Shown in pieces: positions 1-63,989 of a stretch of DNA of 63,989 bases. Within the stretch, counting starts at the first letter, position 1. The number at the start of each line of letters is the position of its first letter. Origin of the DNA: a virus; IMG/VR virus record IMGVR_UViG_3300034198_019066, positions 1 to 63,989 of that record. One strand, written 5' to 3'. The notes beneath the pieces are model-generated. The model saw only the letters and a list, made by a program, of their open reading frames with translations, had not been told where the DNA came from and did no database searches. Made by a program: the position numbers and the translations under genes.

Positions 1-2
1 CT

Positions 3-740
3 TATCCTGCGGATTATAATGGTTATACATACAATGATAACGGTTACAGAGACGTACTTGCCGTTATTCTTAGTAATGAGATGCCTATAGGCGGTACTCA
101 ATTAGTAGATTTACCCTATGATCCAGGCTTGGTGGGTGTTTATAAGGACGAGAATGAACTTACCCAGGCGTCTGGAGTACTTGTTGTTCCTGAGCATCCC
201 TTTAGTATGTTCTATAATAATAATGACAATAATTTTCATGACGCTCACGAGTTAAAAGACACTGCTGACTCCACAGGGCAGGCTTATCACCCTGAAAGTA
301 AAAAGTATGATGATGCTTTGGGAAGTCCTGACGAGAAACAGGCAGAGAGAGCTACAGATAAGAAGCAGAAATATGCAGACATATTGTCAGGCGGAGAAGA
401 CCTTAACAACTACGCTGAAATAAAGTTCTATCAGGCTAGATATGGGGACAGAAGAGGGTCTATCACTATGTCTTTTAATACAAAATGGGCTCCAGGAGCT
501 AGTGGTACTCTATATGTACGTGAGACTGGATTTAGCTTAGATTTCTGGGTAGAGAGTGTTACACATAGAGTTGATATGACTCCTCCTGCAGGAGGATCAG
601 CTATCACTATTATTAATTTTTGCTGTGGTAGAATGGGCACTACTCCTGTAGGTGTAGAAGAAGATAAATTTACTGGTTATAATAAAGGCAAAGAAACAGA
701 GTTTATAAATAACTTTATCTCAGATATAGGCGCTAATTAA
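3..740 (+). CDS. Probable baseplate hub/tail protein, C-terminal part (runs off the window)
   Basis: The reading frame is open to the left edge, so only the last 245 residues are visible; the ATG at position 81 is internal. The final third reads as beta-rich (DFWVESVTHRVDM, then a TIINFCCGRMG segment). This resembles the end of tail-hub proteins of the gpD/gp44/gp27 type, where a v-x-H strand closes the last barrel. The gpJ-like and gp25-like genes just downstream support a baseplate role. The middle (residues about 60-120) is charged and probably flexible. It is one base from the next gene. The hub assignment is inference; only a structural protein in the baseplate cluster is well supported. 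Confidence 0.55.
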   Translation, partial: YPADYNGYTYNDNGYRDVLAVILSNEMPIGGTQLVDLPYDPGLVGVYKDENELTQASGVLVVPEHPFSMFYNNNDNNFHDAHELKDTADSTGQAYHPESKKYDDALGSPDEKQAERATDKKQKYADILSGGEDLNNYAEIKFYQARYGDRRGSITMSFNTKWAPGASGTLYVRETGFSLDFWVESVTHRVDMTPPAGGSAITIINFCCGRMGTTPVGVEEDKFTGYNKGKETEFINNFISDIGAN

Positions 741-741
741 A

Positions 742-1377
742 ATGAAAGAAGAAGAAATTAAAAAACTATTAACAGACCACAAGAACCTTATAGATTCTGA
801 GGCTAAAAAGTACTCTACCAATATCCCCTTTATCACGGCGCAGATAGAGGCGCATAGACTAGCCAGACAAGCCGCAGAGTCATATACGCCGTCTATAGGT
901 AAATTTAGCACCCACCTAGTCAACAGCTTAAAAAAACTATCAAGAATATCTACCCAATACGGTAGTTCTGTAAGGCTTCCGGAAAATACCCAATTCGGTA
1001 TTAATAAACTTAATAACTTGGAAAAACAGCTAGAGAGTGAATTTGGAAGACCTCCTACAACCGAAGAACTCGCAGATTATTCAGGTATGAATATAAAGGC
1101 TGTGAATAATATACTAAAAAGCAAGAAAAGTATGGTGTCATTCACAAACATGATGAATACCCCGACTATAATAGACAGCTCTAATGATGAATGGGCAACA
1201 TTTGTGTATCACGACCTTGTACCTAATGATAAGATCATATTTGAGCATATGACAGGATTTGGAGGGAAAAAAGTATTAGAAGCAGAGCAAATAGCTAAAA
1301 AGCTTAAAATTCCTCATACTCAGGTAAATCATAGAATTAAAATCATAAGTGATATGCTAAACAAGGGATGGAAATAA
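742..1377 (+). CDS. Sigma-70-family-like transcription factor
   Basis: 211 aa. The middle matches the order of sigma-70 regions 2.4 to 3: an RLPEN stretch near residue 79, then FGRPPTTEELADYSGM near residue 101, the classic region 3 helix-turn-helix signature (GR-x-PT-x-EE-x-A). The C-terminus (EAEQIAKKLKIPHTQVNHRI) looks like a region 4 helix-turn-helix. Region 2 is shortened compared with a full sigma factor (KFSTHLVNSLKKLSR replaces the core-binding and melting helices). It may redirect host RNA polymerase to late promoters, like gp55-type late sigma factors. It sits inside the baseplate operon, with its start just after the hub stop. Family assignment is fairly secure; target promoters are unknown. 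Confidence 0.7.
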   Translation: MKEEEIKKLLTDHKNLIDSEAKKYSTNIPFITAQIEAHRLARQAAESYTPSIGKFSTHLVNSLKKLSRISTQYGSSVRLPENTQFGINKLNNLEKQLESEFGRPPTTEELADYSGMNIKAVNNILKSKKSMVSFTNMMNTPTIIDSSNDEWATFVYHDLVPNDKIIFEHMTGFGGKKVLEAEQIAKKLKIPHTQVNHRIKIISDMLNKGWK

Positions 1378-1378
1378 T

Positions 1379-1798
1379 ATGCAAGCCACAACACTAAAAG
1401 AACTGTTAAACACAATAAAGTCCTGGTATGAAACTGACATACCTCAGTCTAGAACTATAGGTCTAGATGCAAACGGCAGAAATTGGTTTTTAGACTCTAT
1501 AGGTTGGGATAAAACATTAAAACTCAAAGATTTACGAAAAGCAACAGATAGGAAAGAATTGAATTCTGATTATGTAACTAAGTTTAAAGAAACTGACCCT
1601 AAAGCTAAAAAGGGGGTGTCTGCTATTAAACTAGAGATAAGTCAGCTTCACTCTTTTAATAAATGCTTTGTTCAAAGGTATAAAAGTAGGTTACAGTATT
1701 ACAAAGACGATTTATCTCAAAAGAGCAGTAGAACCCTATATAACGTAGGACAATCTATGGCTATTTTTACAGAATTCAAACAGAACCTAGAATCATAA
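1379..1798 (+). CDS. Hypothetical protein in baseplate cluster
   Basis: 139 aa with no family I recognise. It is charged and probably mostly helical (KELLNTIKSWYETDIPQ at the start, a Lys-rich middle, a C-terminal helix ending FTEFKQNLES). There is no signal peptide, membrane segment or metal-binding cluster. It starts directly after the sigma-like gene (stop TAA, then T, then ATG) and is followed four bases later by the gp25-like gene, so it is co-transcribed with tail genes. It could be a small wedge component or a partner of the sigma-like protein. Confidence 0.6.
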   Translation: MQATTLKELLNTIKSWYETDIPQSRTIGLDANGRNWFLDSIGWDKTLKLKDLRKATDRKELNSDYVTKFKETDPKAKKGVSAIKLEISQLHSFNKCFVQRYKSRLQYYKDDLSQKSSRTLYNVGQSMAIFTEFKQNLES

Positions 1799-1802
1799 CA
1801 AC

Positions 1803-2282
1803 ATGGCAGTTTCCGGCACAACAACAGACTATACAGGTAGAACTGTGGATGTAAGTATCCTGCAGTATCCTAATGCTTTGGTTGCTGGAACACAAAAAGA
1901 AACTCCGGCATTCGGTAATCCGTCTATGTTGTGCGCAGGAGTGCAAAAGCTGGTACAGAGATATACCATAATGATGCTTACTAATATAGGATCTCAGCCA
2001 GAGTATCCTGAATTCGCTGCTTCTTTTCTATGGACTCTTCAAGCAGGTGTATCTCCCGTTGACAACATAAGAGTGAGGCAGATTTTTGCCTTGGCTGACT
2101 ACGCTGTGGTTAATATTATTAAAAACTATCAAACAAATAATCCAAACCTCCCTCTAGATGAACAATTAGCAAGTACTTCTCTTGTTAATCTGTCACTGTC
2201 TACAGGCACTGTTGAATTTGATGTACAGATAACAACATTGGCTGGAACTAGTGTGAACTTTCTGGTACCCTTACCTAAATAA
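1803..2282 (+). CDS. Baseplate wedge protein, gp25/gpW-like
   Basis: 159 aa. Size, acidic and hydrophobic pattern and position just before a gpJ-like gene match the gp25-like baseplate component of contractile tails. That protein joins the inner baseplate to the sheath. The segment MMLTNIGSQPEYPEFAASF parallels the usual gp25 stretch, where a T-x-x-G-(E/S)-x-x-x-x-P-x-F/Y motif precedes the G-x-x-L helix. The C-terminal beta strands (VEFDVQITTLAGTSVNFLV) also fit. Assignment rests on motif shape and gene order, not a database match. Confidence 0.6.
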   Translation: MAVSGTTTDYTGRTVDVSILQYPNALVAGTQKETPAFGNPSMLCAGVQKLVQRYTIMMLTNIGSQPEYPEFAASFLWTLQAGVSPVDNIRVRQIFALADYAVVNIIKNYQTNNPNLPLDEQLASTSLVNLSLSTGTVEFDVQITTLAGTSVNFLVPLPK

Positions 2283-2284
2283 TT

Positions 2285-3901
2285 ATGAGTGAATTAGTTC
2301 AAGATACAGCAGACAGATTAACAGCGTTTATCTCGCAAAACTACAGTAATGCAGATACCGCCCCAGGATCTGTTATTAGTGAGTTGGTTGTAAAGCTGGC
2401 TGCTTCATTACAAAATCAGCAATACAACAAGATCACCACACTATCTCAAGGAGAAGCCATTAGTCAGGCATTAAATAGTTCTACAGATACATATAATAGT
2501 CAGATAGACTTAATTGCCTCTAATTATAATACTGTAAGAAACCAGGGAACGCACTCCACAGGAAGTGTTCAGGTATATGTTTCTACTCAGAACAGTTATT
2601 CTATTTCTGCTTCTTTTCAATTTATACAACCAGTATTAGGGCTTACATACCAAGTTACAGGAGCTTTTAGGGTTTCTCCTAATCCTAATCCTGTTTTAAA
2701 AGAACTTCAGTTATTTTCAGAGGGCAATCAATATTACTTTATTCTTCCTGTTATAGCTACAGGCGTAGGCTATTCTTACCAGTTATCTTCTGGTACATCT
2801 TTAGCTGTACATGCCCCTAGCTCTATAAGTGGATTTATATCCGCCAAGGCCTATGGTAATTTCACATCAGCCTTACCACTAGAAACAGATAAACAACTTA
2901 TTGCTAAGTTTAAAAAAACATTAGGTAGTACAAGGTTTGAATCTCCAGCTGGTATAGCCAATAGACTATCGGCTAGTTATCCTACGTTTCAGTCACTATC
3001 AGTATGCGGAGCCAACGACATAGAGATGACTAGATCAAAGCAAAATGCTTTAGGTATATCTACGTTTGGAATGGCGGATGTGTATATCAGAAATTCTGTA
3101 GGGCCTGAAACATACACATCTGTAGTCACAGGCACAAAAACAGCTTCTGGTGTTTGGCAGTTAAACTTGGATAGTACAAATTATTGTGCAGGGTTTTATA
3201 ATATCTCTTCTATTATACCTAATACCACAGTATTAACAGGAGGTACATTACCTATCACAAATGTATCTTACGGTTATAGAACGTTCATGGGGCAAATAAA
3301 CAATGTGATAACCGGAGCTAATGATGCTAGGTTTTCTAATTACCAAACAGCTGTGGTCACTTTCACATATAACGAAGTGCCTGTTGTGGACGTAGGTTCA
3401 ACGGCTCAGTTCATTGTAACTGCAAATTACCAGCCTAGTATCGGAGATATCCAAAATCTAATGCTCTCTAGTGACGAGAGGTTAGCTTGTGCAGACTATT
3501 TGGTTAAAGCAGCTCTTCCATGCTTTGTATCTTTGAATATCCCGCTGGTTGCTAATAATCCGAATGATACTTTCGCGTCCTTAAGCCTTAATAACCTCAA
3601 GCAGGACATTTTTAATTACATAAACACTATACCGTTTGGAGAAAATGTGTATGCCTCTAAAATTATCACATTGTGTCATAACTACAATATCTCTAGAGTT
3701 GAACTACCTATAACTCTTACAGGAGATATTCTATGTAATGATGGGTCTACTCTTACTATCACAGACAACGACAAACTACAGATCCCTACAAACAGCGCAT
3801 TAGGTGTATCTCCCAAAACTACACAATTTTTTGTAAACTACTATAATACCAATTCAAGCACTGGAAATGTGATTGATAACATAGGTATTCAATTACTCTA
3901 A
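2285..3901 (+). CDS. Baseplate J-like wedge protein (gpJ/gp6-like)
   Basis: 538 aa. The N-terminus (LTAFISQNYSNADTAPGSVISELV) matches the start of gpJ-like proteins, which has a PGS/T-x-x-x-E-L helix. The central LPLETDKQLIAKFKKTLGS segment matches the family's E-(T/S)-D-(E/K)-x-L-x-x-R/K helix that follows the beta domain. These proteins form the wedge ring of contractile-tail baseplates. The stop codon TAA overlaps the next start (TAATG). Confidence is good for the family; exact stoichiometry or position in the baseplate cannot be seen. Confidence 0.68.
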   Translation: MSELVQDTADRLTAFISQNYSNADTAPGSVISELVVKLAASLQNQQYNKITTLSQGEAISQALNSSTDTYNSQIDLIASNYNTVRNQGTHSTGSVQVYVSTQNSYSISASFQFIQPVLGLTYQVTGAFRVSPNPNPVLKELQLFSEGNQYYFILPVIATGVGYSYQLSSGTSLAVHAPSSISGFISAKAYGNFTSALPLETDKQLIAKFKKTLGSTRFESPAGIANRLSASYPTFQSLSVCGANDIEMTRSKQNALGISTFGMADVYIRNSVGPETYTSVVTGTKTASGVWQLNLDSTNYCAGFYNISSIIPNTTVLTGGTLPITNVSYGYRTFMGQINNVITGANDARFSNYQTAVVTFTYNEVPVVDVGSTAQFIVTANYQPSIGDIQNLMLSSDERLACADYLVKAALPCFVSLNIPLVANNPNDTFASLSLNNLKQDIFNYINTIPFGENVYASKIITLCHNYNISRVELPITLTGDILCNDGSTLTITDNDKLQIPTNSALGVSPKTTQFFVNYYNTNSSTGNVIDNIGIQLL

Positions 3902-5724
3902 TGGACTTTGGATTTTTATCTAGTCAATACCCAGCTAATGACTACACCAATAGCAACAATGTGCTGGTGTCGTTGGGTTCTTTTTGGACACAGGTATTTC
4001 AAGAGCAAGGAACGCTAAGAGGATATACTTTGGGTATGGCTGAAGAGCTTATCCAAAGCTATATAACTCTTGTAGAAACACTAAATAGTTATTCAATAAA
4101 GGACATACCGGTTTTTGCTACCACAAAATGGCAGCCGATTATAATCAAAAAATCTCAGTTCAGCCAGGTACCCTTTAAGTTCCAAACCAATTCCGCAGTG
4201 TTTGGCGCTCAACCTGGGAGTGATAGATTTTACGCTGGTAAAGTTTTTCAATTCGGAAAACCAGAAAGCCCTACCGCTAATGTTTATAGTGCAACCCCAT
4301 CAGTACCCTTAAGGAAATTTTCAGTGATTGCAGATAGAATAATTTCTCCATCATTCATAGCAGTGAATGGTGTGCATGTAACCACAGACCAAGCCTATAA
4401 CCTATATTTTAACTCAGATATTTTCAATAACAGCAATATTCCCAGAGCGTCTATCATATCTGATAACGGCTCTCCTTCAACATACACAAACGCAGAAGGA
4501 GATGTGGTTAATGACGAGTTAATGATTTTATGGTGTTATAATGCAGAGAATGACGCAGAATATATCTATGATAACTTTGGTAGGTTATTCGAGTTCAAAC
4601 TACCCTCTAGCGAAGTGTATAAAGGGATGCTTGAGGCGATATTTAACCTTTTTGTTTCAGGTGCTACAGTTAATGCAATAAAATCAATTATGGCGGCATT
4701 CAACGGTATAACCCCGGTTAAAAACACTGTTGAAACCATACAAGAGATATACAGAGACAACTTGTTTCAATACGTTGTTACAGATAAAGAAGTATATAGA
4801 TTCCAGACCTATCAGCAACTCGTATCTATAAACGCAGGAGACCAGGTATACGGAGGAGATATTCTTATAAACGCTGTTGAATACTATGACGCAGTTGTAT
4901 CTAACGATTGGTGGAAATCAGCTATATCAACTCCAAAACTAGGGTTGTCTTCTCAAATATTTTTAGGAAATTACAAACACCAGCTGTTTTTTTCAACAAC
5001 CGCCGAGTTAGTTACCCTGTCCCTGGATGGTAATATAAATTTTCCTGTTTTGGGTGAGCCTGCGGACGTAGAGGAATTCAATAGACAATTGAACCATCCT
5101 GAGAACAAACAAGCAGCTATTGTTGCATTGGGATTAAAGAATCCAGGAAGTGCGGTGGTTATAAATCCAGTAGATTTTCTGTTTAACAACTTTTTCAAAA
5201 ACAATACCGCATTACTTAAGTTTAATTTCTACAGCGAAGAGGAATTGGCTACTTTCTTTAGCTATTTTCCTATGATGAAGCAATACCTGCCTTCTCATGT
5301 ATATGTGCTCCTTTATGTTAATCTCAACATCCCTTCTGAAGAATACGCTAGAATGAATAGCAGGTATAGCTTACCAAATTTCCCAAATACTCCGCTTAGT
5401 ATAGATGGATCCTCTTCTAACGGGCTAAGAATTCAAGCTTATCCAACAGACCCAGACTATTATAAAAACTATAGAGATAGGTTATTTTGTATTAGCGAAT
5501 CTCCAAAAGCTTCCGACAATAACCCGCTTTTTTATACAGAAAATTTAGATCAGCTCACGATAGGGGAGCCTAATATTGGTCAATTTTTTAATATAAATGT
5601 TGGTAAAATTTTTACAGACATTCCTATCAGCAACCCTCCCCCAACAAACAGAGATGTTCCTACAATACTGTTTATTGATTTTAATTCTTCTCCAGGTGAA
5701 ATAATATCTGTAACTCCTTTATAA
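3901..5724 (+). CDS. Large baseplate/tail structural protein
   Basis: 607 aa, one base overlapping the gpJ-like stop. No signature motif is certain. The N-terminal helix MAEELIQSYITLVETLNSY and the position directly after gpJ suggest the place held by gpI or gp7-like wedge proteins in other contractile-tail phages, though the protein is much larger than gpI. The sequence is rich in Asn, Tyr and Phe and alternates short beta segments, typical of tail proteins. No transmembrane segment or enzyme motif. It ends the first block of the tail operon; a 105-base gap with a promoter-like element follows. Confidence 0.6.
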   Translation: MDFGFLSSQYPANDYTNSNNVLVSLGSFWTQVFQEQGTLRGYTLGMAEELIQSYITLVETLNSYSIKDIPVFATTKWQPIIIKKSQFSQVPFKFQTNSAVFGAQPGSDRFYAGKVFQFGKPESPTANVYSATPSVPLRKFSVIADRIISPSFIAVNGVHVTTDQAYNLYFNSDIFNNSNIPRASIISDNGSPSTYTNAEGDVVNDELMILWCYNAENDAEYIYDNFGRLFEFKLPSSEVYKGMLEAIFNLFVSGATVNAIKSIMAAFNGITPVKNTVETIQEIYRDNLFQYVVTDKEVYRFQTYQQLVSINAGDQVYGGDILINAVEYYDAVVSNDWWKSAISTPKLGLSSQIFLGNYKHQLFFSTTAELVTLSLDGNINFPVLGEPADVEEFNRQLNHPENKQAAIVALGLKNPGSAVVINPVDFLFNNFFKNNTALLKFNFYSEEELATFFSYFPMMKQYLPSHVYVLLYVNLNIPSEEYARMNSRYSLPNFPNTPLSIDGSSSNGLRIQAYPTDPDYYKNYRDRLFCISESPKASDNNPLFYTENLDQLTIGEPNIGQFFNINVGKIFTDIPISNPPPTNRDVPTILFIDFNSSPGEIISVTPL

Positions 5725-5790
5725 AATTTCTAGCCTAGATACTGCATTATTGACTTTCCCTGCCGCAAAATATCCAATAGAGTTTATTAA

Positions 5791-5818
5791 TAGACTTTTG
5801 CTAACCTTAACGTATAAT
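5791..5818 (+). promoter_or_regulatory. Promoter-like element before tail gene block 2
   Basis: TAGACT at 5791-5796 and a perfect TATAAT at 5813-5818, with 16 bases between. The start codon of the next gene lies only 11 bases after the -10 box, so transcripts would have a leader of about five bases. The 105-base gap is the only sizeable spacer within the 20-kb tail cluster, which supports a real promoter. Confidence 0.45.
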
Positions 5819-5829
5819 TATAGAGAAAT

Positions 5830-6399
5830 ATGGGCTCATTAGAAAAAAACAATTTAAACAAGTCAATTTCAGGCTTTATCAAGGTTTGGAAGTCTTGCCC
5901 TGTCTCAGGAAAATCAGAATTAATAATAGAGCAGCCTAATCTTGTTCTCTACGGAGGAGCTTCATTAATGGCTTATTCACTAGCAAGCAAGCCTAATTCA
6001 GGAATATGGGGCATGTACATAGGGTACAACAACAATCAGACCTTTGTTCCTCCTACTATTGATGTATCATACTCTCAACCCTTTTCAAGTTTTAGCGCTG
6101 ATCGAGGTTTTGGTTATTTGAGAGAACCTCTTACGTTTACTCCTAATTATCTCTCTGACGCAGGATATAAAGATAATACTGTATTATTCAGTACGATGAT
6201 CACTTCTTCAACTGCTGCTGGCGGTGCTCCCTTCCTAGACGGCATTAGCAATATCTATGAAGTAGCTCTTGTGGGGGCTCCTGACCCCCCCAATAGCAAC
6301 AAGGATATTGTATTTTCAAGAACAGGATTTAATACTGTTCGATATGATAATACTTTCAATTTCACTATCACTTGGGGAATTAAATTCCTCGTAGATTAA
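5830..6399 (+). CDS. Tail-associated structural protein
   Basis: 189 aa, no recognised family. Composition (Asn, Ser, Tyr, Gly rich; beta-prone; ends FTITWGIKFLVD) is that of phage tail surface or baseplate-adaptor proteins. The start chosen (ATG at 5830) follows the TATAAT element and has no Shine-Dalgarno sequence. It is first in a block of tail-surface genes that continues to 20940. Confidence 0.55.
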   Translation: MGSLEKNNLNKSISGFIKVWKSCPVSGKSELIIEQPNLVLYGGASLMAYSLASKPNSGIWGMYIGYNNNQTFVPPTIDVSYSQPFSSFSADRGFGYLREPLTFTPNYLSDAGYKDNTVLFSTMITSSTAAGGAPFLDGISNIYEVALVGAPDPPNSNKDIVFSRTGFNTVRYDNTFNFTITWGIKFLVD

Positions 6400-6404
6400 T
6401 CATT

Positions 6405-8522
6405 ATGTCTGTAACTCCCTGGGTACCAACCGTAAAACTAATTCAAGACGGTCAAGCTGTAGAGCAGGCTGTAGTGAATGTTCCTTTAGAGCAGCTGATC
6501 CAGCGTGACCAGCACCTATACGACGAGTTTGCTGAACTACAGGGTAAATCTGTATTAATCAGCTTTGGTACCCCTATTTATCCTGGAGATTTAGTAGGTG
6601 ATAACCCTATTCAACCAGGAGAACTAAGTGTTGTATATTATAGAAAAGATAATTCTGGTGAGGGTATGTCTAGAGCACAAACAGGATTTTCTTCTTCTAA
6701 CACGTCCAGTATGTTTGCTCCTAATGATTCAAACTACGTTTTTGGTATTATTAAATCAGTTAATCCAGATAATTCTGTAGATTGTTTTATTTCTGGTATT
6801 TGTGAGCTATCTGTACCTATTGATGATCCAATAAATGGGTTATTGGAGGTATCCAGAGATACTAATGGTAATCCTGTGAGTGAGGCCTTTAGGGTAGGGC
6901 CATATTATCTTTCCCGTAAACTTCCAGGCAAATTAACAGCTAATCCCGACGGTATCCCTGTTTATGTGGGTTATGCTATATCTTCTACGGTATTCTTGCT
7001 TCAGCCTTCGGTAGATGAGTTTTCTCAGTTCTTTATTAATTACAGATATAATATTTTAGACCGACCTGTTTATCCTCCTGTATTGAGTCAAGACGGTAGA
7101 ACTTGGAGCATCCCTACACCTGTCGGGCATTTGCATAACCCTGATAGGTTAGGGTGGATTGCTGCTACCCCAGAAAATCTTCCAGGTTATACAATCCCAG
7201 TTAGTCCAGCAGGTGTTACAGCTAAGTTTTTTTATTATATACCTAGAAGTTTAAACACTGTTAGCCCTGACAGAAATGTTTTAACCAGTGACGAAATAAT
7301 AGAAGCCACTGAATTAGGTAGCCTTCTGCCTCCTGTACCTTCCAATTTCGTAGAGATTATGTCGAACGGCGTTGTGCAGAGATATGCTGACGTGTACGCT
7401 CCAGATGGCATCTATTCTATAGATGATTATGGTATCTGGTGGTATGCAGACCAAGCAGGATTACAACCTTGGGCAGACGACATTCTTTCTCAAGGTCCTT
7501 GGGATCCTACACAATGGGAAAGCTACAAGGGCAGTAATTTCCGTAGATCAAGACTGTTTATTTCTTTTGCTAAGTTCAATCCCGCTCTTCGTACTCAGTT
7601 GGTAAGCTCATTAAGGCCTTTTGGAGCTAGTAGCAATTTTGTTTCTTTTTATCTAAAAGACAATCCTGATGTGTCTTCTCCTACAGGAGATTTACTTGTA
7701 AAGATAACCCCACAATTTATACCTGCCGGAGAAACACCGGCTTTAACTGTAGGAGCATCAATACCTACTGGTATTCCTGGCACAGTATCAAACAATCAGT
7801 ATACCACAAATGATAATTATACAGCAGGAAGTGCTGTAGCCGATCTTAAGTACGATGAGAACTTAGGAAAGTTTGTTAAGGTTGTTACTCCTGTGGTAGC
7901 AAAGCTAACAGGTGGTGGAGGTATTAGTATTACTCCTGTGGATGGGCACCCTGGCAGCTATAACATCTCATATCTGACTAATGGTGTTTATGGCTTGGTT
8001 GACTCTATAGAACCTTTAAACGCCAGACTTGAATTTAGAGGTTTAAATTCATACATCAGACTGCCATATAGCAACCCTGTTACTATACCTTATGGTTTAA
8101 TAGGTAAGGTTGTATTAACAAAGAATGCTATAAACAATGTACCATTAAACTTAGTGTTTCAGGTGTTTGGAAACCAAGCATATACTTCTGGCAACACAAA
8201 TACTAAGTTAACTTTTAGGTTCGAGTATTCAGCTACCTCAGCCCAGAATGGTGCGGCACCAGGATCTCAAAAGGCAATAAACAACCTTGTAAGCCTTGCA
8301 TCCGCCGGTTCTCAAACAATCACATTGAACATGCCCACATCTGGAGGTTACACAGCGTACACCCCAATCAACCTTGAGGGGGTTTTAACAGTGCCCGCAG
8401 AATATGTGGCAGAAGATACAGTGATTAACTTTAAAGTAGTAAGAAATCTCTCCGGTGCTGGGAATGATTATACAGGTGATATAGGTATTCTTGGCATTTA
8501 TTGGGGTGTAACCAACACATAA
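6405..8522 (+). CDS. Large tail protein, possible fibre or tail-spike component
   Basis: 705 aa. The N-terminal third is compact and Pro/Val rich, with a segment SVLISFGTPIYPGDLVGDNP near residues 50-70. The C-terminal part contains a Gly-rich linker (KLTGGGGISITPV, about residue 500), then a predicted beta-sandwich. This layout of an N-terminal attachment portion, linker and C-terminal beta domain is common in tail fibres. No catalytic motif is visible. Stop TAA lies two bases before the next ATG. Function is inferred from position and composition only. Confidence 0.55.
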   Translation: MSVTPWVPTVKLIQDGQAVEQAVVNVPLEQLIQRDQHLYDEFAELQGKSVLISFGTPIYPGDLVGDNPIQPGELSVVYYRKDNSGEGMSRAQTGFSSSNTSSMFAPNDSNYVFGIIKSVNPDNSVDCFISGICELSVPIDDPINGLLEVSRDTNGNPVSEAFRVGPYYLSRKLPGKLTANPDGIPVYVGYAISSTVFLLQPSVDEFSQFFINYRYNILDRPVYPPVLSQDGRTWSIPTPVGHLHNPDRLGWIAATPENLPGYTIPVSPAGVTAKFFYYIPRSLNTVSPDRNVLTSDEIIEATELGSLLPPVPSNFVEIMSNGVVQRYADVYAPDGIYSIDDYGIWWYADQAGLQPWADDILSQGPWDPTQWESYKGSNFRRSRLFISFAKFNPALRTQLVSSLRPFGASSNFVSFYLKDNPDVSSPTGDLLVKITPQFIPAGETPALTVGASIPTGIPGTVSNNQYTTNDNYTAGSAVADLKYDENLGKFVKVVTPVVAKLTGGGGISITPVDGHPGSYNISYLTNGVYGLVDSIEPLNARLEFRGLNSYIRLPYSNPVTIPYGLIGKVVLTKNAINNVPLNLVFQVFGNQAYTSGNTNTKLTFRFEYSATSAQNGAAPGSQKAINNLVSLASAGSQTITLNMPTSGGYTAYTPINLEGVLTVPAEYVAEDTVINFKVVRNLSGAGNDYTGDIGILGIYWGVTNT

Positions 8523-8524
8523 TA

Positions 8525-9418
8525 ATGCCCTGGGTAGACTCATTAGATTATTTAGATTTAAACTCTTTACGTAGATATCCTGTTAGAGAGGGTACTTCTG
8601 TAACGAGCACAGATGGGCTATTTGTTTTACCAGATACCCTGATAGTAGATTTTTCATTGGCTGCCTCTAACGACGTTACTAAAAGGTACTATATATCCAA
8701 GTTTTTTAATAAGCTGTTTTCTTGTACGATAGAAATATCTGAATACGGATCTGCTAAAGTTGTGGGTAGTTTTGATATAGACTTCAACTCTCATAAATTA
8801 AATGACACCTACTACCTTGTTGGTGTGGGTGAATATGCCGTGGCTAACGGCAAGATTACCATAGGAAGAACAAACGATCTTCAATTGCAGCCTGCAGGTA
8901 ATTTTATATTTAATCAAGACGACACAGAATTAGAACCTAGAACTATAATTCCTGGGTTAGCCGGAGTGTCTAGTATTACCTACACGGATTCTATAGGAAG
9001 CACAAGAACTCTAACTGGAGCTGTTACGATGCAGGCCAGAACAAACATGACATTCACTTATGACACACCTAGTAATTCTGTAATAATGGATGTAGGTGAT
9101 AACCTAGGGTTAAACAAGATTTGCGCTACTACAAATTGTGTTAAAAAGATCAATGGTGTTTCTCCAGAACCCTCAACAGGAAATATTAGTCTTATTGGTC
9201 TAGACTGCTTGAATATTTCTAGTAGCGCGGCATACACATTAAAGTTTGCAGATAGTTGCTGTACACCATGTTCAGGATGTTCAGACCTATCAACATTAAC
9301 CACCAGGTTAACAAGCCTTGAAAATAACTTCATCGACTTGAAAAATTATTACACCACCCTAAATGGGCAGTTGATCAATTATTTAACTACTGTTAATTCT
9401 AATTGTTCCTGCCAATAA
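8525..9418 (+). CDS. Tail-surface protein with YP-motif N-terminus (paralogue 1)
   Basis: 298 aa. Start chosen at ATG 8525, directly after the previous stop; an upstream ATG at 8501 would overlap that gene. The N-terminus (YLDLNSLRRYPVREG) shares a motif with the genes at 9432, 16929, 18258 and 19028: N/G-x-L/F-x-x-Y-P-hydrophobic about 15 residues from the start, followed by a beta strand near residue 40 (TLIVDFSL). The C-terminus holds a cluster of cysteines (CCTPCSGCSDL) and then a predicted trimeric coiled coil (LTSLENNFIDLKNYYTTL). That coil suits a fibre. Confidence 0.6.
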   Translation: MPWVDSLDYLDLNSLRRYPVREGTSVTSTDGLFVLPDTLIVDFSLAASNDVTKRYYISKFFNKLFSCTIEISEYGSAKVVGSFDIDFNSHKLNDTYYLVGVGEYAVANGKITIGRTNDLQLQPAGNFIFNQDDTELEPRTIIPGLAGVSSITYTDSIGSTRTLTGAVTMQARTNMTFTYDTPSNSVIMDVGDNLGLNKICATTNCVKKINGVSPEPSTGNISLIGLDCLNISSSAAYTLKFADSCCTPCSGCSDLSTLTTRLTSLENNFIDLKNYYTTLNGQLINYLTTVNSNCSCQ

Positions 9419-9431
9419 TTAGATTAACGGT

Positions 9432-12400
9432 ATGTCATCTACAGAATATCTAAGTGGAAACGGATTAATAGCTTACCCCTTTAAGGATGGTAGGGCTATC
9501 AATCCTTCTTTACACATAGCTAATGACATATTCCTAGATGCTCTTTTTGTTATACCTGAGGGGTCTGCGATAACAAGACCCTTTATAAGTAAGTTAACAG
9601 TAATTCAGAACACCATAGGTTTAGAGATTAGCGATGTTCTACAGGGTATTATGGGCACAGTGTCCATACCCTTTACTGATGCTGTTAACCATTTAGGAAA
9701 TACAGAAAGCAGCTTTTTTCATTATGTAGGAAATGGTTGGGTGGTAAAATTTATTTTTGGTCCAGGTATAGAGAACATTAAAGTTTTAGGTATTAATGTT
9801 AATTTTACGCCCGAGCAGACAGAATTTTCTCAGGCTGCAGTTATAAACAATGTTCCTGTTGTTAACGCTTTAAACTTTGAGTCATATATTGATGGAAGTT
9901 ATATTCCATCATCTGTACACATATACTCGTCAGGTGAAGATGCGCTAATGTCCAGGGGCACGAATACGGATTTTAATTTCTTGCTTCCTGAGACTATGTA
10001 TCTGGATGTTAAAAGAGGCAACGGCACAGGATTACATAACCCTTGTGATGATGGTGTTATTACAGATATTTATACAATAAATAATATTAATCCGGATAGT
10101 GCAGGAAACATGTTTATTCTTCCTGATGACTGCTATTCTCTCAAGCTATTAACGTATAACGAAACCCAACTATACAGCTATATCCCTGCCGTAGAAGCAA
10201 ACTATGGAGATTTTACAACACCTATACCTACATCTAACGGAGTGGCTGCCCATACAGGACATTTTAATGCCATAGCCGGAAGTATGGGTGGACACGGTTT
10301 GGTAATACAAAATAACTGCCAACCCAGATGCCCTCCACAAAACTTAAACGCATTTGCTGAATATCTTAATAGAATCACAGATGCTGCTGCTGAGTTATAT
10401 AAGGTGGTTAATAATGACTACGAAACTTATGGCACAGGAAGCATTTCTGGATCTACTTTTACAGTTACACCCGGTGCTTTTTGTGGAGGTGGATTACCTG
10501 CAAATTGGGTAGACGGTATTTGCAATAATAGATTCATAAAATACTTCCACGAGGGGAGAACCATAGCAATACAGTATTCAAGCAATACAACACACACCTA
10601 TACTATATTAGAAGTAATTAACGATAATACTGTATTATTGGCTTCTGTTCCCCCAGCAACCACTAACCACTATCTTCCTTTTAAGGTTTCTGACTTTGGC
10701 GTTAAGAATAAGCTGAATGAAATAATCATAGCTAATAATGAAAAGCTAACTACCAAGAACATTCCGTCAATAAACATAAACTACAGCACTGTAGAGGCGT
10801 ATAATGCTTCTCAGCAGTACGGAACGTTCATCACAGCAGTCATCATTATATACAACCCAGCTATTGATCCGCTGCATTTCACAATTAATTGGTTAACTGG
10901 TGGTCAAGCAACAACAATCCCCAGTTCTATTAAAGTTAAAACTAGTGCAGGAAGTATTAACTACGGAGGCAACCAAGGAGTTATTAACTGTAAGGATTAT
11001 TCCACCTTTGAGGCTATATTTTTCATTCCTTGCTCTCAGGATGCAGCAAACCCTAACGAAGGAACAGTAACATTCCACGTTGTAGACTCAACATCAGGGT
11101 TAGACATAGAAAATTCACCAAAAGTAATTTCAGCGGCTTCTGCCAGTTGTGTTTCCGCCACCACAGGTGTTACATATGTTACAGCCACAGAGGGAACACC
11201 TTTCAGTTACACCATAACAGACTCAAAGGCTGTTTCTTATTATTTTTCCGGGGATATTCCTAGCTGGCTATCCACAGATCCTAGCCCTACACCAGCAAAT
11301 GGCAACTTACACGGTATTCCCCAAGGAGATACAAGTCATTCATACACAATAACAGTATCTGTTTCTGAGGATGGCGGAGGAGCCGCCACTCAAATCATCA
11401 CCATAGATTATATAGCAAAACCCAAAATATTAAATCCTGCGGATAACTTCTTGTTTCAGATTTATCCTCCTGACACCACAAATAGGACATATACTCTGGG
11501 TGCTCCGCTGCTCCCTATAACTGCCACCAATTCACCAACCAGCTATTCTTTCACTGGAATACCTCCAGGAATGCAAGAAAGCGGTAATGGTTTAGTAGGT
11601 CAAATCACCTTAGGAAGTTCTCCATCTTATCCTATATCTTACGACCTAACTGCCACCGCTTCAAATGAAGCAGGAAGCAGTGACCCTATAAGTATAACTT
11701 TAGAGCTTATTAATACACCGATAACCACAGGCAATGCGTATCAGAATACACCATTCTGCTATAGTATCATTACTGGTCCTGAGGTGTTGTCTCAGTCATT
11801 AGCAACAACGCTACCATCTTGGTTATCTTTTGATCCTACCATCAATCCTTCGGGAGGAACAAATCTTGTTTGTAACTTCTATGGCAACAATACATCTTAT
11901 ACTCCGACAGTATACACAATAGTTATTAGACAAAATTTAAAAGGAGGAACATACAGGCTTTTACAATTTTTAATTCCGTATGTATCAATTTCTAGTATCA
12001 CATATCCTCAGAGCGGAGCAAATATCGCTGTATATCCTCCTGACTTTGGAAACACCTCAGGCAGCAATACTCTTTTTACCGCCAATCATCCGCTACTAAA
12101 AGTATTAGCCACTAATAACCCAACGTCATTCACCGCTATAGGACTTCCCAGGGGATTAACCATAGATAATTCTGGGAATATCGTGGGTAGAATTAATGAT
12201 ACTCCTGGAGTATTCAGTATCACAGTAACTGCAACAAACAGTATAGGTACATCTGATGCCGTAAGCTTTAATATGGGGCTATACACACAAGTGCCTGTTA
12301 TTTCTGCATATGAAGGAGTAGGCCTTTGCTATAAGTTCTCTGCTCTGGCTAATGCCACTTCTTTCTACATAACCGGGAATGTACCCACCTGGTTAAATGT

Positions 12401-15400
12401 GGCTTCTACCGTTAGTAGCTCTTGCCATATAAGTGCAAACAGATTAACAGCTCCAACATCTCAAGACTATAATATCAATGTTGTTGCAGTAATCAATGGA
12501 GCTAATCTGTCTCAAAATTACATATTAAGGTACATAGGCTTACCTGTGATTAGTTACCCCACAGCAAATCAGGTTATTAATATAAACTCTCAGAACTACG
12601 GAAGTATTGTTTATACAAGTGATTCTCCATTATTAAAGGTACTAGTATCAAACTCACCCACCTCATACATAGCCACAGGACTACCGCAAGGATTAACAAT
12701 AGATTCTTCGGGTAATATAGTAGGCACAATAGCGGGAGCCCCAGGAAGCTATCAAGTGACTATTACTGCGGTTAATGACGCAGGCTCTGCTGTAGCGAAA
12801 ATATCTATAGTTATTTCTAGTGTTACGATAGTCACTAACGCATTCAAAAATCAACCTTATTGCTATAAATTTAATTCTTTTGGAGCTGCTACTAATTACA
12901 CCTATACAGGAACAGTTCCCAGCTGGTTAACTTTTGATTGGTCTCCAGGAGCTGCTTGTAATTTAAACGGAACTCCAACAGACACTGTTTCTGCAAAGTA
13001 TACTTTTACAATAACTGGTCAAACAGCAAATGGATCAGTTTCAACAAATTTTGAAATAGATTATTTGGTTATACCCACAATCACATATCCTGTGGCAGGT
13101 ACTGTGTATAAGATTACTCCGCCAGATTTCAATGCCAGAATATTTACAACAGCCAATCCTCTATTCGAGGTTACTGCGGACAATAACCCTACCTCCTACA
13201 CCGCCACAGGCTTTAGCAATAACACACTTCAAATAGATACTTCCTCAGGAGCAATCATAGGTGTTTCTGGTAGCGCCACCACTACAAACAATATACCCAT
13301 AACACTAACAGCTAAGAATGCTGCAGGCACATCTGCCCCTGTGGTTGTATACCTGGCTATTTCTTCTTCTCCTACAACAATTAATATAAATGCGAATAGC
13401 GGCCCTGTTTGTTATTTATTTGATACAACCGATAACCCAACAGGATTAACTATAACAGGTCTACCTAGCTGGTTGAGTCTAAATTATCCTGCAGTTAATA
13501 ACTGTAATCTGGCGGGCACAATACCTGCAGGTACCACAACAACATTATCATATAATTTAGCTTTAACCAGAGCTTATGGTGTGGGCTCATTACATCAGAC
13601 AGTAATCCTCAACACCGTTCATCGTCCTGTTATTACTTCTCCGTATAGCGGTAATGATAGTACGCAGCAGAATATGTACACTGTATATCCTCCTGATTTT
13701 AATCATAGGGTATACTCTGCCAGCTCTCCGCTACTAACCTTAAGCGCTACTAATTCTCCTACTACATACAATGCTACCGGACTACCCTCAGGATTGACTA
13801 TAGATAGTCAGGGAAGGGTTGTAGGAGGCTCAGTGACCTCTGCAGGCGACTATATTGTTAGTTTTACAGCTACCAACGCAGCAGGCACATCTGACCCAGC
13901 CGTATGTATAATAGAAGCAAAAAGCACATCTCAGGTTGTTGAAATAGACCAAGGTAAAGTTTTCTGTAACGCGATAACCACAAAAGATGGTGCCACTAGG
14001 TATACATTAACTGGGTCTCTTCCTTCAGGTATTACATTTAACGGTAACCCAGGAATTTCATGCAATTTCTCAGGAATAGCTTCAAGCAGCAATGCGGCCG
14101 GTACTTACCCTATAGATATAACCAGTACATATCCTGGTGGATCTTCTACCGCAGAGATAGATTTTAACTTGGTAGCTCCTCCTACCATAACTACAACCAC
14201 ATCATCATTTAGATTTTTACCTAGCCAATATACCACTGGTTCTCCATACACAGATACTAATCCTTTGGTTCATTTAGCATACACCAATAACCCTACGTCT
14301 TTCTCTGCAACAGGATTACCTCAAGGATTAGAGATCACCTGTTTGGGAAATATCGTGGGCACATTAACCGCAGCATCCGCAGGAAAGTACAACGTTACTG
14401 TGCAGGCTATAAATAACGCAGGGGCATCCCCAGCGTATAAGTTTGTATTAGACTTATCAAAAATAACACCAACCATACGTTGGACAACTCCAGCAGCCAT
14501 ACCCTATGGCACAGCGCTTTCTAGTACCCAGTTAAATGCTACAGCTGTGGATGGCACAGGAGCCACCATACAGGGAACATTTGCATATAGTCCTAGCACA
14601 GGAACAGTACTAAATGCTGGATATAATAATACTTTAACTGTGGTGTTTACACCGAATAATACCTTAGATATAGCCACAGCCACAGCAGGAGTTACCTTGG
14701 CAGTGAATAAATTTACGCCTGTTATAACGTGGAATTCTCCAACAGCCATAGATTACGGTACTGCTTTATCATCAACACAGTTAAATGCAACCGCTACAGA
14801 TCTTAATGGTAATCCAGTACCAGGAACTTTCTCATATTCTCCACAAAGTGGTACGGTATTAGGAGGAGGAACGCAAACGCTGTCTGTTAATTTTTATCCA
14901 ACAGACAACCTAAACTTTAATAACGCCACAGGAACTACTTCACTGGTTGTTAATCCTGCACATGTATTTATATCATGGCAAAACCCAGCAGATATTGTGT
15001 ACGGTGCAAAGCTAAGCTCTACTCAGTTAAATGCTCAGGCATATATAAATAGCGGTAGTACAGTGGCAAATGTTTCAGGAACGTATGTATATAATCCTCC
15101 TTTAAATACTGTGTTAACAGGAGGAAATCAAACTTTGAGTGTAACATTCACTCCTATATCTTCACCAAACTATATACAAACACCAGTTACTGCCACTGTG
15201 TCTATAAACGTAACAAAGGCTACTCCTATTATAACTTGGCTTTCTCCTGCAGCTATTGATTACGGAACCTTATTATCTTCAACTCAGCTAAATGCCGCAG
15301 CAAAAGATCAGTACAACAACGTCATCGACGGTACATTTGTATATAGTCCGGCTGCGGGTACTAAGTTTAACGCAGGAGCGCAGACCTTGAGTGTGACATT

Positions 15401-16910
15401 TACACCCACACTGACCGCAGATTATAACAGCGCCACAGCCACCACCCAATTAACAATCAATAAAGCCACACCCCAAATAAACTGGAGCAATCCTACCCCT
15501 ATTAATTACGGTACTGCATTGTCATCAACACAATTAAATGCAACAGTTTCACCTGACGCAGGCGGAACTACAATTAATGGAACATTAACATATACTCCTG
15601 CCTTGGGAGTGGTTTTAAACGGAGGAGCACAGCAGTTATCAGCCACCTTCGTCCCTAATGATACTGCAAATTACATCACATCAAGAGTGAATGTTTCTAT
15701 CCAGGTTAATGTTGTGACTCCAACAATTAATTGGACACCTATGGCGAATATAGACTATGGGACAGCACTCAGCAACACAGAGTTAAGCGCCGTGGCTGTT
15801 CCTAATCCAACAATTCCTAATTTAGCTCAGGCTCCAGGAGTAATAACCTACAGCATACCTTCCGGAGCTATAACCCTTGGATCGGTTCTCGATGCCGGAA
15901 GTTATACTGTCACAGCTACATACACTCCTAGTAATCCTGCTAATTTCTCAAGCACTACTGAAACTAACACATTGATGATAAATAAAGTAACTCCTGTGTT
16001 AACCTGGAAACTCCCTCCTACCAATATACCTTACCTAACCCAACTACGGACTACAGATCTCAATACCTCCGCAAGAACAAGCAAAGGTTCTGTCATACAG
16101 GGGACTTTCAGCTATAGCGCAAACTCTACTACTTTAACATTAGCCGATCCAGGATCTCCTGCTTCTGGAAGTAATCCTGCAGTTCCTCCCTCTTTAGGTA
16201 CGGTATTGCCAGCAGGCAGCTACTCTGTAAGTGCAGCATTTACTCCACAGAACACAAACAACTATAATACTCCAACACCATTGACCTCCTCTATGGTAGT
16301 GAACAAATGTGAGGTTTATATAAATTGGGACAGTAATGCGAAGGCAAATTATTACCAAACCGGAGTAACATATAGTTGTCTATACCAAGGACCTCCAGCT
16401 AATGAATTTAGTCCTTATGTGATTGGAACAGATATAGTCGGAGGAGTATTGTCCAACCAGGCGCATTTGACTGTGGCAGGTACAGTAATACCAGATCCTT
16501 TGACTCCTGTGAAGATATCGGTAACACCACTAGACTCTTTAGGGAATCCTCAGAATGTGTATGGAGGAGCTAGCTTCTCTCCTACAGATACCGCGAATTA
16601 CTCAACAATACAGTACGGTAGTGACAGTAAACGCTTAGGTATAACTAAATTTAGTAATATAATTACTTGGGCAACCCCTGCTCCTGTGTCTTCCGGTACC
16701 ACATTAAGCGCTGCGCAGCTTAATGCCACATTCCACGACTGTGGAGGAACAGACATACAAAGCCTAGGAACCGTAGTATATAATCCACCAGCAGGCACAA
16801 GATTAACCAATACCACAGCCGTGTATGTGACATTTACTCCTACTCCAGGTACTGCTGCAGATAGAGGTTTCTCTATAGTCACAAAGACTGTTGACGTTAA
16901 GGTACAATAG
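9432..16910 (+). CDS. Giant tail-fibre/adhesin with Ig-like repeats (YP paralogue 2)
   Basis: 2492 aa, the largest gene here. It has three parts. Residues 1 to about 560 begin with the YP motif (LSGNGLIAYPFKDGR) and probably anchor the protein to the tail. Residues about 570-1675 contain alternating putative Ig (He_PIG-like) domains, with the recurring signature N-x-PT-x-Y/F-x-ATGLP-x-GL appearing six times. Residues about 1677-2490 contain about nine repeats of roughly 83 aa. Each begins I-x-W-x-x-P-x-x-I-x-YGTxLSSTQLNA and ends near FTP, the bacterial Ig-like fold common in surface adhesins. The likely role is host-surface or glycan binding at long reach. No signal peptide, consistent with virion assembly rather than export. 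Confidence 0.75.
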   Translation: MSSTEYLSGNGLIAYPFKDGRAINPSLHIANDIFLDALFVIPEGSAITRPFISKLTVIQNTIGLEISDVLQGIMGTVSIPFTDAVNHLGNTESSFFHYVGNGWVVKFIFGPGIENIKVLGINVNFTPEQTEFSQAAVINNVPVVNALNFESYIDGSYIPSSVHIYSSGEDALMSRGTNTDFNFLLPETMYLDVKRGNGTGLHNPCDDGVITDIYTINNINPDSAGNMFILPDDCYSLKLLTYNETQLYSYIPAVEANYGDFTTPIPTSNGVAAHTGHFNAIAGSMGGHGLVIQNNCQPRCPPQNLNAFAEYLNRITDAAAELYKVVNNDYETYGTGSISGSTFTVTPGAFCGGGLPANWVDGICNNRFIKYFHEGRTIAIQYSSNTTHTYTILEVINDNTVLLASVPPATTNHYLPFKVSDFGVKNKLNEIIIANNEKLTTKNIPSININYSTVEAYNASQQYGTFITAVIIIYNPAIDPLHFTINWLTGGQATTIPSSIKVKTSAGSINYGGNQGVINCKDYSTFEAIFFIPCSQDAANPNEGTVTFHVVDSTSGLDIENSPKVISAASASCVSATTGVTYVTATEGTPFSYTITDSKAVSYYFSGDIPSWLSTDPSPTPANGNLHGIPQGDTSHSYTITVSVSEDGGGAATQIITIDYIAKPKILNPADNFLFQIYPPDTTNRTYTLGAPLLPITATNSPTSYSFTGIPPGMQESGNGLVGQITLGSSPSYPISYDLTATASNEAGSSDPISITLELINTPITTGNAYQNTPFCYSIITGPEVLSQSLATTLPSWLSFDPTINPSGGTNLVCNFYGNNTSYTPTVYTIVIRQNLKGGTYRLLQFLIPYVSISSITYPQSGANIAVYPPDFGNTSGSNTLFTANHPLLKVLATNNPTSFTAIGLPRGLTIDNSGNIVGRINDTPGVFSITVTATNSIGTSDAVSFNMGLYTQVPVISAYEGVGLCYKFSALANATSFYITGNVPTWLNVASTVSSSCHISANRLTAPTSQDYNINVVAVINGANLSQNYILRYIGLPVISYPTANQVININSQNYGSIVYTSDSPLLKVLVSNSPTSYIATGLPQGLTIDSSGNIVGTIAGAPGSYQVTITAVNDAGSAVAKISIVISSVTIVTNAFKNQPYCYKFNSFGAATNYTYTGTVPSWLTFDWSPGAACNLNGTPTDTVSAKYTFTITGQTANGSVSTNFEIDYLVIPTITYPVAGTVYKITPPDFNARIFTTANPLFEVTADNNPTSYTATGFSNNTLQIDTSSGAIIGVSGSATTTNNIPITLTAKNAAGTSAPVVVYLAISSSPTTININANSGPVCYLFDTTDNPTGLTITGLPSWLSLNYPAVNNCNLAGTIPAGTTTTLSYNLALTRAYGVGSLHQTVILNTVHRPVITSPYSGNDSTQQNMYTVYPPDFNHRVYSASSPLLTLSATNSPTTYNATGLPSGLTIDSQGRVVGGSVTSAGDYIVSFTATNAAGTSDPAVCIIEAKSTSQVVEIDQGKVFCNAITTKDGATRYTLTGSLPSGITFNGNPGISCNFSGIASSSNAAGTYPIDITSTYPGGSSTAEIDFNLVAPPTITTTTSSFRFLPSQYTTGSPYTDTNPLVHLAYTNNPTSFSATGLPQGLEITCLGNIVGTLTAASAGKYNVTVQAINNAGASPAYKFVLDLSKITPTIRWTTPAAIPYGTALSSTQLNATAVDGTGATIQGTFAYSPSTGTVLNAGYNNTLTVVFTPNNTLDIATATAGVTLAVNKFTPVITWNSPTAIDYGTALSSTQLNATATDLNGNPVPGTFSYSPQSGTVLGGGTQTLSVNFYPTDNLNFNNATGTTSLVVNPAHVFISWQNPADIVYGAKLSSTQLNAQAYINSGSTVANVSGTYVYNPPLNTVLTGGNQTLSVTFTPISSPNYIQTPVTATVSINVTKATPIITWLSPAAIDYGTLLSSTQLNAAAKDQYNNVIDGTFVYSPAAGTKFNAGAQTLSVTFTPTLTADYNSATATTQLTINKATPQINWSNPTPINYGTALSSTQLNATVSPDAGGTTINGTLTYTPALGVVLNGGAQQLSATFVPNDTANYITSRVNVSIQVNVVTPTINWTPMANIDYGTALSNTELSAVAVPNPTIPNLAQAPGVITYSIPSGAITLGSVLDAGSYTVTATYTPSNPANFSSTTETNTLMINKVTPVLTWKLPPTNIPYLTQLRTTDLNTSARTSKGSVIQGTFSYSANSTTLTLADPGSPASGSNPAVPPSLGTVLPAGSYSVSAAFTPQNTNNYNTPTPLTSSMVVNKCEVYINWDSNAKANYYQTGVTYSCLYQGPPANEFSPYVIGTDIVGGVLSNQAHLTVAGTVIPDPLTPVKISVTPLDSLGNPQNVYGGASFSPTDTANYSTIQYGSDSKRLGITKFSNIITWATPAPVSSGTTLSAAQLNATFHDCGGTDIQSLGTVVYNPPAGTRLTNTTAVYVTFTPTPGTAADRGFSIVTKTVDVKVQ
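11160..14460 (+). repeat. Six super-repeats of paired He_PIG-like domains
   Basis: Within the 2492-aa protein, the signature N-x-PT-x-Y/F followed by TG(L/F/I)P recurs near nucleotides 11531, 12115, 12651, 13182, 13753 and 14285, about 530-585 bases apart. Between these lies a second domain type with a C-Y-x-F...W-L-x-F/L pattern and another Cys 15-25 residues later. So each unit is a pair of Ig-like domains of about 90 residues. Base-level identity is modest, so the repeats are old or kept diverse. Confidence 0.65.
14464..16905 (+). repeat. About nine C-terminal Ig-like repeats (YGTxLSSTQLNA type)
   Basis: Units start near 14476, 14728, 14972, 15230, 15476, 15727, 15996, 16316 and 16660. 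The first six are 245-270 bases each. The core motif YGTALSSTQLNA is nearly identical in five units and degrades in the last three. These units resemble MBG/YDG-type bacterial Ig-like domains. Uneven decay suggests growth by internal duplication towards the start of the array, with older units at the C-terminus. Confidence 0.65.
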
Positions 16911-16928
16911 TTGAATAATGTATAAGTT

Positions 16929-18254
16929 ATGGCAATCAACACATTAAGCTTTTTAAACAAGAATCAGTTCAGAAGTTACCCTCTGAAGGCAGGTTCTGTG
17001 CTCACAGCCATAGATGGTAAGAGTATAACAAACGATCTATTTGTAGGCTTAAGTATATCAACCACAATAGACAGACGTAATTTATTCGTTAGACAGATTA
17101 GCGCTAATAATGGAAATATCGTTGTTACTATCGCCGGAGAGTTAGAAAACGGCTACTTTGAGAGCTTAGGATCTTTTTCAGGTAAAATAACCGAAGATTT
17201 TACCTCTCTCACCCTCACAAGCTATCTTCCTTTTACAAGCGGGAGCCTGGTTATAGGTTCTAGCGATGCAATTTCAAAGCTTTCAGGAGTATATACTTTT
17301 CACAAAGAAACACTTCAACTAGAAGAATCCACAGTGTTTTATTATACACCTCCTCCTGTTAGAAGTGTGATGAACAATGGAAATTACCTTAGAGGAAATG
17401 TTCGATTTGGTGTATTAAACAACCTCGTTAAATCCAGAGACGGAAACAACATTCTTTTTGGGGTTATAGACTCTCAATCTGTTGCCAGCTTGGCAGACTT
17501 GCATTCCGCGTTTAATAACTGTAGAACCCCAGTGATCAGGTATATAGATGGAGCAGTTCCATTTTATGATAATTCAGGAATATACCCAGATCTGCAAGGT
17601 AATCTCTTTATGGTGGGGGTGGCTCCTATTGTTTTTTATGGAGAACAAGGAGAAAATACCGTAGATGCTAATAACTTACCGGTATACAACGGAGGTATTT
17701 CTGTGGGTACAGTTGCCCTATCTGGTAGTAAATTAACCTTGGAGACATTGTGTACTACCCGTAATTCAGTTCTTCCTCCGGTAAATCCAAACTATATAAA
17801 TAATTATCCTAATAATGTTACAACAACACCCACATTAATAGGAAAACAAAGCTATTATACAAAGTCTAGATCTGTTCCTTCTAGTTTTATATCTGCAACA
17901 GAGCCAGAATTTACATGGTGGCCTCAGTTCTTATCTAATATAACGCCTCCTGCAGCTATAAGTGCGGTAGGAGGAAATGTCTCGAATATAGGAATCATAC
18001 CATCCATAAACTCAGCTAAGAAAGTGATAGCAGTATCTTTGGTGAACAGCGGTACAGCGTTGTTGAACTTAACAATAAGACAAAATGACAATAGCTTAGC
18101 AGACTACACAGGCGTAGTGGTGCATCCTAATCAATCTATAACTGTGTTGGCTACTAACCCTGTAACTGTTGCATCAGGAGACGCTTTTACTGTACGATTC
18201 AACAGTGTATCAGGAGGGTCTTCTTTACTCCTTCCATACGTACTCTATAGATAA
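16929..18254 (+). CDS. Tail-surface protein with YP-motif N-terminus (paralogue 3)
   Basis: 441 aa. It starts SFLNKNQFRSYPLKAGS, then has the second shared element DLFVGLSI near residue 38. The body is beta-prone and rich in Ser, Asn, Gly and Val. The last about 90 residues (KKVIAVSLVNSGTALLNLTIRQ) look like a small beta-sandwich, often a carbohydrate- or receptor-binding tip. Probably shares a docking site with the other YP proteins. Start chosen at 16929, 18 bases after the giant gene's stop. Confidence 0.58.
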   Translation: MAINTLSFLNKNQFRSYPLKAGSVLTAIDGKSITNDLFVGLSISTTIDRRNLFVRQISANNGNIVVTIAGELENGYFESLGSFSGKITEDFTSLTLTSYLPFTSGSLVIGSSDAISKLSGVYTFHKETLQLEESTVFYYTPPPVRSVMNNGNYLRGNVRFGVLNNLVKSRDGNNILFGVIDSQSVASLADLHSAFNNCRTPVIRYIDGAVPFYDNSGIYPDLQGNLFMVGVAPIVFYGEQGENTVDANNLPVYNGGISVGTVALSGSKLTLETLCTTRNSVLPPVNPNYINNYPNNVTTTPTLIGKQSYYTKSRSVPSSFISATEPEFTWWPQFLSNITPPAAISAVGGNVSNIGIIPSINSAKKVIAVSLVNSGTALLNLTIRQNDNSLADYTGVVVHPNQSITVLATNPVTVASGDAFTVRFNSVSGGSSLLLPYVLYR

Positions 18255-18257
18255 TTT

Positions 18258-19025
18258 ATGGCTGATTATAATGTATTAGGCTGGCAGAATGAGAACGGAT
18301 TAACTAATTATCCGTTTGTAGATCCTTTTGATATACAGGATCTTTTTGTAGATGCCTCTTTTATTCAGTTTGATAACTTTATACCTAGATTATCGTCTGT
18401 GTTGGTAGGATCAGATTATATATCAATAACCATAACTTTTGATTCTGGTGATAGTATGGGTACTATCACCCACACAGATTATATAAACGGTAACAGGGCA
18501 ATAAGATATTATGATTCTGTTACAAACAGATATTTAGGTTGTTTAACCACAGGCGAGGGAGTGAATACAGCCTGGGCTTCTTTTGTAGGTCAGGATATAA
18601 GACGTAATCAACCTTTTATATCCTCCACGGTAAGAAGCATTCCATCCAAAGATGCTGTGTATACTTTAGATAATTCATACGGAGATATAACCTTTAGTTC
18701 TTCGCAAGATGTAGCAGATGTATACACAGATATCGGAGGGATTGTTTATCAGACGGTGGCAGGAGGAAATACTGTTTTTTATAATATAAACAACAGTATT
18801 CCAGCTATTACTTTTAATGCTGTAGCAAATCACGCTATACCTGCGAATAATAAAATATACCCATTGAAAAAGATTAATTTGGTAAACCCTATAAAAAACA
18901 ACGTATATCTGGACAGCAACGACGTTGTTAAATTCAACTCTATCAATAACCAGAATCTTAGCATTTACCTGGTAGGGCAAAATGGTGCAGGTTCGTCTAT
19001 TGTGCCGTCCACACTATCTCACTAA
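18258..19025 (+). CDS. Tail-surface protein with YP-motif N-terminus (paralogue 4)
   Basis: 255 aa. N-terminus WQNENGLTNYPFVDPF followed by DLFVDASFIQF fits the shared two-element docking domain. The rest is beta-rich, with no enzyme motif or coiled coil. It lies three bases after paralogue 3 and two bases before paralogue 5, in one transcription unit. Small size suggests a short fibre or an adaptor plate for longer fibres. Confidence 0.57.
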   Translation: MADYNVLGWQNENGLTNYPFVDPFDIQDLFVDASFIQFDNFIPRLSSVLVGSDYISITITFDSGDSMGTITHTDYINGNRAIRYYDSVTNRYLGCLTTGEGVNTAWASFVGQDIRRNQPFISSTVRSIPSKDAVYTLDNSYGDITFSSSQDVADVYTDIGGIVYQTVAGGNTVFYNINNSIPAITFNAVANHAIPANNKIYPLKKINLVNPIKNNVYLDSNDVVKFNSINNQNLSIYLVGQNGAGSSIVPSTLSH

Positions 19026-19027
19026 TT

Positions 19028-19930
19028 ATGGAAATTGTAGAATGGCTTAATGAAAATGAACTAAGAGCTTATCCTTTGATAGAGGGTAAGACTATTGCTG
19101 CTATACCAGATAACACCATACTAGACTTGCAGCTGGTATTAGACGAAAATACTTCTCCTGTAGGAGCAGAGTTAATAGATTTCACTGTTGGGTTTTATCA
19201 GGTAACAATTAACTTTACAGGAAATAACAGTTTTAGTTTTTCATATACTAATGGTGAGACAGGCTCTTTGAGCGATATCTCATATCCTCTATATCTAAGA
19301 AACGACAAAGGCAGTCTATTGGTTTTAGGGAAAGGGTTGATGGAGGTAGAAACCTATTCTACAATAGTGTGTAACGTTCCTGTAGAGCCCGCCACGGTAT
19401 ATCAGTTTGGTGGTGCATGGTTAGGCGTAACCAGTCTTAATAGCTCTCCTAAGTATTTAAGCATAGCTAATAGCGTAGAACCTGAACTCCCGTTGGTGGT
19501 AGACGAGACCACAAATGGAGTAATCGGAGATGTTGAATTAGATCCAGGGTATAACTTTAGAATAAATTTTAATAATAATCTTATTAATATGGCTGCTGGA
19601 TTTGGGTATGGGTTACAGATGAGCTGTAATACCCATTTTATAGATCCTTCATTGCTAGATTGCCCGGATATAGTTTCATATATCAATGGTGTGCCTCCTG
19701 ACAGCTCAGGAGTGTTTAGATTCACCGCAGGAAGCAATATATACTTGTTTGACGGCAATTCTGTGGCAGATCCTATCTATGATAAGAATGTAACTCCAGA
19801 ACTAACCACATACACAGATCTATCAGGTAAAACACATGATGGTCTTAACGCGAACACCCTATTTGTTGGGTTGACATTCCTTGAAACTGATCTATGCTCT
19901 CCTGTACAGCTTTTACCCACAAATAATTAA
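19028..19930 (+). CDS. Tail-surface protein with YP-motif N-terminus (paralogue 5)
   Basis: 300 aa. N-terminus WLNENELRAYPLIEGKTI is the clearest version of the shared motif, followed by TILDLQLVLDE. The middle (residues about 60-160) has alternating beta segments. Residues about 200-240 contain CNTHFID and YINGVPPDSSGVFRF, resembling the KKINGVSPEPSTGNIS stretch of paralogue 1 and the TINNINPDSAGNMF stretch of the giant fibre. The similarity therefore extends past the docking domain. Confidence 0.58.
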   Translation: MEIVEWLNENELRAYPLIEGKTIAAIPDNTILDLQLVLDENTSPVGAELIDFTVGFYQVTINFTGNNSFSFSYTNGETGSLSDISYPLYLRNDKGSLLVLGKGLMEVETYSTIVCNVPVEPATVYQFGGAWLGVTSLNSSPKYLSIANSVEPELPLVVDETTNGVIGDVELDPGYNFRINFNNNLINMAAGFGYGLQMSCNTHFIDPSLLDCPDIVSYINGVPPDSSGVFRFTAGSNIYLFDGNSVADPIYDKNVTPELTTYTDLSGKTHDGLNANTLFVGLTFLETDLCSPVQLLPTNN

Positions 19931-19931
19931 T

Positions 19932-20255
19932 ATGAACGTACAACCTCAGAAAAAAAGACTAGTTTTAACGAGTGTTAACCAAATTTTGACTTTGATCAAA
20001 GCAAATCCCGCACTTCAAGCTTTGCCTAGGTTTAAAGGGTTAAAGGACAAGGAACTTAGCACAACTCCTGTGAATAGTTGCAATTGCGCTAAACAGATTA
20101 GAACTCCTGACGTAAATAAGCAAATTCTTGAATCCACCCTGTCTTCTTTGAACACCCAAGACTTTCAAGCTGTAAAAGGGGCTCTAGGTTTAGACGAACT
20201 GTGTTATTATAATAGAAATGCAGAGACTAAGAAATTAGAGATGATTTGCGTGTAA
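19932..20255 (+). CDS. Small hypothetical tail-cluster protein
   Basis: 107 aa. Start chosen at ATG 19932, right after the stop of the preceding gene; the frame extends upstream but that part overlaps the previous gene. It is helical and basic (ILTLIKANPALQALPRFKGLK) with a CNC pair near residue 52. No family recognised. Its place at the end of the fibre block suggests a chaperone or capping protein for fibre assembly, which is only a guess. Confidence 0.5.
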   Translation: MNVQPQKKRLVLTSVNQILTLIKANPALQALPRFKGLKDKELSTTPVNSCNCAKQIRTPDVNKQILESTLSSLNTQDFQAVKGALGLDELCYYNRNAETKKLEMICV

Positions 20256-20260
20256 TTAGC

Positions 20261-20269
20261 TGGTATACT
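20261..20269 (+). promoter_or_regulatory. Extended -10-like element, TGG-TATACT
   Basis: TGG then TATACT at 20264-20269, eight bases before the ATG at 20278. No convincing -35 box. If used, the transcript would begin at or next to the start codon. Confidence 0.35.
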
Positions 20270-20277
20270 GAACCATT

Positions 20278-20940
20278 ATGGAAAAAGAACCTAGACAAGA
20301 GCATATAGCTTTTTACGTTAACGATGTTGACGGAAAGTCTGTTCCTTTTCCTTTACTCAGCTCTGATGGAATTATAGAGCCTAGAGAATCTAAAATAACC
20401 TGCAGAAAGCATTCTTCTGTTAAACAGTATGTATCTCCTCTGGGTACTCATGGATTTCCTGGAGTTCCTTTTGAGAGTGGAGAACCTAATCCTACTGTGT
20501 ATTCTCAGGGAGAAGATGCTATTTTTGATGTTTTTCTGTACTATGCGGGCAAGATAGTATCATCAGATCAGTTTAAAATAAGTGTTGTGGTTAAGTCAGA
20601 CCCTCACGAGGTTAAGCCTATATGGGTAGGCACTCTTAACGATGGTTTATATACTCAAGACCGCCCTGGGTATTATGAGGTTTGGATTCCTAGCTCAGTA
20701 ACCTCTAATTTATTCGCAGGAAGCTATTACATGGATATAGTGATAACAGAGCCGGTGGGTACAGGAAAAGGACCAAAGGACAGAACAATTTTTCTTCTTA
20801 GTTATAATTTTAGCATAGAATATACCGCAGGTAGTCCAAATCCTGAATCTGCTGCTGCCGCAGGCGGTTTAAACGGCAGAGATCTGCTTCCTAACACCTG
20901 GCCAAAGCCTTCTGGAACCATAGGTGGGTACATCAGTTAG
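20278..20940 (+). CDS. Last gene of the tail block, beta-sandwich structural protein
   Basis: 220 aa, no recognised family. The middle reads as an Ig-like or C2-like beta-sandwich (AIFDVFLYYAGKIVSS, YYEVWIPSSV, GSYYMDIVITEPVG), and the tail (residues 180-220) is Gly, Pro and Ala rich and probably flexible. It ends the structural cluster; the next gene follows after 100 bases with its own promoter-like element. Possibly a fibre tip or decoration protein. Confidence 0.52.
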   Translation: MEKEPRQEHIAFYVNDVDGKSVPFPLLSSDGIIEPRESKITCRKHSSVKQYVSPLGTHGFPGVPFESGEPNPTVYSQGEDAIFDVFLYYAGKIVSSDQFKISVVVKSDPHEVKPIWVGTLNDGLYTQDRPGYYEVWIPSSVTSNLFAGSYYMDIVITEPVGTGKGPKDRTIFLLSYNFSIEYTAGSPNPESAAAAGGLNGRDLLPNTWPKPSGTIGGYIS

Positions 20941-20984
20941 TTTTTACGATAAACCTACCCCCCTAATAGGTATTTTCATTAATT

Positions 20985-20993
20985 TGGTATAAT
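20985..20993 (+). promoter_or_regulatory. Extended -10 promoter element, TGG-TATAAT
   Basis: Perfect TATAAT at 20988-20993 with TG one base upstream, in the 100-base gap between the tail block and three small genes. The following bases (AAATTGA) closely match those after the TATAAT at 21802, suggesting a shared promoter type GGTATAATAA-R-TTGA. The leader to the next ATG would be about 40 bases. Confidence 0.55.
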
Positions 20994-21040
20994 AAATTGA
21001 GCTGCGAGTTAATTCGCCGTTCTTTTTTTAACCCATACAA

Positions 21041-21304
21041 ATGAAAATAGCAAAATACATAGAAAACCTAGACTGGACATCAGATGCAAGGCTCTACGCG
21101 CTCTCAGAGCCACTAGAAGGTCATAAGCATATAGTTGTTAGTGCGGCAGACGCACCCTATACAGGACCAGAGACTTTTATCTTTGGCTGTGATGAAAGAG
21201 GTAACGCCGTTGACTTTGGAGAGTTAGAAGGCAGCTTCAGAGGAGCCCTTGACCACGATAAAGCTTTAAAATATGCAGGATACACTCCACATTACGAAAA
21301 GTAA
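21041..21304 (+). CDS. Small hypothetical protein
   Basis: 87 aa, no family recognised. Contains YALSEPLEGHKHIVVSA and ETFIFGCDERGNAVDFGELE, a compact alpha/beta pattern seen in many small phage early proteins. First gene after the promoter-like element at 20988. Start has an A-rich leader (CCCATACAAATG) and no Shine-Dalgarno sequence. Confidence 0.55.
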   Translation: MKIAKYIENLDWTSDARLYALSEPLEGHKHIVVSAADAPYTGPETFIFGCDERGNAVDFGELEGSFRGALDHDKALKYAGYTPHYEK

Positions 21305-21308
21305 ACCT

Positions 21309-21548
21309 ATGCACATAGACGAGGTGACCTCTCTTAGAATTAAGGCCATTAATTTAGAGAGTGAGCTCAAAACTGTAAAAGAAGAGCTGACAGCAGCAAA
21401 GGATAGAATAGAGTTTTTAGAGAACGACGTTCCTAAATGGAAAACATATAATGACCAAACATTTATAACTGTAGATTCCTTTTTTAACCTGAGAAGGGCT
21501 TGGCAGGATAAAATAACTCACCTGGAGAAAATGTTAAATGGAAAATGA
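21309..21548 (+). CDS. Small coiled-coil protein
   Basis: 79 aa from the ATG at 21309, four bases after the previous stop; the upstream ATG at 21273 would overlap that gene. The first half is a clear heptad-rich coiled coil (IKAINLESELKTVKEEL then AAKDRIEFLEND), and the rest may form a second helix. Overlaps the next gene by 11 bases. Function unknown. Confidence 0.55.
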   Translation: MHIDEVTSLRIKAINLESELKTVKEELTAAKDRIEFLENDVPKWKTYNDQTFITVDSFFNLRRAWQDKITHLEKMLNGK

Positions 21549-21771
21549 TAAAACACACGGAGATGAGATAGATCTTCTTATGCTAGGTATAAAGAAAGCT
21601 TCTCCTAGAACAGAAGCTGAGTTAGAGCGTTTATGGGGAAGAGGATTACCTGCTGCCTATGTAGGTGTAGAATTTGCCAAGACATTAGAAGAAGAATTGA
21701 ATAGTGCAAAAAAAGAAATAGAGAGTCTTAGAAAATTCATACCGGACTATATAGTTCCGAGAGTTATCTAA
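21538..21771 (+). CDS. Small hypothetical protein with C-terminal coiled coil
   Basis: 77 aa. Contains ASPRTEAELERLWGRGLPAAY, then a coiled-coil helix (TLEEELNSAKKEIESLRKF) and a short hydrophobic end. Shares the coiled-coil style of the gene before it, so the two may pair. It is the last protein gene before the RNA region. Confidence 0.55.
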   Translation: MENDKTHGDEIDLLMLGIKKASPRTEAELERLWGRGLPAAYVGVEFAKTLEEELNSAKKEIESLRKFIPDYIVPRVI

Positions 21772-21801
21772 CCCCCCACTCTCAGGTTTGTTTATTCGCG
21801 G

Positions 21802-21807
21802 TATAAT
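21802..21807 (+). promoter_or_regulatory. Promoter -10 element before the RNA region
   Basis: Perfect TATAAT in the context GCGGTATAATAAGTTGATAAC, closely matching the element at 20988. TTTG at 21787-21790 could act as a poor upstream box. It is placed to drive the large RNA and perhaps the tmRNA. Confidence 0.5.
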
Positions 21808-21929
21808 AAGTTGATAACAGTCGATTTGTTGGGCACTCTTAAAAGAGTTCCTTTCATACCCGTCGATTGTTACACTCATAAATATAACCCAAAAAAAACA
21901 ACGAACCTTATAACAGGTTACGTTACATT

Positions 21930-22515
21930 TAGATTTTAGGATTGGGATCTGTGTGTCCGCTAATTAGTCAAAGGTCCACGACTGATATTGTTGGTCCTAG
22001 TAAGCCGGGATGCGCATCCGTTGCCTTACTCAGCGCCCGATAGCAAACGGGCACACAGATCCTCTCCTTGAACTCGTCTATGCGAGTATAAATAGCCAAC
22101 TAGGCATAGAGCGTCCTGGACTAATGTCCGGGGGATTGGGCGCAGCAAGGGCAGACTATCGAGGTCTGCTAAAAGGTAAAGTGGTAATGACCCACAAGAT
22201 GACAATCTCACTGGTGACTGCAAGAAGCCGTGAACAAACCATCCGCCTCGCTATATGACTTGCAGGTATTATAGCAGGAACGCGCCCGCTATTTTAGAGA
22301 TGCCGAAAGGAGAAGCATACATCAAGTATTAATATAAATACTTTCGAGCATCTCGCTTTTTAAAATCAGTGAGTAGAGCGTAGGGAGATCCTACGACACG
22401 ATCTATAATAAGCTGGCAACCCTAGTGCTGGTACGGTTTGTTATATGTTTGGTGATGATCACACTAGATTTTAAAGTTGTAATAGTGCAGGGATACTAGT
22501 ATTATTTTTTAACCT
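21930..22515 (+). ncRNA. Large structured RNA, about 0.6 kb, unidentified
   Basis: No credible protein gene, but many strong helices. An 11-bp perfect stem pairs 21945-21955 with 22052-22062 and encloses a multi-branched domain. Others are 22072-22076 with 22083-22087; CCTGGAC/GTCCGGG near 22113-22131; GCAGAC/GTCTGC at 22151-22169; CTGCAAG/CTTGCAG closing about 22219-22265; GAGATGC/GCATCTC enclosing AAGTATT/AATACTT about 22296-22353; and CGTAGG/CCTACG near 22379-22394. A promoter-like TATAAT lies at 21802. Size, dense branching and position beside tmRNA and tRNA genes in a phage recall the ROOL and GOLLD ornate RNA classes. I cannot confirm the class. Exact ends are uncertain. Confidence 0.6.
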
Positions 22516-22612
22516 TTGGGGGCGTACTGGATTCGACATTAAGTTTGGATTCTGTGCCTACATGCCGAGGATTTCAGTTGGCCTCGTTAATCATCTGATA
22601 CAAAAAACAAAG

Positions 22613-22708
22613 GACAACTCTAACGAGATCCTTGCTCCTAGCCTCGCTGAGGCAGACGCCATTCTTGCAAAGTTTGGCTATGCTGATTCCGAGCTTCTCG
22701 CTGCCTAA
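22613..22708 (+). other. tmRNA tag-peptide reading frame
   Basis: The frame ends in GAG CTT CTC GCT GCC TAA, giving ELLAA, the hydrophobic Ala-Ala end that proteases recognise in tmRNA tags. Aligning PK1 with E. coli places the resume codon about 13 bases after the second PK1 helix, at GAC 22613. The tag would then be 31 residues, beginning DNSNEILAP and ending DSELLAA. That is near the long end of known tags (E. coli has 10). The exact resume codon could be off by one or two codons. Confidence 0.65.
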
Positions 22709-22935
22709 CCGCAGCGGCTTGAAGCCGCTAGTAGCTAACACGCTCCCTGGACGCCCGATGCCTAGGAGATACAAAAGGGTACCTCAATTATCTTGTGAGG
22801 GTATAATTTAGATACGACTCAATTCGCGTTAAGTTGAAGATCCACGGTATCCGCTCAGCGGACTGATACCTGTGTAATAGGCTGAGCTAAGCATGTAAAC
22901 GGCTGGATGAAAAGCGTAATGGACAGGGGTTCGAT

Positions 22936-23589
22936 TCACATAAAGAGTCGCCTGGATAAGCAATTATCCAGTGAAAAAACCGCTCAAACGGCGAAAGCTT
23001 CCAGGTAATGCTGATGCTAACACCGTCTGGTGAATCCGAAAGGAATAAGCTAGCTAGAGACTCATAGGAACCTAAAGTGCGAAAGCACTATGGTTTACTA
23101 GGATGGAAAAAATCATATTCAAAGGCAACTTTGAGGTCAGACATTTCTTTTGTGTATTTACCATTTCTTGGTGTACATTTAGAATACGCTTCTGAAATTA
23201 ATTTTGCCCTATAAGCCTTTTCAGGTACAAGTAAAAGATCTTTCAGGTTTGAGCAGAGTTTAACTACTCTTCCTCTGGGACATCTCCAACTATATGCCTG
23301 TTTATGGTGAACCTTATATACTTTATGCTTACAGATACATCCTCCATAGGTTGTTTTAAGAGCTGCGAGTATTTCAAGGGAAGTACTACTGACTGAAATT
23401 ATTGGAGCGCGCCATTTATCTTTTTTATTATCATAACTAAGAGTAATGGTTCCTTCTCCATCAATAAGGCCAGCAGTATATTGGATAGATAATTTCATAA
23501 ATGCGGTTTTTCTTGGATACGGTTAAAACACAACCATACTCCAAGAAAAAGGAATAGTCCAGACAAGAATGAAAATTCTTGAAAATCTG
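22936..23589 (+). mobile_element. Group I intron in the tmRNA T-loop
   Basis: The 5' exon ends in U (22935) and the intron ends in G (23589), as group I splicing needs. Visible parts are a P2-like hairpin CTGGATAA/TTATCCAG near 22952-22972; the R-type motif CTAGAGACTCATAGG near 23054; a P8 pair ATGGTTT with AACCAT flanking the endonuclease gene; the S-type motif GGAATAGTCCAGAC near 23551-23564; and a P9 hairpin CAAGAAT/ATTCTTG just after. The AGACT/AGTCC pair would form P7. Insertion at the T-loop matches the known tmRNA intron site. The homing gene sits in the P8 loop. Confidence 0.88.
23088..23498 (-). CDS. LAGLIDADG homing endonuclease, antisense inside the tmRNA intron
   Basis: 136 aa. 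Residues 9-18 (AGLIDGEGTI) are a clear LAGLIDADG motif. Only one is present, so the enzyme should act as a homodimer. A later segment with CPRGRVVKLCSNLKDLLLVPEKA fits the single-motif LAGLIDADG core. It lies opposite to the tmRNA and intron. The antisense orientation means it must be expressed from its own promoter and not from the tmRNA transcript. It would cut intronless tmRNA genes and so spread the intron. Confidence 0.85.
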   Translation of the reverse strand: MKLSIQYTAGLIDGEGTITLSYDNKKDKWRAPIISVSSTSLEILAALKTTYGGCICKHKVYKVHHKQAYSWRCPRGRVVKLCSNLKDLLLVPEKAYRAKLISEAYSKCTPRNGKYTKEMSDLKVAFEYDFFHPSKP

Positions 23590-23610
23590 TCCCCTCGCCT
23601 CCACCATTTT

Positions 23611-24010
23611 GACTGTAGAGAAGATTCCGAGGTAATGCTCGGTCGTGGGTAACATCGCCTAAAGCCATAGGCCTCTATAGTCATTGGGGAAAACTCAACA
23701 CCCCTGAATAGCAGAGTTGACAGGGGGGAGAGAACCTCTAGCCAGATACGGGACAGTGTATCCGGGCAGTCTAGGCTGCCAACAATTTTAAAGTTGTCGA
23801 ACCCCAGCACTCTTGTCTAATACCATGGACTGAGAGCTACTTTATCCGGTGAAAATCCCATTGCGATTAGCTGGCAGCAAATTAGAGCTGATCCAGTGTG
23901 TCAGAAGAATCCGTAGACCTCGACGTTTTGGGCGAAAAGGTCAAACAATTTCCCCCCCGAAACATTAGATATAAAAACCACTATGAGAAGCAGGGCATTG
24001 CGCCCTGTGT
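23611..24010 (+). ncRNA. Hairpin-rich sequence downstream of tmRNA, possible further RNA(s)
   Basis: This gene-free stretch has strong pairings. A 10-bp stem at 23611-23620 with 23673-23682 encloses CGAG/CTCG and GCCT/AGGC hairpins. CCCCTG/CAGGGG spans 23701-23726, with an alternative CTCAAC/GTTGA pairing that could form a pseudoknot. GGCAG/CTGCC spans 23765-23780, and CAGGGC/GCCCTG spans 23991-24007. No tRNA or named RNA is recognised. It could be processed from the same transcript as tmRNA. From 24011 to 24320 I see nothing firm. Confidence 0.4.
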
Positions 24011-24320
24011 ATAGGTGGAAATCCCGTGGATAACAGATACATCCTCTTCTGATTGTACAGGTGACATAGGAAGAACAAAGGAACTCAACAATCTGGGAGC
24101 TCTAATGATTTCGGGGTATTTTTGGTAGTGCATTTTATCGGTTATAGCACTTATGTTGCAACCGTCTGTGGCCGCGAGATATTTATCTTTCCCGCCCAAA
24201 AAAATAACAGACTGCTTTGTTCTACGAGTCCAAATCCAAAAAGCAAAGCTATGCTATAAAGCAACAACCATTTATACACACTGACCCAGCAGTGTTCGAC
24301 ACAATCCTGGGAAACTTTTA

Positions 24321-24352
24321 TTTGACACATGGGAAAACGCTAGCTACGTTTT
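24321..24352 (+). promoter_or_regulatory. Promoter-like site, TTTG-N20-TACGTTTT
   Basis: TTTG at 24321-24324, 20 bases, then TACGTTTT at 24345-24352. This fits the Bacteroidota primary-sigma pattern TTTG...TAnnTTTG except for the last base. TTTGACA also resembles a standard -35 box, but no TATAAT follows at 17 bases. Confidence 0.4.
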
Positions 24353-24386
24353 CTTTTAGCTATTCGAACTATTTAAAACAAAATCG

Positions 24387-24418
24387 TTTGACAGCAAACA
24401 ACTCAGAGTTTAAGTTTA
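24387..24418 (+). promoter_or_regulatory. Second promoter-like site, TTTG-N20-TAAGTTTA
   Basis: TTTG at 24387-24390, again exactly 20 bases, then TAAGTTTA at 24411-24418. The ATG of the next gene is at 24424, so this site would give an almost leaderless message. The same spacing as the site 66 bases upstream argues against chance. Confidence 0.4.
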
Positions 24419-24423
24419 CATTC

Positions 24424-24753
24424 ATGAAAAATTCTAACACACCCAAATCAAAGCCTTCGGTTAACCAAGATATGGAAAGTGTCTTGGATATTGCCGTTAA
24501 AGTCACTAGTGGCGATAGACGCAGAGATTATGATTCGGCAACCCCTAATCATGAAAGAATTGCAGGAGCCTGGAACTGGTATCTAGGTGCGAGAAAAGAC
24601 CCAGCAGCTCCAATCTCAGGATTGGACGTAGCATCTATGATGATACTACTAAAGATTGCTAGGGCAGTATACACCCCAACCAAAGACAGCTATGTGGATA
24701 TCGCAGGTTACGCTAAGTGCTGCAGCCAGATAGCTGGATTTGAAAATCAATAA
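24424..24753 (+). CDS. DUF6378-like protein
   Basis: 109 aa from the ATG at 24424; the longer frame from 24217 adds 69 residues that overlap promoter-like sequence and look non-coding. The C-terminal half matches the DUF6378 pattern seen in phages: HERIAGAWNWYLG, then DVASMMILLKIARAV, then KDSYVDIAGYAKC. The family is small, helical and of unknown function. It is found in many dsDNA phages, often near nucleotide-metabolism or replication genes. Confidence 0.7.
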   Translation: MKNSNTPKSKPSVNQDMESVLDIAVKVTSGDRRRDYDSATPNHERIAGAWNWYLGARKDPAAPISGLDVASMMILLKIARAVYTPTKDSYVDIAGYAKCCSQIAGFENQ

Positions 24754-24929
24754 ACCATTTGATCTGACAGTATGGAAGAGAACATACATTTGTTACGCAG
24801 TAAGTTGTCTGCAGCAACCCTGTGCTCCGGGAATCTCCGGGGCGAGCTTCGAAGTCCAGGGACACCAAAACAGTGAGAGGTTAGCGTCTCTCCAGATCAA
24901 TCTATTTAACAACCAACAAAAATAAAAAT

Positions 24930-25142
24930 ATGCACCTATGGCCATGTAAAAACATCATCAAGGCTGATTCCAAATACAACGTCAAGAAATTGATGGCTAA
25001 CCGCCCTAAAGGTTTAAAGGATGAGGATTGGAATGAAATTGTCTCTAATGCAAAGATGGACAAGCTTATCGTACTTAACCAAGTACCAAAGCACCTCTTA
25101 AAGAGAGAACCAGTAAAAGATAACTACAACGATAAGGACTAA
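24930..25142 (+). CDS. Small basic hypothetical protein
   Basis: 70 aa, Lys-rich, no known family (KNIIKADSKYNVKKLMANRP, then GLKDEDWNEIVSNAK). Leader is very A-rich (CAACAAAAATAAAAATATG) with no Shine-Dalgarno sequence. Six bases upstream of the next gene. The 176 bases before it (24754-24929) contain no convincing gene. Confidence 0.5.
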   Translation: MHLWPCKNIIKADSKYNVKKLMANRPKGLKDEDWNEIVSNAKMDKLIVLNQVPKHLLKREPVKDNYNDKD

Positions 25143-25148
25143 AACACT

Positions 25149-25778
25149 ATGGGAATGTTCGATACAATATTTATAGAAAAGGCATTGCCTTTAACCCAGG
25201 AGGCTAAAAAAGCTTTCAAAGGTAAAAATTGGAAAGAGGTAGACTTTCAGACAAAAGACCTGGAGGAAACTCTATCAACCTACTATCTAAAGAAAAACGG
25301 CTTTCTTTATCATGAGAAGGTGGATGGAGATTGGATAGAAGATACCTCTGAAGAAACAAAGCGTAAAAAGAAAGAGGGTAAATTCTATTGGCCTCGTACT
25401 TTTGTAGAGACTAGCCGAAAGCTTATCAAACAAACCAATACTGCAACTATTGAATTTTATACATCCCTAGAAGATAACGACGGAAACGCTTGGTGGTTAG
25501 AATTCAGAGTTAGCCTTTTAGACGGCAAGATTAATGGTGATATCTCACCTGTTGAGGTTGAACTAAGAAGAACAGCCGAAGAGATCGCTAAAGATAATGA
25601 AGAGTTTAGAAAGAAGATGGAGGCTATAGATAAACACCCATGGAACAGAGCCAGGAGATTTCTTAACAAAAGTACTTTTGGTTACTGGAAAAAGTCTTGG
25701 GGATTAATCGCTAGAGGTTTACGTCAAACAGGATCTTCATTAGACAAAGCCGGTTTCTGGCTATTTAGATATATGTAA
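25149..25778 (+). CDS. Hypothetical protein, MGMFDTI family start
   Basis: 209 aa. The opening MGMFDTIFIEKALPLT is typical of a broad set of phage accessory proteins. A WxxxFQTKDLE-like stretch follows near residue 30 and an acidic beta segment (TIEFYTSLEDNDGNAWWLEF) near residues 100-119. The C-terminus is basic with aromatic residues (FGYWKKSWGLIARGL). No enzyme motif or membrane helix is obvious. It precedes the tRNA cluster. Confidence 0.55.
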   Translation: MGMFDTIFIEKALPLTQEAKKAFKGKNWKEVDFQTKDLEETLSTYYLKKNGFLYHEKVDGDWIEDTSEETKRKKKEGKFYWPRTFVETSRKLIKQTNTATIEFYTSLEDNDGNAWWLEFRVSLLDGKINGDISPVEVELRRTAEEIAKDNEEFRKKMEAIDKHPWNRARRFLNKSTFGYWKKSWGLIARGLRQTGSSLDKAGFWLFRYM

Positions 25779-25784
25779 AAATTT

Positions 25785-25960
25785 TGACGGCAGCATCATG
25801 AATACGACCGGATCATCCCTTCCTCAATCGCCAAGGTTGATAGGTATACCGGTGTGGTCGGGTAGAAGAGCTCTAATGTTTGGCACACTATAAAGTGCTG
25901 AGTAACTTCTTTAACCATGGTAACCCGGATGTTGAAAAGGTTCTGCAGAGCCGTTCTGTC
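25785..25960 (+). ncRNA. Possible structured RNA upstream of tRNA-Asn
   Basis: Gene-free. Pairings include CGACC near 25803 with GGTCG near 25856, flanked by a CCGG/CCGG pair; a CTCAATC/GTTGATAGG-type hairpin between; and a second domain, GGGTAGAAG (25859) with CTTCTTTAACC...ACCC, containing the hairpin GCAC-N8-GTGC. The second domain has roughly tRNA size but lacks a T-loop motif. Identity unknown. Confidence 0.35.
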
Positions 25961-25967
25961 AATTTAC

Positions 25968-26042
25968 TCCTGATTAGCTCAATGGTAGAGCAGCGAGCTG
26001 TTAACTCGCATGTTGTTGGTTCGAGTCCAGCATCAGGAGCCA
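25968..26042 (+). tRNA. tRNA-Asn (GTT)
   Basis: Full cloverleaf: acceptor TCCTGAT/ATCAGGA with discriminator G and encoded CCA; D-arm GCTCAATGGTAGAGC; anticodon arm GCGAG-CTGTTAA-CTCGC; T-arm GTTGG-TTCGAGT-CCAGC. Anticodon GTT reads AAC/AAT, abundant in this AT-rich genome. Confidence 0.95.
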
Positions 26043-26145
26043 ATTTATAGATATGTTGTGGTCGCACCCAACTGAAGGGCAAATGCGAGTAAAGGCCAAT
26101 GAGATAAAAATAAAACTCGCACAATCTTAATACACACATACACAA

Positions 26146-26586
26146 ATGAAAACATATTCAGAAACTAAAAATAAAGAGAAGTTTGATTGGAATAAATTCC
26201 TAGATGAGCGTATAGCAGAACAGCCAAAAGACATAAAAAGTTATCACGGTATGTCTGATGGTTATATTAAAGATACTAGAAAGCGCTTTAAGAAAGAAAT
26301 CAAGATGTCTAGTGAATGGGTTACTTGTGCCTGCGGAAATCAGTGCAGCATCCTAGAAAGAGACTCAGATGGAGAACCTGTGGACGATGAATTAGCAGAA
26401 CTAGGTTCAGACTTCTATTATGAGGTGGACGACCTTGAATGGAAGACAGCTAAATTGACCTTGAAGGCTATTGAAAAGCGTTCTGCTAAACTGATAGCTG
26501 AGAAAATAGAGAGTAGTAAAAAAACTTTATCTTCTTTAGGCTATAAAATAGTTGCACCAGCAGCAAAAAAGATTAAGAATAAGTAA
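26146..26586 (+). CDS. Hypothetical protein with Cys cluster
   Basis: 146 aa. Contains a WVTCACGNQCSIL segment near residue 58: C-x-C-x3-C, possibly metal-binding though a fourth ligand is not clear. An acidic stretch follows (DDELAELGSDFYYEVDDLEW), then a basic helical tail with a Lys-rich end. I know similar unnamed phage proteins with the D-W-x-x-F-L-(D/E)-x-R-I opening. Lies between tRNA-Asn and tRNA-Asp, with a CA-rich leader (TACACACATACACAAATG). Confidence 0.55.
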   Translation: MKTYSETKNKEKFDWNKFLDERIAEQPKDIKSYHGMSDGYIKDTRKRFKKEIKMSSEWVTCACGNQCSILERDSDGEPVDDELAELGSDFYYEVDDLEWKTAKLTLKAIEKRSAKLIAEKIESSKKTLSSLGYKIVAPAAKKIKNK

Positions 26587-26595
26587 TTAGTCCTA

Positions 26596-26669
26596 GGAGT
26601 TGTAGCTCAATTGGTCAGAGCACCGCCCTGTCACGGCGGGGGTTGTGGGTTCGAGCCCCATTAACTCCG
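26596..26669 (+). tRNA. tRNA-Asp (GTC)
   Basis: Acceptor GGAGTTG/TAACTCC with discriminator G; CCA is not encoded. D-arm GCTCAATTGGTCAGAGC; anticodon arm CCGCC-CTGTCAC-GGCGG; T-arm GTGGG-TTCGAGC-CCCAT. Anticodon GTC. The missing CCA differs from its neighbours, so this tRNA needs a CCA-adding enzyme. Confidence 0.95.
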
Positions 26670-26682
26670 GATTAATTTTAAT

Positions 26683-26757
26683 GCACGATTAGCTTAGCGG
26701 TAGAGCAGGCCCTTTACACGGGCAAGGTCGGGGGTTCGATCCCCTCATCGTGCACCA
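26683..26757 (+). tRNA. tRNA-Val (TAC)
   Basis: Acceptor GCACGAT/ATCGTGC, discriminator A, encoded CCA. D-arm GCTTAGCGGTAGAGC; anticodon loop TTTACAC with anticodon TAC; T-arm GGGGG-TTCGATC-CCCTC (one G-T pair). The first pair of the anticodon stem (27-43) is a G-A mismatch; the rest pairs normally. Confidence 0.93.
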
Positions 26758-26766
26758 ATTTTAAAT

Positions 26767-26852
26767 GGGTAGATACTGAAGTGGACAAACAGGAAAGACT
26801 GTAAATCTTTTGGCTTCGGCCTTCGAAGGTTCGAATCCTTCTCTGCCCACCA
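26767..26852 (+). tRNA. tRNA-Tyr (GTA)
   Basis: Acceptor GGGTAGA/TCTGCCC (with a G-T pair), discriminator A, encoded CCA. Anticodon loop CTGTAAA gives GTA. A long variable arm (TTGGCTTCGGCC region) marks it as class II, as bacterial tRNA-Tyr should be. T-loop TTCGAAT. Confidence 0.93.
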
Positions 26853-26859
26853 CTATACT

Positions 26860-27000
26860 AAACTAGGGGAAAAGGGGCTCCATGCCCCGTCCTGTAAGTT
26901 CCTAGGTAAACGACAAAGGCTTACCCTAGTTTGGCTAACGGGTACAACCCTTTGCGGTCGGGTTGTATTAAACGAGGATGGCCCTATAGTCACGCCCGTT
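26860..27000 (+). ncRNA. Structured RNA domains after tRNA-Tyr
   Basis: Two stem-closed domains in tandem. Domain one: AAACTAGGG (26860-26868) with CCCTAGTTT (26924-26932), containing GGGGC/GCCCC (26874-26888) and GTAAG/CTTAC. Domain two: AACGGG (26937-26942) with CCCGTT (26995-27000), containing ACAACCC/GGGTTGT (26944-26966). No tRNA features. Identity unknown; perhaps small phage RNAs processed with the tRNAs. Confidence 0.45.
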
Positions 27001-27009
27001 CAATTTACT

Positions 27010-27136
27010 CATCTGTAGGGTGCTTGTGTGTATCTACGTCCCTTTACGGAAAACCCAGAGTGGGGTCTACTATGTAGGCTTAGAACCAGACATTGGGAGG
27101 AATTCGACAACACAGGATTCGGACGCACTACAGATG
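27010..27136 (+). ncRNA. Stem-closed structured RNA, about 127 nt
   Basis: Ends pair perfectly: CATCTGTA (27010-27017) with TACAGATG (27129-27136), continued after a two-base bulge by GTGC/GCAC. The interior is GC-richer than neighbouring genes and forms further short helices. An ORF can be read through it but looks non-coding. It lies just upstream of the gene at 27161, so it is either a separate RNA or a regulatory leader. Confidence 0.45.
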
Positions 27137-27160
27137 AGTATATTTTTATTAACAAACAAT

Positions 27161-27391
27161 ATGACAAAAGCAAAAGAAACAAAGATAGACCATTACAAAG
27201 CCACGGAAAATATGACTGAGAGCGAGTGCTTGAAGTATTGCAAGAAGAAAGCCAATGGCGATATAGATCTATTCCCAGATCTTACGTTCGATAAAGATAA
27301 GCTTATCAAGGGGTACATGAGTATGTATTACCAGGCAAAGAAAACACCTAAGAATGAAAGTAAAGTACTATCCAAACCTGAGACGACTTAA
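27161..27391 (+). CDS. Small acidic/basic hypothetical protein
   Basis: 76 aa from ATG 27161 (MTKAKETKIDHYKATENM). Longer starts at 27020 or 27134 would run through the RNA stem at 27010-27136. The middle (SECLKYCKKKANGDIDLFPD) and a Lys-rich tail give no family. Leader is A/T-rich (TTAACAAACAATATG). Confidence 0.5.
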   Translation: MTKAKETKIDHYKATENMTESECLKYCKKKANGDIDLFPDLTFDKDKLIKGYMSMYYQAKKTPKNESKVLSKPETT

Positions 27392-27530
27392 GGTATACAA
27401 TTCGTTGTTATCACTCTCAGAATCTGAGTATCTAATAAAGAATGCAGGAGCAGCAGTTAGATTCGGCTGTAAACCAACACATGAAACACTGCTAGGTGCA
27501 GTCTATCTAGCAACAAACCAAAACAAATAA
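27354..27530 (+). CDS. Small hypothetical protein
   Basis: 58 aa. Begins MKVKYYPNLRRLKVYNSLLS and overlaps the end of the previous gene by 38 bases in another frame. Contains SESEYLIKNAGAAVRFGCKP, a compact helical stretch. Coding potential is supported by the clean stop and fit to the gap before 27543, but it is short and has no known relatives that I can name. Confidence 0.4.
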   Translation: MKVKYYPNLRRLKVYNSLLSLSESEYLIKNAGAAVRFGCKPTHETLLGAVYLATNQNK

Positions 27531-27542
27531 CTAAACAAATAT

Positions 27543-27917
27543 ATGGGATTAGATATGTATGCCTACAGTTATAAGGTAGCCGATACTCTCGGCCCTATAA
27601 AACTGAAAAAGGGAGCAGAAGGAAGCGAACTACACTACTGGAGAAAGCATCACGACATACACGGTTGGATGCATCGTCTCTGGTTAGAGAAAGGCGGAGA
27701 AGGAGAGTTTAATTGCGTGCCTGTGAATCTGGATATAGAAGATCTAGAGAAGCTAGAGCTTGCAGTTAAAGCAAAACAACTCCCAGAAACAACAGGATTT
27801 TTCTTTGGGAATAACCCTCCTGATGAAGAATCTATAGATGACGATATGACTTTTATCATGAAGTCGAGAGATGCTATACAGCAGGGTAGACTGGTGTATT
27901 ACTCTTCTTGGTGGTAA
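27543..27917 (+). CDS. MGLDMYAY-family phage protein
   Basis: 124 aa. The opening MGLDMYAY, the block HYWRKHHDIHGWMHRLW and the later PETTGFFFGN are signatures of a widespread phage family. It is sometimes mislabelled phosphoglycerate kinase; no kinase motif is present. The conserved His and Trp residues could form a metal or ligand site. Function unknown. CDS start has the A-rich leader AACAAATATATG. Confidence 0.7.
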   Translation: MGLDMYAYSYKVADTLGPIKLKKGAEGSELHYWRKHHDIHGWMHRLWLEKGGEGEFNCVPVNLDIEDLEKLELAVKAKQLPETTGFFFGNNPPDEESIDDDMTFIMKSRDAIQQGRLVYYSSWW

Positions 27918-27934
27918 AACAACCGTATAGAATT

Positions 27935-28258
27935 ATGACTAGAGTATTAGCAATATTAGTATTAATCATATTTGTAGTGGCACTGAGTTGGGTCTTTAAG
28001 GCTAATGATTTAGCACAGACTAAATTCTTTGCTCCTAAATATGAACAAGTGCGCCGTGAGACCTTTGAGCAATCAAAGGCTTATCGTCAAGGGGCTATAC
28101 AAGAACTTCAAAATATGGAGTTTCAGTATTACCAGGTAGGTAAAAACGAAAAAGCGGCATTAGCCTCTATAATCCTACACAGAGCAGCAGATTTTGAAGA
28201 TCTGCCGCCTGACCTTAGGGTTTTTATTAACGAACTAAAAGAACAGTACACCAAATAA
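27935..28258 (+). CDS. Small membrane-anchored protein
   Basis: 107 aa from ATG 27935; the longer frame overlaps the previous gene. Residues 3-22 form one hydrophobic helix (RVLAILVLIIFVVALSW). The rest is soluble and helical, with Gln, Glu and Lys (SKAYRQGAIQELQNMEFQY). Sits right before a lipoprotein gene, and both may act at the host envelope, for example in superinfection exclusion or lysis control. Confidence 0.6.
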   Translation: MTRVLAILVLIIFVVALSWVFKANDLAQTKFFAPKYEQVRRETFEQSKAYRQGAIQELQNMEFQYYQVGKNEKAALASIILHRAADFEDLPPDLRVFINELKEQYTK

Positions 28259-28262
28259 ACAA

Positions 28263-28766
28263 ATGAATAAATTAACATTACTAGCCCTATTGGGTTTTAG
28301 CCTCGCTATTGTTGGTTGTGATTACCAACCAAACAGCGATCAAATACAGCGCCAACAGCAAGAAAAGATCTTGAGTGAGGGTACCTCCAGTGTGGGTATG
28401 CCAGCAATCAAGAACTTCAGAGAAAAGAAGCTCCTCAAAGATATTTTGGAACTCAGAGATCAAGAAGGGCTGACTACCTATGTATATATCGTAGCAGAGC
28501 AGACAGGTAAACTGATCTTCCTAGGTTATGGTGTGGGTTATGGCATTCCATATGCCACTCAATATACTAGTCCTATGCGTCCTGCTAGGTATAGTGAAAC
28601 ATCAGAACGTGGAAATATTTCACTTCCACAGGCTGATCCTAACGGGTTGTTCTCTCCTGCTAGTGCAGATGGAACTTGGGTTCTTATGAAAGATCCTAAT
28701 GGTACATCAGTAAAGCCGGTTTATATAGAGCCTCGCTGTATTGTTTCACCTTTCCCTTTGCAGTAG
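28263..28766 (+). CDS. Predicted lipoprotein
   Basis: 167 aa. A signal peptide MNKLTLLALLGFSLAIVGC has a lipobox (A-I-V-G-C) with Cys 19 as the lipidated residue. The mature part has a Gln-rich stretch (IQRQQQEKIL), then a conserved YVYIVAEQTGKLIFLGYGVG segment and a Pro/Tyr-rich loop. I recognise related phage-encoded putative lipoproteins of unknown role. Lipidation implies a host with a conventional lipoprotein pathway. Followed by a hairpin terminator. Confidence 0.75.
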   Translation: MNKLTLLALLGFSLAIVGCDYQPNSDQIQRQQQEKILSEGTSSVGMPAIKNFREKKLLKDILELRDQEGLTTYVYIVAEQTGKLIFLGYGVGYGIPYATQYTSPMRPARYSETSERGNISLPQADPNGLFSPASADGTWVLMKDPNGTSVKPVYIEPRCIVSPFPLQ

Positions 28767-28767
28767 G

Positions 28768-28814
28768 GTGATGGGTGCTCTCCCCGTACAAATGGGTGTG
28801 GGGAGAGCTATCAC
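28768..28814. terminator. Bidirectional hairpin between convergent genes
   Basis: GCTCTCCCC (28777-28785) pairs with GGGGAGAGC (28800-28808), extended outwards by GTGAT/ATCAC. It lies between the + strand lipoprotein gene and the end of the - strand gene. No run of T follows on either strand, so it may act as a roadblock or depend on Rho. Confidence 0.55.
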
Positions 28815-30103
28815 TCAGGGATAATCTTAACATTAAAGGATGTAAGCTGAATCATGCTAAGTAACTGGCGCACATATCGTTCATTGATAAAAGGTATTCC
28901 CATACCAAGTGTCATGAACTGCTGGCGTATTCCTTTTGCAAACAGATAGCAACTGGTAAAGAATTTATCATTCATCTCGAAGGGCACAACGCTATCCCCG
29001 TGATTGATAAATCCACACCAGTAAAATTCTTCAACTCCTTTATCGTTGGTTTTTTTACGTATCTCTTTTATCTCTAGGGCAAAGTTAGTAAGTTGCTCTT
29101 CTTCATTCTTCTTAGGAATAAGTACAAAATATGAGTTTCCTCTACGCACAAATGTCTTACCTTGAGCTGTGAACTGCTGTTCTTTTGACTCTACCCAGTA
29201 GGGCATCAGACTCTCGCCAGTTTTCTTCTCTAGAGAGGTTATTTGTGTGTGGGATAGATTTGCCACATGAAGCTTAAGGTTATCAGTTCCCTCTTTAGAT
29301 ATAAGAAGATCCATAGGATCAACTTCAAATTCTGTTCTTTTACTATCACTCCATATCTGGATAAGCTCCTGTGTACCAATACCCTCAGCAAGTCTGACAG
29401 GTTTATTGGTCCACAGATCTGCTTTGTAATTCCAGGTAAAGCCTGTTCTGATTTTTAGCTGGTTGAAATCCTCTAAGATTTCATCACCCATCTTTCCATA
29501 CCAACCCATCTCACCATTCATATAGAGTTTTTCTCTTTCGTTAGGTGTTTGGAACTTGGCTACCTCAAAAGAACAAATATGTTTAGGGGTAACGAATGAA
29601 GGTATCACAAGCACCTTCTTATACTTCTGCTTCGCCCCTAGGTTTAGCTTAGGAAAAGCTTTTACTACATTCTCTGTGAGATAGCCTACCTCGTTATCTA
29701 TGAGATTAGGCATACCTGCAGATATAAGTATATCCTTAAAGTACATTACCTTATCACCGTGTCGGGCTCTGTGCTTGTGTACTTCTTCTTTAGCCAACCT
29801 CCAGGCATTAAGATATTGTACATACTGAAAATAGTTGCTCCATAGCTTCTTTTCAGCGTATTCTGACCTAGGTAGTTTAAAGTCTAGGCAGTCCTCGAAG
29901 TTATCCAACACTGTTGTATATAGAGTCTTCCAATCCTCAGCTCCAAAAAAATCAAAAACATTACCTATAAAATCGCTTGTTTTGCTCTTTGCATACCAGC
30001 CGAATATAGGTATTCTAACAAAATCATATTCGTCAGGATTTCGCCCCTGTTTGGCTACTAGCCTAGGGAGGTTCACTTTAATGTTGAAGTCGTTGATGTT
30101 CAT
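28811..30103 (-). CDS. Large hypothetical protein, minus strand
   Basis: 430 aa, no family recognised. It starts MNINDFNIKVNLPRLV and contains FGWYAKSKTSDFIGNVFDFF near residue 34 and a beta-rich middle (KVLVIPSFVTPKHICSFEV). One of only three minus-strand genes with clear support. No Walker motif, zinc cluster or membrane segment. It ends in a shared terminator with the lipoprotein gene, and its start lies 26 bases from a divergent gene at 30130, so a divergent promoter must lie in that gap. Confidence 0.6.
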   Translation of the reverse strand: MNINDFNIKVNLPRLVAKQGRNPDEYDFVRIPIFGWYAKSKTSDFIGNVFDFFGAEDWKTLYTTVLDNFEDCLDFKLPRSEYAEKKLWSNYFQYVQYLNAWRLAKEEVHKHRARHGDKVMYFKDILISAGMPNLIDNEVGYLTENVVKAFPKLNLGAKQKYKKVLVIPSFVTPKHICSFEVAKFQTPNEREKLYMNGEMGWYGKMGDEILEDFNQLKIRTGFTWNYKADLWTNKPVRLAEGIGTQELIQIWSDSKRTEFEVDPMDLLISKEGTDNLKLHVANLSHTQITSLEKKTGESLMPYWVESKEQQFTAQGKTFVRRGNSYFVLIPKKNEEEQLTNFALEIKEIRKKTNDKGVEEFYWCGFINHGDSVVPFEMNDKFFTSCYLFAKGIRQQFMTLGMGIPFINERYVRQLLSMIQLTSFNVKIIPE

Positions 30104-30129
30104 GCTAAAATTAAGTAAATCTAAATATT

Positions 30130-31182
30130 ATGAGTTCATTTAACCTAGACCAAAGCACAGATTATTCAAGCAAAGAACTTTACACACTCTTAAGAGGGAA
30201 AGAAGTCCCTGAGTATGTAAAAGTTGCAGAAGTTGATGATTATGATGCTCTTGCAGGCCTTCCAAAAGAAGCATTCGCTGATGAAAACCGTAGGGTTTAT
30301 CCTCTGAATAGTCCTGCTCGTACATATGTATCTAATGCGTATTTCATCAGCAAGAAAGCTGATATAGCCAAAGTATATGGTGAAGGCTATGCCAGTCAAC
30401 TAGAAAACAAGATCAAAGAGGCTGCAGAGATTTTTAATATCTCTGAAGACCTAAACAACTTTAATAGTGAATTAGAGAAGGCAGCTAGTCAGGATTACCC
30501 AGAAACTCACCTGGGTAACTTTGAGTTAGAAGGTATTGGTGCATTAAACCTCTACCCTGTTAAGACTGCTCATGATCTCACAGAGAGCGCAAACCACTTT
30601 GTAGCCAACATCAATAACTATCCATTCGACTGGAGAACAAAGATTGCTAGCAACATTGTTAAGGTAGCAAAAGACTTAGAGGTAGATGAAGTTCCTGATA
30701 TGGTTCTTAAGTATGCTGGTTATTTCTACCCTGACTTCGCAGGTCTCAAGACAGAAGTTTGGCGCAGAAGCACAAAGCTGAAAGAGGCTAGTCACAAGGA
30801 AATCTATGACAAGCTCGCGGAGGACATTGAAAATATCTCTTCAACAGAAGAAGTAATGAAGCTCGCAGAGACTCTCTCAAACATAGAAAACATGGAAGGC
30901 CTATACGATAATGTAAAGGTTGCCCAGGTTCTTCGTGATCCTGTAGACATGCTTTTCACAAAGAGCATTGAGAAAGTAGCCGAAGATCTTAACTTCGTCG
31001 AAGCTCATGGTGATAAATATCTTATTGACGACCTACAGAAAGTAGGCAAAGATAAGTATGAGGAAGCTTTCGGCTTTGATATGGATCCAACAGATTCAAC
31101 AAAGCTAGCAGAAGTATTCCCAACAATGCCAAGATCAGACATAAAACTATTCGAAGAAATATCAGGCGTACGCCCTATCTAA
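30130..31182 (+). CDS. Probable structural or internal virion protein
   Basis: 350 aa, acidic, highly helical, Ala/Glu/Lys rich. An early motif (EAFADENRRVYPLNSPARTY, then VSNAYF) resembles a recurring element in large phages, where such proteins carry a short hydrophobic RxYPL segment followed by long helices. Codon use is smooth, and the gene stands alone between a divergent promoter and a strong terminator, suggesting high independent expression. A structural or head-internal role is inference. Confidence 0.5.
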   Translation: MSSFNLDQSTDYSSKELYTLLRGKEVPEYVKVAEVDDYDALAGLPKEAFADENRRVYPLNSPARTYVSNAYFISKKADIAKVYGEGYASQLENKIKEAAEIFNISEDLNNFNSELEKAASQDYPETHLGNFELEGIGALNLYPVKTAHDLTESANHFVANINNYPFDWRTKIASNIVKVAKDLEVDEVPDMVLKYAGYFYPDFAGLKTEVWRRSTKLKEASHKEIYDKLAEDIENISSTEEVMKLAETLSNIENMEGLYDNVKVAQVLRDPVDMLFTKSIEKVAEDLNFVEAHGDKYLIDDLQKVGKDKYEEAFGFDMDPTDSTKLAEVFPTMPRSDIKLFEEISGVRPI

Positions 31183-31213
31183 TAAATAATAAATAACTAA
31201 ATAATAAAACAAT

Positions 31214-31257
31214 ACCTCCCACGCCTCTCCATGGAAGCGCACCAAGGGAGGTTTTTT
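31214..31257 (+). terminator. Rho-independent terminator
   Basis: ACCTCCC (31214-31220) pairs with GGGAGGT (31246-31252), followed by a run of T (GTTTTTTATT). It lies 32 bases after the stop of the 350-aa gene. Confidence 0.85.
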
Positions 31258-31268
31258 ATTGCCCACAC

Positions 31269-31478
31269 ATGAAAGTAAACACAAGAAACAAAGTATTATT
31301 CAGAAAGTACACAGGAAGAATCAACATATTATTTGCAATAGCTTTTGTTATTACATTTATATCTGCATATGTTGATTACTTAAACAAAGAAGTAAGACAA
31401 GGACCGTTACCCTGGTATCGTATATTCTTTAAAGCTCAGCAGTATTCGTGGTTCAACGCTGCACCTTTTGATAAATGA
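31269..31478 (+). CDS. Small membrane protein
   Basis: 69 aa. Basic N-terminus (MKVNTRNKVLFRKYTGR), then one hydrophobic helix (INILFAIAFVITFISAYV), then a polar, aromatic tail. This has positive-inside topology with the C-terminus outside. Overlaps the next gene by four bases (ATGA). Function unknown. Confidence 0.55.
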   Translation: MKVNTRNKVLFRKYTGRINILFAIAFVITFISAYVDYLNKEVRQGPLPWYRIFFKAQQYSWFNAAPFDK

Positions 31479-31948
31479 ATATTAAACCAGAACAAGTTAT
31501 AGTTTACTGGAGTGATAACAGGAATGTACGCTCTAAGAACATGCCTGTGCATGTATTTGACTGGAAACTTGGTAATAAATCCAATATATTGCAAGAGGCT
31601 AGAATAAACAACTACAAGGTTGTGGTATTCGTGGATATTCGACTGATGTATAAAGCATATTACGAAGGATCTTGCGATGTATGGCTATTAAAGAACAGAG
31701 ATATCGACGATATAGAAAGATATGAAATGCAGAGATGGCATTGTACATGGGGAAAGCTTAAGTTTAAGAATACCAGAGTGGACAGTATCTTTCACGGAGG
31801 AAAATCCCAAATATCGTTCTATAGAGGGTCTAATATCCCAATGGATATAGCAGGGTCTATAGAGGGAGTTATGATGGGGTTTAGAAAAGCATATGAAGAA
31901 GGAAAAGACTATCTCATCACAGATCACCAACCACCACCACCAATGTGA
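31475..31948 (+). CDS. Hypothetical protein
   Basis: 157 aa, no family recognised. Begins MNIKPEQVIVYWSDNRN; the middle contains VVVFVDIRLMYKAYYEG and a Trp/His-rich segment (YEMQRWHCTWGKLKFK), with a Pro-rich end (DHQPPPPM). No signal peptide or metal cluster. Its end overlaps the start of the deaminase-like gene. Confidence 0.5.
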   Translation: MNIKPEQVIVYWSDNRNVRSKNMPVHVFDWKLGNKSNILQEARINNYKVVVFVDIRLMYKAYYEGSCDVWLLKNRDIDDIERYEMQRWHCTWGKLKFKNTRVDSIFHGGKSQISFYRGSNIPMDIAGSIEGVMMGFRKAYEEGKDYLITDHQPPPPM

Positions 31949-32363
31949 CGATTGGGGTAAGTACGAGAAGTTTAAAGACTTATCCAGAGCATTAATGCCT
32001 GAGGTGCTATCTCAGAACTTTCATGTATCTTTTGTTACCTGGAAAGGTAGGGTTGTAGCGGTGGGTTTAAATAATAAGAAAACACACCCTATAAATCTTA
32101 AAAACCCAAAGATAAGCAAAGAAGGGGAGAATGTATGCACCCATAAGCACACATGTTCCGAACTGAATGCTTTTATTAAGCTGAAGAACTTAACCAACGT
32201 ACCATTCCACAAATGTTCTCTGGTTAACATAAGAATATTAAAAAATGGTACTTTTGGTAATGCTCTTCCTTGCCAAAGCTGTGAATCGCTGATATCTTAT
32301 TTGAATCTAAAAACTGTTCACTATACAGATTCTGCTGGCAACCTAGTAGAATATGGTGAATAG
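31893..32363 (+). CDS. Putative zinc-dependent nucleotide deaminase
   Basis: 156 aa. HTCSELNAF (near residue 89) supplies a C-S-E catalytic motif, and LPCQSCESLI (near 128) the P-C-x-x-C zinc motif. Spacing of about 39 residues suits the cytidine/deoxycytidylate deaminase superfamily. Substrate could be a free nucleotide or RNA. The start at 31893 overlaps the previous gene by 56 bases; ATG at 31995 is the alternative, but would remove the first beta strand. Deaminases feed dUMP synthesis in many phages. Confidence 0.65.
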   Translation: MKKEKTISSQITNHHHQCDDWGKYEKFKDLSRALMPEVLSQNFHVSFVTWKGRVVAVGLNNKKTHPINLKNPKISKEGENVCTHKHTCSELNAFIKLKNLTNVPFHKCSLVNIRILKNGTFGNALPCQSCESLISYLNLKTVHYTDSAGNLVEYGE

Positions 32364-32375
32364 TATAGGAATTGA

Positions 32376-32447
32376 CGCAGAGTAGAGAAACGGTATCTCG
32401 TCACGCTCATAACGTGAAAATAGTGGGTTCGACTCCCACCTCTGCCA
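32376..32447 (+). tRNA. tRNA-Met (CAT), initiator-like
   Basis: Acceptor GCAGAG/CTCTGC below a C1-C72 mismatch, discriminator A; CCA not encoded. D-arm GAGA-AACGGTA-TCTC; anticodon arm TCACG-CTCATAA-CGTGA; T-arm GTGGG-TTCGACT-CCCAC. An unpaired 1-72 position is the hallmark of bacterial initiator tRNAs, but the three G-C pairs usual in the initiator anticodon stem are missing. It could be an odd initiator, an elongator, or tRNA-Ile with a modified CAT. Confidence 0.85.
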
Positions 32448-32463
32448 TTCTATTTTCAACTAT

Positions 32464-33018
32464 ATGCGATTCGGTAAACAAATATTAAAAGATCAAACAG
32501 CTCCGCTAATGGGTTTAGCCTTTGTGGTTATAGACACATTTAGTACCGAAGCATTTAAATGGGAACCTCAATTGTTGAGAGATGAGCTAGAGCATGAATA
32601 CGATGTAGAACTCTCTGACCTTCAATCTGATAAGATTCAGGCAGTGATTACTATATTAACCACAAATATGTATGAGGAAGATGTTCGTACATTCGAGGTT
32701 TGCACTAGTCTTATTAATCATAATCATCAAGACTTTGAAGACTTCGAGCCGATAGAAGCAGAAGAACTTATTGTGGGTATGACAGAAGTTATGCTTCTTA
32801 AAATGGAAGAGCTAGAATACAGCCAGGCTGTTAGAGCCTATGCTGGTTGGGTATTCCATGAGTATGGTTTTTGCAAGGCTCCTGACTTATTTCCTGATGC
32901 AATCATGCCAGAGGGTTATCCAACCGAAGGAGATGATTCAGAAAAGAATAAAGCATTAGAAGAAATCTTCAACATGAAGGTAGACAAGGTCACAGAATAC
33001 ATGACAAAACACAGCTAA
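32464..33018 (+). CDS. Hypothetical acidic protein
   Basis: 184 aa, acidic, helical, no family recognised. Contains MGLAFVVIDTFSTEAFKWEP near the start and a WVFHEYGFCKAPDLFPDA segment near residue 138. It is directly after tRNA-Met and one base before an AAA ATPase gene, so it may work with that ATPase as a substrate or adaptor. Confidence 0.55.
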   Translation: MRFGKQILKDQTAPLMGLAFVVIDTFSTEAFKWEPQLLRDELEHEYDVELSDLQSDKIQAVITILTTNMYEEDVRTFEVCTSLINHNHQDFEDFEPIEAEELIVGMTEVMLLKMEELEYSQAVRAYAGWVFHEYGFCKAPDLFPDAIMPEGYPTEGDDSEKNKALEEIFNMKVDKVTEYMTKHS

Positions 33019-33019
33019 A

Positions 33020-34156
33020 ATGATTGAAAACAACACACACCTGTTCGAGGCACCATCAGCTTTAGGACAAATTAGATTAGAGTATCTCTATAACTTAAAG
33101 TACGGAACAATTCCGTCTAAGTTGAACATTAATGAATCTCTATATGCAGACAAAACAATCAAATATGTATCCAAGCATTTTGATAGCTTCTCAATAGAAT
33201 ATACTTCTAGAGGCGACTCATTATCTCGTGGTACTTATTGGATAGGTAAAGTCGGCACAACTTTCGAGGGAGTAGTATTAGAAACTAGCGACTCAGAGCA
33301 TGGTGAGTATCCGTCTATATCAGGAGAAGAGTTTGCTATCAGAAGAAGAGGCGGTAAAAAGAAATCTGAAGAACCAGAGCTTTGCACTATTTCAGCTGTA
33401 GGCCCTGATGAAAAAGTATTAAAGAAACTTTGGGAGACCTTAAAAGAGTTTAAGTATGTATCCAAGTCAAAGATATATCTATTAGCCACACAGTATGGTG
33501 AGGTAACTTTAAAGCCACTGGACGTGCCTGAATCTACTTCTGATTTAGCTCTAAACTACGGCTCTAAATTTCCCCCACTGCACGATGAGATAATAAACTC
33601 TCTAAACAATAAGAGCTCTGGCTTATACTTGTTCTACGGAGAACCAGGCACAGGAAAGTCCTCTTATATTAAACATTTACTATCCGTTATCTCAGAGAGA
33701 AAGATTGTATATATTCCTATCAATCTGATAGATCATCTTGTGTCTCCTGACTTTATTCCTTTGCTTATGAACAATAGGAATATGATTCTTGTGATAGAAG
33801 ATGCAGAAAAGGCTCTTGTGTCTCGTGAAGAGAATACAGGTAATGCCTCCATCGTATCAGCTATACTGAATCTCACAGATAGCTTTATCAGTAGTACGTT
33901 GAATGTAACTATCATAGCTACATTCAACACCAAGAAAGAAAATCTTGATAAAGCACTTCTGAGAAAAGGTAGGCTAAAGTTTAGTCATGAGTTTGACAAG
34001 CTTAGTACTGAAGATGCTCAGAAGTTAATAGACTCCTTGAAGATAGACCATGAGGTGGAATCCCCTATGACTATCGCAGAAATCTATTATCTTACAGAGG
34101 ATAACCACCTTAAGGAAGAAGAACCCAAAAAGGTTATTGGGTTTGGAGGGGTTTAA
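33020..34156 (+). CDS. AAA ATPase
   Basis: 378 aa. Walker A GEPGTGKSS near residue 208, Walker B MILVIEDAEKAL near 254, sensor IIATFNT near 298, and arginine-finger region RKGRLKFSHEF near 315. The N-terminal 190 residues are a separate domain with a basic loop (RRRGGKKKSEEP). The overall look is of a BCS1- or classic AAA-type unfoldase or remodeller. It meets the minus-strand terminase tail to tail, the two ends overlapping by four bases. Partner unknown. Confidence 0.8.
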   Translation: MIENNTHLFEAPSALGQIRLEYLYNLKYGTIPSKLNINESLYADKTIKYVSKHFDSFSIEYTSRGDSLSRGTYWIGKVGTTFEGVVLETSDSEHGEYPSISGEEFAIRRRGGKKKSEEPELCTISAVGPDEKVLKKLWETLKEFKYVSKSKIYLLATQYGEVTLKPLDVPESTSDLALNYGSKFPPLHDEIINSLNNKSSGLYLFYGEPGTGKSSYIKHLLSVISERKIVYIPINLIDHLVSPDFIPLLMNNRNMILVIEDAEKALVSREENTGNASIVSAILNLTDSFISSTLNVTIIATFNTKKENLDKALLRKGRLKFSHEFDKLSTEDAQKLIDSLKIDHEVESPMTIAEIYYLTEDNHLKEEEPKKVIGFGGV

Positions 34157-35853
34157 ATCTCCCTAGCACTGCTACTTGAGCCCTGGAGACAAACATCTCC
34201 AGCGGCCATGTAGGCAGAACACACAGCAAATAGTAGGCTGTGCATAGCGTCATCAGGCTGGTTGTCGTTGTGACCATAGAACATTTCTTGACCATACATA
34301 CCATCCTTGACTTCAACGTACACGTTTAAGATATCCTGCATGTAGTCTGATACTTCCTCCCAATCAGGGAATAGTATTTTACCCGCCTTAATCTGGCGTA
34401 TAACTAGTGAAATAACATCAGAACGATGCAGTACCCATCTGTTCTGTCTCCAATCATAATCTCCACTATCAAAGTACTGAATTACCTTACTCCTCCTATA
34501 CGTCGCCAACTGCGAACGGGTAGGACTGGTTAATTCGCATAGTTTAATGCCTCTGATAGGATCAGGGCCAGAATCTGCTACAGAGTACGCATGATAATCG
34601 TTAGCCAAATCAGCTATGGTTCTTATGTGTGCTTCGTGGTCATAACCATTGAAAATTTTAACATAAAATACTTCGTATACTCCATCATTACGCATAGCTC
34701 CTGCTGTGCATACTGTACGACTACGAACCATAGAAACGCCCCAGTCAACTCCTACAGTATACAACTTATATCTAGACTTATTCTTTTCCTGGATAAGTTT
34801 TCTATTATCACTATCGGTCATTTTACCAAGCACACAAACACGGCGAAGTTCTTCTTCTGTGATGGGTTTTGATCCCATATCAAAAGTAAGACCAAATACT
34901 TCGTTCATGATTTTCTGCTGGTCGTATTTACCGCTAGTACATTTCTCAAACACTTCTTTCCATTCTTTCTCTGTTTCATTGAAGAAAGGCAGGATAGGTT
35001 GAGCAAGATGATAACCAGTCATAAGATAACCTTTAGGATTACCTGCGGCCCATTCACCATTTCGAGCATTTAATTTCTTAGAACATTTGGAGCAACTTAA
35101 CCCATGAGGCATAATCATCTTCATGGGTTCATTCCCCTCAGTGAGACTATTCCAGTGACCACATCCGCAGCGCATCATCCACTCAAGCTGATTTGTAGTC
35201 TTCCAAAGGCTATGAATAGTATTAGTGCTGTCCAGCGGTGTACCTGCGAATATCTCGCGCTTATAGGGAGAAAGAGCCATAGTTTCCTGAATAATAGGAA
35301 TTTGGTCATAGTTGATATCCTGTACCTCATCATAAACAATACAATCCACAGCCGGTCCACGCACACGTGTGGCATCATCTTTAACATATCGGAACAGGAT
35401 GCTACTCCTGGTATCGCCCATAATCTTTTCAAACACATCATTTTTATCCCAACCTTTCACCAACATACTCTTAACCTTAGGGCTTTCAAATCTAGGTGGA
35501 AGGTAGTTACTAGAGAAATATTTTACAGTTAATTCCTGCGGACCAATATATAGCATCTTATAATAGTTCCATCTCAACATATTAAGACACACGAAATTAC
35601 TCAACAACGTGCTCTTCAAAGTCTTACGACTGCACTTCAGGAGTAGTTTCTGCGGCATATTGTCATAGATATGCTTAAGCATCGGGAAGTCAGTTAAATC
35701 CTGAAGCCTCCCTTCGTTATCGAACAAATAATTCTCGACAAAACGAGAGGGTGGAAGTACCGAAAACATTAATTGTCGAGCTCTGAAAACTGCCTCTTTG
35801 GTTCCAGCCTGGAGCAGCTTTTCTACAGTATCCTTGATATCAGTATGGTCCAT
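34153..35853 (-). CDS. Terminase large subunit
   Basis: 566 aa. ATPase part: an atypical Walker A (CSRKTLKST, residues 74-82), Walker B CIVYDEVQD (171-179) and coupling motif AGTPLDSTNT near 207. A zinc-finger-like insertion follows (CGCGHWN near 229, then CSKCSKK near 253), as in gpA-type terminases. Nuclease part: VGVDWG near 366, VADSGPDPIRG and QPDDAMHSL near the end supply the acidic residues. The enzyme pumps and cuts DNA into the prohead. It is isolated on the minus strand, away from the tail genes, with no small terminase gene recognised nearby. Confidence 0.92.
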   Translation of the reverse strand: MDHTDIKDTVEKLLQAGTKEAVFRARQLMFSVLPPSRFVENYLFDNEGRLQDLTDFPMLKHIYDNMPQKLLLKCSRKTLKSTLLSNFVCLNMLRWNYYKMLYIGPQELTVKYFSSNYLPPRFESPKVKSMLVKGWDKNDVFEKIMGDTRSSILFRYVKDDATRVRGPAVDCIVYDEVQDINYDQIPIIQETMALSPYKREIFAGTPLDSTNTIHSLWKTTNQLEWMMRCGCGHWNSLTEGNEPMKMIMPHGLSCSKCSKKLNARNGEWAAGNPKGYLMTGYHLAQPILPFFNETEKEWKEVFEKCTSGKYDQQKIMNEVFGLTFDMGSKPITEEELRRVCVLGKMTDSDNRKLIQEKNKSRYKLYTVGVDWGVSMVRSRTVCTAGAMRNDGVYEVFYVKIFNGYDHEAHIRTIADLANDYHAYSVADSGPDPIRGIKLCELTSPTRSQLATYRRSKVIQYFDSGDYDWRQNRWVLHRSDVISLVIRQIKAGKILFPDWEEVSDYMQDILNVYVEVKDGMYGQEMFYGHNDNQPDDAMHSLLFAVCSAYMAAGDVCLQGSSSSAREI

Positions 35854-36009
35854 AATTCAAATAAGAAGGTAAAGAAGAAGAAACGACAAAGCAACAAATT
35901 TGTTGATCTATACGACTTTACCTATCTAGCTATAGACTCGTTAATAAACCTAGGAAATGATATAAAAGTTTCCAAGAAAAAAAGTTTTCCTGTTTATAGA
36001 AACAAATAG
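35845..36009 (+). CDS. Small Lys-rich hypothetical protein
   Basis: 54 aa from ATG 35845 (MVHNSNKKVKKKKRQSNKF). The start overlaps the first bases of the terminase gene on the other strand. N-terminus is strongly basic; the middle is hydrophobic (VDLYDFTYLAIDSLINL). It could bind DNA or the terminase, but nothing is proven. Confidence 0.45.
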   Translation: MVHNSNKKVKKKKRQSNKFVDLYDFTYLAIDSLINLGNDIKVSKKKSFPVYRNK

Positions 36010-36011
36010 TG

Positions 36012-36017
36012 TATAAT
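36012..36017 (+). promoter_or_regulatory. Promoter -10 element TATAAT
   Basis: A perfect TATAAT six bases before the ATG at 36024, with no clear -35 box. If real, transcription starts at about the start codon. Confidence 0.35.
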
Positions 36018-36023
36018 AATGGC

Positions 36024-36212
36024 ATGAGTAAATCAGCAAAAAATTATAAAGTTAGACTTAGAGCGAACGGGTATAAAGAACCCGAAGAAGCTCCAATATT
36101 AGGTAAGTATTACACTGACAGTAGTAAATCACAGCAGCGCAAAGCTTTAACAAAGAACACAAACCCTCAACCTGACACACAAATTGAAAAGAAAGAGGAA
36201 AAAGGTAAATAA
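36024..36212 (+). CDS. Small basic hypothetical protein
   Basis: 62 aa from ATG 36024 (MSKSAKNYKVRLRANGYKEP); a GTG at 36009 is possible but less likely. The C-terminal half is Lys, Gln and Glu rich and probably disordered. Overlaps the AT-hook gene by 29 bases. Confidence 0.45.
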   Translation: MSKSAKNYKVRLRANGYKEPEEAPILGKYYTDSSKSQQRKALTKNTNPQPDTQIEKKEEKGK

Positions 36213-36663
36213 AGAAAAAGCAAAAAAAGTAGAGGTTCCCCAGGTTAAAAGAGGTAGGGGTAGACCAAGAAAGATTATAACATTGCCTGAGGAGTTTACT
36301 CTTCCTGTTAAGAAAAAACGCGGAAGACCTCCTAAGATTAAAACTCCGCTTCCACAACCGGAAGTTAAGAAAGATAAACTGGCGGCTTTTCGTAAGCCAG
36401 TAAAAGAGGTAAGGGCAAAAAAGGCAAAGGAGGCCGATGCTAATATTCCTAGCGATAAGAATATAGCAAATCACCCATTGTGCGCAGCAGCCGTGTGGTT
36501 GTTGAATAACCTTCCTCCTCACGAGGAAACGTATATCAAGACAATGGCTAGAAAAGCAGGTACTACTCCCCTGTATATGACCATGGAACATATCCTAGGT
36601 TATTTCCAGGTAAAAGGTAGTGATATCGGACAAACACTAAAAGAACAACACAAACCCGTATAA
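36184..36663 (+). CDS. AT-hook DNA-binding protein
   Basis: 159 aa. Two AT-hook cores, RGRGRPRK near residue 23 and KKRGRPPKIK near 44, sit in a Lys-rich N-terminal half and should bind the minor groove of A/T-rich DNA. The C-terminal half (residues about 90-159) is a compact helical domain with CAAAVWLLNNLPPHEETYI. The start is TTG at 36184, since no in-frame ATG precedes the hooks. Likely roles are packaging, nucleoid remodelling or transcription control. It lies two bases upstream of the Ycf46-like ATPase. Confidence 0.7.
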   Translation: MKRKRKKVNKEKAKKVEVPQVKRGRGRPRKIITLPEEFTLPVKKKRGRPPKIKTPLPQPEVKKDKLAAFRKPVKEVRAKKAKEADANIPSDKNIANHPLCAAAVWLLNNLPPHEETYIKTMARKAGTTPLYMTMEHILGYFQVKGSDIGQTLKEQHKPV

Positions 36664-36664
36664 T

Positions 36665-38230
36665 ATGGACTTCATAACTAAATTCAAAAACTACTATGCA
36701 TCAGGTTACCCTAGCTTATTCATTCTTACCCATGAGGAGCAGCGTGTTGTAAAAGACATTCTGAACATGGTAGAGGGTAATGAGGGTATACATGTTCATG
36801 AGTGGGACACCCAGAACGGACTTATTAATTCAAAAGATAAGTCTTCTCATGGTGACAACCTAGCTAACAGCACAGAGCTGCTCAAGTATCTTCAGAGCTA
36901 CCGAGAGCAGGGAAATATCTTCATCTTGAAGGATTTCCACCTTCACTTCGACAAAGTGATTAACATCCGTCTCTTGAGAAACCTTTGGAATCTCCTGAAG
37001 AGTCGTGGAAATATGCTTGTGCTTACAGGGCATAAGTTTGCTATTCCTCCTGAGATGGAGAAAGAGATTCAGCTTATAGACTATGATCTCCCAGGTGCAT
37101 CTAGCATCCAGGAGCGTCTTAGCTATATTATTGACTCTGTGAATAAGCTTCGTGGCGATAAGCAGCTAGAACCTCTGGAGATCTCTCCTGAGACCACAGA
37201 AGCCGCTGTAGAGGCCGCAAAGGGCATGACCTATGGTGAGATTGAGAATGCCTTTGCTATGGCATTCACAACCAGCAAGCAATTCGATCAGATATTTGTT
37301 TCTACAGTATTCGATGAGAAGATTGCTCAGTTGAAGAAGAACGGACTCCTTACCTATATTCCATCAGACATTTCATTTGATAATGTTGGTGGTCTTAATG
37401 GTTTGAAGCGTTGGATTCGCAGCCGTAAAAAGGCATACTCACAAGAAGCCAGAGACTACAAACTACCTCTTCCAAAGGGTATCTTGTTAGCATCTGTTCC
37501 TGGTGTGGGTAAAACCCTAACAGCCAAATCCATTGCTAGTGAGTTTGATTGCCCATTATTCCAATTCGATATGGGCGCTATCTTTGACTCTCATGTGGGT
37601 AATAGTGAGCGTAATATGCGTGAAGCTATCAAGGTTATCGAGAGCATTGGTAAGTGCGTTATACTTATTGATGAGATCGAGAAGAGCCTTAGCAAGGACG
37701 CGGTATCAGGTAAAGGGGACACCGGTGTATCCTCTCGTATCTTTGGTACATTCCTGGGCTGGCTAAATGATAGGACTAACCCCGCATTTATTGTAGCCAC
37801 ATCTAACGATCACACTATTCTTCCCACTCCACTTATTCGTAAGGGTAGGTTTGACCAGTTATTCTGGATTGACCTTCCTTCTGAAGAAGAGCGTCGTGAG
37901 ATCTTTAATGTGGTTATTCGTAAGTATGGTAGAGATCCTCAAGACTTCAACATCAAGAAGTTTGTTGATGAAGCTGATGAGTTCACTGGTGCTGAGATAG
38001 AAGACGTTATTAAGTCTGCTATGTTCCGTGCTTTTGATCAGGATAAAGAAGTATCCGATAAAGAGATATTGGAAGAAATCGCGGAGTTTATACCTTTTGC
38101 GCACTCGCATGAGGAAGACCTCCAAACAATGCGTAAGCAAGCCCGTGGTAAACTGGTGATGCTTAACGATGAAGGTGAAACACAAACAATCGAAACCGCT
38201 ATGCGCAAGCTTAGCATAGACTTAGCATAA
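36665..38230 (+). CDS. Ycf46-like AAA+ ATPase
   Basis: 521 aa. The N-terminal half (about 260 residues) is the non-ATPase domain typical of Ycf46 (FKNYYASGYPSLFILTHEE, then an inactive-looking P-loop fold). The C-terminal half is a canonical AAA module: Walker A SVPGVGKT near 277, Walker B CVILIDEIEKS near 331, sensor FIVATSND near 376 and arginine finger RKGRFDQ near 392. Family members occur in plastids, cyanobacteria and many phages. It leads the DUF3150/Ycf35/DUF2997 module. Biochemical role is not known. Confidence 0.85.
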   Translation: MDFITKFKNYYASGYPSLFILTHEEQRVVKDILNMVEGNEGIHVHEWDTQNGLINSKDKSSHGDNLANSTELLKYLQSYREQGNIFILKDFHLHFDKVINIRLLRNLWNLLKSRGNMLVLTGHKFAIPPEMEKEIQLIDYDLPGASSIQERLSYIIDSVNKLRGDKQLEPLEISPETTEAAVEAAKGMTYGEIENAFAMAFTTSKQFDQIFVSTVFDEKIAQLKKNGLLTYIPSDISFDNVGGLNGLKRWIRSRKKAYSQEARDYKLPLPKGILLASVPGVGKTLTAKSIASEFDCPLFQFDMGAIFDSHVGNSERNMREAIKVIESIGKCVILIDEIEKSLSKDAVSGKGDTGVSSRIFGTFLGWLNDRTNPAFIVATSNDHTILPTPLIRKGRFDQLFWIDLPSEEERREIFNVVIRKYGRDPQDFNIKKFVDEADEFTGAEIEDVIKSAMFRAFDQDKEVSDKEILEEIAEFIPFAHSHEEDLQTMRKQARGKLVMLNDEGETQTIETAMRKLSIDLA

Positions 38231-38231
38231 T

Positions 38232-39236
38232 ATGAGTTCAGAAGTAAAAATCACAGACACATTACAGAAGTATTACGACAAGGTTTTCCAGGATGGAAAG
38301 CTTGTTAACGTGCGTATCTCTATTTGGGGTATGAGTTATAGCCTTACGGAGGATGATATCAAACTCGATAACAAGCTCCCTGAGGTTATCCAGCTAGGCA
38401 AGAAGATGCTTATCAAGCCAGCAGTATATAACGTGTTCAAACGCCTAGAGGCAAAAGCACGTAATTATCTGTATAGCAATTCGTTTGCATTTCCTCTGGT
38501 GCCGCAGGCGCACTTTGTTCCTAAGACAAAGTATCTTGAGGTATATGCAAAGATGGCTGAGTTCAAGGAAGAGTTCCTTAAGCTCAAGGCAGAGTTCATT
38601 GAGAAATATCCTGATTACAAGGCAGAGGCAATTGCCTATTACCAGGAGTTCTCAGAGCAGCTCAATGTTGATAACCTAGAGGCCATCTATCCCAAGGCAG
38701 AAGCAATCGAATCAAAGTTCGCCTTTGATGTTGTTTCTTTTGAGATCAAGCTGCCTACAGAGTTTGCAGATATTGATGTGCACACAGAGGTTGCCCGTGA
38801 ACAGGCAGCTAATGAGGCAAAGCGTACTGCTCAAGCTCAATACAAGGCAGAGTATAATAATCAGCTGAACACTCATATGGGTAAGATCAATGAGTTTGTT
38901 GGTGAGGTTATTGATACTCTGCGCTCTAAGGTGGTAGAACATTGCTCTGTTGTTCTCGGTAAAATCTCCAAGAAAGAGGTTGTATCAGAGAGCAGCATCA
39001 AGACCCTTATGAAGCATATCAACGAATTCCGTGATATGAACTTCATCGAGGATCGTTCTATTGAAGAAGAACTCTCCAAGGTGGAAAAGCTACTCACAGG
39101 AGAGAAGGACTTCAAGAAGGACAAGGATGCTGTTAAAGCCTTGCAAGATGTTCTGTCTAACGTAATTACAGAAGCCAAGAATATGACCGATGTGGCTAAT
39201 ATTTCTGGTGAGTACTTCCGTAAGCTAGAGGTATAA
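38232..39236 (+). CDS. DUF3150-like protein
   Basis: 334 aa, mostly helical, with two long coiled-coil stretches (EFKEEFLKLKAEFIEKYPDY and residues about 190-230). The conserved block FAFPLVPQAHFVPKTKYLE near residue 84 is the DUF3150 hallmark, in which a short-loop V-P segment precedes long helices. DUF3150 genes sit beside AAA ATPases in phages and bacteria, so this protein is probably the partner of the Ycf46-like ATPase. One base separates the genes. Confidence 0.7.
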   Translation: MSSEVKITDTLQKYYDKVFQDGKLVNVRISIWGMSYSLTEDDIKLDNKLPEVIQLGKKMLIKPAVYNVFKRLEAKARNYLYSNSFAFPLVPQAHFVPKTKYLEVYAKMAEFKEEFLKLKAEFIEKYPDYKAEAIAYYQEFSEQLNVDNLEAIYPKAEAIESKFAFDVVSFEIKLPTEFADIDVHTEVAREQAANEAKRTAQAQYKAEYNNQLNTHMGKINEFVGEVIDTLRSKVVEHCSVVLGKISKKEVVSESSIKTLMKHINEFRDMNFIEDRSIEEELSKVEKLLTGEKDFKKDKDAVKALQDVLSNVITEAKNMTDVANISGEYFRKLEV

Positions 39237-39237
39237 T

Positions 39238-39567
39238 ATGTGGAAGGAAGACGAAACTATTATGAGACTTCCTTCTTTTGATATGCTCTGGATCTCCTAC
39301 AAAGGGGATCCAGAGGGTACCTTCTCACTGATTATTCCTTATTGTGAGGTTAGCAATGGTCAGATAATAAGAATAACTAATCAGGAGATCACCCTGGTAT
39401 ATCAAGATAAAGCTATCTCTATACCTCATCAGGATTTCAAGGACGGTATAGAATCCGCCATGAACGACTGTAATATGGAGCAGGGTTTTCCTAAAAAGAA
39501 GATTATCAGGCTCAGTGTGCAGCCTAAAGAAACAGCCGACGTAATTCAAATACCTATAACAAGATGA
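39238..39567 (+). CDS. Hypothetical protein in Ycf46 module
   Basis: 109 aa. Beta-rich opening (IMRLPSFDMLWISYKGDPEG) and a middle with QIIRITNQEITLVYQDKAIS. No family recognised. Overlaps the Ycf35-like gene by four bases (ATGA), so both are likely translated together. Confidence 0.55.
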   Translation: MWKEDETIMRLPSFDMLWISYKGDPEGTFSLIIPYCEVSNGQIIRITNQEITLVYQDKAISIPHQDFKDGIESAMNDCNMEQGFPKKKIIRLSVQPKETADVIQIPITR

Positions 39568-39953
39568 GCCACTCAGTAAATATCAAAACTAAGTTTAAAA
39601 ATAAAAAGCTCCTCCTGGAGACTTTTGAAAAGCTGAATTGGAAGATTGTGGAAAACCAAAAGTGCACCACATATCCTTCTGATCCTAGTAAACATATTGT
39701 GCATCAATACGTAGCATTAAATCCGCTCCCTCACGGATATGATGTGGGTATTGATTTTAATAGTGATGGAGAATGCGTATTCACATGCGACTTCTTTGAT
39801 TCTTCTATTGCCCGTCAGTTGGGTAATAACCTAAAAACAGTAAAGCAGAATTATTCATTGTCTGAATTAAAGCAGTACATGAACGAAGAGGATCTCAATT
39901 ATAGTGTAGAGACCCTAAAGACAGGAGAACTTAAAATCATCGCAACCAAATAA
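39564..39953 (+). CDS. Ycf35/DUF1257-like protein
   Basis: 129 aa. Opening MSHSVNIKTKFKNKKLLLET, the W-K-I stretch, YDVGIDFNSDG and FFDSSIARQLG, then a QNYSL stretch, follow the DUF1257 (Ycf35) pattern. Plastid and cyanobacterial members have the same MSH-x-x-x-I-x-T start. Function unknown in all organisms. Its presence with Ycf46- and DUF2997-like genes is the diagnostic grouping. Confidence 0.75.
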   Translation: MSHSVNIKTKFKNKKLLLETFEKLNWKIVENQKCTTYPSDPSKHIVHQYVALNPLPHGYDVGIDFNSDGECVFTCDFFDSSIARQLGNNLKTVKQNYSLSELKQYMNEEDLNYSVETLKTGELKIIATK

Positions 39954-39956
39954 ATT

Positions 39957-40235
39957 ATGACACAAACACAAACAAACACAAAGAGCTTCGACACAATCAA
40001 ATCACGTTTGACTAGGTCGTTGAATGACACTCTTATGGGTGATTGCAATCCTCCCCCAGATGAGTTGCATATCCCATACAACTCAGTGGTTCCTGATGAG
40101 GAAGCTCCAGGTTGGGCATTTGCGCGTGTTATCTACGTGGTATATTACCCAAAGAAGAAAACACATACTGTGGATATTCGTTTTCAGTATGATAAGTTCG
40201 GTAAGTTCATCCTGAGTTCTATGCAATATGTCTAA
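39957..40235 (+). CDS. Small hypothetical protein in Ycf46 module
   Basis: 92 aa. Contains LNDTLMGDCNPPPDELHIPY and a C-terminal beta pair (HTVDIRFQYDKFGKFILSS). No family recognised. Start leader is A/T-rich (CAAATAAATTATG) with no Shine-Dalgarno. Overlaps the DUF2997-like gene by eight bases. Confidence 0.5.
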   Translation: MTQTQTNTKSFDTIKSRLTRSLNDTLMGDCNPPPDELHIPYNSVVPDEEAPGWAFARVIYVVYYPKKKTHTVDIRFQYDKFGKFILSSMQYV

Positions 40236-40425
40236 GAACATCACATTCATCATCGACAATAACGGTAATGTAAAAGTCGATAAGGTAGAGGGGTATGGAG
40301 CTGGTTGCCTAGAGGCTACCAAACTTATCGAAGAGCGCCTAGGTGGAGCTGAGGAGGGAACTCGTCAACTCACAGAGGAATTTAACGAGCCCATCAAAAA
40401 TGATGGTAGCGAGATAGAGATCTAA
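40228..40425 (+). CDS. DUF2997-like small protein
   Basis: 65 aa. The pattern ITFIIDNNGNVKVDKVEGYG, then C-x3-T-x-x-x-E-x-x-L-G (CLEATKLIEERLG), is that of DUF2997, a family of about 60 residues in cyanobacteria and phages that travels with DUF1257. The conserved Cys in the G-x-x-C segment may carry a modification or metal, but this is unknown. Stop overlaps the next start (TAATG). Confidence 0.75.
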   Translation: MSKNITFIIDNNGNVKVDKVEGYGAGCLEATKLIEERLGGAEEGTRQLTEEFNEPIKNDGSEIEI

Positions 40426-40703
40426 TGAATAGTGTTATCTATATAGACAACGAGGGTAATATCTCAGGTCTATCAGATAACCTTTTCGATAAGCTGGCTG
40501 CCCTCGGCAAGAGGGCAGTTCAGCGAGTCTCTAACATAGAGTTCAATCATGATACTCAGATGTGGGAGGCAGAAGATCTAGAGGGTAATTTGATAGGTAC
40601 ACACACATGCAGAAATACCTTGATAGAAATTGAGAGGGAATATCTGAACAACAAAATAGAAAAATCTTATGGTAGCCAAGAAAGCAATCAGAAAAGTGGC
40701 TAA
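40425..40703 (+). CDS. Hypothetical protein in Ycf46 module
   Basis: 92 aa. Contains DKLAALGKRAVQRVSNIEFN and MWEAEDLEGNLIG, a pattern (RVSNIEF...W) I know from unnamed phage proteins. Unusual feature: overlaps the next gene by 35 bases. Function unknown. Confidence 0.55.
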   Translation: MNSVIYIDNEGNISGLSDNLFDKLAALGKRAVQRVSNIEFNHDTQMWEAEDLEGNLIGTHTCRNTLIEIEREYLNNKIEKSYGSQESNQKSG

Positions 40704-41058
40704 AGAACCTATTAGGTTATTATCTTTCTTAAGAAGACAAACCAGAAGAGAGAATAAAGTAATAGGTGTAGAATTAGCCGAAGATGATGGAGGCATGTTC
40801 TATGTATTTATTAATACAGTAGACTATAGGGCTGGTACCTATAATAAGAGTTTGGTGGAGAAGTTCGACGACGAAGATTTTGCAAAGCATATGTATCAAG
40901 CTCAGGTTGACGCTGCCCGCATTGTGGGCTATAAAGATGTAGAGAGCGGAGAAAACCTCACAGGATTCTCAGAGATGCTAAGATACACCACAAACATAAA
41001 CAACCATACACAACCAGCAGCCATAGAGGATGAGGGTTTAAGGAAGATGATAATATGA
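40669..41058 (+). CDS. Hypothetical protein, basic N-terminus
   Basis: 129 aa. A Lys/Arg-rich start (MVAKKAIRKVAKEPIRLLSF), then GMFYVFINTVDYRAGTYNKS and an acidic helical middle (EDFAKHMYQAQVDAARIVG). No family recognised. Overlaps the following nuclease gene by four bases (ATGA), joining the Ycf46 module to the replication genes. Confidence 0.5.
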   Translation: MVAKKAIRKVAKEPIRLLSFLRRQTRRENKVIGVELAEDDGGMFYVFINTVDYRAGTYNKSLVEKFDDEDFAKHMYQAQVDAARIVGYKDVESGENLTGFSEMLRYTTNINNHTQPAAIEDEGLRKMII

Positions 41059-42164
41059 AATTTCTAGCAATATCAGACCAGCATCTAGGTAGTAAGCTGT
41101 ATAATTTTCCAGAGCTGGAGAATGACTGCAGAGAATTGCTATCGAAGGCTGTAGATCTGGCCATAGAGTTGAAAGTTGACTATCTTGTGAGTGTGGGGGA
41201 CTTGTTTGACAACAACAAACCTACTTCAGAGACAATAGATTTTGTGAGTAGTGAGATTAGAAGGCTTCGTAGTGCTGATATAAATGCCCTAGGAATCGCC
41301 GGAGATCATAGCAAGCCTCTTGATGGGGTAACCTGGGAAAAGATAGCAGGATTCGCTCCTATCAACGTAGAACCCTCGTTTGTAGGGATAGACTACAACG
41401 ATAATCCTGCCCAGGTTATAGAATTGCTTAATAAAGAGTTAAACAGTAGATCTAAAGACAGTGTAAGTTTTATATTCTTACATCAGCAGATACCAGAACT
41501 TTGGCCATTCTGTGACGACAAGAAAAAGATTTCTCTAAAAGATATAGACTTCTCTAATCACTGTGGCTCTATGAAAGCTATATTCCTTGGAGATATCCAT
41601 AAACGCAGAGAGATGTGGTATCTTGATCCTGTATGCAACAGCAAGGTGTTTGTAGGTTATTGCGGTAGCTTAGGAGTAACTGCAGCTGATGAAACAGAGA
41701 AGGAAGGTATTTATTACTGGAATGAGGGTAAGTTAGAGATGGTAGAGTATTCCCTACCTAGAGATTTTGTTACTGTTGATATCAATAAAGATACAATAAA
41801 CACCATAACAGAGTCTCAGTTCACTAAATACGGAGGTAGGGAGAAGCGCCCTGTATTCCTCTGTAAATACACCACAGAGGTAAGCAGTGATTTGGAAAAA
41901 TTCAGTTATCTCTATAAGTATGGAATTGTTAAGTTTACCAGAGTAAAACTGGATAAAGATAATCAAGAAGAGCATATTAATATCAGATCTGAATTAAAAA
42001 CGTCAGATAGGATAAGTGCTGTATTGAGAGATCTAACTAACGGAAAAACAGAATCAGATCTTATCTATAGTTATGCATCCAGACTCCTAACAGAAGAAGA
42101 TCCTACTAAGGTATTAGATGATTTGAAGAATGAGGTATACACCCACAACCCCGCAACAACATGA
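41055..42164 (+). CDS. SbcD/Mre11-like metallophosphoesterase nuclease
   Basis: 369 aa. Metallophosphatase motifs run in order: DQHLG (8-12), GDLFDNN (48-54), GDHSK (83-87), a His in FLHQQI near 141, and GDIHKRRE near 180. The third motif is normally GNHD/E; here Asn is replaced by Asp, which may weaken catalysis. With the Rad50-like gene at 43041 it should form a gp46/gp47-type complex that trims DNA ends and degrades host DNA. Two small genes separate the pair. Confidence 0.82.
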   Translation: MKFLAISDQHLGSKLYNFPELENDCRELLSKAVDLAIELKVDYLVSVGDLFDNNKPTSETIDFVSSEIRRLRSADINALGIAGDHSKPLDGVTWEKIAGFAPINVEPSFVGIDYNDNPAQVIELLNKELNSRSKDSVSFIFLHQQIPELWPFCDDKKKISLKDIDFSNHCGSMKAIFLGDIHKRREMWYLDPVCNSKVFVGYCGSLGVTAADETEKEGIYYWNEGKLEMVEYSLPRDFVTVDINKDTINTITESQFTKYGGREKRPVFLCKYTTEVSSDLEKFSYLYKYGIVKFTRVKLDKDNQEEHINIRSELKTSDRISAVLRDLTNGKTESDLIYSYASRLLTEEDPTKVLDDLKNEVYTHNPATT

Positions 42165-42499
42165 AAAAGAAAAAAACTCAAGAACCCCAAAAGGAAATGT
42201 ATAAAACAGTAGAGCCTACTAATGAGGTCTGCATTAAATTCACAGAGGATGAAATTGCAGAGCTTGGCTGGGAACCCAGACAAAAGTTCTCTATGACTAT
42301 CACCGAAGATGGTGGAGTTATGATGAAGAAGTTTGAAAAGCTCGAACTAGACCTAGAAGAGTGGCCTATAGAGCTTATCTATGACATTATCAAAGAATCC
42401 TGTGATTCTGATATATCTGTTAACGACGTTATAAGCCGTAGACTAAAACTAGGCTTACAAATGTTTGAAAAAGAATACGAAATAAAGGAAAACAAATAA
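42161..42499 (+). CDS. Small hypothetical protein
   Basis: 112 aa. Starts with a Lys stretch, then IKFTEDEIAELGWEPRQKFS, a beta-hairpin pattern like AbrB/SpoVT- or DUF-type small folds, and GGVMMKKFEKLELDLEEWP. No firm family. Overlaps the nuclease gene by four bases and the next gene by one. Confidence 0.55.
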   Translation: MKKKKTQEPQKEMYKTVEPTNEVCIKFTEDEIAELGWEPRQKFSMTITEDGGVMMKKFEKLELDLEEWPIELIYDIIKESCDSDISVNDVISRRLKLGLQMFEKEYEIKENK

Positions 42500-43041
42500 T
42501 GAAACAAGAGCTAGAACTGCAGTTGGTTGAAAAGTATCCTGATTTCTTCAGAGGAAGAGACGAACCTCTCACACAAAACCTCATGGCTTTTGGTTGTGAG
42601 TGTGGAAATGGTTGGTATGAGCTTATTGAAACCTTTTGCAAATTTGTAAAAAGTACATTAAAACATGCGGGGTCGGTAGAGCTGAAGGAGGAATACAGAA
42701 CAGGAGAACACGAGGGACATACACATGCACCCTATATATCTCCTGACTTCAAGTTCATGCAAGTGAAAGAGAAGTTTGGTACACTGCGTTTGTATTATTC
42801 ACTTCAGCAGCCAGATGATCCTAACAAGCACATGTTCAAGGAAGAGTCTATAGACAGCAGGTATGACCAAGTTTGGGGAGCAGTACACGCCTATGACAAT
42901 TATACAGATTACCTTTCAGGTCGTACTTGCGAAAAGTGCGGTAATCCTGGTAAGTTGTATACCGGCGGCTGGTATAGAACCCTATGCTTAGAGCATGCTG
43001 AGGCGGATGGTAGACTCCCTGAAGAGCCAAACGAATTCTAA
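42499..43041 (+). CDS. Zinc-ribbon-containing phage protein
   Basis: 180 aa. The pattern FGCECGNGWYELIETFCKFV, then QVKEKFGTLRLYY, then CEKCGNPG...GGWYRTLCLEH is a conserved family seen in phages and some bacteria. The two Cys pairs and a final C-x-x-H could bind zinc. Function unknown. Lies between the Mre11-like and Rad50-like genes, which suggests a role in DNA end processing. Confidence 0.65.
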   Translation: MKQELELQLVEKYPDFFRGRDEPLTQNLMAFGCECGNGWYELIETFCKFVKSTLKHAGSVELKEEYRTGEHEGHTHAPYISPDFKFMQVKEKFGTLRLYYSLQQPDDPNKHMFKEESIDSRYDQVWGAVHAYDNYTDYLSGRTCEKCGNPGKLYTGGWYRTLCLEHAEADGRLPEEPNEF

Positions 43042-45098
43042 TGGAATTACAAAAACTAAGTTTAAAAAACTTCAGAACACACAGAAAACTGGAACTAAAC
43101 TTCCAGGAAGGAATTACTGGTATCGTTGGAGACAACGGTACTGGTAAATCCAGCGTTGTAGAGGCTATTATATTCCTGTTCACCGGTGAGGGCTATGGCC
43201 CTAAAGCAGAAATGCTTAGTGTAGGAGAAGAAACAGGTTATGTGATAGGTACTATCAAAGTAGACGGAAAAGAAGCCGTACTAGAGAGGCATTTGGATTC
43301 TTCTAAAGTCGTATTCAAGTATGATGGGACTACATACAAGAAAGCAGGAGAAGTAGCAGAGATATGGGAGAAGTTATTCCAGATAGACAAGAATATATTC
43401 AAGAATATTGTTGTTGCGAAGCAAGGAGACATTGCGCTTCTTTTCTCTGGCGATAACAGTACAAAAGAGAAGATCTTCCAAAAGATCTTTTTGGTGCCCA
43501 ACACCACAAAGATAAGAGACACCATCTGGGGTAAATATATAAAAACCGCTCCTCCTGAATACCCTCTGGTTGACGAGGTTAAAATCAAAGAAGAGATAGC
43601 AGGTATTAAAAATCAGCTAACTGATTGGGAAAATAAGTTAAAAGAAATCCCAGAAGACCTCTCCTCAGACTATGCACAGTTATTGTCTAGGCAGAGTTAT
43701 TTGAATAACTGCAAAGCTTCCTCTGTACAGCGTGAGGTATTCTCTCAGCAGATAACCATGAACAGCTCTAAGAAAGTTGAGCTTAATAATGAGATAACCA
43801 AAATAGATGCAAAGCTAACTTCTATTGATATATCACAAATCACTACCGCACTAGAGCAGCTAAAAGCTAACAAACCTCTATACGATAAGAAGAAAAAGCT
43901 GACTGATGAACTAACTAAGTTGCTAAGTGAAGAACCTCCAGCCTTCTCTGAAGAGAGCATGGCAGGACTAGAAACACTTATTAATTATAGAAGTGAAACA
44001 AAGGCAGCCACAGATATATCATTAAAAGAGTATGACGATATCACTAAAAAGATATCTGATTACACAGACAAAGGATTGGTTAATGCTGAGAACTGCCCTT
44101 ATTGTGGATCACAGCTACAGGATGTAGGTAACTATATAAACCATTTAACTTCAAAACTTCCTGATCTTAGGTTAAAAATAGAGCAGGGTAGAGCTACGTT
44201 AGCTGGTTTAGAGTTATCTATAAATGGAGCACAAGCCTCAAAACTAGCATATGATAATTGGAAAGCCTCTAAAGATAACCTCGAAGCGGCATTAAATCCA
44301 TTAACAGACGTTACTTTTGACCAGGGTGAGTATGACATTTATTCTGCAGTAGTAACGCAGTATGGAGCTCTCTCAAACCAGAAGGAGAGTATAACCAAGG
44401 ATATATCTAATATAGATAAAGAGGATGTATCCCTACAACTAAAGCTTACAGGTCTTCCTCAATACGACTTTGTTAAAGTCTCATTAGAGGTTGAATCAGA
44501 GGAGATAGAAGGAAAGATCAATGAGCTAAAGAGTAAAGAAGAAGAAAAGAATAAACTTCAGTTAAACCTCAGTATGAATAGGCAGCTAGTTCAGATCAAA
44601 GAAGAAGAACTAGCTAAAGGAGAAGCTATCAAAGAGCAGAATCTCAGAAGAAACAAATATGTGGATATTCTCAACGAGCTGTATGAGATGTTACATACCT
44701 CTGAATTCCCTAGAAAACTTATTCAAACCTACGCTAGTACGGTATCAGAATATCTGGTGGACAACCTCAGACAATTCAACTTTCCGTATAGAGCAGAAGT
44801 TAATGATAACTTTGGTATAGATGTATACGATATGAGTGGCAGGAAATTGCCATCTGTATCTGGCGGTCAAGAGATTATGATAGGTGTGGCGCTCAGACTT
44901 GCATTACATAGCATGTTTGGTGAGGCTTTTCCTATGATGATATTTGACGAGGGATCTGTGCATCTGTCCCAAGAATCGAAGAAGAGTTATTTCGAAGTAA
45001 TCAAGAACATGAAAAACTTAAGCAAGTTCAAGCAGGTAATCATTATTGACCATGATGAGGATCTTGCTGGAGTTGTAGACAACACAATTAAATTATGA
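43041..45098 (+). CDS. SbcC/Rad50-like ATPase
   Basis: 685 aa. Walker A GDNGTGKSS near residue 31; long coiled coils; a zinc-hook CPYCG near 351; ABC signature SVSGGQEIMIG near 610; Walker B MMIFDEGS near 633; and an H-loop-like IIIDHDEDL near 671. Full-length for a phage gp46-like protein. Works with the SbcD-like nuclease in recombination and host DNA breakdown. Stop overlaps the next start by four bases. Confidence 0.9.
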   Translation: MELQKLSLKNFRTHRKLELNFQEGITGIVGDNGTGKSSVVEAIIFLFTGEGYGPKAEMLSVGEETGYVIGTIKVDGKEAVLERHLDSSKVVFKYDGTTYKKAGEVAEIWEKLFQIDKNIFKNIVVAKQGDIALLFSGDNSTKEKIFQKIFLVPNTTKIRDTIWGKYIKTAPPEYPLVDEVKIKEEIAGIKNQLTDWENKLKEIPEDLSSDYAQLLSRQSYLNNCKASSVQREVFSQQITMNSSKKVELNNEITKIDAKLTSIDISQITTALEQLKANKPLYDKKKKLTDELTKLLSEEPPAFSEESMAGLETLINYRSETKAATDISLKEYDDITKKISDYTDKGLVNAENCPYCGSQLQDVGNYINHLTSKLPDLRLKIEQGRATLAGLELSINGAQASKLAYDNWKASKDNLEAALNPLTDVTFDQGEYDIYSAVVTQYGALSNQKESITKDISNIDKEDVSLQLKLTGLPQYDFVKVSLEVESEEIEGKINELKSKEEEKNKLQLNLSMNRQLVQIKEEELAKGEAIKEQNLRRNKYVDILNELYEMLHTSEFPRKLIQTYASTVSEYLVDNLRQFNFPYRAEVNDNFGIDVYDMSGRKLPSVSGGQEIMIGVALRLALHSMFGEAFPMMIFDEGSVHLSQESKKSYFEVIKNMKNLSKFKQVIIIDHDEDLAGVVDNTIKL

Positions 45099-45331
45099 AC
45101 GATAACGAAAACACACTCGGTAAAAATATTGCAAAGCTGATTATTACCTCAGCTTCTGTATTTATGGGTTGGAACGATAATAGGCGTGACACTATCCTAA
45201 ACGATGTTGCTAAGGATGTTTCTTCTAGGGTTCTCGGAGGAGAGTCCAAGATGAAAAACAGCAACAAGAATAGGAATCGTAATAGGAACCGTAGAAACCG
45301 TGCTAAACGATCACAACAACCCACAGTTTAA
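45095..45331 (+). CDS. Small protein with Asn/Arg-rich tail
   Basis: 78 aa. First 50 residues helical (NIAKLIITSASVFMGWNDN), then a tail made of Lys, Asn and Arg (NSNKNRNRNRNRRNRAKRS) that should bind nucleic acid. Overlaps the next gene by 32 bases. Confidence 0.5.
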   Translation: MNDNENTLGKNIAKLIITSASVFMGWNDNRRDTILNDVAKDVSSRVLGGESKMKNSNKNRNRNRNRRNRAKRSQQPTV

Positions 45332-45488
45332 TCTACCTAGAGGCTGGCGCTTTGTAATGGCTATGTTGCTATTCCTGGCGTTGGCTATGGGTATTCCTTG
45401 GACTAACTTTATAGTTGGTGGCATTGCTGGAGTACTATTGTACCCTGTGATAGAGGAATTTATACTGTCCATAATAGACGAAGAATAA
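45300..45488 (+). CDS. Small membrane protein
   Basis: 62 aa with two hydrophobic segments (FVMAMLLFLALAMGIPW and FIVGGIAGVLLYPVIEEF). The start at 45300 overlaps the previous gene; ATG at 45357 is an alternative that would shorten it. Function unknown. Overlaps the helicase start by one base. Confidence 0.45.
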   Translation: MLNDHNNPQFNLPRGWRFVMAMLLFLALAMGIPWTNFIVGGIAGVLLYPVIEEFILSIIDEE

Positions 45489-45874
45489 TGCATATAGAAA
45501 TCACCAGATTCGATGGAGGCTTACGCTTAAAGCCATTCCCTCCTTACTTGGCAAAATATCTCAAGTATAGCCACAGAGAGATGAAAACAATCCAGTATAA
45601 GAGAGAATGCGTATTTGTAGAGAAACTACTCTACTCTATAGATTCTGATGGATATGCATTTACTCTTCCTGGGTTCTTTACCAAGGTAACAGGGTTAATT
45701 CATAAAAATCTTGATACCTATAGTGTAGAGGATTTAAGAACTCCGCTTCCTCCTATAGATTGGATGCGCATAAAGCAATTCAAGCTAAGGGATTATCAAA
45801 TACCTCTCGTAGCCGACCTCATATTGAGGGGAGAGCAAGATAGTGGAGTAATTAACGCAGCAGGTGGAATCGGT
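45488..45874 (+). CDS. uvsW: UvsW-like SF2 helicase, exon 1
   Basis: 129 codons before the intron. N-terminal accessory domain (residues 1-95), then the Q-motif region FKLRDYQIPLVADLILRG, ending NAAGGIG, the first part of Walker A. Without splicing the frame stops six codons later. After joining to 46916 the motif reads AAGGIGKTHLAA and the whole protein is about 489 aa, close to T4 UvsW. That helicase remodels branched DNA and clears R-loops. Strong case for one gene split by a group I intron. Confidence 0.88.
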
Positions 45875-46915
45875 GTTACATACTTTACAGTATAATTTAT
45901 TTATGTCACAATAAAGGCATGAATAATGAAAAAATTAAGAATTACGAAAAATATAAGTCCGAGTTCCTACTCGGTACTTCACTAGAAAAACTAGGTAAAA
46001 AATACAATTTTTGCCCATATAGATTTGGTAAAGTACTTAAGTTAGACGGAGTGATCATAAATAAAAATAACCAAAAGTATAAATATAACAATGACTTTTT
46101 TGAGTATATTGATACAGAAGAAAAGGCCTATTGGTTAGGTTTTATATACGCTGATGGTTATATAGGTAAAACAGGCAGAACACTAGAAATTGGTCTTAAG
46201 GCCTCGGATAAAAAACATTTGCACAAAATTACAAAAGTTATTTGTCCCGACCTCAGTGTAACCCATAGAAAAATAAATAAACACAGTGTGTGTAGAGTAA
46301 TTATGTCGTCTAAAGATTTAGTGACTAATTTAATTAAACATGGTTGTGTTAATGCTAAGTCTATGATTATTACATTCCCAAATATACCTAAAGATTTAAC
46401 TCGTCATTTTTTGCGTGGTTATTTTGACGGTGATGGGTGTATATCCGGTCAGTTAATTTCTTTTCACAGCGGGAGCTTAGTTTTTTTAGAAACTATTCAA
46501 AAGCTATTAAAAGAAAACATTGAGGGATATTCAGAAGTAACTATCCATAAAGATAAAAGATCTAATTCTAGAGTTTTACAAAAGGGTACAATTAATGTAT
46601 CGCTACCTATACTTAAATGGTTATATGCAGATTCTTCTGTGTATTTGGACAGAAAATACCGTAAATTCTTAAAACTGTTAAGTCGCCGCCCAACTAAGCA
46701 ATTAGCTGGTGCACAACTGAGGAAAAAATCTGGAAAGCCTAAGGGCCAATCAGAGGTGAAGGGCAGCCGTAGGTTGCTCAGCCGCAACGCATAGATGGTG
46801 AAAAGATATAATCCATCCAAGAGGCCTCAGCACCCTGAAAGGGGTGAAAAGATATGCTGAACTACCCGAAAGGAGTAGAACTAGGGGATAAAAAGCCCCT
46901 AGGATAACATAATTG
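45875..46915 (+). mobile_element. Group I intron in the helicase gene
   Basis: 1041 bases. The 5' exon ends in T (45874) and the intron ends in G (46915). The joined exons restore GGA ATC GGT AAA ACT, giving G-I-G-K-T. The S-type motif AAAAGATATAATCC lies near 46800. Hairpins CACCC/GGGTG, CTACCC/GGAGTAG and CTAGGGG/CCCCTAG (about 46830-46903) look like P9-series stems. An ORF occupies most of it. A TATAAT at 45890 could serve the endonuclease gene. Confidence 0.85.
45919..46794 (+). CDS. LAGLIDADG homing endonuclease in helicase intron
   Basis: 291 aa. Two motifs, WLGFIYADG (72-80) and LRGYFDGDG (165-173), so it should act as a monomer. The N-terminus has a helix-turn-helix look (LEKLGKKYNFCPYRFGKVLK). 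The last about 35 residues (from RRPTKQLAGAQL) are read from intron core sequence and may be a late extension of the reading frame. The enzyme would cleave uninterrupted helicase genes and spread the intron. Confidence 0.88.
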   Translation: MNNEKIKNYEKYKSEFLLGTSLEKLGKKYNFCPYRFGKVLKLDGVIINKNNQKYKYNNDFFEYIDTEEKAYWLGFIYADGYIGKTGRTLEIGLKASDKKHLHKITKVICPDLSVTHRKINKHSVCRVIMSSKDLVTNLIKHGCVNAKSMIITFPNIPKDLTRHFLRGYFDGDGCISGQLISFHSGSLVFLETIQKLLKENIEGYSEVTIHKDKRSNSRVLQKGTINVSLPILKWLYADSSVYLDRKYRKFLKLLSRRPTKQLAGAQLRKKSGKPKGQSEVKGSRRLLSRNA

Positions 46916-47998
46916 AAAACTCACCTGGCTGCGGTTACTTATGCTTCATGGAATAGCCTGAACACAATTCTGGCTATTCCACTGAAGGAAGTAGTGAGAC
47001 AAACATACAACAAGTTCAAGACCTTCTTTCCAGAGAAGCATATTGGCCTGGTTGGTGATGGTACTCATGATATAAGTAACGACATAACGATAACCACGTT
47101 CAAAAGCCTGAAGAGCTGTGCATTAGAAAAATGCCAGCTCCTATTGGTGGATGAAATGCAGTCTGCGGGTAGTCCAACATTTCGTAGTGCTATGGAGCAA
47201 CTCCGCCCTATAAGGATGTTTGGATTTAGTGCCACCACAGATGGGTTGTTTAACAATAGTGACAAGCTGCTTGTGGGTCTGTTTGGGGAGGATCTTGTAT
47301 ACTTTCCTTACACAGAAGCAGAAAACGTCGATGCTGTGGTTCCTGGAATTGTTTATATGATAAACATGCCTAGGGATTTTCATATGCAGCAGTATGGTTC
47401 TATAGAGAATAAATTCAAATATGGAATCAAATCGTGTGAGACTAGGCACGAACTAATAGGTGAAGTTTGCAATAACGTCCCAGAAGGATGGCAAACAATC
47501 TTATTTGTTGATCATGTAAAAGATCATCTCATACCACTCTATAAATATTTACCGCCTGGCACCAAATATTTGCACCGTGAATCAAGCAAGAAAAACGTTG
47601 GAAGCTTTGCTTTAACCAACAAGCAACAGAAAGACATTGCTTTGGAATTCGCTAACAATGAGTTCCAAACACTAATGGCTACTGATGCATTTCGAGCTGG
47701 TGTGGATATTCCTAACTGTAGAGTGGTAATACAATGCGCAGGCGGGTCTTCTAAGGTCGAAGTTCTTCAGGAGGCTCTCAGAGGTAGCAGAATACTTACT
47801 GATGAGCAACGTGAAAAATTTGGGCTCACAGAAAAAACACACTTTATCCTCGTGGATTTTATGGATAATCATGATGACATGCTTAACAGTATGGCCAGAA
47901 AGAGAATCTCATACTACGAGGAACAAGGGTGGACGGTACACATCGTTGATAAGGTCGAGGATATCGACTGGCATCAAACACACAAAAAGCAGTTATGA
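46916..47998 (+). CDS. uvsW: UvsW-like SF2 helicase, exon 2
   Basis: 360 codons. Begins KTHLAAVTYASW, completing Walker A. Motif II LLVDEMQSAG, motif III GFSATTDG, motif V MATDAFRAGVDIP and motif VI QEALRGSR follow in order. Motif VI has G-S-R where many relatives have G-R-x-x-R. A TTG in the intron at 46913 can look like a start but is not needed. Ends with a four-base overlap with the next gene. Confidence 0.88.
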   Translation, partial: KTHLAAVTYASWNSLNTILAIPLKEVVRQTYNKFKTFFPEKHIGLVGDGTHDISNDITITTFKSLKSCALEKCQLLLVDEMQSAGSPTFRSAMEQLRPIRMFGFSATTDGLFNNSDKLLVGLFGEDLVYFPYTEAENVDAVVPGIVYMINMPRDFHMQQYGSIENKFKYGIKSCETRHELIGEVCNNVPEGWQTILFVDHVKDHLIPLYKYLPPGTKYLHRESSKKNVGSFALTNKQQKDIALEFANNEFQTLMATDAFRAGVDIPNCRVVIQCAGGSSKVEVLQEALRGSRILTDEQREKFGLTEKTHFILVDFMDNHDDMLNSMARKRISYYEEQGWTVHIVDKVEDIDWHQTHKKQL

Positions 47999-48186
47999 AC
48001 GTTAAGAAATTCTTAGTTGTATACAAGAGCGTGGAAGGTTCTCCTACAAAGGTTAACATTTTCACGGGTTGGCAGATGGATAATCTTATTGATTCCAAAG
48101 TCAACCAGGAAGAGATTGCATATATCTCTCCATTAGGTGCAGAGTACACTCCAGAGCAGATGTACTATGCTCGTAAGTTGAAATAA
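47995..48186 (+). CDS. Small hypothetical protein
   Basis: 63 aa (MNVKKFLVVYKSVEGSPTKV, then TGWQMDNLIDSKVNQEE). No family recognised. Translation probably coupled to the helicase by ATGA overlap. Followed by a hairpin. Confidence 0.5.
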   Translation: MNVKKFLVVYKSVEGSPTKVNIFTGWQMDNLIDSKVNQEEIAYISPLGAEYTPEQMYYARKLK

Positions 48187-48196
48187 TTATTTGACA

Positions 48197-48237
48197 GGAT
48201 TGGGTGTGATGGATTACTTTCCATCACACCCAAATCC
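48197..48237 (+). terminator. Hairpin, probable terminator
   Basis: GGGTGTGATGG (48202-48212) pairs with CCATCACACCC (48221-48231), extended by GGAT/ATCC. No T run follows. TTGACA just before it (48191-48196) could be a -35 box, so the region may also hold a promoter for the primase gene. Confidence 0.55.
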
Positions 48238-48252
48238 GTAACAACACACACC

Positions 48253-49170
48253 ATGGCAAACGCAAAAGTTCTTAAAATATTAAAAGATCGTTTTGGTAAA
48301 GCCAAGGCGGTTAGCGGAGGCAACTACAGAGTTGTTTGTCCTACATGCGAGGCAAAAGACTCTAAGAAGATGAAACGCTATATATCTCCGGCGTGGCCTA
48401 TGAGTAATTGCTTTATCTGCAACGAACTCATTAAGGTAGAAGATCTTCTTAAGAATAAAAATTTCGAGTTTCAAAACTGTCCTTCTGAGAAGGACACAAA
48501 TGAGGAAAGTTATCCTTATGCGAAGGACGCTCCGTTCAAGGAGATTCTGATGTTCAAGGATATGCCAGACTCACATCCTGCCATTTCTTTCCTGAAGAAA
48601 GACTATCTCACAGACTTTGATTATTATGCCGAACTCATGGTTGGGTATATACCAGCAAACGGAGGCATCAATATAACCTTTGAATCTGGATTCACAATCA
48701 ATACAGGTGATAGTATTTTCTTTCCTGTGACCCACAACAAAGAGCTTGTTGGCTGGCAGCTTAGGTTTGTCCCTGGAACACCTAACGGAGATAGACTTCA
48801 GTATATGAGGTATCTTCATTTGTTCCCAAAGGGCGACTATCTGTTTAACTACACAAACGCAAAGAAATACGACAATGTAGTTGTGGTGGAGGGTGCGAAG
48901 AAAGCCCTGAAGTTGAAGAACGCTGTGGCTACCTTAGGAAAAGGTATATCCGCAACACAAAAACAGTTGATCCAGGAATGGAAGAAGATTACCTTGATCC
49001 TAGACGGTGAGGACAATACACAAGAGCAAGCCAGAGAACTAGCAGAAGAATTCAGATTCAATGGGAGAGAATGTATCAACATCGACCCTAGAGATTACGG
49101 ATTTGATTCTCCGGACGAAACCACAACAGAAAAGCTAACAGAAATCATAAACACCCTATGGACGAAATAG
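48253..49170 (+). CDS. DnaG-like primase
   Basis: 305 aa. N-terminal zinc ribbon: CPTC (near 29-32) and CFIC (near 56-59). TOPRIM part: VVVVEGAKKALKLKN near 213, LGKGIS near 232 and the DxD-like ILDGEDN near 251. Shorter than cellular DnaG, as in T4 gp61-type or compact phage primases. It makes RNA primers for the lagging strand with the DnaB-like helicase two genes downstream. CA-rich leader (AACAACACACACCATG). Confidence 0.82.
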   Translation: MANAKVLKILKDRFGKAKAVSGGNYRVVCPTCEAKDSKKMKRYISPAWPMSNCFICNELIKVEDLLKNKNFEFQNCPSEKDTNEESYPYAKDAPFKEILMFKDMPDSHPAISFLKKDYLTDFDYYAELMVGYIPANGGINITFESGFTINTGDSIFFPVTHNKELVGWQLRFVPGTPNGDRLQYMRYLHLFPKGDYLFNYTNAKKYDNVVVVEGAKKALKLKNAVATLGKGISATQKQLIQEWKKITLILDGEDNTQEQARELAEEFRFNGRECINIDPRDYGFDSPDETTTEKLTEIINTLWTK

Positions 49171-49682
49171 AAGAGCTGAAGAACAGATTAATAGACCAAT
49201 ATACCCACTATAGATCAGTAGTTCATATAAATTATACTTACCATTCATCACCAGCTCATGAAAAAGCATTCACAAAAGCCGCGCAGTTCTGTTTAGAAAA
49301 CAATATAACTCCTGAAGAATATACCATTGCGCTCTGGAGTAGCCTAGGAGACAACAAAGAAAACTTCTATCCAAACTATTTTGGATCTTCTGGGGGTAAT
49401 AGAGCAGCACTAGAATATAAACAAGGAACGGTTACTTCTCCTGAGATTCAATTAGAGTATCAGAAGAAGATCTTGCACAGACACGTTATAGAGTTAGGCT
49501 ACGATCCTGTAGAGGTACTTATGAACCCCAGGATTAAGTTTTATGCTTGGTTTAGGATCTTGGCAACCAAGAAACCAGAACCAGAAATCATGAGGACTTA
49601 TGGAACGACTGCAAGAGCGGAGATGACTCCTGAGTTAGCTAAGTATCTTGAAAGTCAAAACTTGGAGATTAGCAGATTATAA
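49158..49682 (+). CDS. Hypothetical protein between primase and helicase
   Basis: 174 aa, helical. Contains KAFTKAAQFCLENNITPEEY and YDPVEVLMNPRIKFYAWFRI. Overlaps the primase gene by 13 bases and the helicase gene by one. Position in other phages suggests a helicase loader or primase adaptor, but no motif proves it. Confidence 0.55.
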   Translation: MDEIEELKNRLIDQYTHYRSVVHINYTYHSSPAHEKAFTKAAQFCLENNITPEEYTIALWSSLGDNKENFYPNYFGSSGGNRAALEYKQGTVTSPEIQLEYQKKILHRHVIELGYDPVEVLMNPRIKFYAWFRILATKKPEPEIMRTYGTTARAEMTPELAKYLESQNLEISRL

Positions 49683-51106
49683 TGAGTAATTTATATAACA
49701 GTGCTGAATTTATAGAATCAGTAATCAAATACATGGTTAGGGATAATGGGGTTTTAAGACTAGCAAAAAACCTCAAGATGAAACCTGACGATGTAGGAGG
49801 TGTGGATATATACCGCACCTTTGTTAAAATCGCCATGGACATAGGTACCGCACCTATAGACAGCAAGATATTCTTGATGCATATCAAGGATGCCTTGACC
49901 ACAGGTGAATTGAGCAAAGGGCAGGAAGAACAGATAACAGAGTTCTTTACATGGGTATACAACGACGAACTTGGAAACAGTGAGTATATACTAGAACACT
50001 TACCCAAGATGCTAAAGAACAGGAGATTCGGAACCTTGCTAAGGCAGGAGGACAAAGATCCTGATAAATTGGCAGCTTCGTTGAATGCTCTGGCATTTGA
50101 ATTCAAAGAAGCTGCGGCAGAAGAGGAAGAATCAACAGATAGTCCTTTTGATGTTCCTGTGTTCAAGAAGAGCAGAATGTTATTTGGTACAGGCTTTCCT
50201 GCTATTGATGAATTGGTAGGTGGAATAGGTTTGCAAGAATATGGAATGATCCTGGGTTATTCTGGGTCTGGTAAGACTGCTATGGCCACACACTCTGCAC
50301 TTCAGAATGTGGTTACTCTAGGAAGAAAGGTGATGTACCTATCACTAGAAGAACCCAGAGAAGATGTTATCAATCGTTTCTACGCAAACTATTTCTCTGT
50401 CAACTATACCAATCTACATAGAGGACTGCCTGTTGCACAAGCAGAGCTAAAAAGCTTGGTTGATAGTATGACTCCTGAAGATAAGAAGGTATTAGGCAAC
50501 TTACGTGTGCAGAGTCTTGTTAATTTAAGAACTGCTGACGGAGGAGTCACTGTACCGGTATTAAAACAATATATAGAGGATTTCGCAGAGAAGAAAAACT
50601 TTATCCCAGAACTCATATACATCGACCAGTTAGACTATATGAGAACAGAGGAAGAAGTAGACTCTGCCTGGGAGAACTATTCTAAGAGATCTTTCGAGAT
50701 TGATGAGTTTAGTTCTTACGAGATCCAAGGAAAGCATAAATTCTCTGTTTGGTTATTGCACCAGGCCACAGGCAAAATGAAAAGAAACTTTACAAACGCA
50801 GATGTATCTGGGTTCAAGGGAGTTATCAAGCCATGTGACTTGGTTATAGGTATAGGTAAGGATAAACCAGACGACACAGAAGTAGCGATATTCTCCTTGA
50901 AGTCTAGACATACCAAAAACTTCTCTGTGGATCACAAGGCAGACTTAGAGTTTATGCGTTTTGATACATTGGATAAGGGAGGTATTGCTAGGATAGAGGC
51001 AGAGAAAGCGGTTATCGGAGAGTCTAACAAGAAAAAGAAATCAGGATTTAAAAACCTGCCCGAGCAGCCTGATCTATTGCCCTCTGCAGGAGGTAAATTT
51101 AAATAA
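49682..51106 (+). CDS. Replicative DNA helicase, DnaB/gp41-like
   Basis: 474 aa. N-terminal helical domain (residues 1-150); RecA-like core with Walker A GYSGSGKTA near 198, the acidic YLSLEEPRE near 223, Walker B LIYIDQLDYM near 314, and a His-Gln sensor (LLHQATGK) near 358. The order matches DnaB-family hexameric helicases. It unwinds duplex DNA ahead of the fork. Lys-rich C-terminus may contact partner proteins. Confidence 0.85.
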   Translation: MSNLYNSAEFIESVIKYMVRDNGVLRLAKNLKMKPDDVGGVDIYRTFVKIAMDIGTAPIDSKIFLMHIKDALTTGELSKGQEEQITEFFTWVYNDELGNSEYILEHLPKMLKNRRFGTLLRQEDKDPDKLAASLNALAFEFKEAAAEEEESTDSPFDVPVFKKSRMLFGTGFPAIDELVGGIGLQEYGMILGYSGSGKTAMATHSALQNVVTLGRKVMYLSLEEPREDVINRFYANYFSVNYTNLHRGLPVAQAELKSLVDSMTPEDKKVLGNLRVQSLVNLRTADGGVTVPVLKQYIEDFAEKKNFIPELIYIDQLDYMRTEEEVDSAWENYSKRSFEIDEFSSYEIQGKHKFSVWLLHQATGKMKRNFTNADVSGFKGVIKPCDLVIGIGKDKPDDTEVAIFSLKSRHTKNFSVDHKADLEFMRFDTLDKGGIARIEAEKAVIGESNKKKKSGFKNLPEQPDLLPSAGGKFK

Positions 51107-51115
51107 ACACAAAGC

Positions 51116-51448
51116 ATGACTACAAAAAAAGAAAATATATTCGCAGTTAATATTCCTGAATACCATCATGACCCTGTGGTTGTAAGATATGAGGTAGGAG
51201 GAGAAGCTACCCTGGATAGTATGATAGAGGCTTTTGCTTCTTTCTTGCAAAGCCTTGGTTATGTTTTTCCTGAGGGTATGCATTTGGGGTATGAACTTGA
51301 TGAGGATCATAATCCGGATAATGAAGACACATTGCCAATACCTTGGGATAACCTAGACACAAACAACGGTTATCCTAAAGAAACCGCAGAGCCTGTTGAT
51401 GACGACGACATTATAAAGGATAAGAAAGATAAAAATAACCTTATCTAA
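51116..51448 (+). CDS. Small acidic hypothetical protein
   Basis: 110 aa, very acidic at the end (AEPVDDDDIIKDKKDKNN). Begins MTTKKENIFAVNIPEYHHDP. Middle contains MIEAFASFLQSLGYVFPEGM. No family recognised. One base from the polymerase gene. Confidence 0.5.
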   Translation: MTTKKENIFAVNIPEYHHDPVVVRYEVGGEATLDSMIEAFASFLQSLGYVFPEGMHLGYELDEDHNPDNEDTLPIPWDNLDTNNGYPKETAEPVDDDDIIKDKKDKNNLI

Positions 51449-51449
51449 C

Positions 51450-54146
51450 ATGGAAGAAGAACCTAAAGCTAAAGTAGAAGTTCTTCCTAGAGGCAACCTT
51501 GGTGCGAAGTATATGATTATATTTTCGCACCCAGGCAAGGATGACCTGCAGGTGGCTAAGTTTGGAAGATCTGGTAGCTCTGCGCAAGAGGTACATGATG
51601 CTCTTCACTACGCCGGAATAGATGAGGAAGAATGCTTCTTCACAGGTATGGTGAGAAATGGTATAGGCACAAAGCCAAAACCTTCTGCTCAAGACATAGA
51701 ACGCTGGGCATCTAAGCTAGACGAGGAGATTGAGCTTATAAAGCCTCAGATCATAATCAGCCTAGGCTCAGAGGTATTCAAGAGAGTTATGAAAACTAAC
51801 ATGAAGGTAGGAGACTACCTTGGTGAGATCATAGACTCTCCTTATGGTAAACTTCTGGCAAACTATTCTGCCGGCATGATTACTGTACAGGATCCTACAA
51901 AACGTCCAGAGTTTCAGGATATCTTTCTATTGGCTAAAAGAGCTGTGGATAATAACCTGAGCTATGATAATTATATCTACAGAGTAGTAGATGACCCTGA
52001 GGAGAACATAGCGATTCTTAATAAATATATCGAGAAAGGTATGTTTTCTATTGGGTATGACGCTGAGTGGTTCGGAAGTAAGTTTACTGATGATGAAGTT
52101 ATGTACGATTTTCAGTATAGTTGTGAGAAAGATATAGCCATAATACTGAACATCTCTAGGGACGGAATCACAGAGAACAGAGAGCTTCTGGATACCATGA
52201 AGATAATGCTAGAGCATCCTAAAGTAGATCGTTTGGGATGGAACATACGTGCTGACGATATTCGTTTAACGCACAGAGGTTTCAAACTAGATGACTCTAC
52301 ACTAGGATTCGATGGCATGAAGGCTGTGGCATTCTATGATTCTAGGCTGAGTAAAGGGCTGGACACAGGTATCAAACGCTTTACTAAGTACGAACCATAC
52401 TATGTTCCTTTCTATCGTAAGATGAAAGAGCATAAGCTGGCAAAGAACGAACTAGCGAAGATGAAGTTCTTAGAGCCTGAGGTATATTACAGCTATTGTG
52501 CTGGTGACGCTGTTTCTCATCGTGAGGCCTGTCTCAATATGAGAAATCATTTCCCAGCAGAAACAAAGAGTTATTATACTAATGTGTATCTACCGCTTAC
52601 CAACTACTTCCTGGATATGGAGATCACAGGTATACCCATTGATATGGATGTACTGAACGAGATTACAGAGAAATATGTAGGAGAGTACAACAGGCTTCGT
52701 GATGAGATGAACATATTCATGAAGGAAAAGTTTGGTATAGAGGAGTTTAATCCTAATTCTCCACTACAGAAGAAGGAATTTCTTTTCGATATCATGAAAC
52801 TTCCTCCTGCATACTATACAAAGGCAGGTAAATCACCAAAGCCCAGAGTATGGTATGAGAAGCAAAGTCCTCAAACAAAGCGACTGTTCTCACCATCCAC
52901 CAACGGCAAGAGCTTATCCACAATGAAGTTCGAGCTAGAGGAGGACATGGAAACAGACGACTCTGAAGAACTAAAGGTAAAGCACAAGGCTGTAGAACTG
53001 CTGCTAAGCATTTCTAGGGTAGGTGTGTTTGCCACAAAGTTCCTTTCCAAGAAGGGCGTGTTAACCGAAGGTGAGGAAGTAGAAGAAGGAGATGAAGAAG
53101 AACCATTAAAACAAAGCTATTGGGCAGCCATAGCTAAGGATGGAAGAATTCATGCAAGCTTCTTTGAGCTATTAAAGAACTTCAGATCTTCTAGTTCTCC
53201 TAACGTACAGAATCCTGCTTCAAAGGTGTTGGCGCACATTCCCAATATCTTTGTTCCTGGGTATTCATTGATGCCTAAAGAAGAGCAAGCCAAACATAAC
53301 CATAAGCTACCGGCTAATATCAGAAACATATTCTATTCTGGTGATCCAGACTATCACTGGGTAGAGTTGGATATTGCGGGTGCTGACTTGGCTATTATGG
53401 CTTTCTTGAGCGGGGATCCTGCATTCATAGCTGACATCAGGGCAGGTAACTTCCACCAGACTAAGATGCGTGAGTATTTCCAAGACCCCGGATTATCCAA
53501 AAAAGATGTATCCAAGTATGTTATCTCTAAGAGTATTACTTTCAGAGTATCATATACTGCAGGTCTTGATTATGCGGCTATTCCTATTCAGGCGGAAATC
53601 TATGCTGAGAATGGTTTGAGAGTTCCTCTAGAGCTGATCCAGTATGCATTGCAAACCTGGAAGAGATACGAGACATATATGAACTACAGAGACTTATGCA
53701 ACGATGAAGTCAACACTAGTGAGTGTATATCTTGTGCCAGAGGAATGCAGCTTACATATGAGAAAACAGATAACTTCGGAGTAAAAGCAGGCTGGTTGAA
53801 TGAGAGTTTGGCTTTTCCTGTTGCTTCTGAGTTGGCTTGCATGATGTGGGAGGCTTCAGTGAACGTAAGAAAAGTACTCAAAGATGAGGGATTATGGATG
53901 AAATACATCTATCCTGTTAATGTGGTGCATGATGCTAATTACTGGGTAGCCCATAAGGATCTCATGAAAGATAATTACTTACCGGAATTGCTTCGCTATA
54001 TCTTCTGTAAAAAAACAACAATAGCTACAGGTGATAACTTGGGTTGCGAATTAGTGGTAAGTGACAGGTGGAAAGGAAAAGAAAAGTATTTTGAAAAAGA
54101 AACTGTTTGGGATAAAGAAAAACAAGAATGGATATGGAGTCATTAA
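51450..54146 (+). CDS. Family A DNA polymerase with N-terminal UDG-like domain
   Basis: 898 aa. Residues about 15-170 resemble a family 4/5 uracil-DNA glycosylase fold (IIFSHPGKDD, then FGRSGSSAQEVHDAL, FFTGMVRNG, IIISLGSEVF). Exonuclease motif YDAEWFG near 202. Polymerase motif A is VELDIAGADLAIMA near 636, motif B KSITFRVSYTAG near 693 and motif C VHDANYW near 825. Motif A lacks the usual S-Q-I-E and motif C has VHDA in place of VHDE, but both catalytic Asp residues are present. A UDG-like extension of this kind is known in SPO1-type phage polymerases. This is the replicative enzyme. Confidence 0.88.
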   Translation: MEEEPKAKVEVLPRGNLGAKYMIIFSHPGKDDLQVAKFGRSGSSAQEVHDALHYAGIDEEECFFTGMVRNGIGTKPKPSAQDIERWASKLDEEIELIKPQIIISLGSEVFKRVMKTNMKVGDYLGEIIDSPYGKLLANYSAGMITVQDPTKRPEFQDIFLLAKRAVDNNLSYDNYIYRVVDDPEENIAILNKYIEKGMFSIGYDAEWFGSKFTDDEVMYDFQYSCEKDIAIILNISRDGITENRELLDTMKIMLEHPKVDRLGWNIRADDIRLTHRGFKLDDSTLGFDGMKAVAFYDSRLSKGLDTGIKRFTKYEPYYVPFYRKMKEHKLAKNELAKMKFLEPEVYYSYCAGDAVSHREACLNMRNHFPAETKSYYTNVYLPLTNYFLDMEITGIPIDMDVLNEITEKYVGEYNRLRDEMNIFMKEKFGIEEFNPNSPLQKKEFLFDIMKLPPAYYTKAGKSPKPRVWYEKQSPQTKRLFSPSTNGKSLSTMKFELEEDMETDDSEELKVKHKAVELLLSISRVGVFATKFLSKKGVLTEGEEVEEGDEEEPLKQSYWAAIAKDGRIHASFFELLKNFRSSSSPNVQNPASKVLAHIPNIFVPGYSLMPKEEQAKHNHKLPANIRNIFYSGDPDYHWVELDIAGADLAIMAFLSGDPAFIADIRAGNFHQTKMREYFQDPGLSKKDVSKYVISKSITFRVSYTAGLDYAAIPIQAEIYAENGLRVPLELIQYALQTWKRYETYMNYRDLCNDEVNTSECISCARGMQLTYEKTDNFGVKAGWLNESLAFPVASELACMMWEASVNVRKVLKDEGLWMKYIYPVNVVHDANYWVAHKDLMKDNYLPELLRYIFCKKTTIATGDNLGCELVVSDRWKGKEKYFEKETVWDKEKQEWIWSH

Positions 54147-54346
54147 AACCTATAACCAAAAGCACAACATACGGTAGTTCAGGTGATAAGTGCCCATGCT
54201 GTGGAAGTAGAAATATTTTCATGTGGGTAGCTGAGAATCAAAATAAAAAGAAAATCCAGATGGTCACATGCGATAGCTGTAAGTTTGAATGCACTTCAGG
54301 TTATAACTATAGTAGAAGTGATACTGAACATTACACATACTTCTAA
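54128..54346 (+). CDS. Small zinc-ribbon protein
   Basis: 72 aa. Two Cys pairs (KCPCCGSRN near 21 and TCDSCKFEC near 48) fit a zinc ribbon. Start overlaps the polymerase stop; ATG at 54134 is equally possible. Stop overlaps the next start (TAATG). Possible role in transcription or DNA binding. Confidence 0.6.
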   Translation: MDMESLKPITKSTTYGSSGDKCPCCGSRNIFMWVAENQNKKKIQMVTCDSCKFECTSGYNYSRSDTEHYTYF

Positions 54347-55080
54347 TGCTAAGAACACTAACTAGTTTAAAATTATCAGATAACAGAAAAACAAGATTCC
54401 ATAAAGAGCACAAGAATACCTTCGGCTTGAAGACAGGGAAACCCTCAGAGGGCGGTACCTGTCCAGGAGCCACAGAAGGTAAAGCCGGATGCTTAGACTG
54501 CTGCTATGCAGAGACTACCAGCAGGATATATAAGAACTACAAAAAGGTAGAGGATCATAACACAAACGTTCTTATGAACGCTGACTATGATCTAAAGGTA
54601 GAGGTATTGAGAAACACTGTGATGAAGTTCCTTCTAAATGGAGGAAACAAAAAGCAGTACTTCAGACTTCATATGGGAGGAGACTTCTATGATGAGGAAT
54701 ATACCAGAGCATGGGCCTATGTGATGAAAGAGTGGCCTAGCGTAAGGTTCTGGGGATATACCAGATCGTTATTCGCTCTACCTATCCTGGCAGAAGTAAA
54801 GAACATGAGCATCTATCTGAGCTGTGATCCTGTTAACAAGGAAGAGGTATTAAAAGCCTACGAGCCATATAGGGATTATCCTAATGTTGGCATCGCATGG
54901 ATGGGTAATACTTTCCCAGAAGAACTAATTAATGACAGAGATTATCTGGCGTGTCCTGCAGTAAAAAAACAACTAAAGAGCACAAAAGATTATGGAGCCT
55001 GCAGCAGATGCAGGGCGTGTATTGACAGACCATTGAAGAATGGTATGTTGAGGCACATACAATTTCCTATCCACCGATAG
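54346..55080 (+). CDS. Gp88-like Cys-rich protein
   Basis: 244 aa. Contains TFGLKTGKPSEGGTCPGATE, then GCLDCCYAE, and later ACPAVKKQ and GACSRCRACID. The TCPGA...C-x-x-C-C-Y-A arrangement is the gene product 88 family of phages, in which the Cys residues may hold an iron-sulphur cluster. Function is unknown. Full-length by the family's usual size. No radical SAM C-x3-C-x2-C core is certain. Confidence 0.7.
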   Translation: MLRTLTSLKLSDNRKTRFHKEHKNTFGLKTGKPSEGGTCPGATEGKAGCLDCCYAETTSRIYKNYKKVEDHNTNVLMNADYDLKVEVLRNTVMKFLLNGGNKKQYFRLHMGGDFYDEEYTRAWAYVMKEWPSVRFWGYTRSLFALPILAEVKNMSIYLSCDPVNKEEVLKAYEPYRDYPNVGIAWMGNTFPEELINDRDYLACPAVKKQLKSTKDYGACSRCRACIDRPLKNGMLRHIQFPIHR

Positions 55081-55139
55081 GAGAACAGAAAGAAAACAAT
55101 CCCCACCCATTGTGGCCGGGAACAACAACACAACAACAC

Positions 55140-55769
55140 ATGAAGGTACTAATAGACACAACAAAAACACGCAGCACAGTCATCAATGGAGAAGTAGCAT
55201 ATTTCATTGATAACCCTGTGGAGTTTACGGGAGAAACCAATGAAAATCCCGGTAACAATAAGGAATATTATAATCAGCATAGAGAACGCTATCTCCAAAA
55301 GTATAAAGCTGACTATAGGCATAACGAAAAAAAACTAGCACAGGCTAAAAAGTACCGCGAGGAGTGTATAGCTAGAAACGGAGGTGTTTTTGCTAAACCC
55401 GTATTCACTGCAACTGGAGTTAAAGAGAAGTTAGGTTCTCCGGAACAGGTTATGCAGCGAGCATTACGTGGTCAGATTAAGGGAATCATAGAACGATATG
55501 CTCGAGCAGAAATCGAGCGTAAAGGTCTTACTCCTGAAGAAGTAGAGGCTTCTGGTCGATTAGAACATAGAAATGCTTATAAAGCACTCTATAGTGAGTT
55601 CGATCGTCAGATGAGAATTGAGTTAGGTATACAAGGACTTACCCTAGAAGACCTTGGCCTTGGTGTATCTAAAAACACCACAGGTAAGCCTTATCTCGAT
55701 AGAATCGCCACAGCAGGTTATTTAGAAAATCTACAGCTTGTAGCTCGTGAGCTTTTTGGAGAGAAATAA
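55140..55769 (+). CDS. Hypothetical helical basic protein
   Basis: 209 aa from ATG 55140; the longer frame from 55110 runs into a repetitive CAA leader. Strongly charged, with YYNQHRERYLQKYKADYRHN and a long helical C-terminus (QIKGIIERYARAEIERKGLT). The helical N-terminal part resembles HNH-adjacent or nucleic-acid-binding helices, but no HNH residues are visible. Leader is AACAACAACACAACAACACATG. Confidence 0.5.
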   Translation: MKVLIDTTKTRSTVINGEVAYFIDNPVEFTGETNENPGNNKEYYNQHRERYLQKYKADYRHNEKKLAQAKKYREECIARNGGVFAKPVFTATGVKEKLGSPEQVMQRALRGQIKGIIERYARAEIERKGLTPEEVEASGRLEHRNAYKALYSEFDRQMRIELGIQGLTLEDLGLGVSKNTTGKPYLDRIATAGYLENLQLVARELFGEK

Positions 55770-55813
55770 TAGTCGGTATAACAACACAACAACAAAACAA
55801 CACACGTAATATT

Positions 55814-56074
55814 ATGAAGAAATTCATCATCAAAATCAGCGACAACACCGGCCACACTGAACTTATGGATCAGGAGGTCAGCCAGGCAGTAACAGCAATC
55901 ACCGACAAGGTGGCCCAACACGCACATTGGGTTTGGATCGACGGTCAGCTCTTTGAGTTTGACGGTGGTGATGTTAAGTCTGAGGCTAACCAGCAGAAGC
56001 TGGCTGCCCGCCTTAATACTGCAGAGGACGCTAATATCGTTCTCTCTGGCACCCTTGTGGGTGGTGCTAAGTAA
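55814..56074 (+). CDS. Small protein, probably highly expressed
   Basis: 86 aa. Compact: MKKFIIKISDNTGHTELMDQ, then AHWVWIDGQLFEFDGGDV. Codons are smoother and more GC-rich than in the neighbours. It has a CA-rich leader and a strong terminator right after it. This suggests a short, abundant transcript. No family recognised. Confidence 0.6.
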   Translation: MKKFIIKISDNTGHTELMDQEVSQAVTAITDKVAQHAHWVWIDGQLFEFDGGDVKSEANQQKLAARLNTAEDANIVLSGTLVGGAK

Positions 56075-56098
56075 TCAGACCTAGCAAGGTCTCTACAG

Positions 56099-56133
56099 TG
56101 GGAAGAGGGTCCTATCCCCTCTTCCCATTTTTT
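56099..56133 (+). terminator. Rho-independent terminator
   Basis: TGGGAAGAGGG (56099-56109) pairs with CCCTCTTCCCA (56117-56127) and is followed by six T (56128-56133). Confidence 0.9.
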
Positions 56134-56155
56134 ATATACTCAACCATATACTAAC

Positions 56156-58216
56156 ATGGAACTATCTATTAAAAAATTTAAATCATTTGTTAACAAATTT
56201 AATAAAATAAAGAAATACGTCAAAGAGGGTACTGTTGATTTTGACACAGACTATTCTAAGGTACAGCATGGCAAGCCGTTCCCTTATGACAATGCATATA
56301 CCTTGAAGCTTAAGAACCTCCACTTCAAGAATGTGGGAGGAGCCTATCTAATGGCTAAAGAGCAGAAGATATCAACTAGTGGTCTTAAGATTGATACCTT
56401 GTATGGTAGTCGAAATATTGCAGGTTCTTCTGGTAAGGCTTTTCATGAGGTTATTGATTGGCAGCATGCAGTTAAGCGAGGCATAGCTAGGCCTATCAAT
56501 TCTGAGTCGGCAGATCTAGCGAAGGTACATAAGTCTATGCGTTTTATACCCAAGACTATTCCTAAAGACGTTAGAATGCCGTACATACTTCAGCATAGTC
56601 CTATAGAAGTTCTAGAGGGCAATCATACCTACAGAATAATCACTTCTGCAGTTAGTGCGACTGCTATTATAACCATAGGAAGAGACGATAGTCCTGGCTA
56701 TGATTATATGGATAAGGGTTTCTTCCTTATGGCTGTGAATGAGGTTTCACCCACAGGCAAGTCTACGAGACATCTTGTGCTAACCAATGAGCTGGATATT
56801 CATACCATGCATATCTATGTATTAGCACAATTGCAGCCCAGCCTGTGTAAGCAACTCAAGAATGGTTGCTTTGTGCATAGTGCTGATGCTCAGATGACTC
56901 GCCTTAAGATGGAGAAGAAGCTCCAGCTAAAGAACAAGAAGCGCTATGACGAGATTCGTGCGTTTGTTGAAACAGACTATCAGAGCAATACATCTCTCCT
57001 AGTGATTAATAAAATCAAAAATGGTGAGATTGAAAAGGCTAGTATCAATGAGATTAGTATATCTAAGAAGGCTGCTAAATATGAAAACATTAGCATAGAA
57101 GCAGATGACTTATTAGATGTATTATATGATAAGTTGAACTTTGGTGGTGAGTTTGATATCTACAGTATTATCGAAACATACACAGAGGCTTTCCAGGCTA
57201 AGGTGGATGAGCGTAAGAATGCTGCTGAGGATTTCCCAACCATCAAGATCAATGGCTTTGATATTAATGCAAGCATATCCTCTTCTGGTGTGCGTAGGGT
57301 TAATGGTAAGCGGATCAACAAGAATGAGTTAAAGCAGGTTATCTACCGCGCTAGTTGCCATCATAACCTGGATGAGTATAACTTGTTTGTGGCTCGTATC
57401 TCTAAGATGAGCATACGTTGGCATGACGCTATCTCTAACGGTATACCTGTTAAGATACATAGCGGTATGAATCATGAGGAGATGAACAACCCAACTCCTA
57501 GCTCTGACGCGCCTTCTGTTAAGTTCTGGATTGATCCTGAAGCTAAATGCATCAAGATTCGTACAGAGGCTAAAGATGGAGGAAAGGTTCGCATTGGCAA
57601 ACTTATCGACAAGATTGACCTTATCAACCGTAAATCTAATGGTCGTTGGAGTAGTGCTGCACAGACTAGTCGTGATTGGCGTTGGGCTCGTAAAGAGCTT
57701 GCTCACGCGATTAGAGACTGTTGCACATTCACAAAAATAACCAAGAAAGAGGATGGTACAGAGGAGACATCCACCTGGACCACAGTTACCAAGGATGATA
57801 TTGCCAAGATTATCGAGGTTGCTGATGAGATGAAGAAGAAAGCCGTTATCCGCAGCAAAGAGTTCTTAGAGAGTGCAGTAAAAACCACAGGTGCAGAACT
57901 CATAGAGTTCCTAGGCAAGAAAGCATACAAGGTGAAGGGAGCCATTCGTGAGTATGCTATCGTTGTAGAGAATGCGAAGGTGTATGACTATAACACCAAG
58001 CAATATCGTTGTATCGTTAATGCAAACCATTTCCGTGGTGCTGGATATGATGATATCGCTGCTCGTCTCTATGTGCTTAAGAATGATTCTGTTATGCAGG
58101 ATAAGATTGGTACACTTGCTGGTGAGGCTCAACCTCAGTACGAGAATGCCCACAACGACTACCAGCCTGAGCGTGATGTATCTGCTGATATTATTGATCA
58201 GCTAGATCTCAACTAG
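56156..58216 (+). CDS. Large protein of unknown function, own transcription unit
   Basis: 686 aa, Lys-rich, mixed alpha/beta. A basic helical N-terminus (KKFKSFVNKFNKIKKYV), a central block YRIITSAVSATAIITIGRDD, and a Lys/Arg-rich segment near residue 480 (IRTEAKDGGKVRIGKLIDKI). C-terminus ends DVSADIIDQLDLN, an acidic tail. No enzyme motif found. Bounded by terminators on both sides and with smooth codon use, it is likely made in quantity. Possibly a DNA-binding or virion-internal protein; this is a guess. Confidence 0.6.
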   Translation: MELSIKKFKSFVNKFNKIKKYVKEGTVDFDTDYSKVQHGKPFPYDNAYTLKLKNLHFKNVGGAYLMAKEQKISTSGLKIDTLYGSRNIAGSSGKAFHEVIDWQHAVKRGIARPINSESADLAKVHKSMRFIPKTIPKDVRMPYILQHSPIEVLEGNHTYRIITSAVSATAIITIGRDDSPGYDYMDKGFFLMAVNEVSPTGKSTRHLVLTNELDIHTMHIYVLAQLQPSLCKQLKNGCFVHSADAQMTRLKMEKKLQLKNKKRYDEIRAFVETDYQSNTSLLVINKIKNGEIEKASINEISISKKAAKYENISIEADDLLDVLYDKLNFGGEFDIYSIIETYTEAFQAKVDERKNAAEDFPTIKINGFDINASISSSGVRRVNGKRINKNELKQVIYRASCHHNLDEYNLFVARISKMSIRWHDAISNGIPVKIHSGMNHEEMNNPTPSSDAPSVKFWIDPEAKCIKIRTEAKDGGKVRIGKLIDKIDLINRKSNGRWSSAAQTSRDWRWARKELAHAIRDCCTFTKITKKEDGTEETSTWTTVTKDDIAKIIEVADEMKKKAVIRSKEFLESAVKTTGAELIEFLGKKAYKVKGAIREYAIVVENAKVYDYNTKQYRCIVNANHFRGAGYDDIAARLYVLKNDSVMQDKIGTLAGEAQPQYENAHNDYQPERDVSADIIDQLDLN

Positions 58217-58224
58217 TTAAAGGT

Positions 58225-58255
58225 AGGGATATAGAGAATAAAACTCTATATCCCT
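58225..58255 (+). terminator. Hairpin terminator candidate
   Basis: AGGGATATAGAG (58225-58236) pairs perfectly with CTCTATATCCCT (58244-58255). No T run follows, so it could instead protect the message end. Confidence 0.55.
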
Positions 58256-58291
58256 GCTTAACCACCACTAAAGCTAAGAAATAAAATCGAA

Positions 58292-58501
58292 ATGCAAAAT
58301 AAAAAATCAAAATTCGGATTTAACATTTCTAAGTTCAAGTCTAGTGAGCGCAGAATCAGTGATGAGAGAGTAGACATGAGCGTAGAGCTTATAAAAAAGC
58401 TCATGCGTCATAACCCATTTATAATAATGGATAGGAATGATGCAGAGAGAAAAACAACAAACTTCGCCGATAGTAACTACTACGGCGGTTACCACGAATA
58501 A
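58292..58501 (+). CDS. Small hypothetical protein
   Basis: 69 aa, basic N-terminus (MQNKKSKFGFNISKFKSSER), C-terminal Tyr/Gly-rich end (DSNYYGGYHE). No family recognised. One base from the exonuclease gene. Confidence 0.5.
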   Translation: MQNKKSKFGFNISKFKSSERRISDERVDMSVELIKKLMRHNPFIIMDRNDAERKTTNFADSNYYGGYHE

Positions 58502-58502
58502 C

Positions 58503-59129
58503 ATGAGCACATATATTATAGACATAGAAACCAAACCATTAGATATAAACGAACTCAAGAAGCTTGCTCCTGACTTCAAAGCAGATAGCAGGCTGAAAGA
58601 TCCTGTTAAGATTGCAGAGGATCTGAAGGCAAAAGAAGCATCATTCTTTGATAAGGCTGCACTATCTGCACTAACATCCAGCGTATTTGCCCTGGGTGTT
58701 TGGGAAGCAGGTAAAGACAAACCCGCTATCCATTGTGATAACGATGAGAAGAAAATCATAGGAGAGTTCCACAAGCTCTTAGGTAAAGACACCAAGATTA
58801 TCACCTTTAATGGTAATGGTTTTGATATTCCTTTTCTATGTCGCCGTGCATTGAAGCATGGACTAAACCTGTTCGGTAACTTCTACAAGCCTGATGGTGG
58901 TATGAACTATGACAATAAGTCTATAGACATTGCCGCTATGTGGGATTGCCGTGCAAAAACATATCCTAGCTTGAACGAAATAGCTACTTTCTTTGGGGTA
59001 GGCAGCAAGCCGAAGTCTGAAGAACTGTTCTATCAGGTCTGGGAGAAGGATAAAGAAGCAGCTACTAAGTATCTCTATAACGACCTAGATCTCACAAAGA
59101 AGATCGCAGAGATGTGGGGATTGATTTAA
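58503..59129 (+). CDS. DEDDy 3'-5' exonuclease
   Basis: 208 aa from ATG 58503; a longer frame overlaps the previous gene. Motifs: DIET (Asp 7 and Glu 9), FNGNGFDIPFL near 102 and KYLYNDLDLTKK near 195 (Tyr-x3-Asp), the DnaQ-like DEDDy set. The middle has KSIDIAAMWDCRAK. It resembles the predicted PolB-like exonuclease family of phages. Likely trims DNA or RNA ends during recombination. Confidence 0.78.
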   Translation: MSTYIIDIETKPLDINELKKLAPDFKADSRLKDPVKIAEDLKAKEASFFDKAALSALTSSVFALGVWEAGKDKPAIHCDNDEKKIIGEFHKLLGKDTKIITFNGNGFDIPFLCRRALKHGLNLFGNFYKPDGGMNYDNKSIDIAAMWDCRAKTYPSLNEIATFFGVGSKPKSEELFYQVWEKDKEAATKYLYNDLDLTKKIAEMWGLI

Positions 59130-59130
59130 T

Positions 59131-59571
59131 ATGAGCCTTATATCTAAATTCAATACCCGGTTAGGTAGAGTTTTATTAACTGCAGGGATGGAGTGCAGAA
59201 AAGACTATGAGGAAGAAGGTGGTATCATATTAACCAAGCAGAGTAAGGATTTTATCTTCGTGAAGGTTCGTAATCTTCATGAGGGTGAGCCTACCGCATA
59301 TGGTTTGTATGTTGCAGATCCTCATGAGTTTGGGAGTAAAGTTATACCTATGCTAGGTAAGGGCTGGACTATGTATGCTAGTTTTCATACTCATCCACAG
59401 TTCTCTCCCCTACCTAGCCAGCTGGACTACGACAAGTTATTCCAGGGATTCAAGTATAACTATATCTATAGCCACAGAGACAGAGAGTTCTCTTGTTCAG
59501 ATTGGTCCTATAGTAAGGATCTACACACATTCACAATGAAACTAGAAACATTAAGCTACTATATTGTATGA
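59131..59571 (+). CDS. JAMM/MPN metalloprotease (deubiquitinase-like)
   Basis: 146 aa. FHTHPQFSPLPSQLD (85-99) gives the JAMM zinc motif H-x-H-x7-S-x2-D with His 86, His 88, Ser 96 and Asp 99. An upstream acidic strand (YEEEGGIIL, 26-34) supplies the Glu. The stand-alone size matches small JAB proteins. Four-base overlap with the E1-like gene shows coupled expression. Enzymes of this type cleave ubiquitin-like tails. No ubiquitin-like gene is obvious next door. Confidence 0.82.
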   Translation: MSLISKFNTRLGRVLLTAGMECRKDYEEEGGIILTKQSKDFIFVKVRNLHEGEPTAYGLYVADPHEFGSKVIPMLGKGWTMYASFHTHPQFSPLPSQLDYDKLFQGFKYNYIYSHRDREFSCSDWSYSKDLHTFTMKLETLSYYIV

Positions 59572-60164
59572 CAAAACTAAAAAAGATCGGTATTGCTGGT
59601 GCAGGTGGTATCGGGAGCAATCTCCTGGCTATCCTGTTTGACTATGGGTTTAATCGTAAGCAATTCGATTATTCCAGCGTAGAGGTGGATATCTATGACG
59701 ATGACGTTATTGATACCTCTAATCTGCTTCATCAAAACTACAAGCTTGATGATGTGGGTAAGCCAAAGGTAAAAGTGCTTGAGGACCGCTATGTTGTGAA
59801 CGGTATTACTAAGTTCATGACTGACAAAGAATTCAAGAAATATGATGTTATCTTCAGCTGTGTAGACAGCATGGAGTTTCGTCGTTCCTTGTATAACTGG
59901 GGGTTTGAGAATCCTAACAAAGCCTTCTGGGTTGATGGTCGTTGCACCAGCCGCCAGGGAGCATTGTTTAATTCTCAGCTTCCAGAAGCAGAGCTTAAGA
60001 AGTATATCACCAACGACGACATTCGAGGTGGTTGCTTACTGAAGCATGAGAAAGAAGCCAACATCAGCCATACTCTTCCTACTGTTGTAGCAGGTATGAT
60101 GGTGCAGGTATTCTTAAACTTCCTGCGTGGTGAGCGCACGGATAAAAAACTATTCATGATCTGA
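59568..60164 (+). CDS. E1/ThiF-like adenylyltransferase
   Basis: 198 aa. Nucleotide-binding GAGGIGSN (11-18), acidic strand VDIYDDDVIDTSNLLHQN (40-57) and VIFSCVDSMEFRR (94-106) are the ThiF/MoeB/E1 signature. The usual Arg of S-N-L-x-R-Q is His here. Cys 125 (DGRCTSRQ) or Cys 98 could be catalytic. It is a compact, single-domain E1 that would activate the C-terminus of a small protein. It is paired with the JAMM gene. Confidence 0.82.
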   Translation: MTKLKKIGIAGAGGIGSNLLAILFDYGFNRKQFDYSSVEVDIYDDDVIDTSNLLHQNYKLDDVGKPKVKVLEDRYVVNGITKFMTDKEFKKYDVIFSCVDSMEFRRSLYNWGFENPNKAFWVDGRCTSRQGALFNSQLPEAELKKYITNDDIRGGCLLKHEKEANISHTLPTVVAGMMVQVFLNFLRGERTDKKLFMI

Positions 60165-60166
60165 TT

Positions 60167-60622
60167 ATGGGATACACAATTTATTGGAGCCACAAGAGAG
60201 ATTTCACTGACACTGAGTGGGATCAGCTCTGCAAAGAAACCAGTAGGATTATTAATCTTGCTGGAAATTTTGGTATAGACATCGCAGGAGGACTAGGAGA
60301 TGAGTATCCTGAAATCACAGAACATAAGATCTGGTTTAACGGCAGAGATCCTCAGAGCTGTGAAACATTAGCAATCTCTAAGAAAGTAAGAGAATCTGCT
60401 GATTGGGAAACTCCTAGGGAGGAAGGTAAGTTTGAGTTCTGCAAAACAAGAAGATTGCCTTACGACAAAGTAGTGGTATCTGTATTGCATGCAGCCAGAA
60501 CTATTGCACCCGAGGCAATCACATCAGTAAGTAGTGATGGTGGAGATGAAGCCATAGGGCCTGTGATAGATAGTATGACTGAAGCTAATGGATTACCATC
60601 AGAACAATCATCAGATAGTTGA
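60167..60622 (+). CDS. MGYTIYW-family hypothetical protein
   Basis: 151 aa. Opening MGYTIYWSHKRDFTDTEWDQ, a FNGRDPQSCETLAI block and FEFCKTRRLPYDKVVV belong to a family I know from phages and bacteria without a function. The C-terminal end is Ser/Asp rich and flexible. It follows the E1-like gene by two bases. Its tail is not a canonical Gly-Gly, so it is not an obvious ubiquitin-like substrate. Confidence 0.6.
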   Translation: MGYTIYWSHKRDFTDTEWDQLCKETSRIINLAGNFGIDIAGGLGDEYPEITEHKIWFNGRDPQSCETLAISKKVRESADWETPREEGKFEFCKTRRLPYDKVVVSVLHAARTIAPEAITSVSSDGGDEAIGPVIDSMTEANGLPSEQSSDS

Positions 60623-60890
60623 AAAGAAATTACTGGGGTGCCTTGACAAGATATGCAGGGCACTCCATATTCAAATGAATGAATGGGATGTCGATCACAA
60701 AATGGTTTGTATGATTTCAGCTGAGGTTCTTGCTGCCAAACAAGAATCTTCGGAGAAGTTGGCAAAACTATTTGACGAATACGACAGACTGTTCGATATT
60801 GGAAAAGCATTAAATCTAGAAAACGAACTCAGAAATTATTCTTTGTTCACCAACCTAAACGAAATAAACAACACATATGGCAATTATTAA
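60588..60890 (+). CDS. Small helical hypothetical protein
   Basis: 100 aa. Overlaps the previous gene by 35 bases; ATG 60672 is a shorter alternative. Contains EKKLLGCLDKICRALHIQMN and KLAKLFDEYDRLFDIGKAL, two amphipathic helices. Overlaps the single-strand-binding candidate by 14 bases. No family recognised. Confidence 0.45.
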   Translation: MDYHQNNHQIVEKKLLGCLDKICRALHIQMNEWDVDHKMVCMISAEVLAAKQESSEKLAKLFDEYDRLFDIGKALNLENELRNYSLFTNLNEINNTYGNY

Positions 60891-61917
60891 ACCCAGTCTT
60901 AAGTTTGAAGGTGCAGAAACAGGACAAATCCAGAACACAACACCGTATATTAAAGAACACGTAAAGAAAGTAGTCTTTAACAAGAACACCAATCAGCAGG
61001 GGACTTATCTATATTTCCTGCCAGCATATAGGCCTGATAGCCGTGGCGAAGGTGTTTGGTACAAGGCTTTCGAGCTTCGTGACAACTTCGGTGACAAGTA
61101 TAAAGAAAAGTATTATGTGCCTAACCGTCAAGATGACCCAGCAGATTATTTTGCCAATCATTATGCACGTATCTATGGTAAAGAAGAAACAACCACCGTT
61201 AATGTTAATGGCAAGCAGTTCAAGAAGTATCCTAACTATGGTCGTATAACCAAGCGTCAGATCTTCAATGTGGCTTATGCCAATAACCTAGAGGCAGGAG
61301 TTCATGTACTTGATCTTCCTAGCTTTAATGGTGCTAGCCAGCTTCATGATTGGCTTTCCAAGACTGATATTTCAGGTAATCCTCGCCATCCGATCAATGA
61401 TCCTGAGCGAGCAGTTCCTGTATTTGTTCAGTTGAAGGACAATAGTGCTAATCCTTGGTATTTGAACGTTGAGGCCAATCAGCCAGTGATTCTTCCTGAC
61501 GCTTTGGCAGATTCAGACAATCTCTATAACCTTGATGAGATTCTTGTTCCTAAGTCAAAGGACGAGATCATCAGCAAGCTTCGTGAGATGTATTCTGCGG
61601 AGGTATTTGAAGATTGCATGGATGGATATCCTGGTCTTGTTAATCGTTCGCGTGTGCCTGGTATCGAGCGTATCTCTGGGGGAGTAATTCCAGCGGCTGC
61701 GCCGGTAGCAGTATCAGCACCCGCACCAGTTGCAGTAAAGGCAGCACCAGCAATTCAACCACTGCCAGCAGCAGTGCCTATTAATACTACCTTACCAAAG
61801 GCAGTACCTGTGGAAGAAGCCTCCTCTATTGATCTCTCCTCTCTCCCGCCAAATCCTATGGCGAAGATGACAGGAAGCATCTCTAAAGAGCAGGCAATGA
61901 GCTTCCTCGCAAAGTAA
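60877..61917 (+). CDS. Single-strand DNA-binding protein candidate, gp32-like
   Basis: 346 aa. The core (residues about 1-240) has an aromatic and basic pattern like gp32-type OB-fold proteins: KKVVFNKNTNQQGTYLYFLP, then YKAFELRDNFGDKYKEKYYV. A Pro/Ala-rich linker follows (residues about 268-310), then a short conserved tail (MAKMTGSISKEQAMSFLAK). Lies just upstream of recA/uvsX and codons are smooth, as for an abundant protein. The acidic tip of many SSBs is less clear here. Confidence 0.65.
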   Translation: MAIIKPSLKFEGAETGQIQNTTPYIKEHVKKVVFNKNTNQQGTYLYFLPAYRPDSRGEGVWYKAFELRDNFGDKYKEKYYVPNRQDDPADYFANHYARIYGKEETTTVNVNGKQFKKYPNYGRITKRQIFNVAYANNLEAGVHVLDLPSFNGASQLHDWLSKTDISGNPRHPINDPERAVPVFVQLKDNSANPWYLNVEANQPVILPDALADSDNLYNLDEILVPKSKDEIISKLREMYSAEVFEDCMDGYPGLVNRSRVPGIERISGGVIPAAAPVAVSAPAPVAVKAAPAIQPLPAAVPINTTLPKAVPVEEASSIDLSSLPPNPMAKMTGSISKEQAMSFLAK

Positions 61918-61930
61918 ACAAAAAACATAA

Positions 61931-63124
61931 ATGGATATAGAAAAATTCCTGACAGGTATTAAGAAAGACTTTAAAAAGTCATTCAAAGAAGAAGCTGAAA
62001 ATCTAGAGCTAAACACTGTAGACAAAGAGCTTCCACCCACAGGAATTGTTCTGGATAATCCGTTGATGGAATATATCTTCGACCGTAGGTTTGTAGCCTA
62101 CGGTCGATGCTATCTCATCTATGGAAAGAAAGGTTGTTCAAAGACCTCTTTCCTGTTTGAGCTGGCAAAAGTATTCCAGAGAGCGGGTGGGCAATTCATC
62201 TGGGTAGAAACAGAAAATGCTCCTGACTTCGACTATATGAAGAAGCAGGGCGTGGATGAGAAGAAAACCATCTACCACAATCCTAAGTCACTAGAGGAAG
62301 CATTAACTCTGATCAAAGTAATCATAGAGAATATTCCTAAGGCAGATCCTGAGGGTAAAACTCCTATCATGATTGCTCTGGATTCTATTGCAGGAGCTGC
62401 TACTGATTATGAGCGTGAACAAGATACCATTGGTGATACAAAGGTAGGCGAACACGCTAAACTCATGAGTGGTTTCTACCGTCATATTGTACCCTACCTC
62501 GAGAGTGAGAAGGCCATCCTTGTGGTGACTAATCAGTTAAAAGAGCAGATCGGTGGTATGACGGGCTTTGGTCAAGAGAAGCCAGAGGCACTTATTGGTG
62601 GAGAAGCCCAGCGTTTCAACTCAACATATCAATTCAAGGTAGCCCGTACAAAGGACTTACTGAGCGAGGACCATATGGGAGTAAAGCGCAAGGCAGGTTC
62701 TACCCATGCACTCACAGTTAAGCGTAATAAACTTGGTCGTGAGGGTAATAGTCAAAAGGTGGAGTTTGATCTATATATCAATGGAGGTATAGATTGGTAT
62801 ACACCACTAGTACATAAACTAGGAGAAGAATACTCTTCGCTTGTTAGCAAAACAGGCGGATGGTATACCTGGAAAACTCCTGGAGTTAAGTCTGCAATTA
62901 TTGTGGATGGTGAAGTTCAAGAGATTGAAATCGATACAACTAAAAAGTTTCGTGATCAGGATCTTGGAGCATTAATCTACAATAGCGCACAGGCAAAAGA
63001 GCTGATTAGAGAAGCCTTTGGCATTCAGCCTATGCCTGACCAAGAAACCACAGAAGCCATCGAAGCTAAGAATAAAACCCGTAGAAAGCGTAAATCCGCT
63101 CTCGAAGAGGATATGGATAGCTAA
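61931..63124 (+). CDS. RecA/UvsX-like recombinase
   Basis: 397 aa. P-loop IYGKKGCSKTS (63-73) has the G-x4-S-K-T form seen in phage UvsX relatives. FIWVETENAPDFDYM near 94 gives the acidic residue after strand 3. IMIALDSIAGAAT near 146 is Walker B, and LVVTNQLKEQIGG near 199 is the loop L1/2 region. Basic C-terminus (NKTRRKRKSALEED). It drives strand exchange with the UvsW-like helicase and SSB. Confidence 0.85.
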   Translation: MDIEKFLTGIKKDFKKSFKEEAENLELNTVDKELPPTGIVLDNPLMEYIFDRRFVAYGRCYLIYGKKGCSKTSFLFELAKVFQRAGGQFIWVETENAPDFDYMKKQGVDEKKTIYHNPKSLEEALTLIKVIIENIPKADPEGKTPIMIALDSIAGAATDYEREQDTIGDTKVGEHAKLMSGFYRHIVPYLESEKAILVVTNQLKEQIGGMTGFGQEKPEALIGGEAQRFNSTYQFKVARTKDLLSEDHMGVKRKAGSTHALTVKRNKLGREGNSQKVEFDLYINGGIDWYTPLVHKLGEEYSSLVSKTGGWYTWKTPGVKSAIIVDGEVQEIEIDTTKKFRDQDLGALIYNSAQAKELIREAFGIQPMPDQETTEAIEAKNKTRRKRKSALEEDMDS

Positions 63125-63125
63125 T

Positions 63126-63311
63126 ATGACAGAGTACTTGGATAAACTGAGTAAGGTAGCAGAACTCATTAAAAAGATGAACTTGCCTGACTACCGTAAA
63201 TCAGTTAAACATAATGACGACCTTCGCTGGTTAAAAAATAATCTCAACGTAAAGAATGCTAATCACAAGAATTACGAAGAAGTTATGGAGATAATTAACG
63301 AAACAGTCTGA
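63126..63311 (+). CDS. Small hypothetical protein
   Basis: 61 aa from ATG 63126 (MTEYLDKLSKVAELIKKMNL); the longer frame overlaps the recombinase gene. Helical and charged throughout. No family recognised. Confidence 0.5.
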   Translation: MTEYLDKLSKVAELIKKMNLPDYRKSVKHNDDLRWLKNNLNVKNANHKNYEEVMEIINETV

Positions 63312-63319
63312 TTACTAAA

Positions 63320-63826
63320 ATGATATACATAGGAATCGACAATGGAACTTCCTCGAACGGAATAGGTGTGGTAAGCAATTCTGGCGATAGCTGGTTGTAT
63401 AAAACACCTATTAAGAAAGAGCCTAGCTACACAAAGGTAGCAAAGAACATATCCAGAATAGACTATCCTAAGCTCTTGGAAATCTTCACTGAGATCAAAC
63501 TCAATGCAGACAATAAAGGTGTGGGTATGCTAGCTGGCATGGAAAGACCTATGGTTAATCCTGGAAGGTTCTTTGCTTCTATGAGTGCTATGAGAGCTGT
63601 AGAGGCAACTCTGATAGCTCTAGAAGCCCTAGAGATACCCTATGTATATCTAGATAGTAAAGAATGGCAGCATGTCCTACTGCCAAAAGGTACAGAAAAG
63701 GACGACCTAAAAAAAGCTAGCCTTGCAATAGGCAAGCGATTATTTCCTAAGCTACCTATAAAAGTAGATGCTGACGGTTTATTGATCGCTGAATACTTGC
63801 GCATTAAAAACACACGAGAACTATGA
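63320..63826 (+). CDS. RuvC-like Holliday junction resolvase
   Basis: 168 aa. RNase H-like fold: IGIDNGTSSNGIGVV (first Asp at 7), GMERPMVNPGRFFASM with the second acid near 74, a third region SKEWQHVLLPKG near 117, and ADGLLIAEYLR near 151 with the last Asp. Spacing fits phage RuvC-like resolvases. It would cut recombination intermediates before packaging. Ends in an ATGA overlap. Confidence 0.78.
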   Translation: MIYIGIDNGTSSNGIGVVSNSGDSWLYKTPIKKEPSYTKVAKNISRIDYPKLLEIFTEIKLNADNKGVGMLAGMERPMVNPGRFFASMSAMRAVEATLIALEALEIPYVYLDSKEWQHVLLPKGTEKDDLKKASLAIGKRLFPKLPIKVDADGLLIAEYLRIKNTREL

Positions 63827-63966
63827 AAAACAATAAAGACACATATACACAAGAAGAATTCATTAATGAACTTAATTACTTGGTAGCAGAAGGATTCGTC
63901 GAAGAGTTTAAGCCTGGTCACTACAGACTGACCAAAGAGGCTATCGACATGGGTGTGGCTGGTTAG
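63823..63966 (+). CDS. Small winged-helix-like protein
   Basis: 47 aa (MKNNKDTYTQEEFINELNYL). The second half (LVAEGFVEEFKPGHYRLTKE) has the shape of a winged helix wing: helix, turn, beta, beta. The gene overlaps the resolvase stop by four bases. It is too short to be confident. The remaining 23 bases of the window show nothing more. Confidence 0.45.
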   Translation: MKNNKDTYTQEEFINELNYLVAEGFVEEFKPGHYRLTKEAIDMGVAG

Positions 63967-63989
63967 CCCTCCCTAAAGGTATTTTGTAA

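Follow-up and report, generated by a model that had tools for sequence, protein, structure and literature searches.

A phage tmRNA gene split in its T-loop by a group I intron that holds an antisense LAGLIDADG endonuclease gene

Introduction

What interrupts the tmRNA gene (ssrA) of a tailed phage in the middle of its T-arm, and could an RNA broken at this place still become a working tmRNA? The question is raised by a window of 63,989 bases, the full length of a phage record that codes for a baseplate wedge, the terminase large subunit, DNA polymerase A, a UvsX-like recombinase and SbcC/SbcD. The original prediction, made from the letters of the window, was that the phage carries a tmRNA interrupted in its T-loop by a group I intron, and this is upheld by the tmRNA covariance model RF00023, by joining of the exons, by an intron model (R1) and by covariation, as well as by the tailed-phage character of the record.

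Neither tmRNA introns nor LAGLIDADG genes within them are new. The first tmRNA intron was reportedly described in 2002, in Clostridium botulinum. A 2025 survey counts 883 unique intron sequences from 21 bacterial phyla, far beyond the "few" cases that the original prediction allowed for; they occupy four T-loop subsites, and 36 of them have endonuclease genes, most of which lie in the P7.1 region (PMC11915505). Phage-borne tmRNAs are known from Bxz1-group mycobacteriophages, from phage G and, as a two-piece tmRNA, from Melnitz (PMC4131195, PMC9004378); like that of the window they are complete phage ssrA genes, and the accessible parts of these sources describe no intron form. In the literature searched, we found no phage-borne intron tmRNA, although phage cases that go unmentioned in the 2025 survey may be present in its database (PMC11915505). 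The same search turned up no prokaryotic group I intron with an endonuclease gene in antisense and no free-standing endonuclease family at ssrA.

Results

The exons form a complete tmRNA

RF00023 matched positions 22526-22938 with 73.4 bits, above its gathering threshold of 47 (E 1.2e-26), and the match stops exactly at the T-arm break. ARAGORN found no tmRNA in the unspliced window; with 22935 joined to 23590, it reported a complete 435-nt tmRNA with a tag frame and a perfect 3' end (Table 1). The gap of 654 nt, both junctions and the 3' CCA are as originally predicted. The tag has 31 residues, ends in LLAA and occupies positions 96-191 of the spliced RNA; that of the close relative L003 is ANSNEMLAPSLAEADAILAKYGYADAELLAA, followed by a stop, and the two tags give a dN/dS of about 0.28 over few sites. 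Read from the sequence, the acceptor stem GGGGGCG/CGCCTCC has G.U as its third pair, as expected for alanine charging. The tRNA-like domain, with its alanine-type acceptor, T-arm and CCA, is complete solely once 22935 meets 23590.

Table 1. Coordinates of the split tmRNA gene, its intron and the endonuclease gene in the window
Feature	Positions	Strand	Content and basis
tmRNA 5' exon	22518-22935	+	Ends with T-stem 5' strand AGGGG and T-loop positions 1-6; RF00023, ARAGORN on joined exons
Acceptor 5' strand	22518-22524	+	Inside tmRNA 5' exon
PK1	about 22567-22599	+	Inside tmRNA 5' exon
Tag frame	22613-22708	+	DNSNEILAPSLAEADAILAKFGYADSELLAA, then stop; proteolysis signal LAA at end
P1	22932-22950	+	CGAU/UC (22932-22937) with GAGUCG (22945-22950); U.G at 5' splice site
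Group I intron	22936-23589	+	654 nt; T-loop site 7, U before, omega G last
P3 5' strand	22975-22983	+	AAAAACCGC; perfect complement of 23503-23511
P7 5' strand	23059-23062	+	GACU, guanosine-binding helix; pairs with 23556-23559
LAGLIDADG homing endonuclease gene	23088-23498	-	136 aa, 411 bp; antisense to tmRNA, inside intron
P3 3' strand	23503-23511	+	GCGGUUUUU; complement of 22975-22983
P7 3' strand	23556-23559	+	AGUC; alignment of introns
P9.0/P9	23561-23589	+	AGA 23561-23563 with UCU 23586-23588; P9 hairpin 23564-23581; omega G 23589
tmRNA 3' exon	23590-23606	+	UCCCCUCGCCUCCACCA; last T-loop base, T-stem 3' strand, acceptor 3' strand, CCA; ARAGORN on joined exons

The surroundings of the gene hold other RNA signals. 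Some 380 nt upstream of the tmRNA, at 22072-22139 (+), there is a Pistol self-cleaving ribozyme (RF02679, 59.7 bits), which the two close relatives share, at 7124-7192 (-) in L003 and at 7121-7189 (-) in L004. Directly 3' of the tmRNA, the stretch 23775-24215 (+), with its L003 counterpart at 4895-4270 (-), is poor in ORFs, about 79-83% identical at the DNA level to L003/L004 and has a folding z-score of -1.9; it has no match in Rfam and is a possible candidate for a novel structured RNA.

A group I intron at T-loop site 7

The intron junctions read UUCGAU/UCAC...AUCUG/UCCCC, with exons that rebuild the T-arm. ARAGORN alone leaves the junction unfixed, because it also accepts joins shifted by equal amounts; the group I rules of a U at -1 and a final G, as in published tmRNA introns (PMC11915505), fix it and make the originally predicted coordinates exact. 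On the contiguous window, the general group I model RF00028 reached 22.4 bits against a gathering threshold of 50, with its match out of register, because the intron is interrupted by a 411-bp gene; relatives without this insert reach 90-104 bits at the corresponding point of their tmRNAs. R1, a covariance model that covers the 5' half of the intron and was made from 24 introns of bacterial tmRNAs, with no phage sequence among them, matched the window at 22930-23067 with 91.8 bits (E 2.8e-21, about 3e-21), the runner-up place scoring 10.7 bits.

The fold was traced further in an alignment (A3) of 32 introns, with the gene loop excised from the phage copies. The share of paired cells is 94 to 100% for P1, P2, P4, P5, P6, P7 and P9.0 and 67% for P9; the U.G at the splice site and the pairing of the P7 5' strand are kept in 32 of 32 introns, and the P9.0 pairs covary, with 99% of cells paired. 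Over the whole structure, two-sided changes were seen in 255 cells compared with 101 in shuffles, none of 500 shuffles reaching as high. At P3, P7.2 and P8, near the excised gene, the alignment of relatives slips; in the window itself, P3 is a perfect 9-bp helix. Together, the R1 score and the covariation place the conserved tmRNA-intron core (P1, P2, P4-P7, P9.0 and P9) in the window. An earlier alignment (A2), in which the gene was cut at its start and stop, misplaced P3' because both ends of the gene run into conserved segments of the intron, and was replaced by A3, cut inside the loop.

An antisense endonuclease gene within the intron

The original prediction overlooked both the LAGLIDADG gene on the opposite strand of the intron and its recurrence in other phages. 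The protein carries the motif AGLIDGEG at residues 9-16 and scores 152 bits with the family HMM; PF00961, which matches 33 of 34 family members, gives it 20.8 bits, under the cut-off of 23.1. A profile search of solved structures matched variants of I-MsoI (E 7e-7) and I-CreI, and the AlphaFold model (pLDDT 93.5) has I-CreI as its best structural match (Z 12.9 over 122 residues). With Z 12.2-12.9, the model shares the single-motif homodimer-type LAGLIDADG fold of I-CreI/I-MsoI; in sequence it differs from them, at about 15% identity. I-CreI and I-MsoI target chloroplast rDNA. By its modelled fold, the intact gene appears to encode a small homodimeric endonuclease of the I-CreI type, with predicted cleavage activity.

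The gene is fitted closely to the ribozyme. Its start codon is complementary to the conserved CAU in the intron segment CAUAA (DNA CATAA), and its last codons overlap the conserved segment ACUAGGAUGG (DNA ACTAGGATGG), so that it fills the P7.1/P7.2 loop. Compared with L003, its dN/dS is 0.19, and the protein is therefore being kept by purifying selection. One alternative is that the antisense gene has a mainly regulatory role, its transcript pairing with the intron and delaying splicing until late infection; it would suit the fact that all linked phage copies are antisense, and antisense interference has been discussed for eukaryotic endonuclease genes of this orientation (PMC9548176). Selection on a protein with a predicted nuclease fold speaks against such a regulator, and a simple promoter scan, in which sites were no more frequent than in shuffles and no clear promoter for the endonuclease emerged, lends it no support; we consider it very unlikely.

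A gene broken by the endonuclease insertion, and neither spliced nor used, would be another account. The phage-group sequences, that of the window included, are all metagenomic, and in L003 the 5' tRNA-like segment is diverged and looks degraded, with a tmRNA score of 35 bits, so some tmRNA copies may be decaying. A dead gene would nevertheless hardly be expected to have exact junctions and, after joining, an intact T-arm, acceptor stem and tag, or a conserved and covarying ribozyme core; tag and endonuclease, moreover, both change more slowly at amino-acid than at silent sites. Of the explanations considered here, a dead tmRNA strikes us as the most improbable. The locus counts as a mobile element because of its antisense homing endonuclease, and we are confident that a mobile group I intron with an antisense endonuclease gene splits this phage tmRNA gene at T-loop site 7.

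The arrangement recurs in other viral contigs

An antisense endonuclease gene within the tmRNA intron is also found in L003 and L004 (84% DNA identity), L006, L007, L008, L009, L157/L203 (records of 275 and 152 kb) and L166/L211. In L043 the gene is placed after P9, and the remaining viral tmRNA introns are without this gene or have it adjoining the intron. When 18 viral intron-bearing tmRNAs were joined in silico, ARAGORN recognised a tmRNA in 16, compared with none of the 18 before joining. Site 7 dominates among the viral insertion sites; L009 and L043 use site 8, and L007 is best fitted by site 7 with C at -1. Viral endonuclease copies also stand next to intron-less tmRNAs (L013, L015, L016 and L018) and next to permuted ones (L010, L011 and L014). 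In the tree, the phage in-intron genes tend to cluster (82% of bootstraps; modest branch support of 80/63). The viral nature of the related contigs rests partly on IMG/VR, because the terminase models phrog_2, phrog_675 and PF03237 fail to match some of them. BLAST of the intron-tmRNA of the window, two further viral intron-tmRNAs and two bacterial introns against 50,697 phage records gave nothing useful: the sole match was of the L166 intron 3' end (85% over 54 bases) to four Staphylococcus phages, within the ribonucleotide reductase gene where annotated.

Several of these contigs have features of their own. In L005, the endonuclease gene lies 3' of the intron-bearing tmRNA, the tmRNA 3' end is repeated after it, and a GOLLD RNA (328 bits) adjoins the tmRNA (features at 3791-4205 (+) and 5424-6018 (-)). 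In the 212-kb record of L162 the tmRNA-intron model matches once more, at 2734-2861 (-) with 49.5 bits, roughly 0.5 kb away from the intron of the tmRNA. Large intron-tmRNA phage records encode RNA polymerase beta-like subunits (PF00562), at 122536-123618 in G001 (the 165-kb record of L003) and at 169898-171133 and 128458-129606 in G006. Downstream of position 5001 on the minus strand of L012, an apparent tmRNA consisting of the tRNA-like domain only (GGGGGCG...CGCCTCCACCA), with no tag seen by eye, adjoins the endonuclease gene and resembles that of phage DS6A.

SmpB is absent from the record of the window and from the other phage records searched, except one of 330 kb. This putatively viral record, with few recognisable genes and no match to the terminase and major-capsid models tried, contains an intron-split tmRNA (L164, 2222-2866; intron about 240 nt) and an SmpB gene (309964-310377 in G008 coordinates, 192 bits), and possibly holds a whole viral trans-translation set. 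For the window, the original prediction had ribosome rescue depend on self-splicing, which goes too far: with no SmpB in the record and a host that presumably keeps its own tmRNA, dependence on splicing would be limited to the phage copy. Activity of the intron during a lytic cycle, which the original prediction also foresaw, is likewise a prediction.

The lack of SmpB would also suit a decoy, in which intron and endonuclease move together and the phage tmRNA sequesters host SmpB or alanyl-tRNA synthetase without rescuing ribosomes. There is a precedent in the truncated tmRNA of phage DS6A, proposed as a decoy (PMC4131195, PMC11915505), and the endonuclease gene of L012 apparently adjoins a similar RNA. 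What makes a decoy unlikely for the window is that PK1 and a complete, LAA-ending tag frame are kept, both of them needless for such a role.

The endonuclease family is tied to tmRNA

The family to which the endonuclease belongs occurs almost only beside tmRNA genes. For 72 of the 80 family loci kept from bacterial genomes, a tmRNA T-arm is no more than 1 kb away, compared with 3 of 140 control windows. In 55 resolved bacterial loci the gene is just 3' of an intron-bearing ssrA, with an antisense orientation in the 34 from Bacillota and a sense orientation in the other 21, which are mainly from Proteobacteria and Nitrospirota. L127 and L136 have the gene next to an ssrA without an intron, and in L112 it lies within the intron, in sense. 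The isolated Sphingobium phage Lacusarx (NC_041927, 74324-74869) has a family gene directly upstream of, or overlapping, its annotated ssrA; this gene and its counterpart in another isolate, Gordonia phage WilliamBoone, are annotated as HNH endonucleases. Plasmids searched for the endonuclease yielded none.

Proximity might have another cause. Given that ssrA is a common integration site of islands (PMC11915505) and phages too often integrate there, the endonuclease could be a passenger that does not target tmRNA at all, and relatives do occur elsewhere: in WilliamBoone the gene (MK376956, 5979-6476) overlaps a tRNA-Ser gene, and in StenR_269 a relative lies between capsid genes. A passenger would, however, hardly account for so tight an association in bacteria, for a gene that accompanies standard, intron and permuted tmRNA forms alike or for its position within the intron in several phage lineages, and att-like copies of the tmRNA 3' end on the far side are present in only a few loci, all of which makes this reading improbable. 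Considered as a general mark of insertion, the far-side copy was clear in about 4 of 57 loci (L005, L015, L113 and L121) and was abandoned. With an antisense endonuclease of a tmRNA-tied family inside its intron, the locus of the window looks like a complete mobile element specialised for tmRNA.

Discussion

Our results suggest how this element might work. After transcription, the intron would fold and self-splice with GTP, joining UUCGAU to UCCCC, and the spliced tmRNA, its T-arm rebuilt, could be charged with alanine and would then tag stalled proteins via host SmpB. The most likely target of the endonuclease, judging from its position, is the T-arm of intron-less tmRNA genes, and repair of the cut from the phage copy would spread the intron among co-infecting phages or into the ssrA of the host. 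At the DNA level, the T-arm forms a 5-7-5 inverted repeat. Homodimeric enzymes of the I-CreI type bind pseudo-palindromes, which would explain the T-arm as the target.

Compared with the bacterial T-loop introns (PMC11915505), the intron of the window shares the host gene, subsite 7, the U at -1, omega G, the endonuclease class and the P7.1 region; it differs in being phage-borne and in having an antisense gene, the orientation of the published genes not being stated in the text of that survey. A further difference is that the endonuclease of the window has free-standing relatives beside ssrA. This recalls collaborative homing, in which free-standing endonucleases act with group I introns, as for F-CphI of cyanophage S-PM2 and the T3/T7-like cases (PMC3984707), and in which an endonuclease gene likewise stands beside an intron in its presumed target gene. 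That layout, a free-standing endonuclease plus an intron in the same gene, is seen in relatives, not in the window. What sets the present case apart is that one LAGLIDADG family, with a structural RNA as its predicted target, shows all arrangements from free-standing to intron-embedded. Antisense endonuclease genes in group I introns of a structural RNA are known from the nuclear rDNA of Didymium (I-DsqI and I-DirI type; PMC9548176), but those are His-Cys enzymes in eukaryotic rDNA, whereas the window has a LAGLIDADG enzyme in a phage tmRNA.

Taken together, these comparisons raise the broader proposal of a single endonuclease family, dedicated to the T-arm as a natural pseudo-palindrome and caught at every stage of mobile-intron assembly, with phages carrying the finished element between bacteria; we regard it as about an even bet. 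The stages would be represented by genes beside intron-less, intron-bearing and permuted ssrA and by genes fused in antisense into phage introns.

How homing endonucleases enter introns, and how collaborative pairs arise, has been called unclear (PMC10448857). With one family, a short, defined and near-universal bacterial target and all arrangements represented, the question of intron entry becomes directly testable. Phages with the finished element would help to explain the reach of tmRNA introns across 21 bacterial phyla, and their split genes would be natural cases of a phage-encoded rescue RNA that, if spliced as we infer, needs splicing before it can function.
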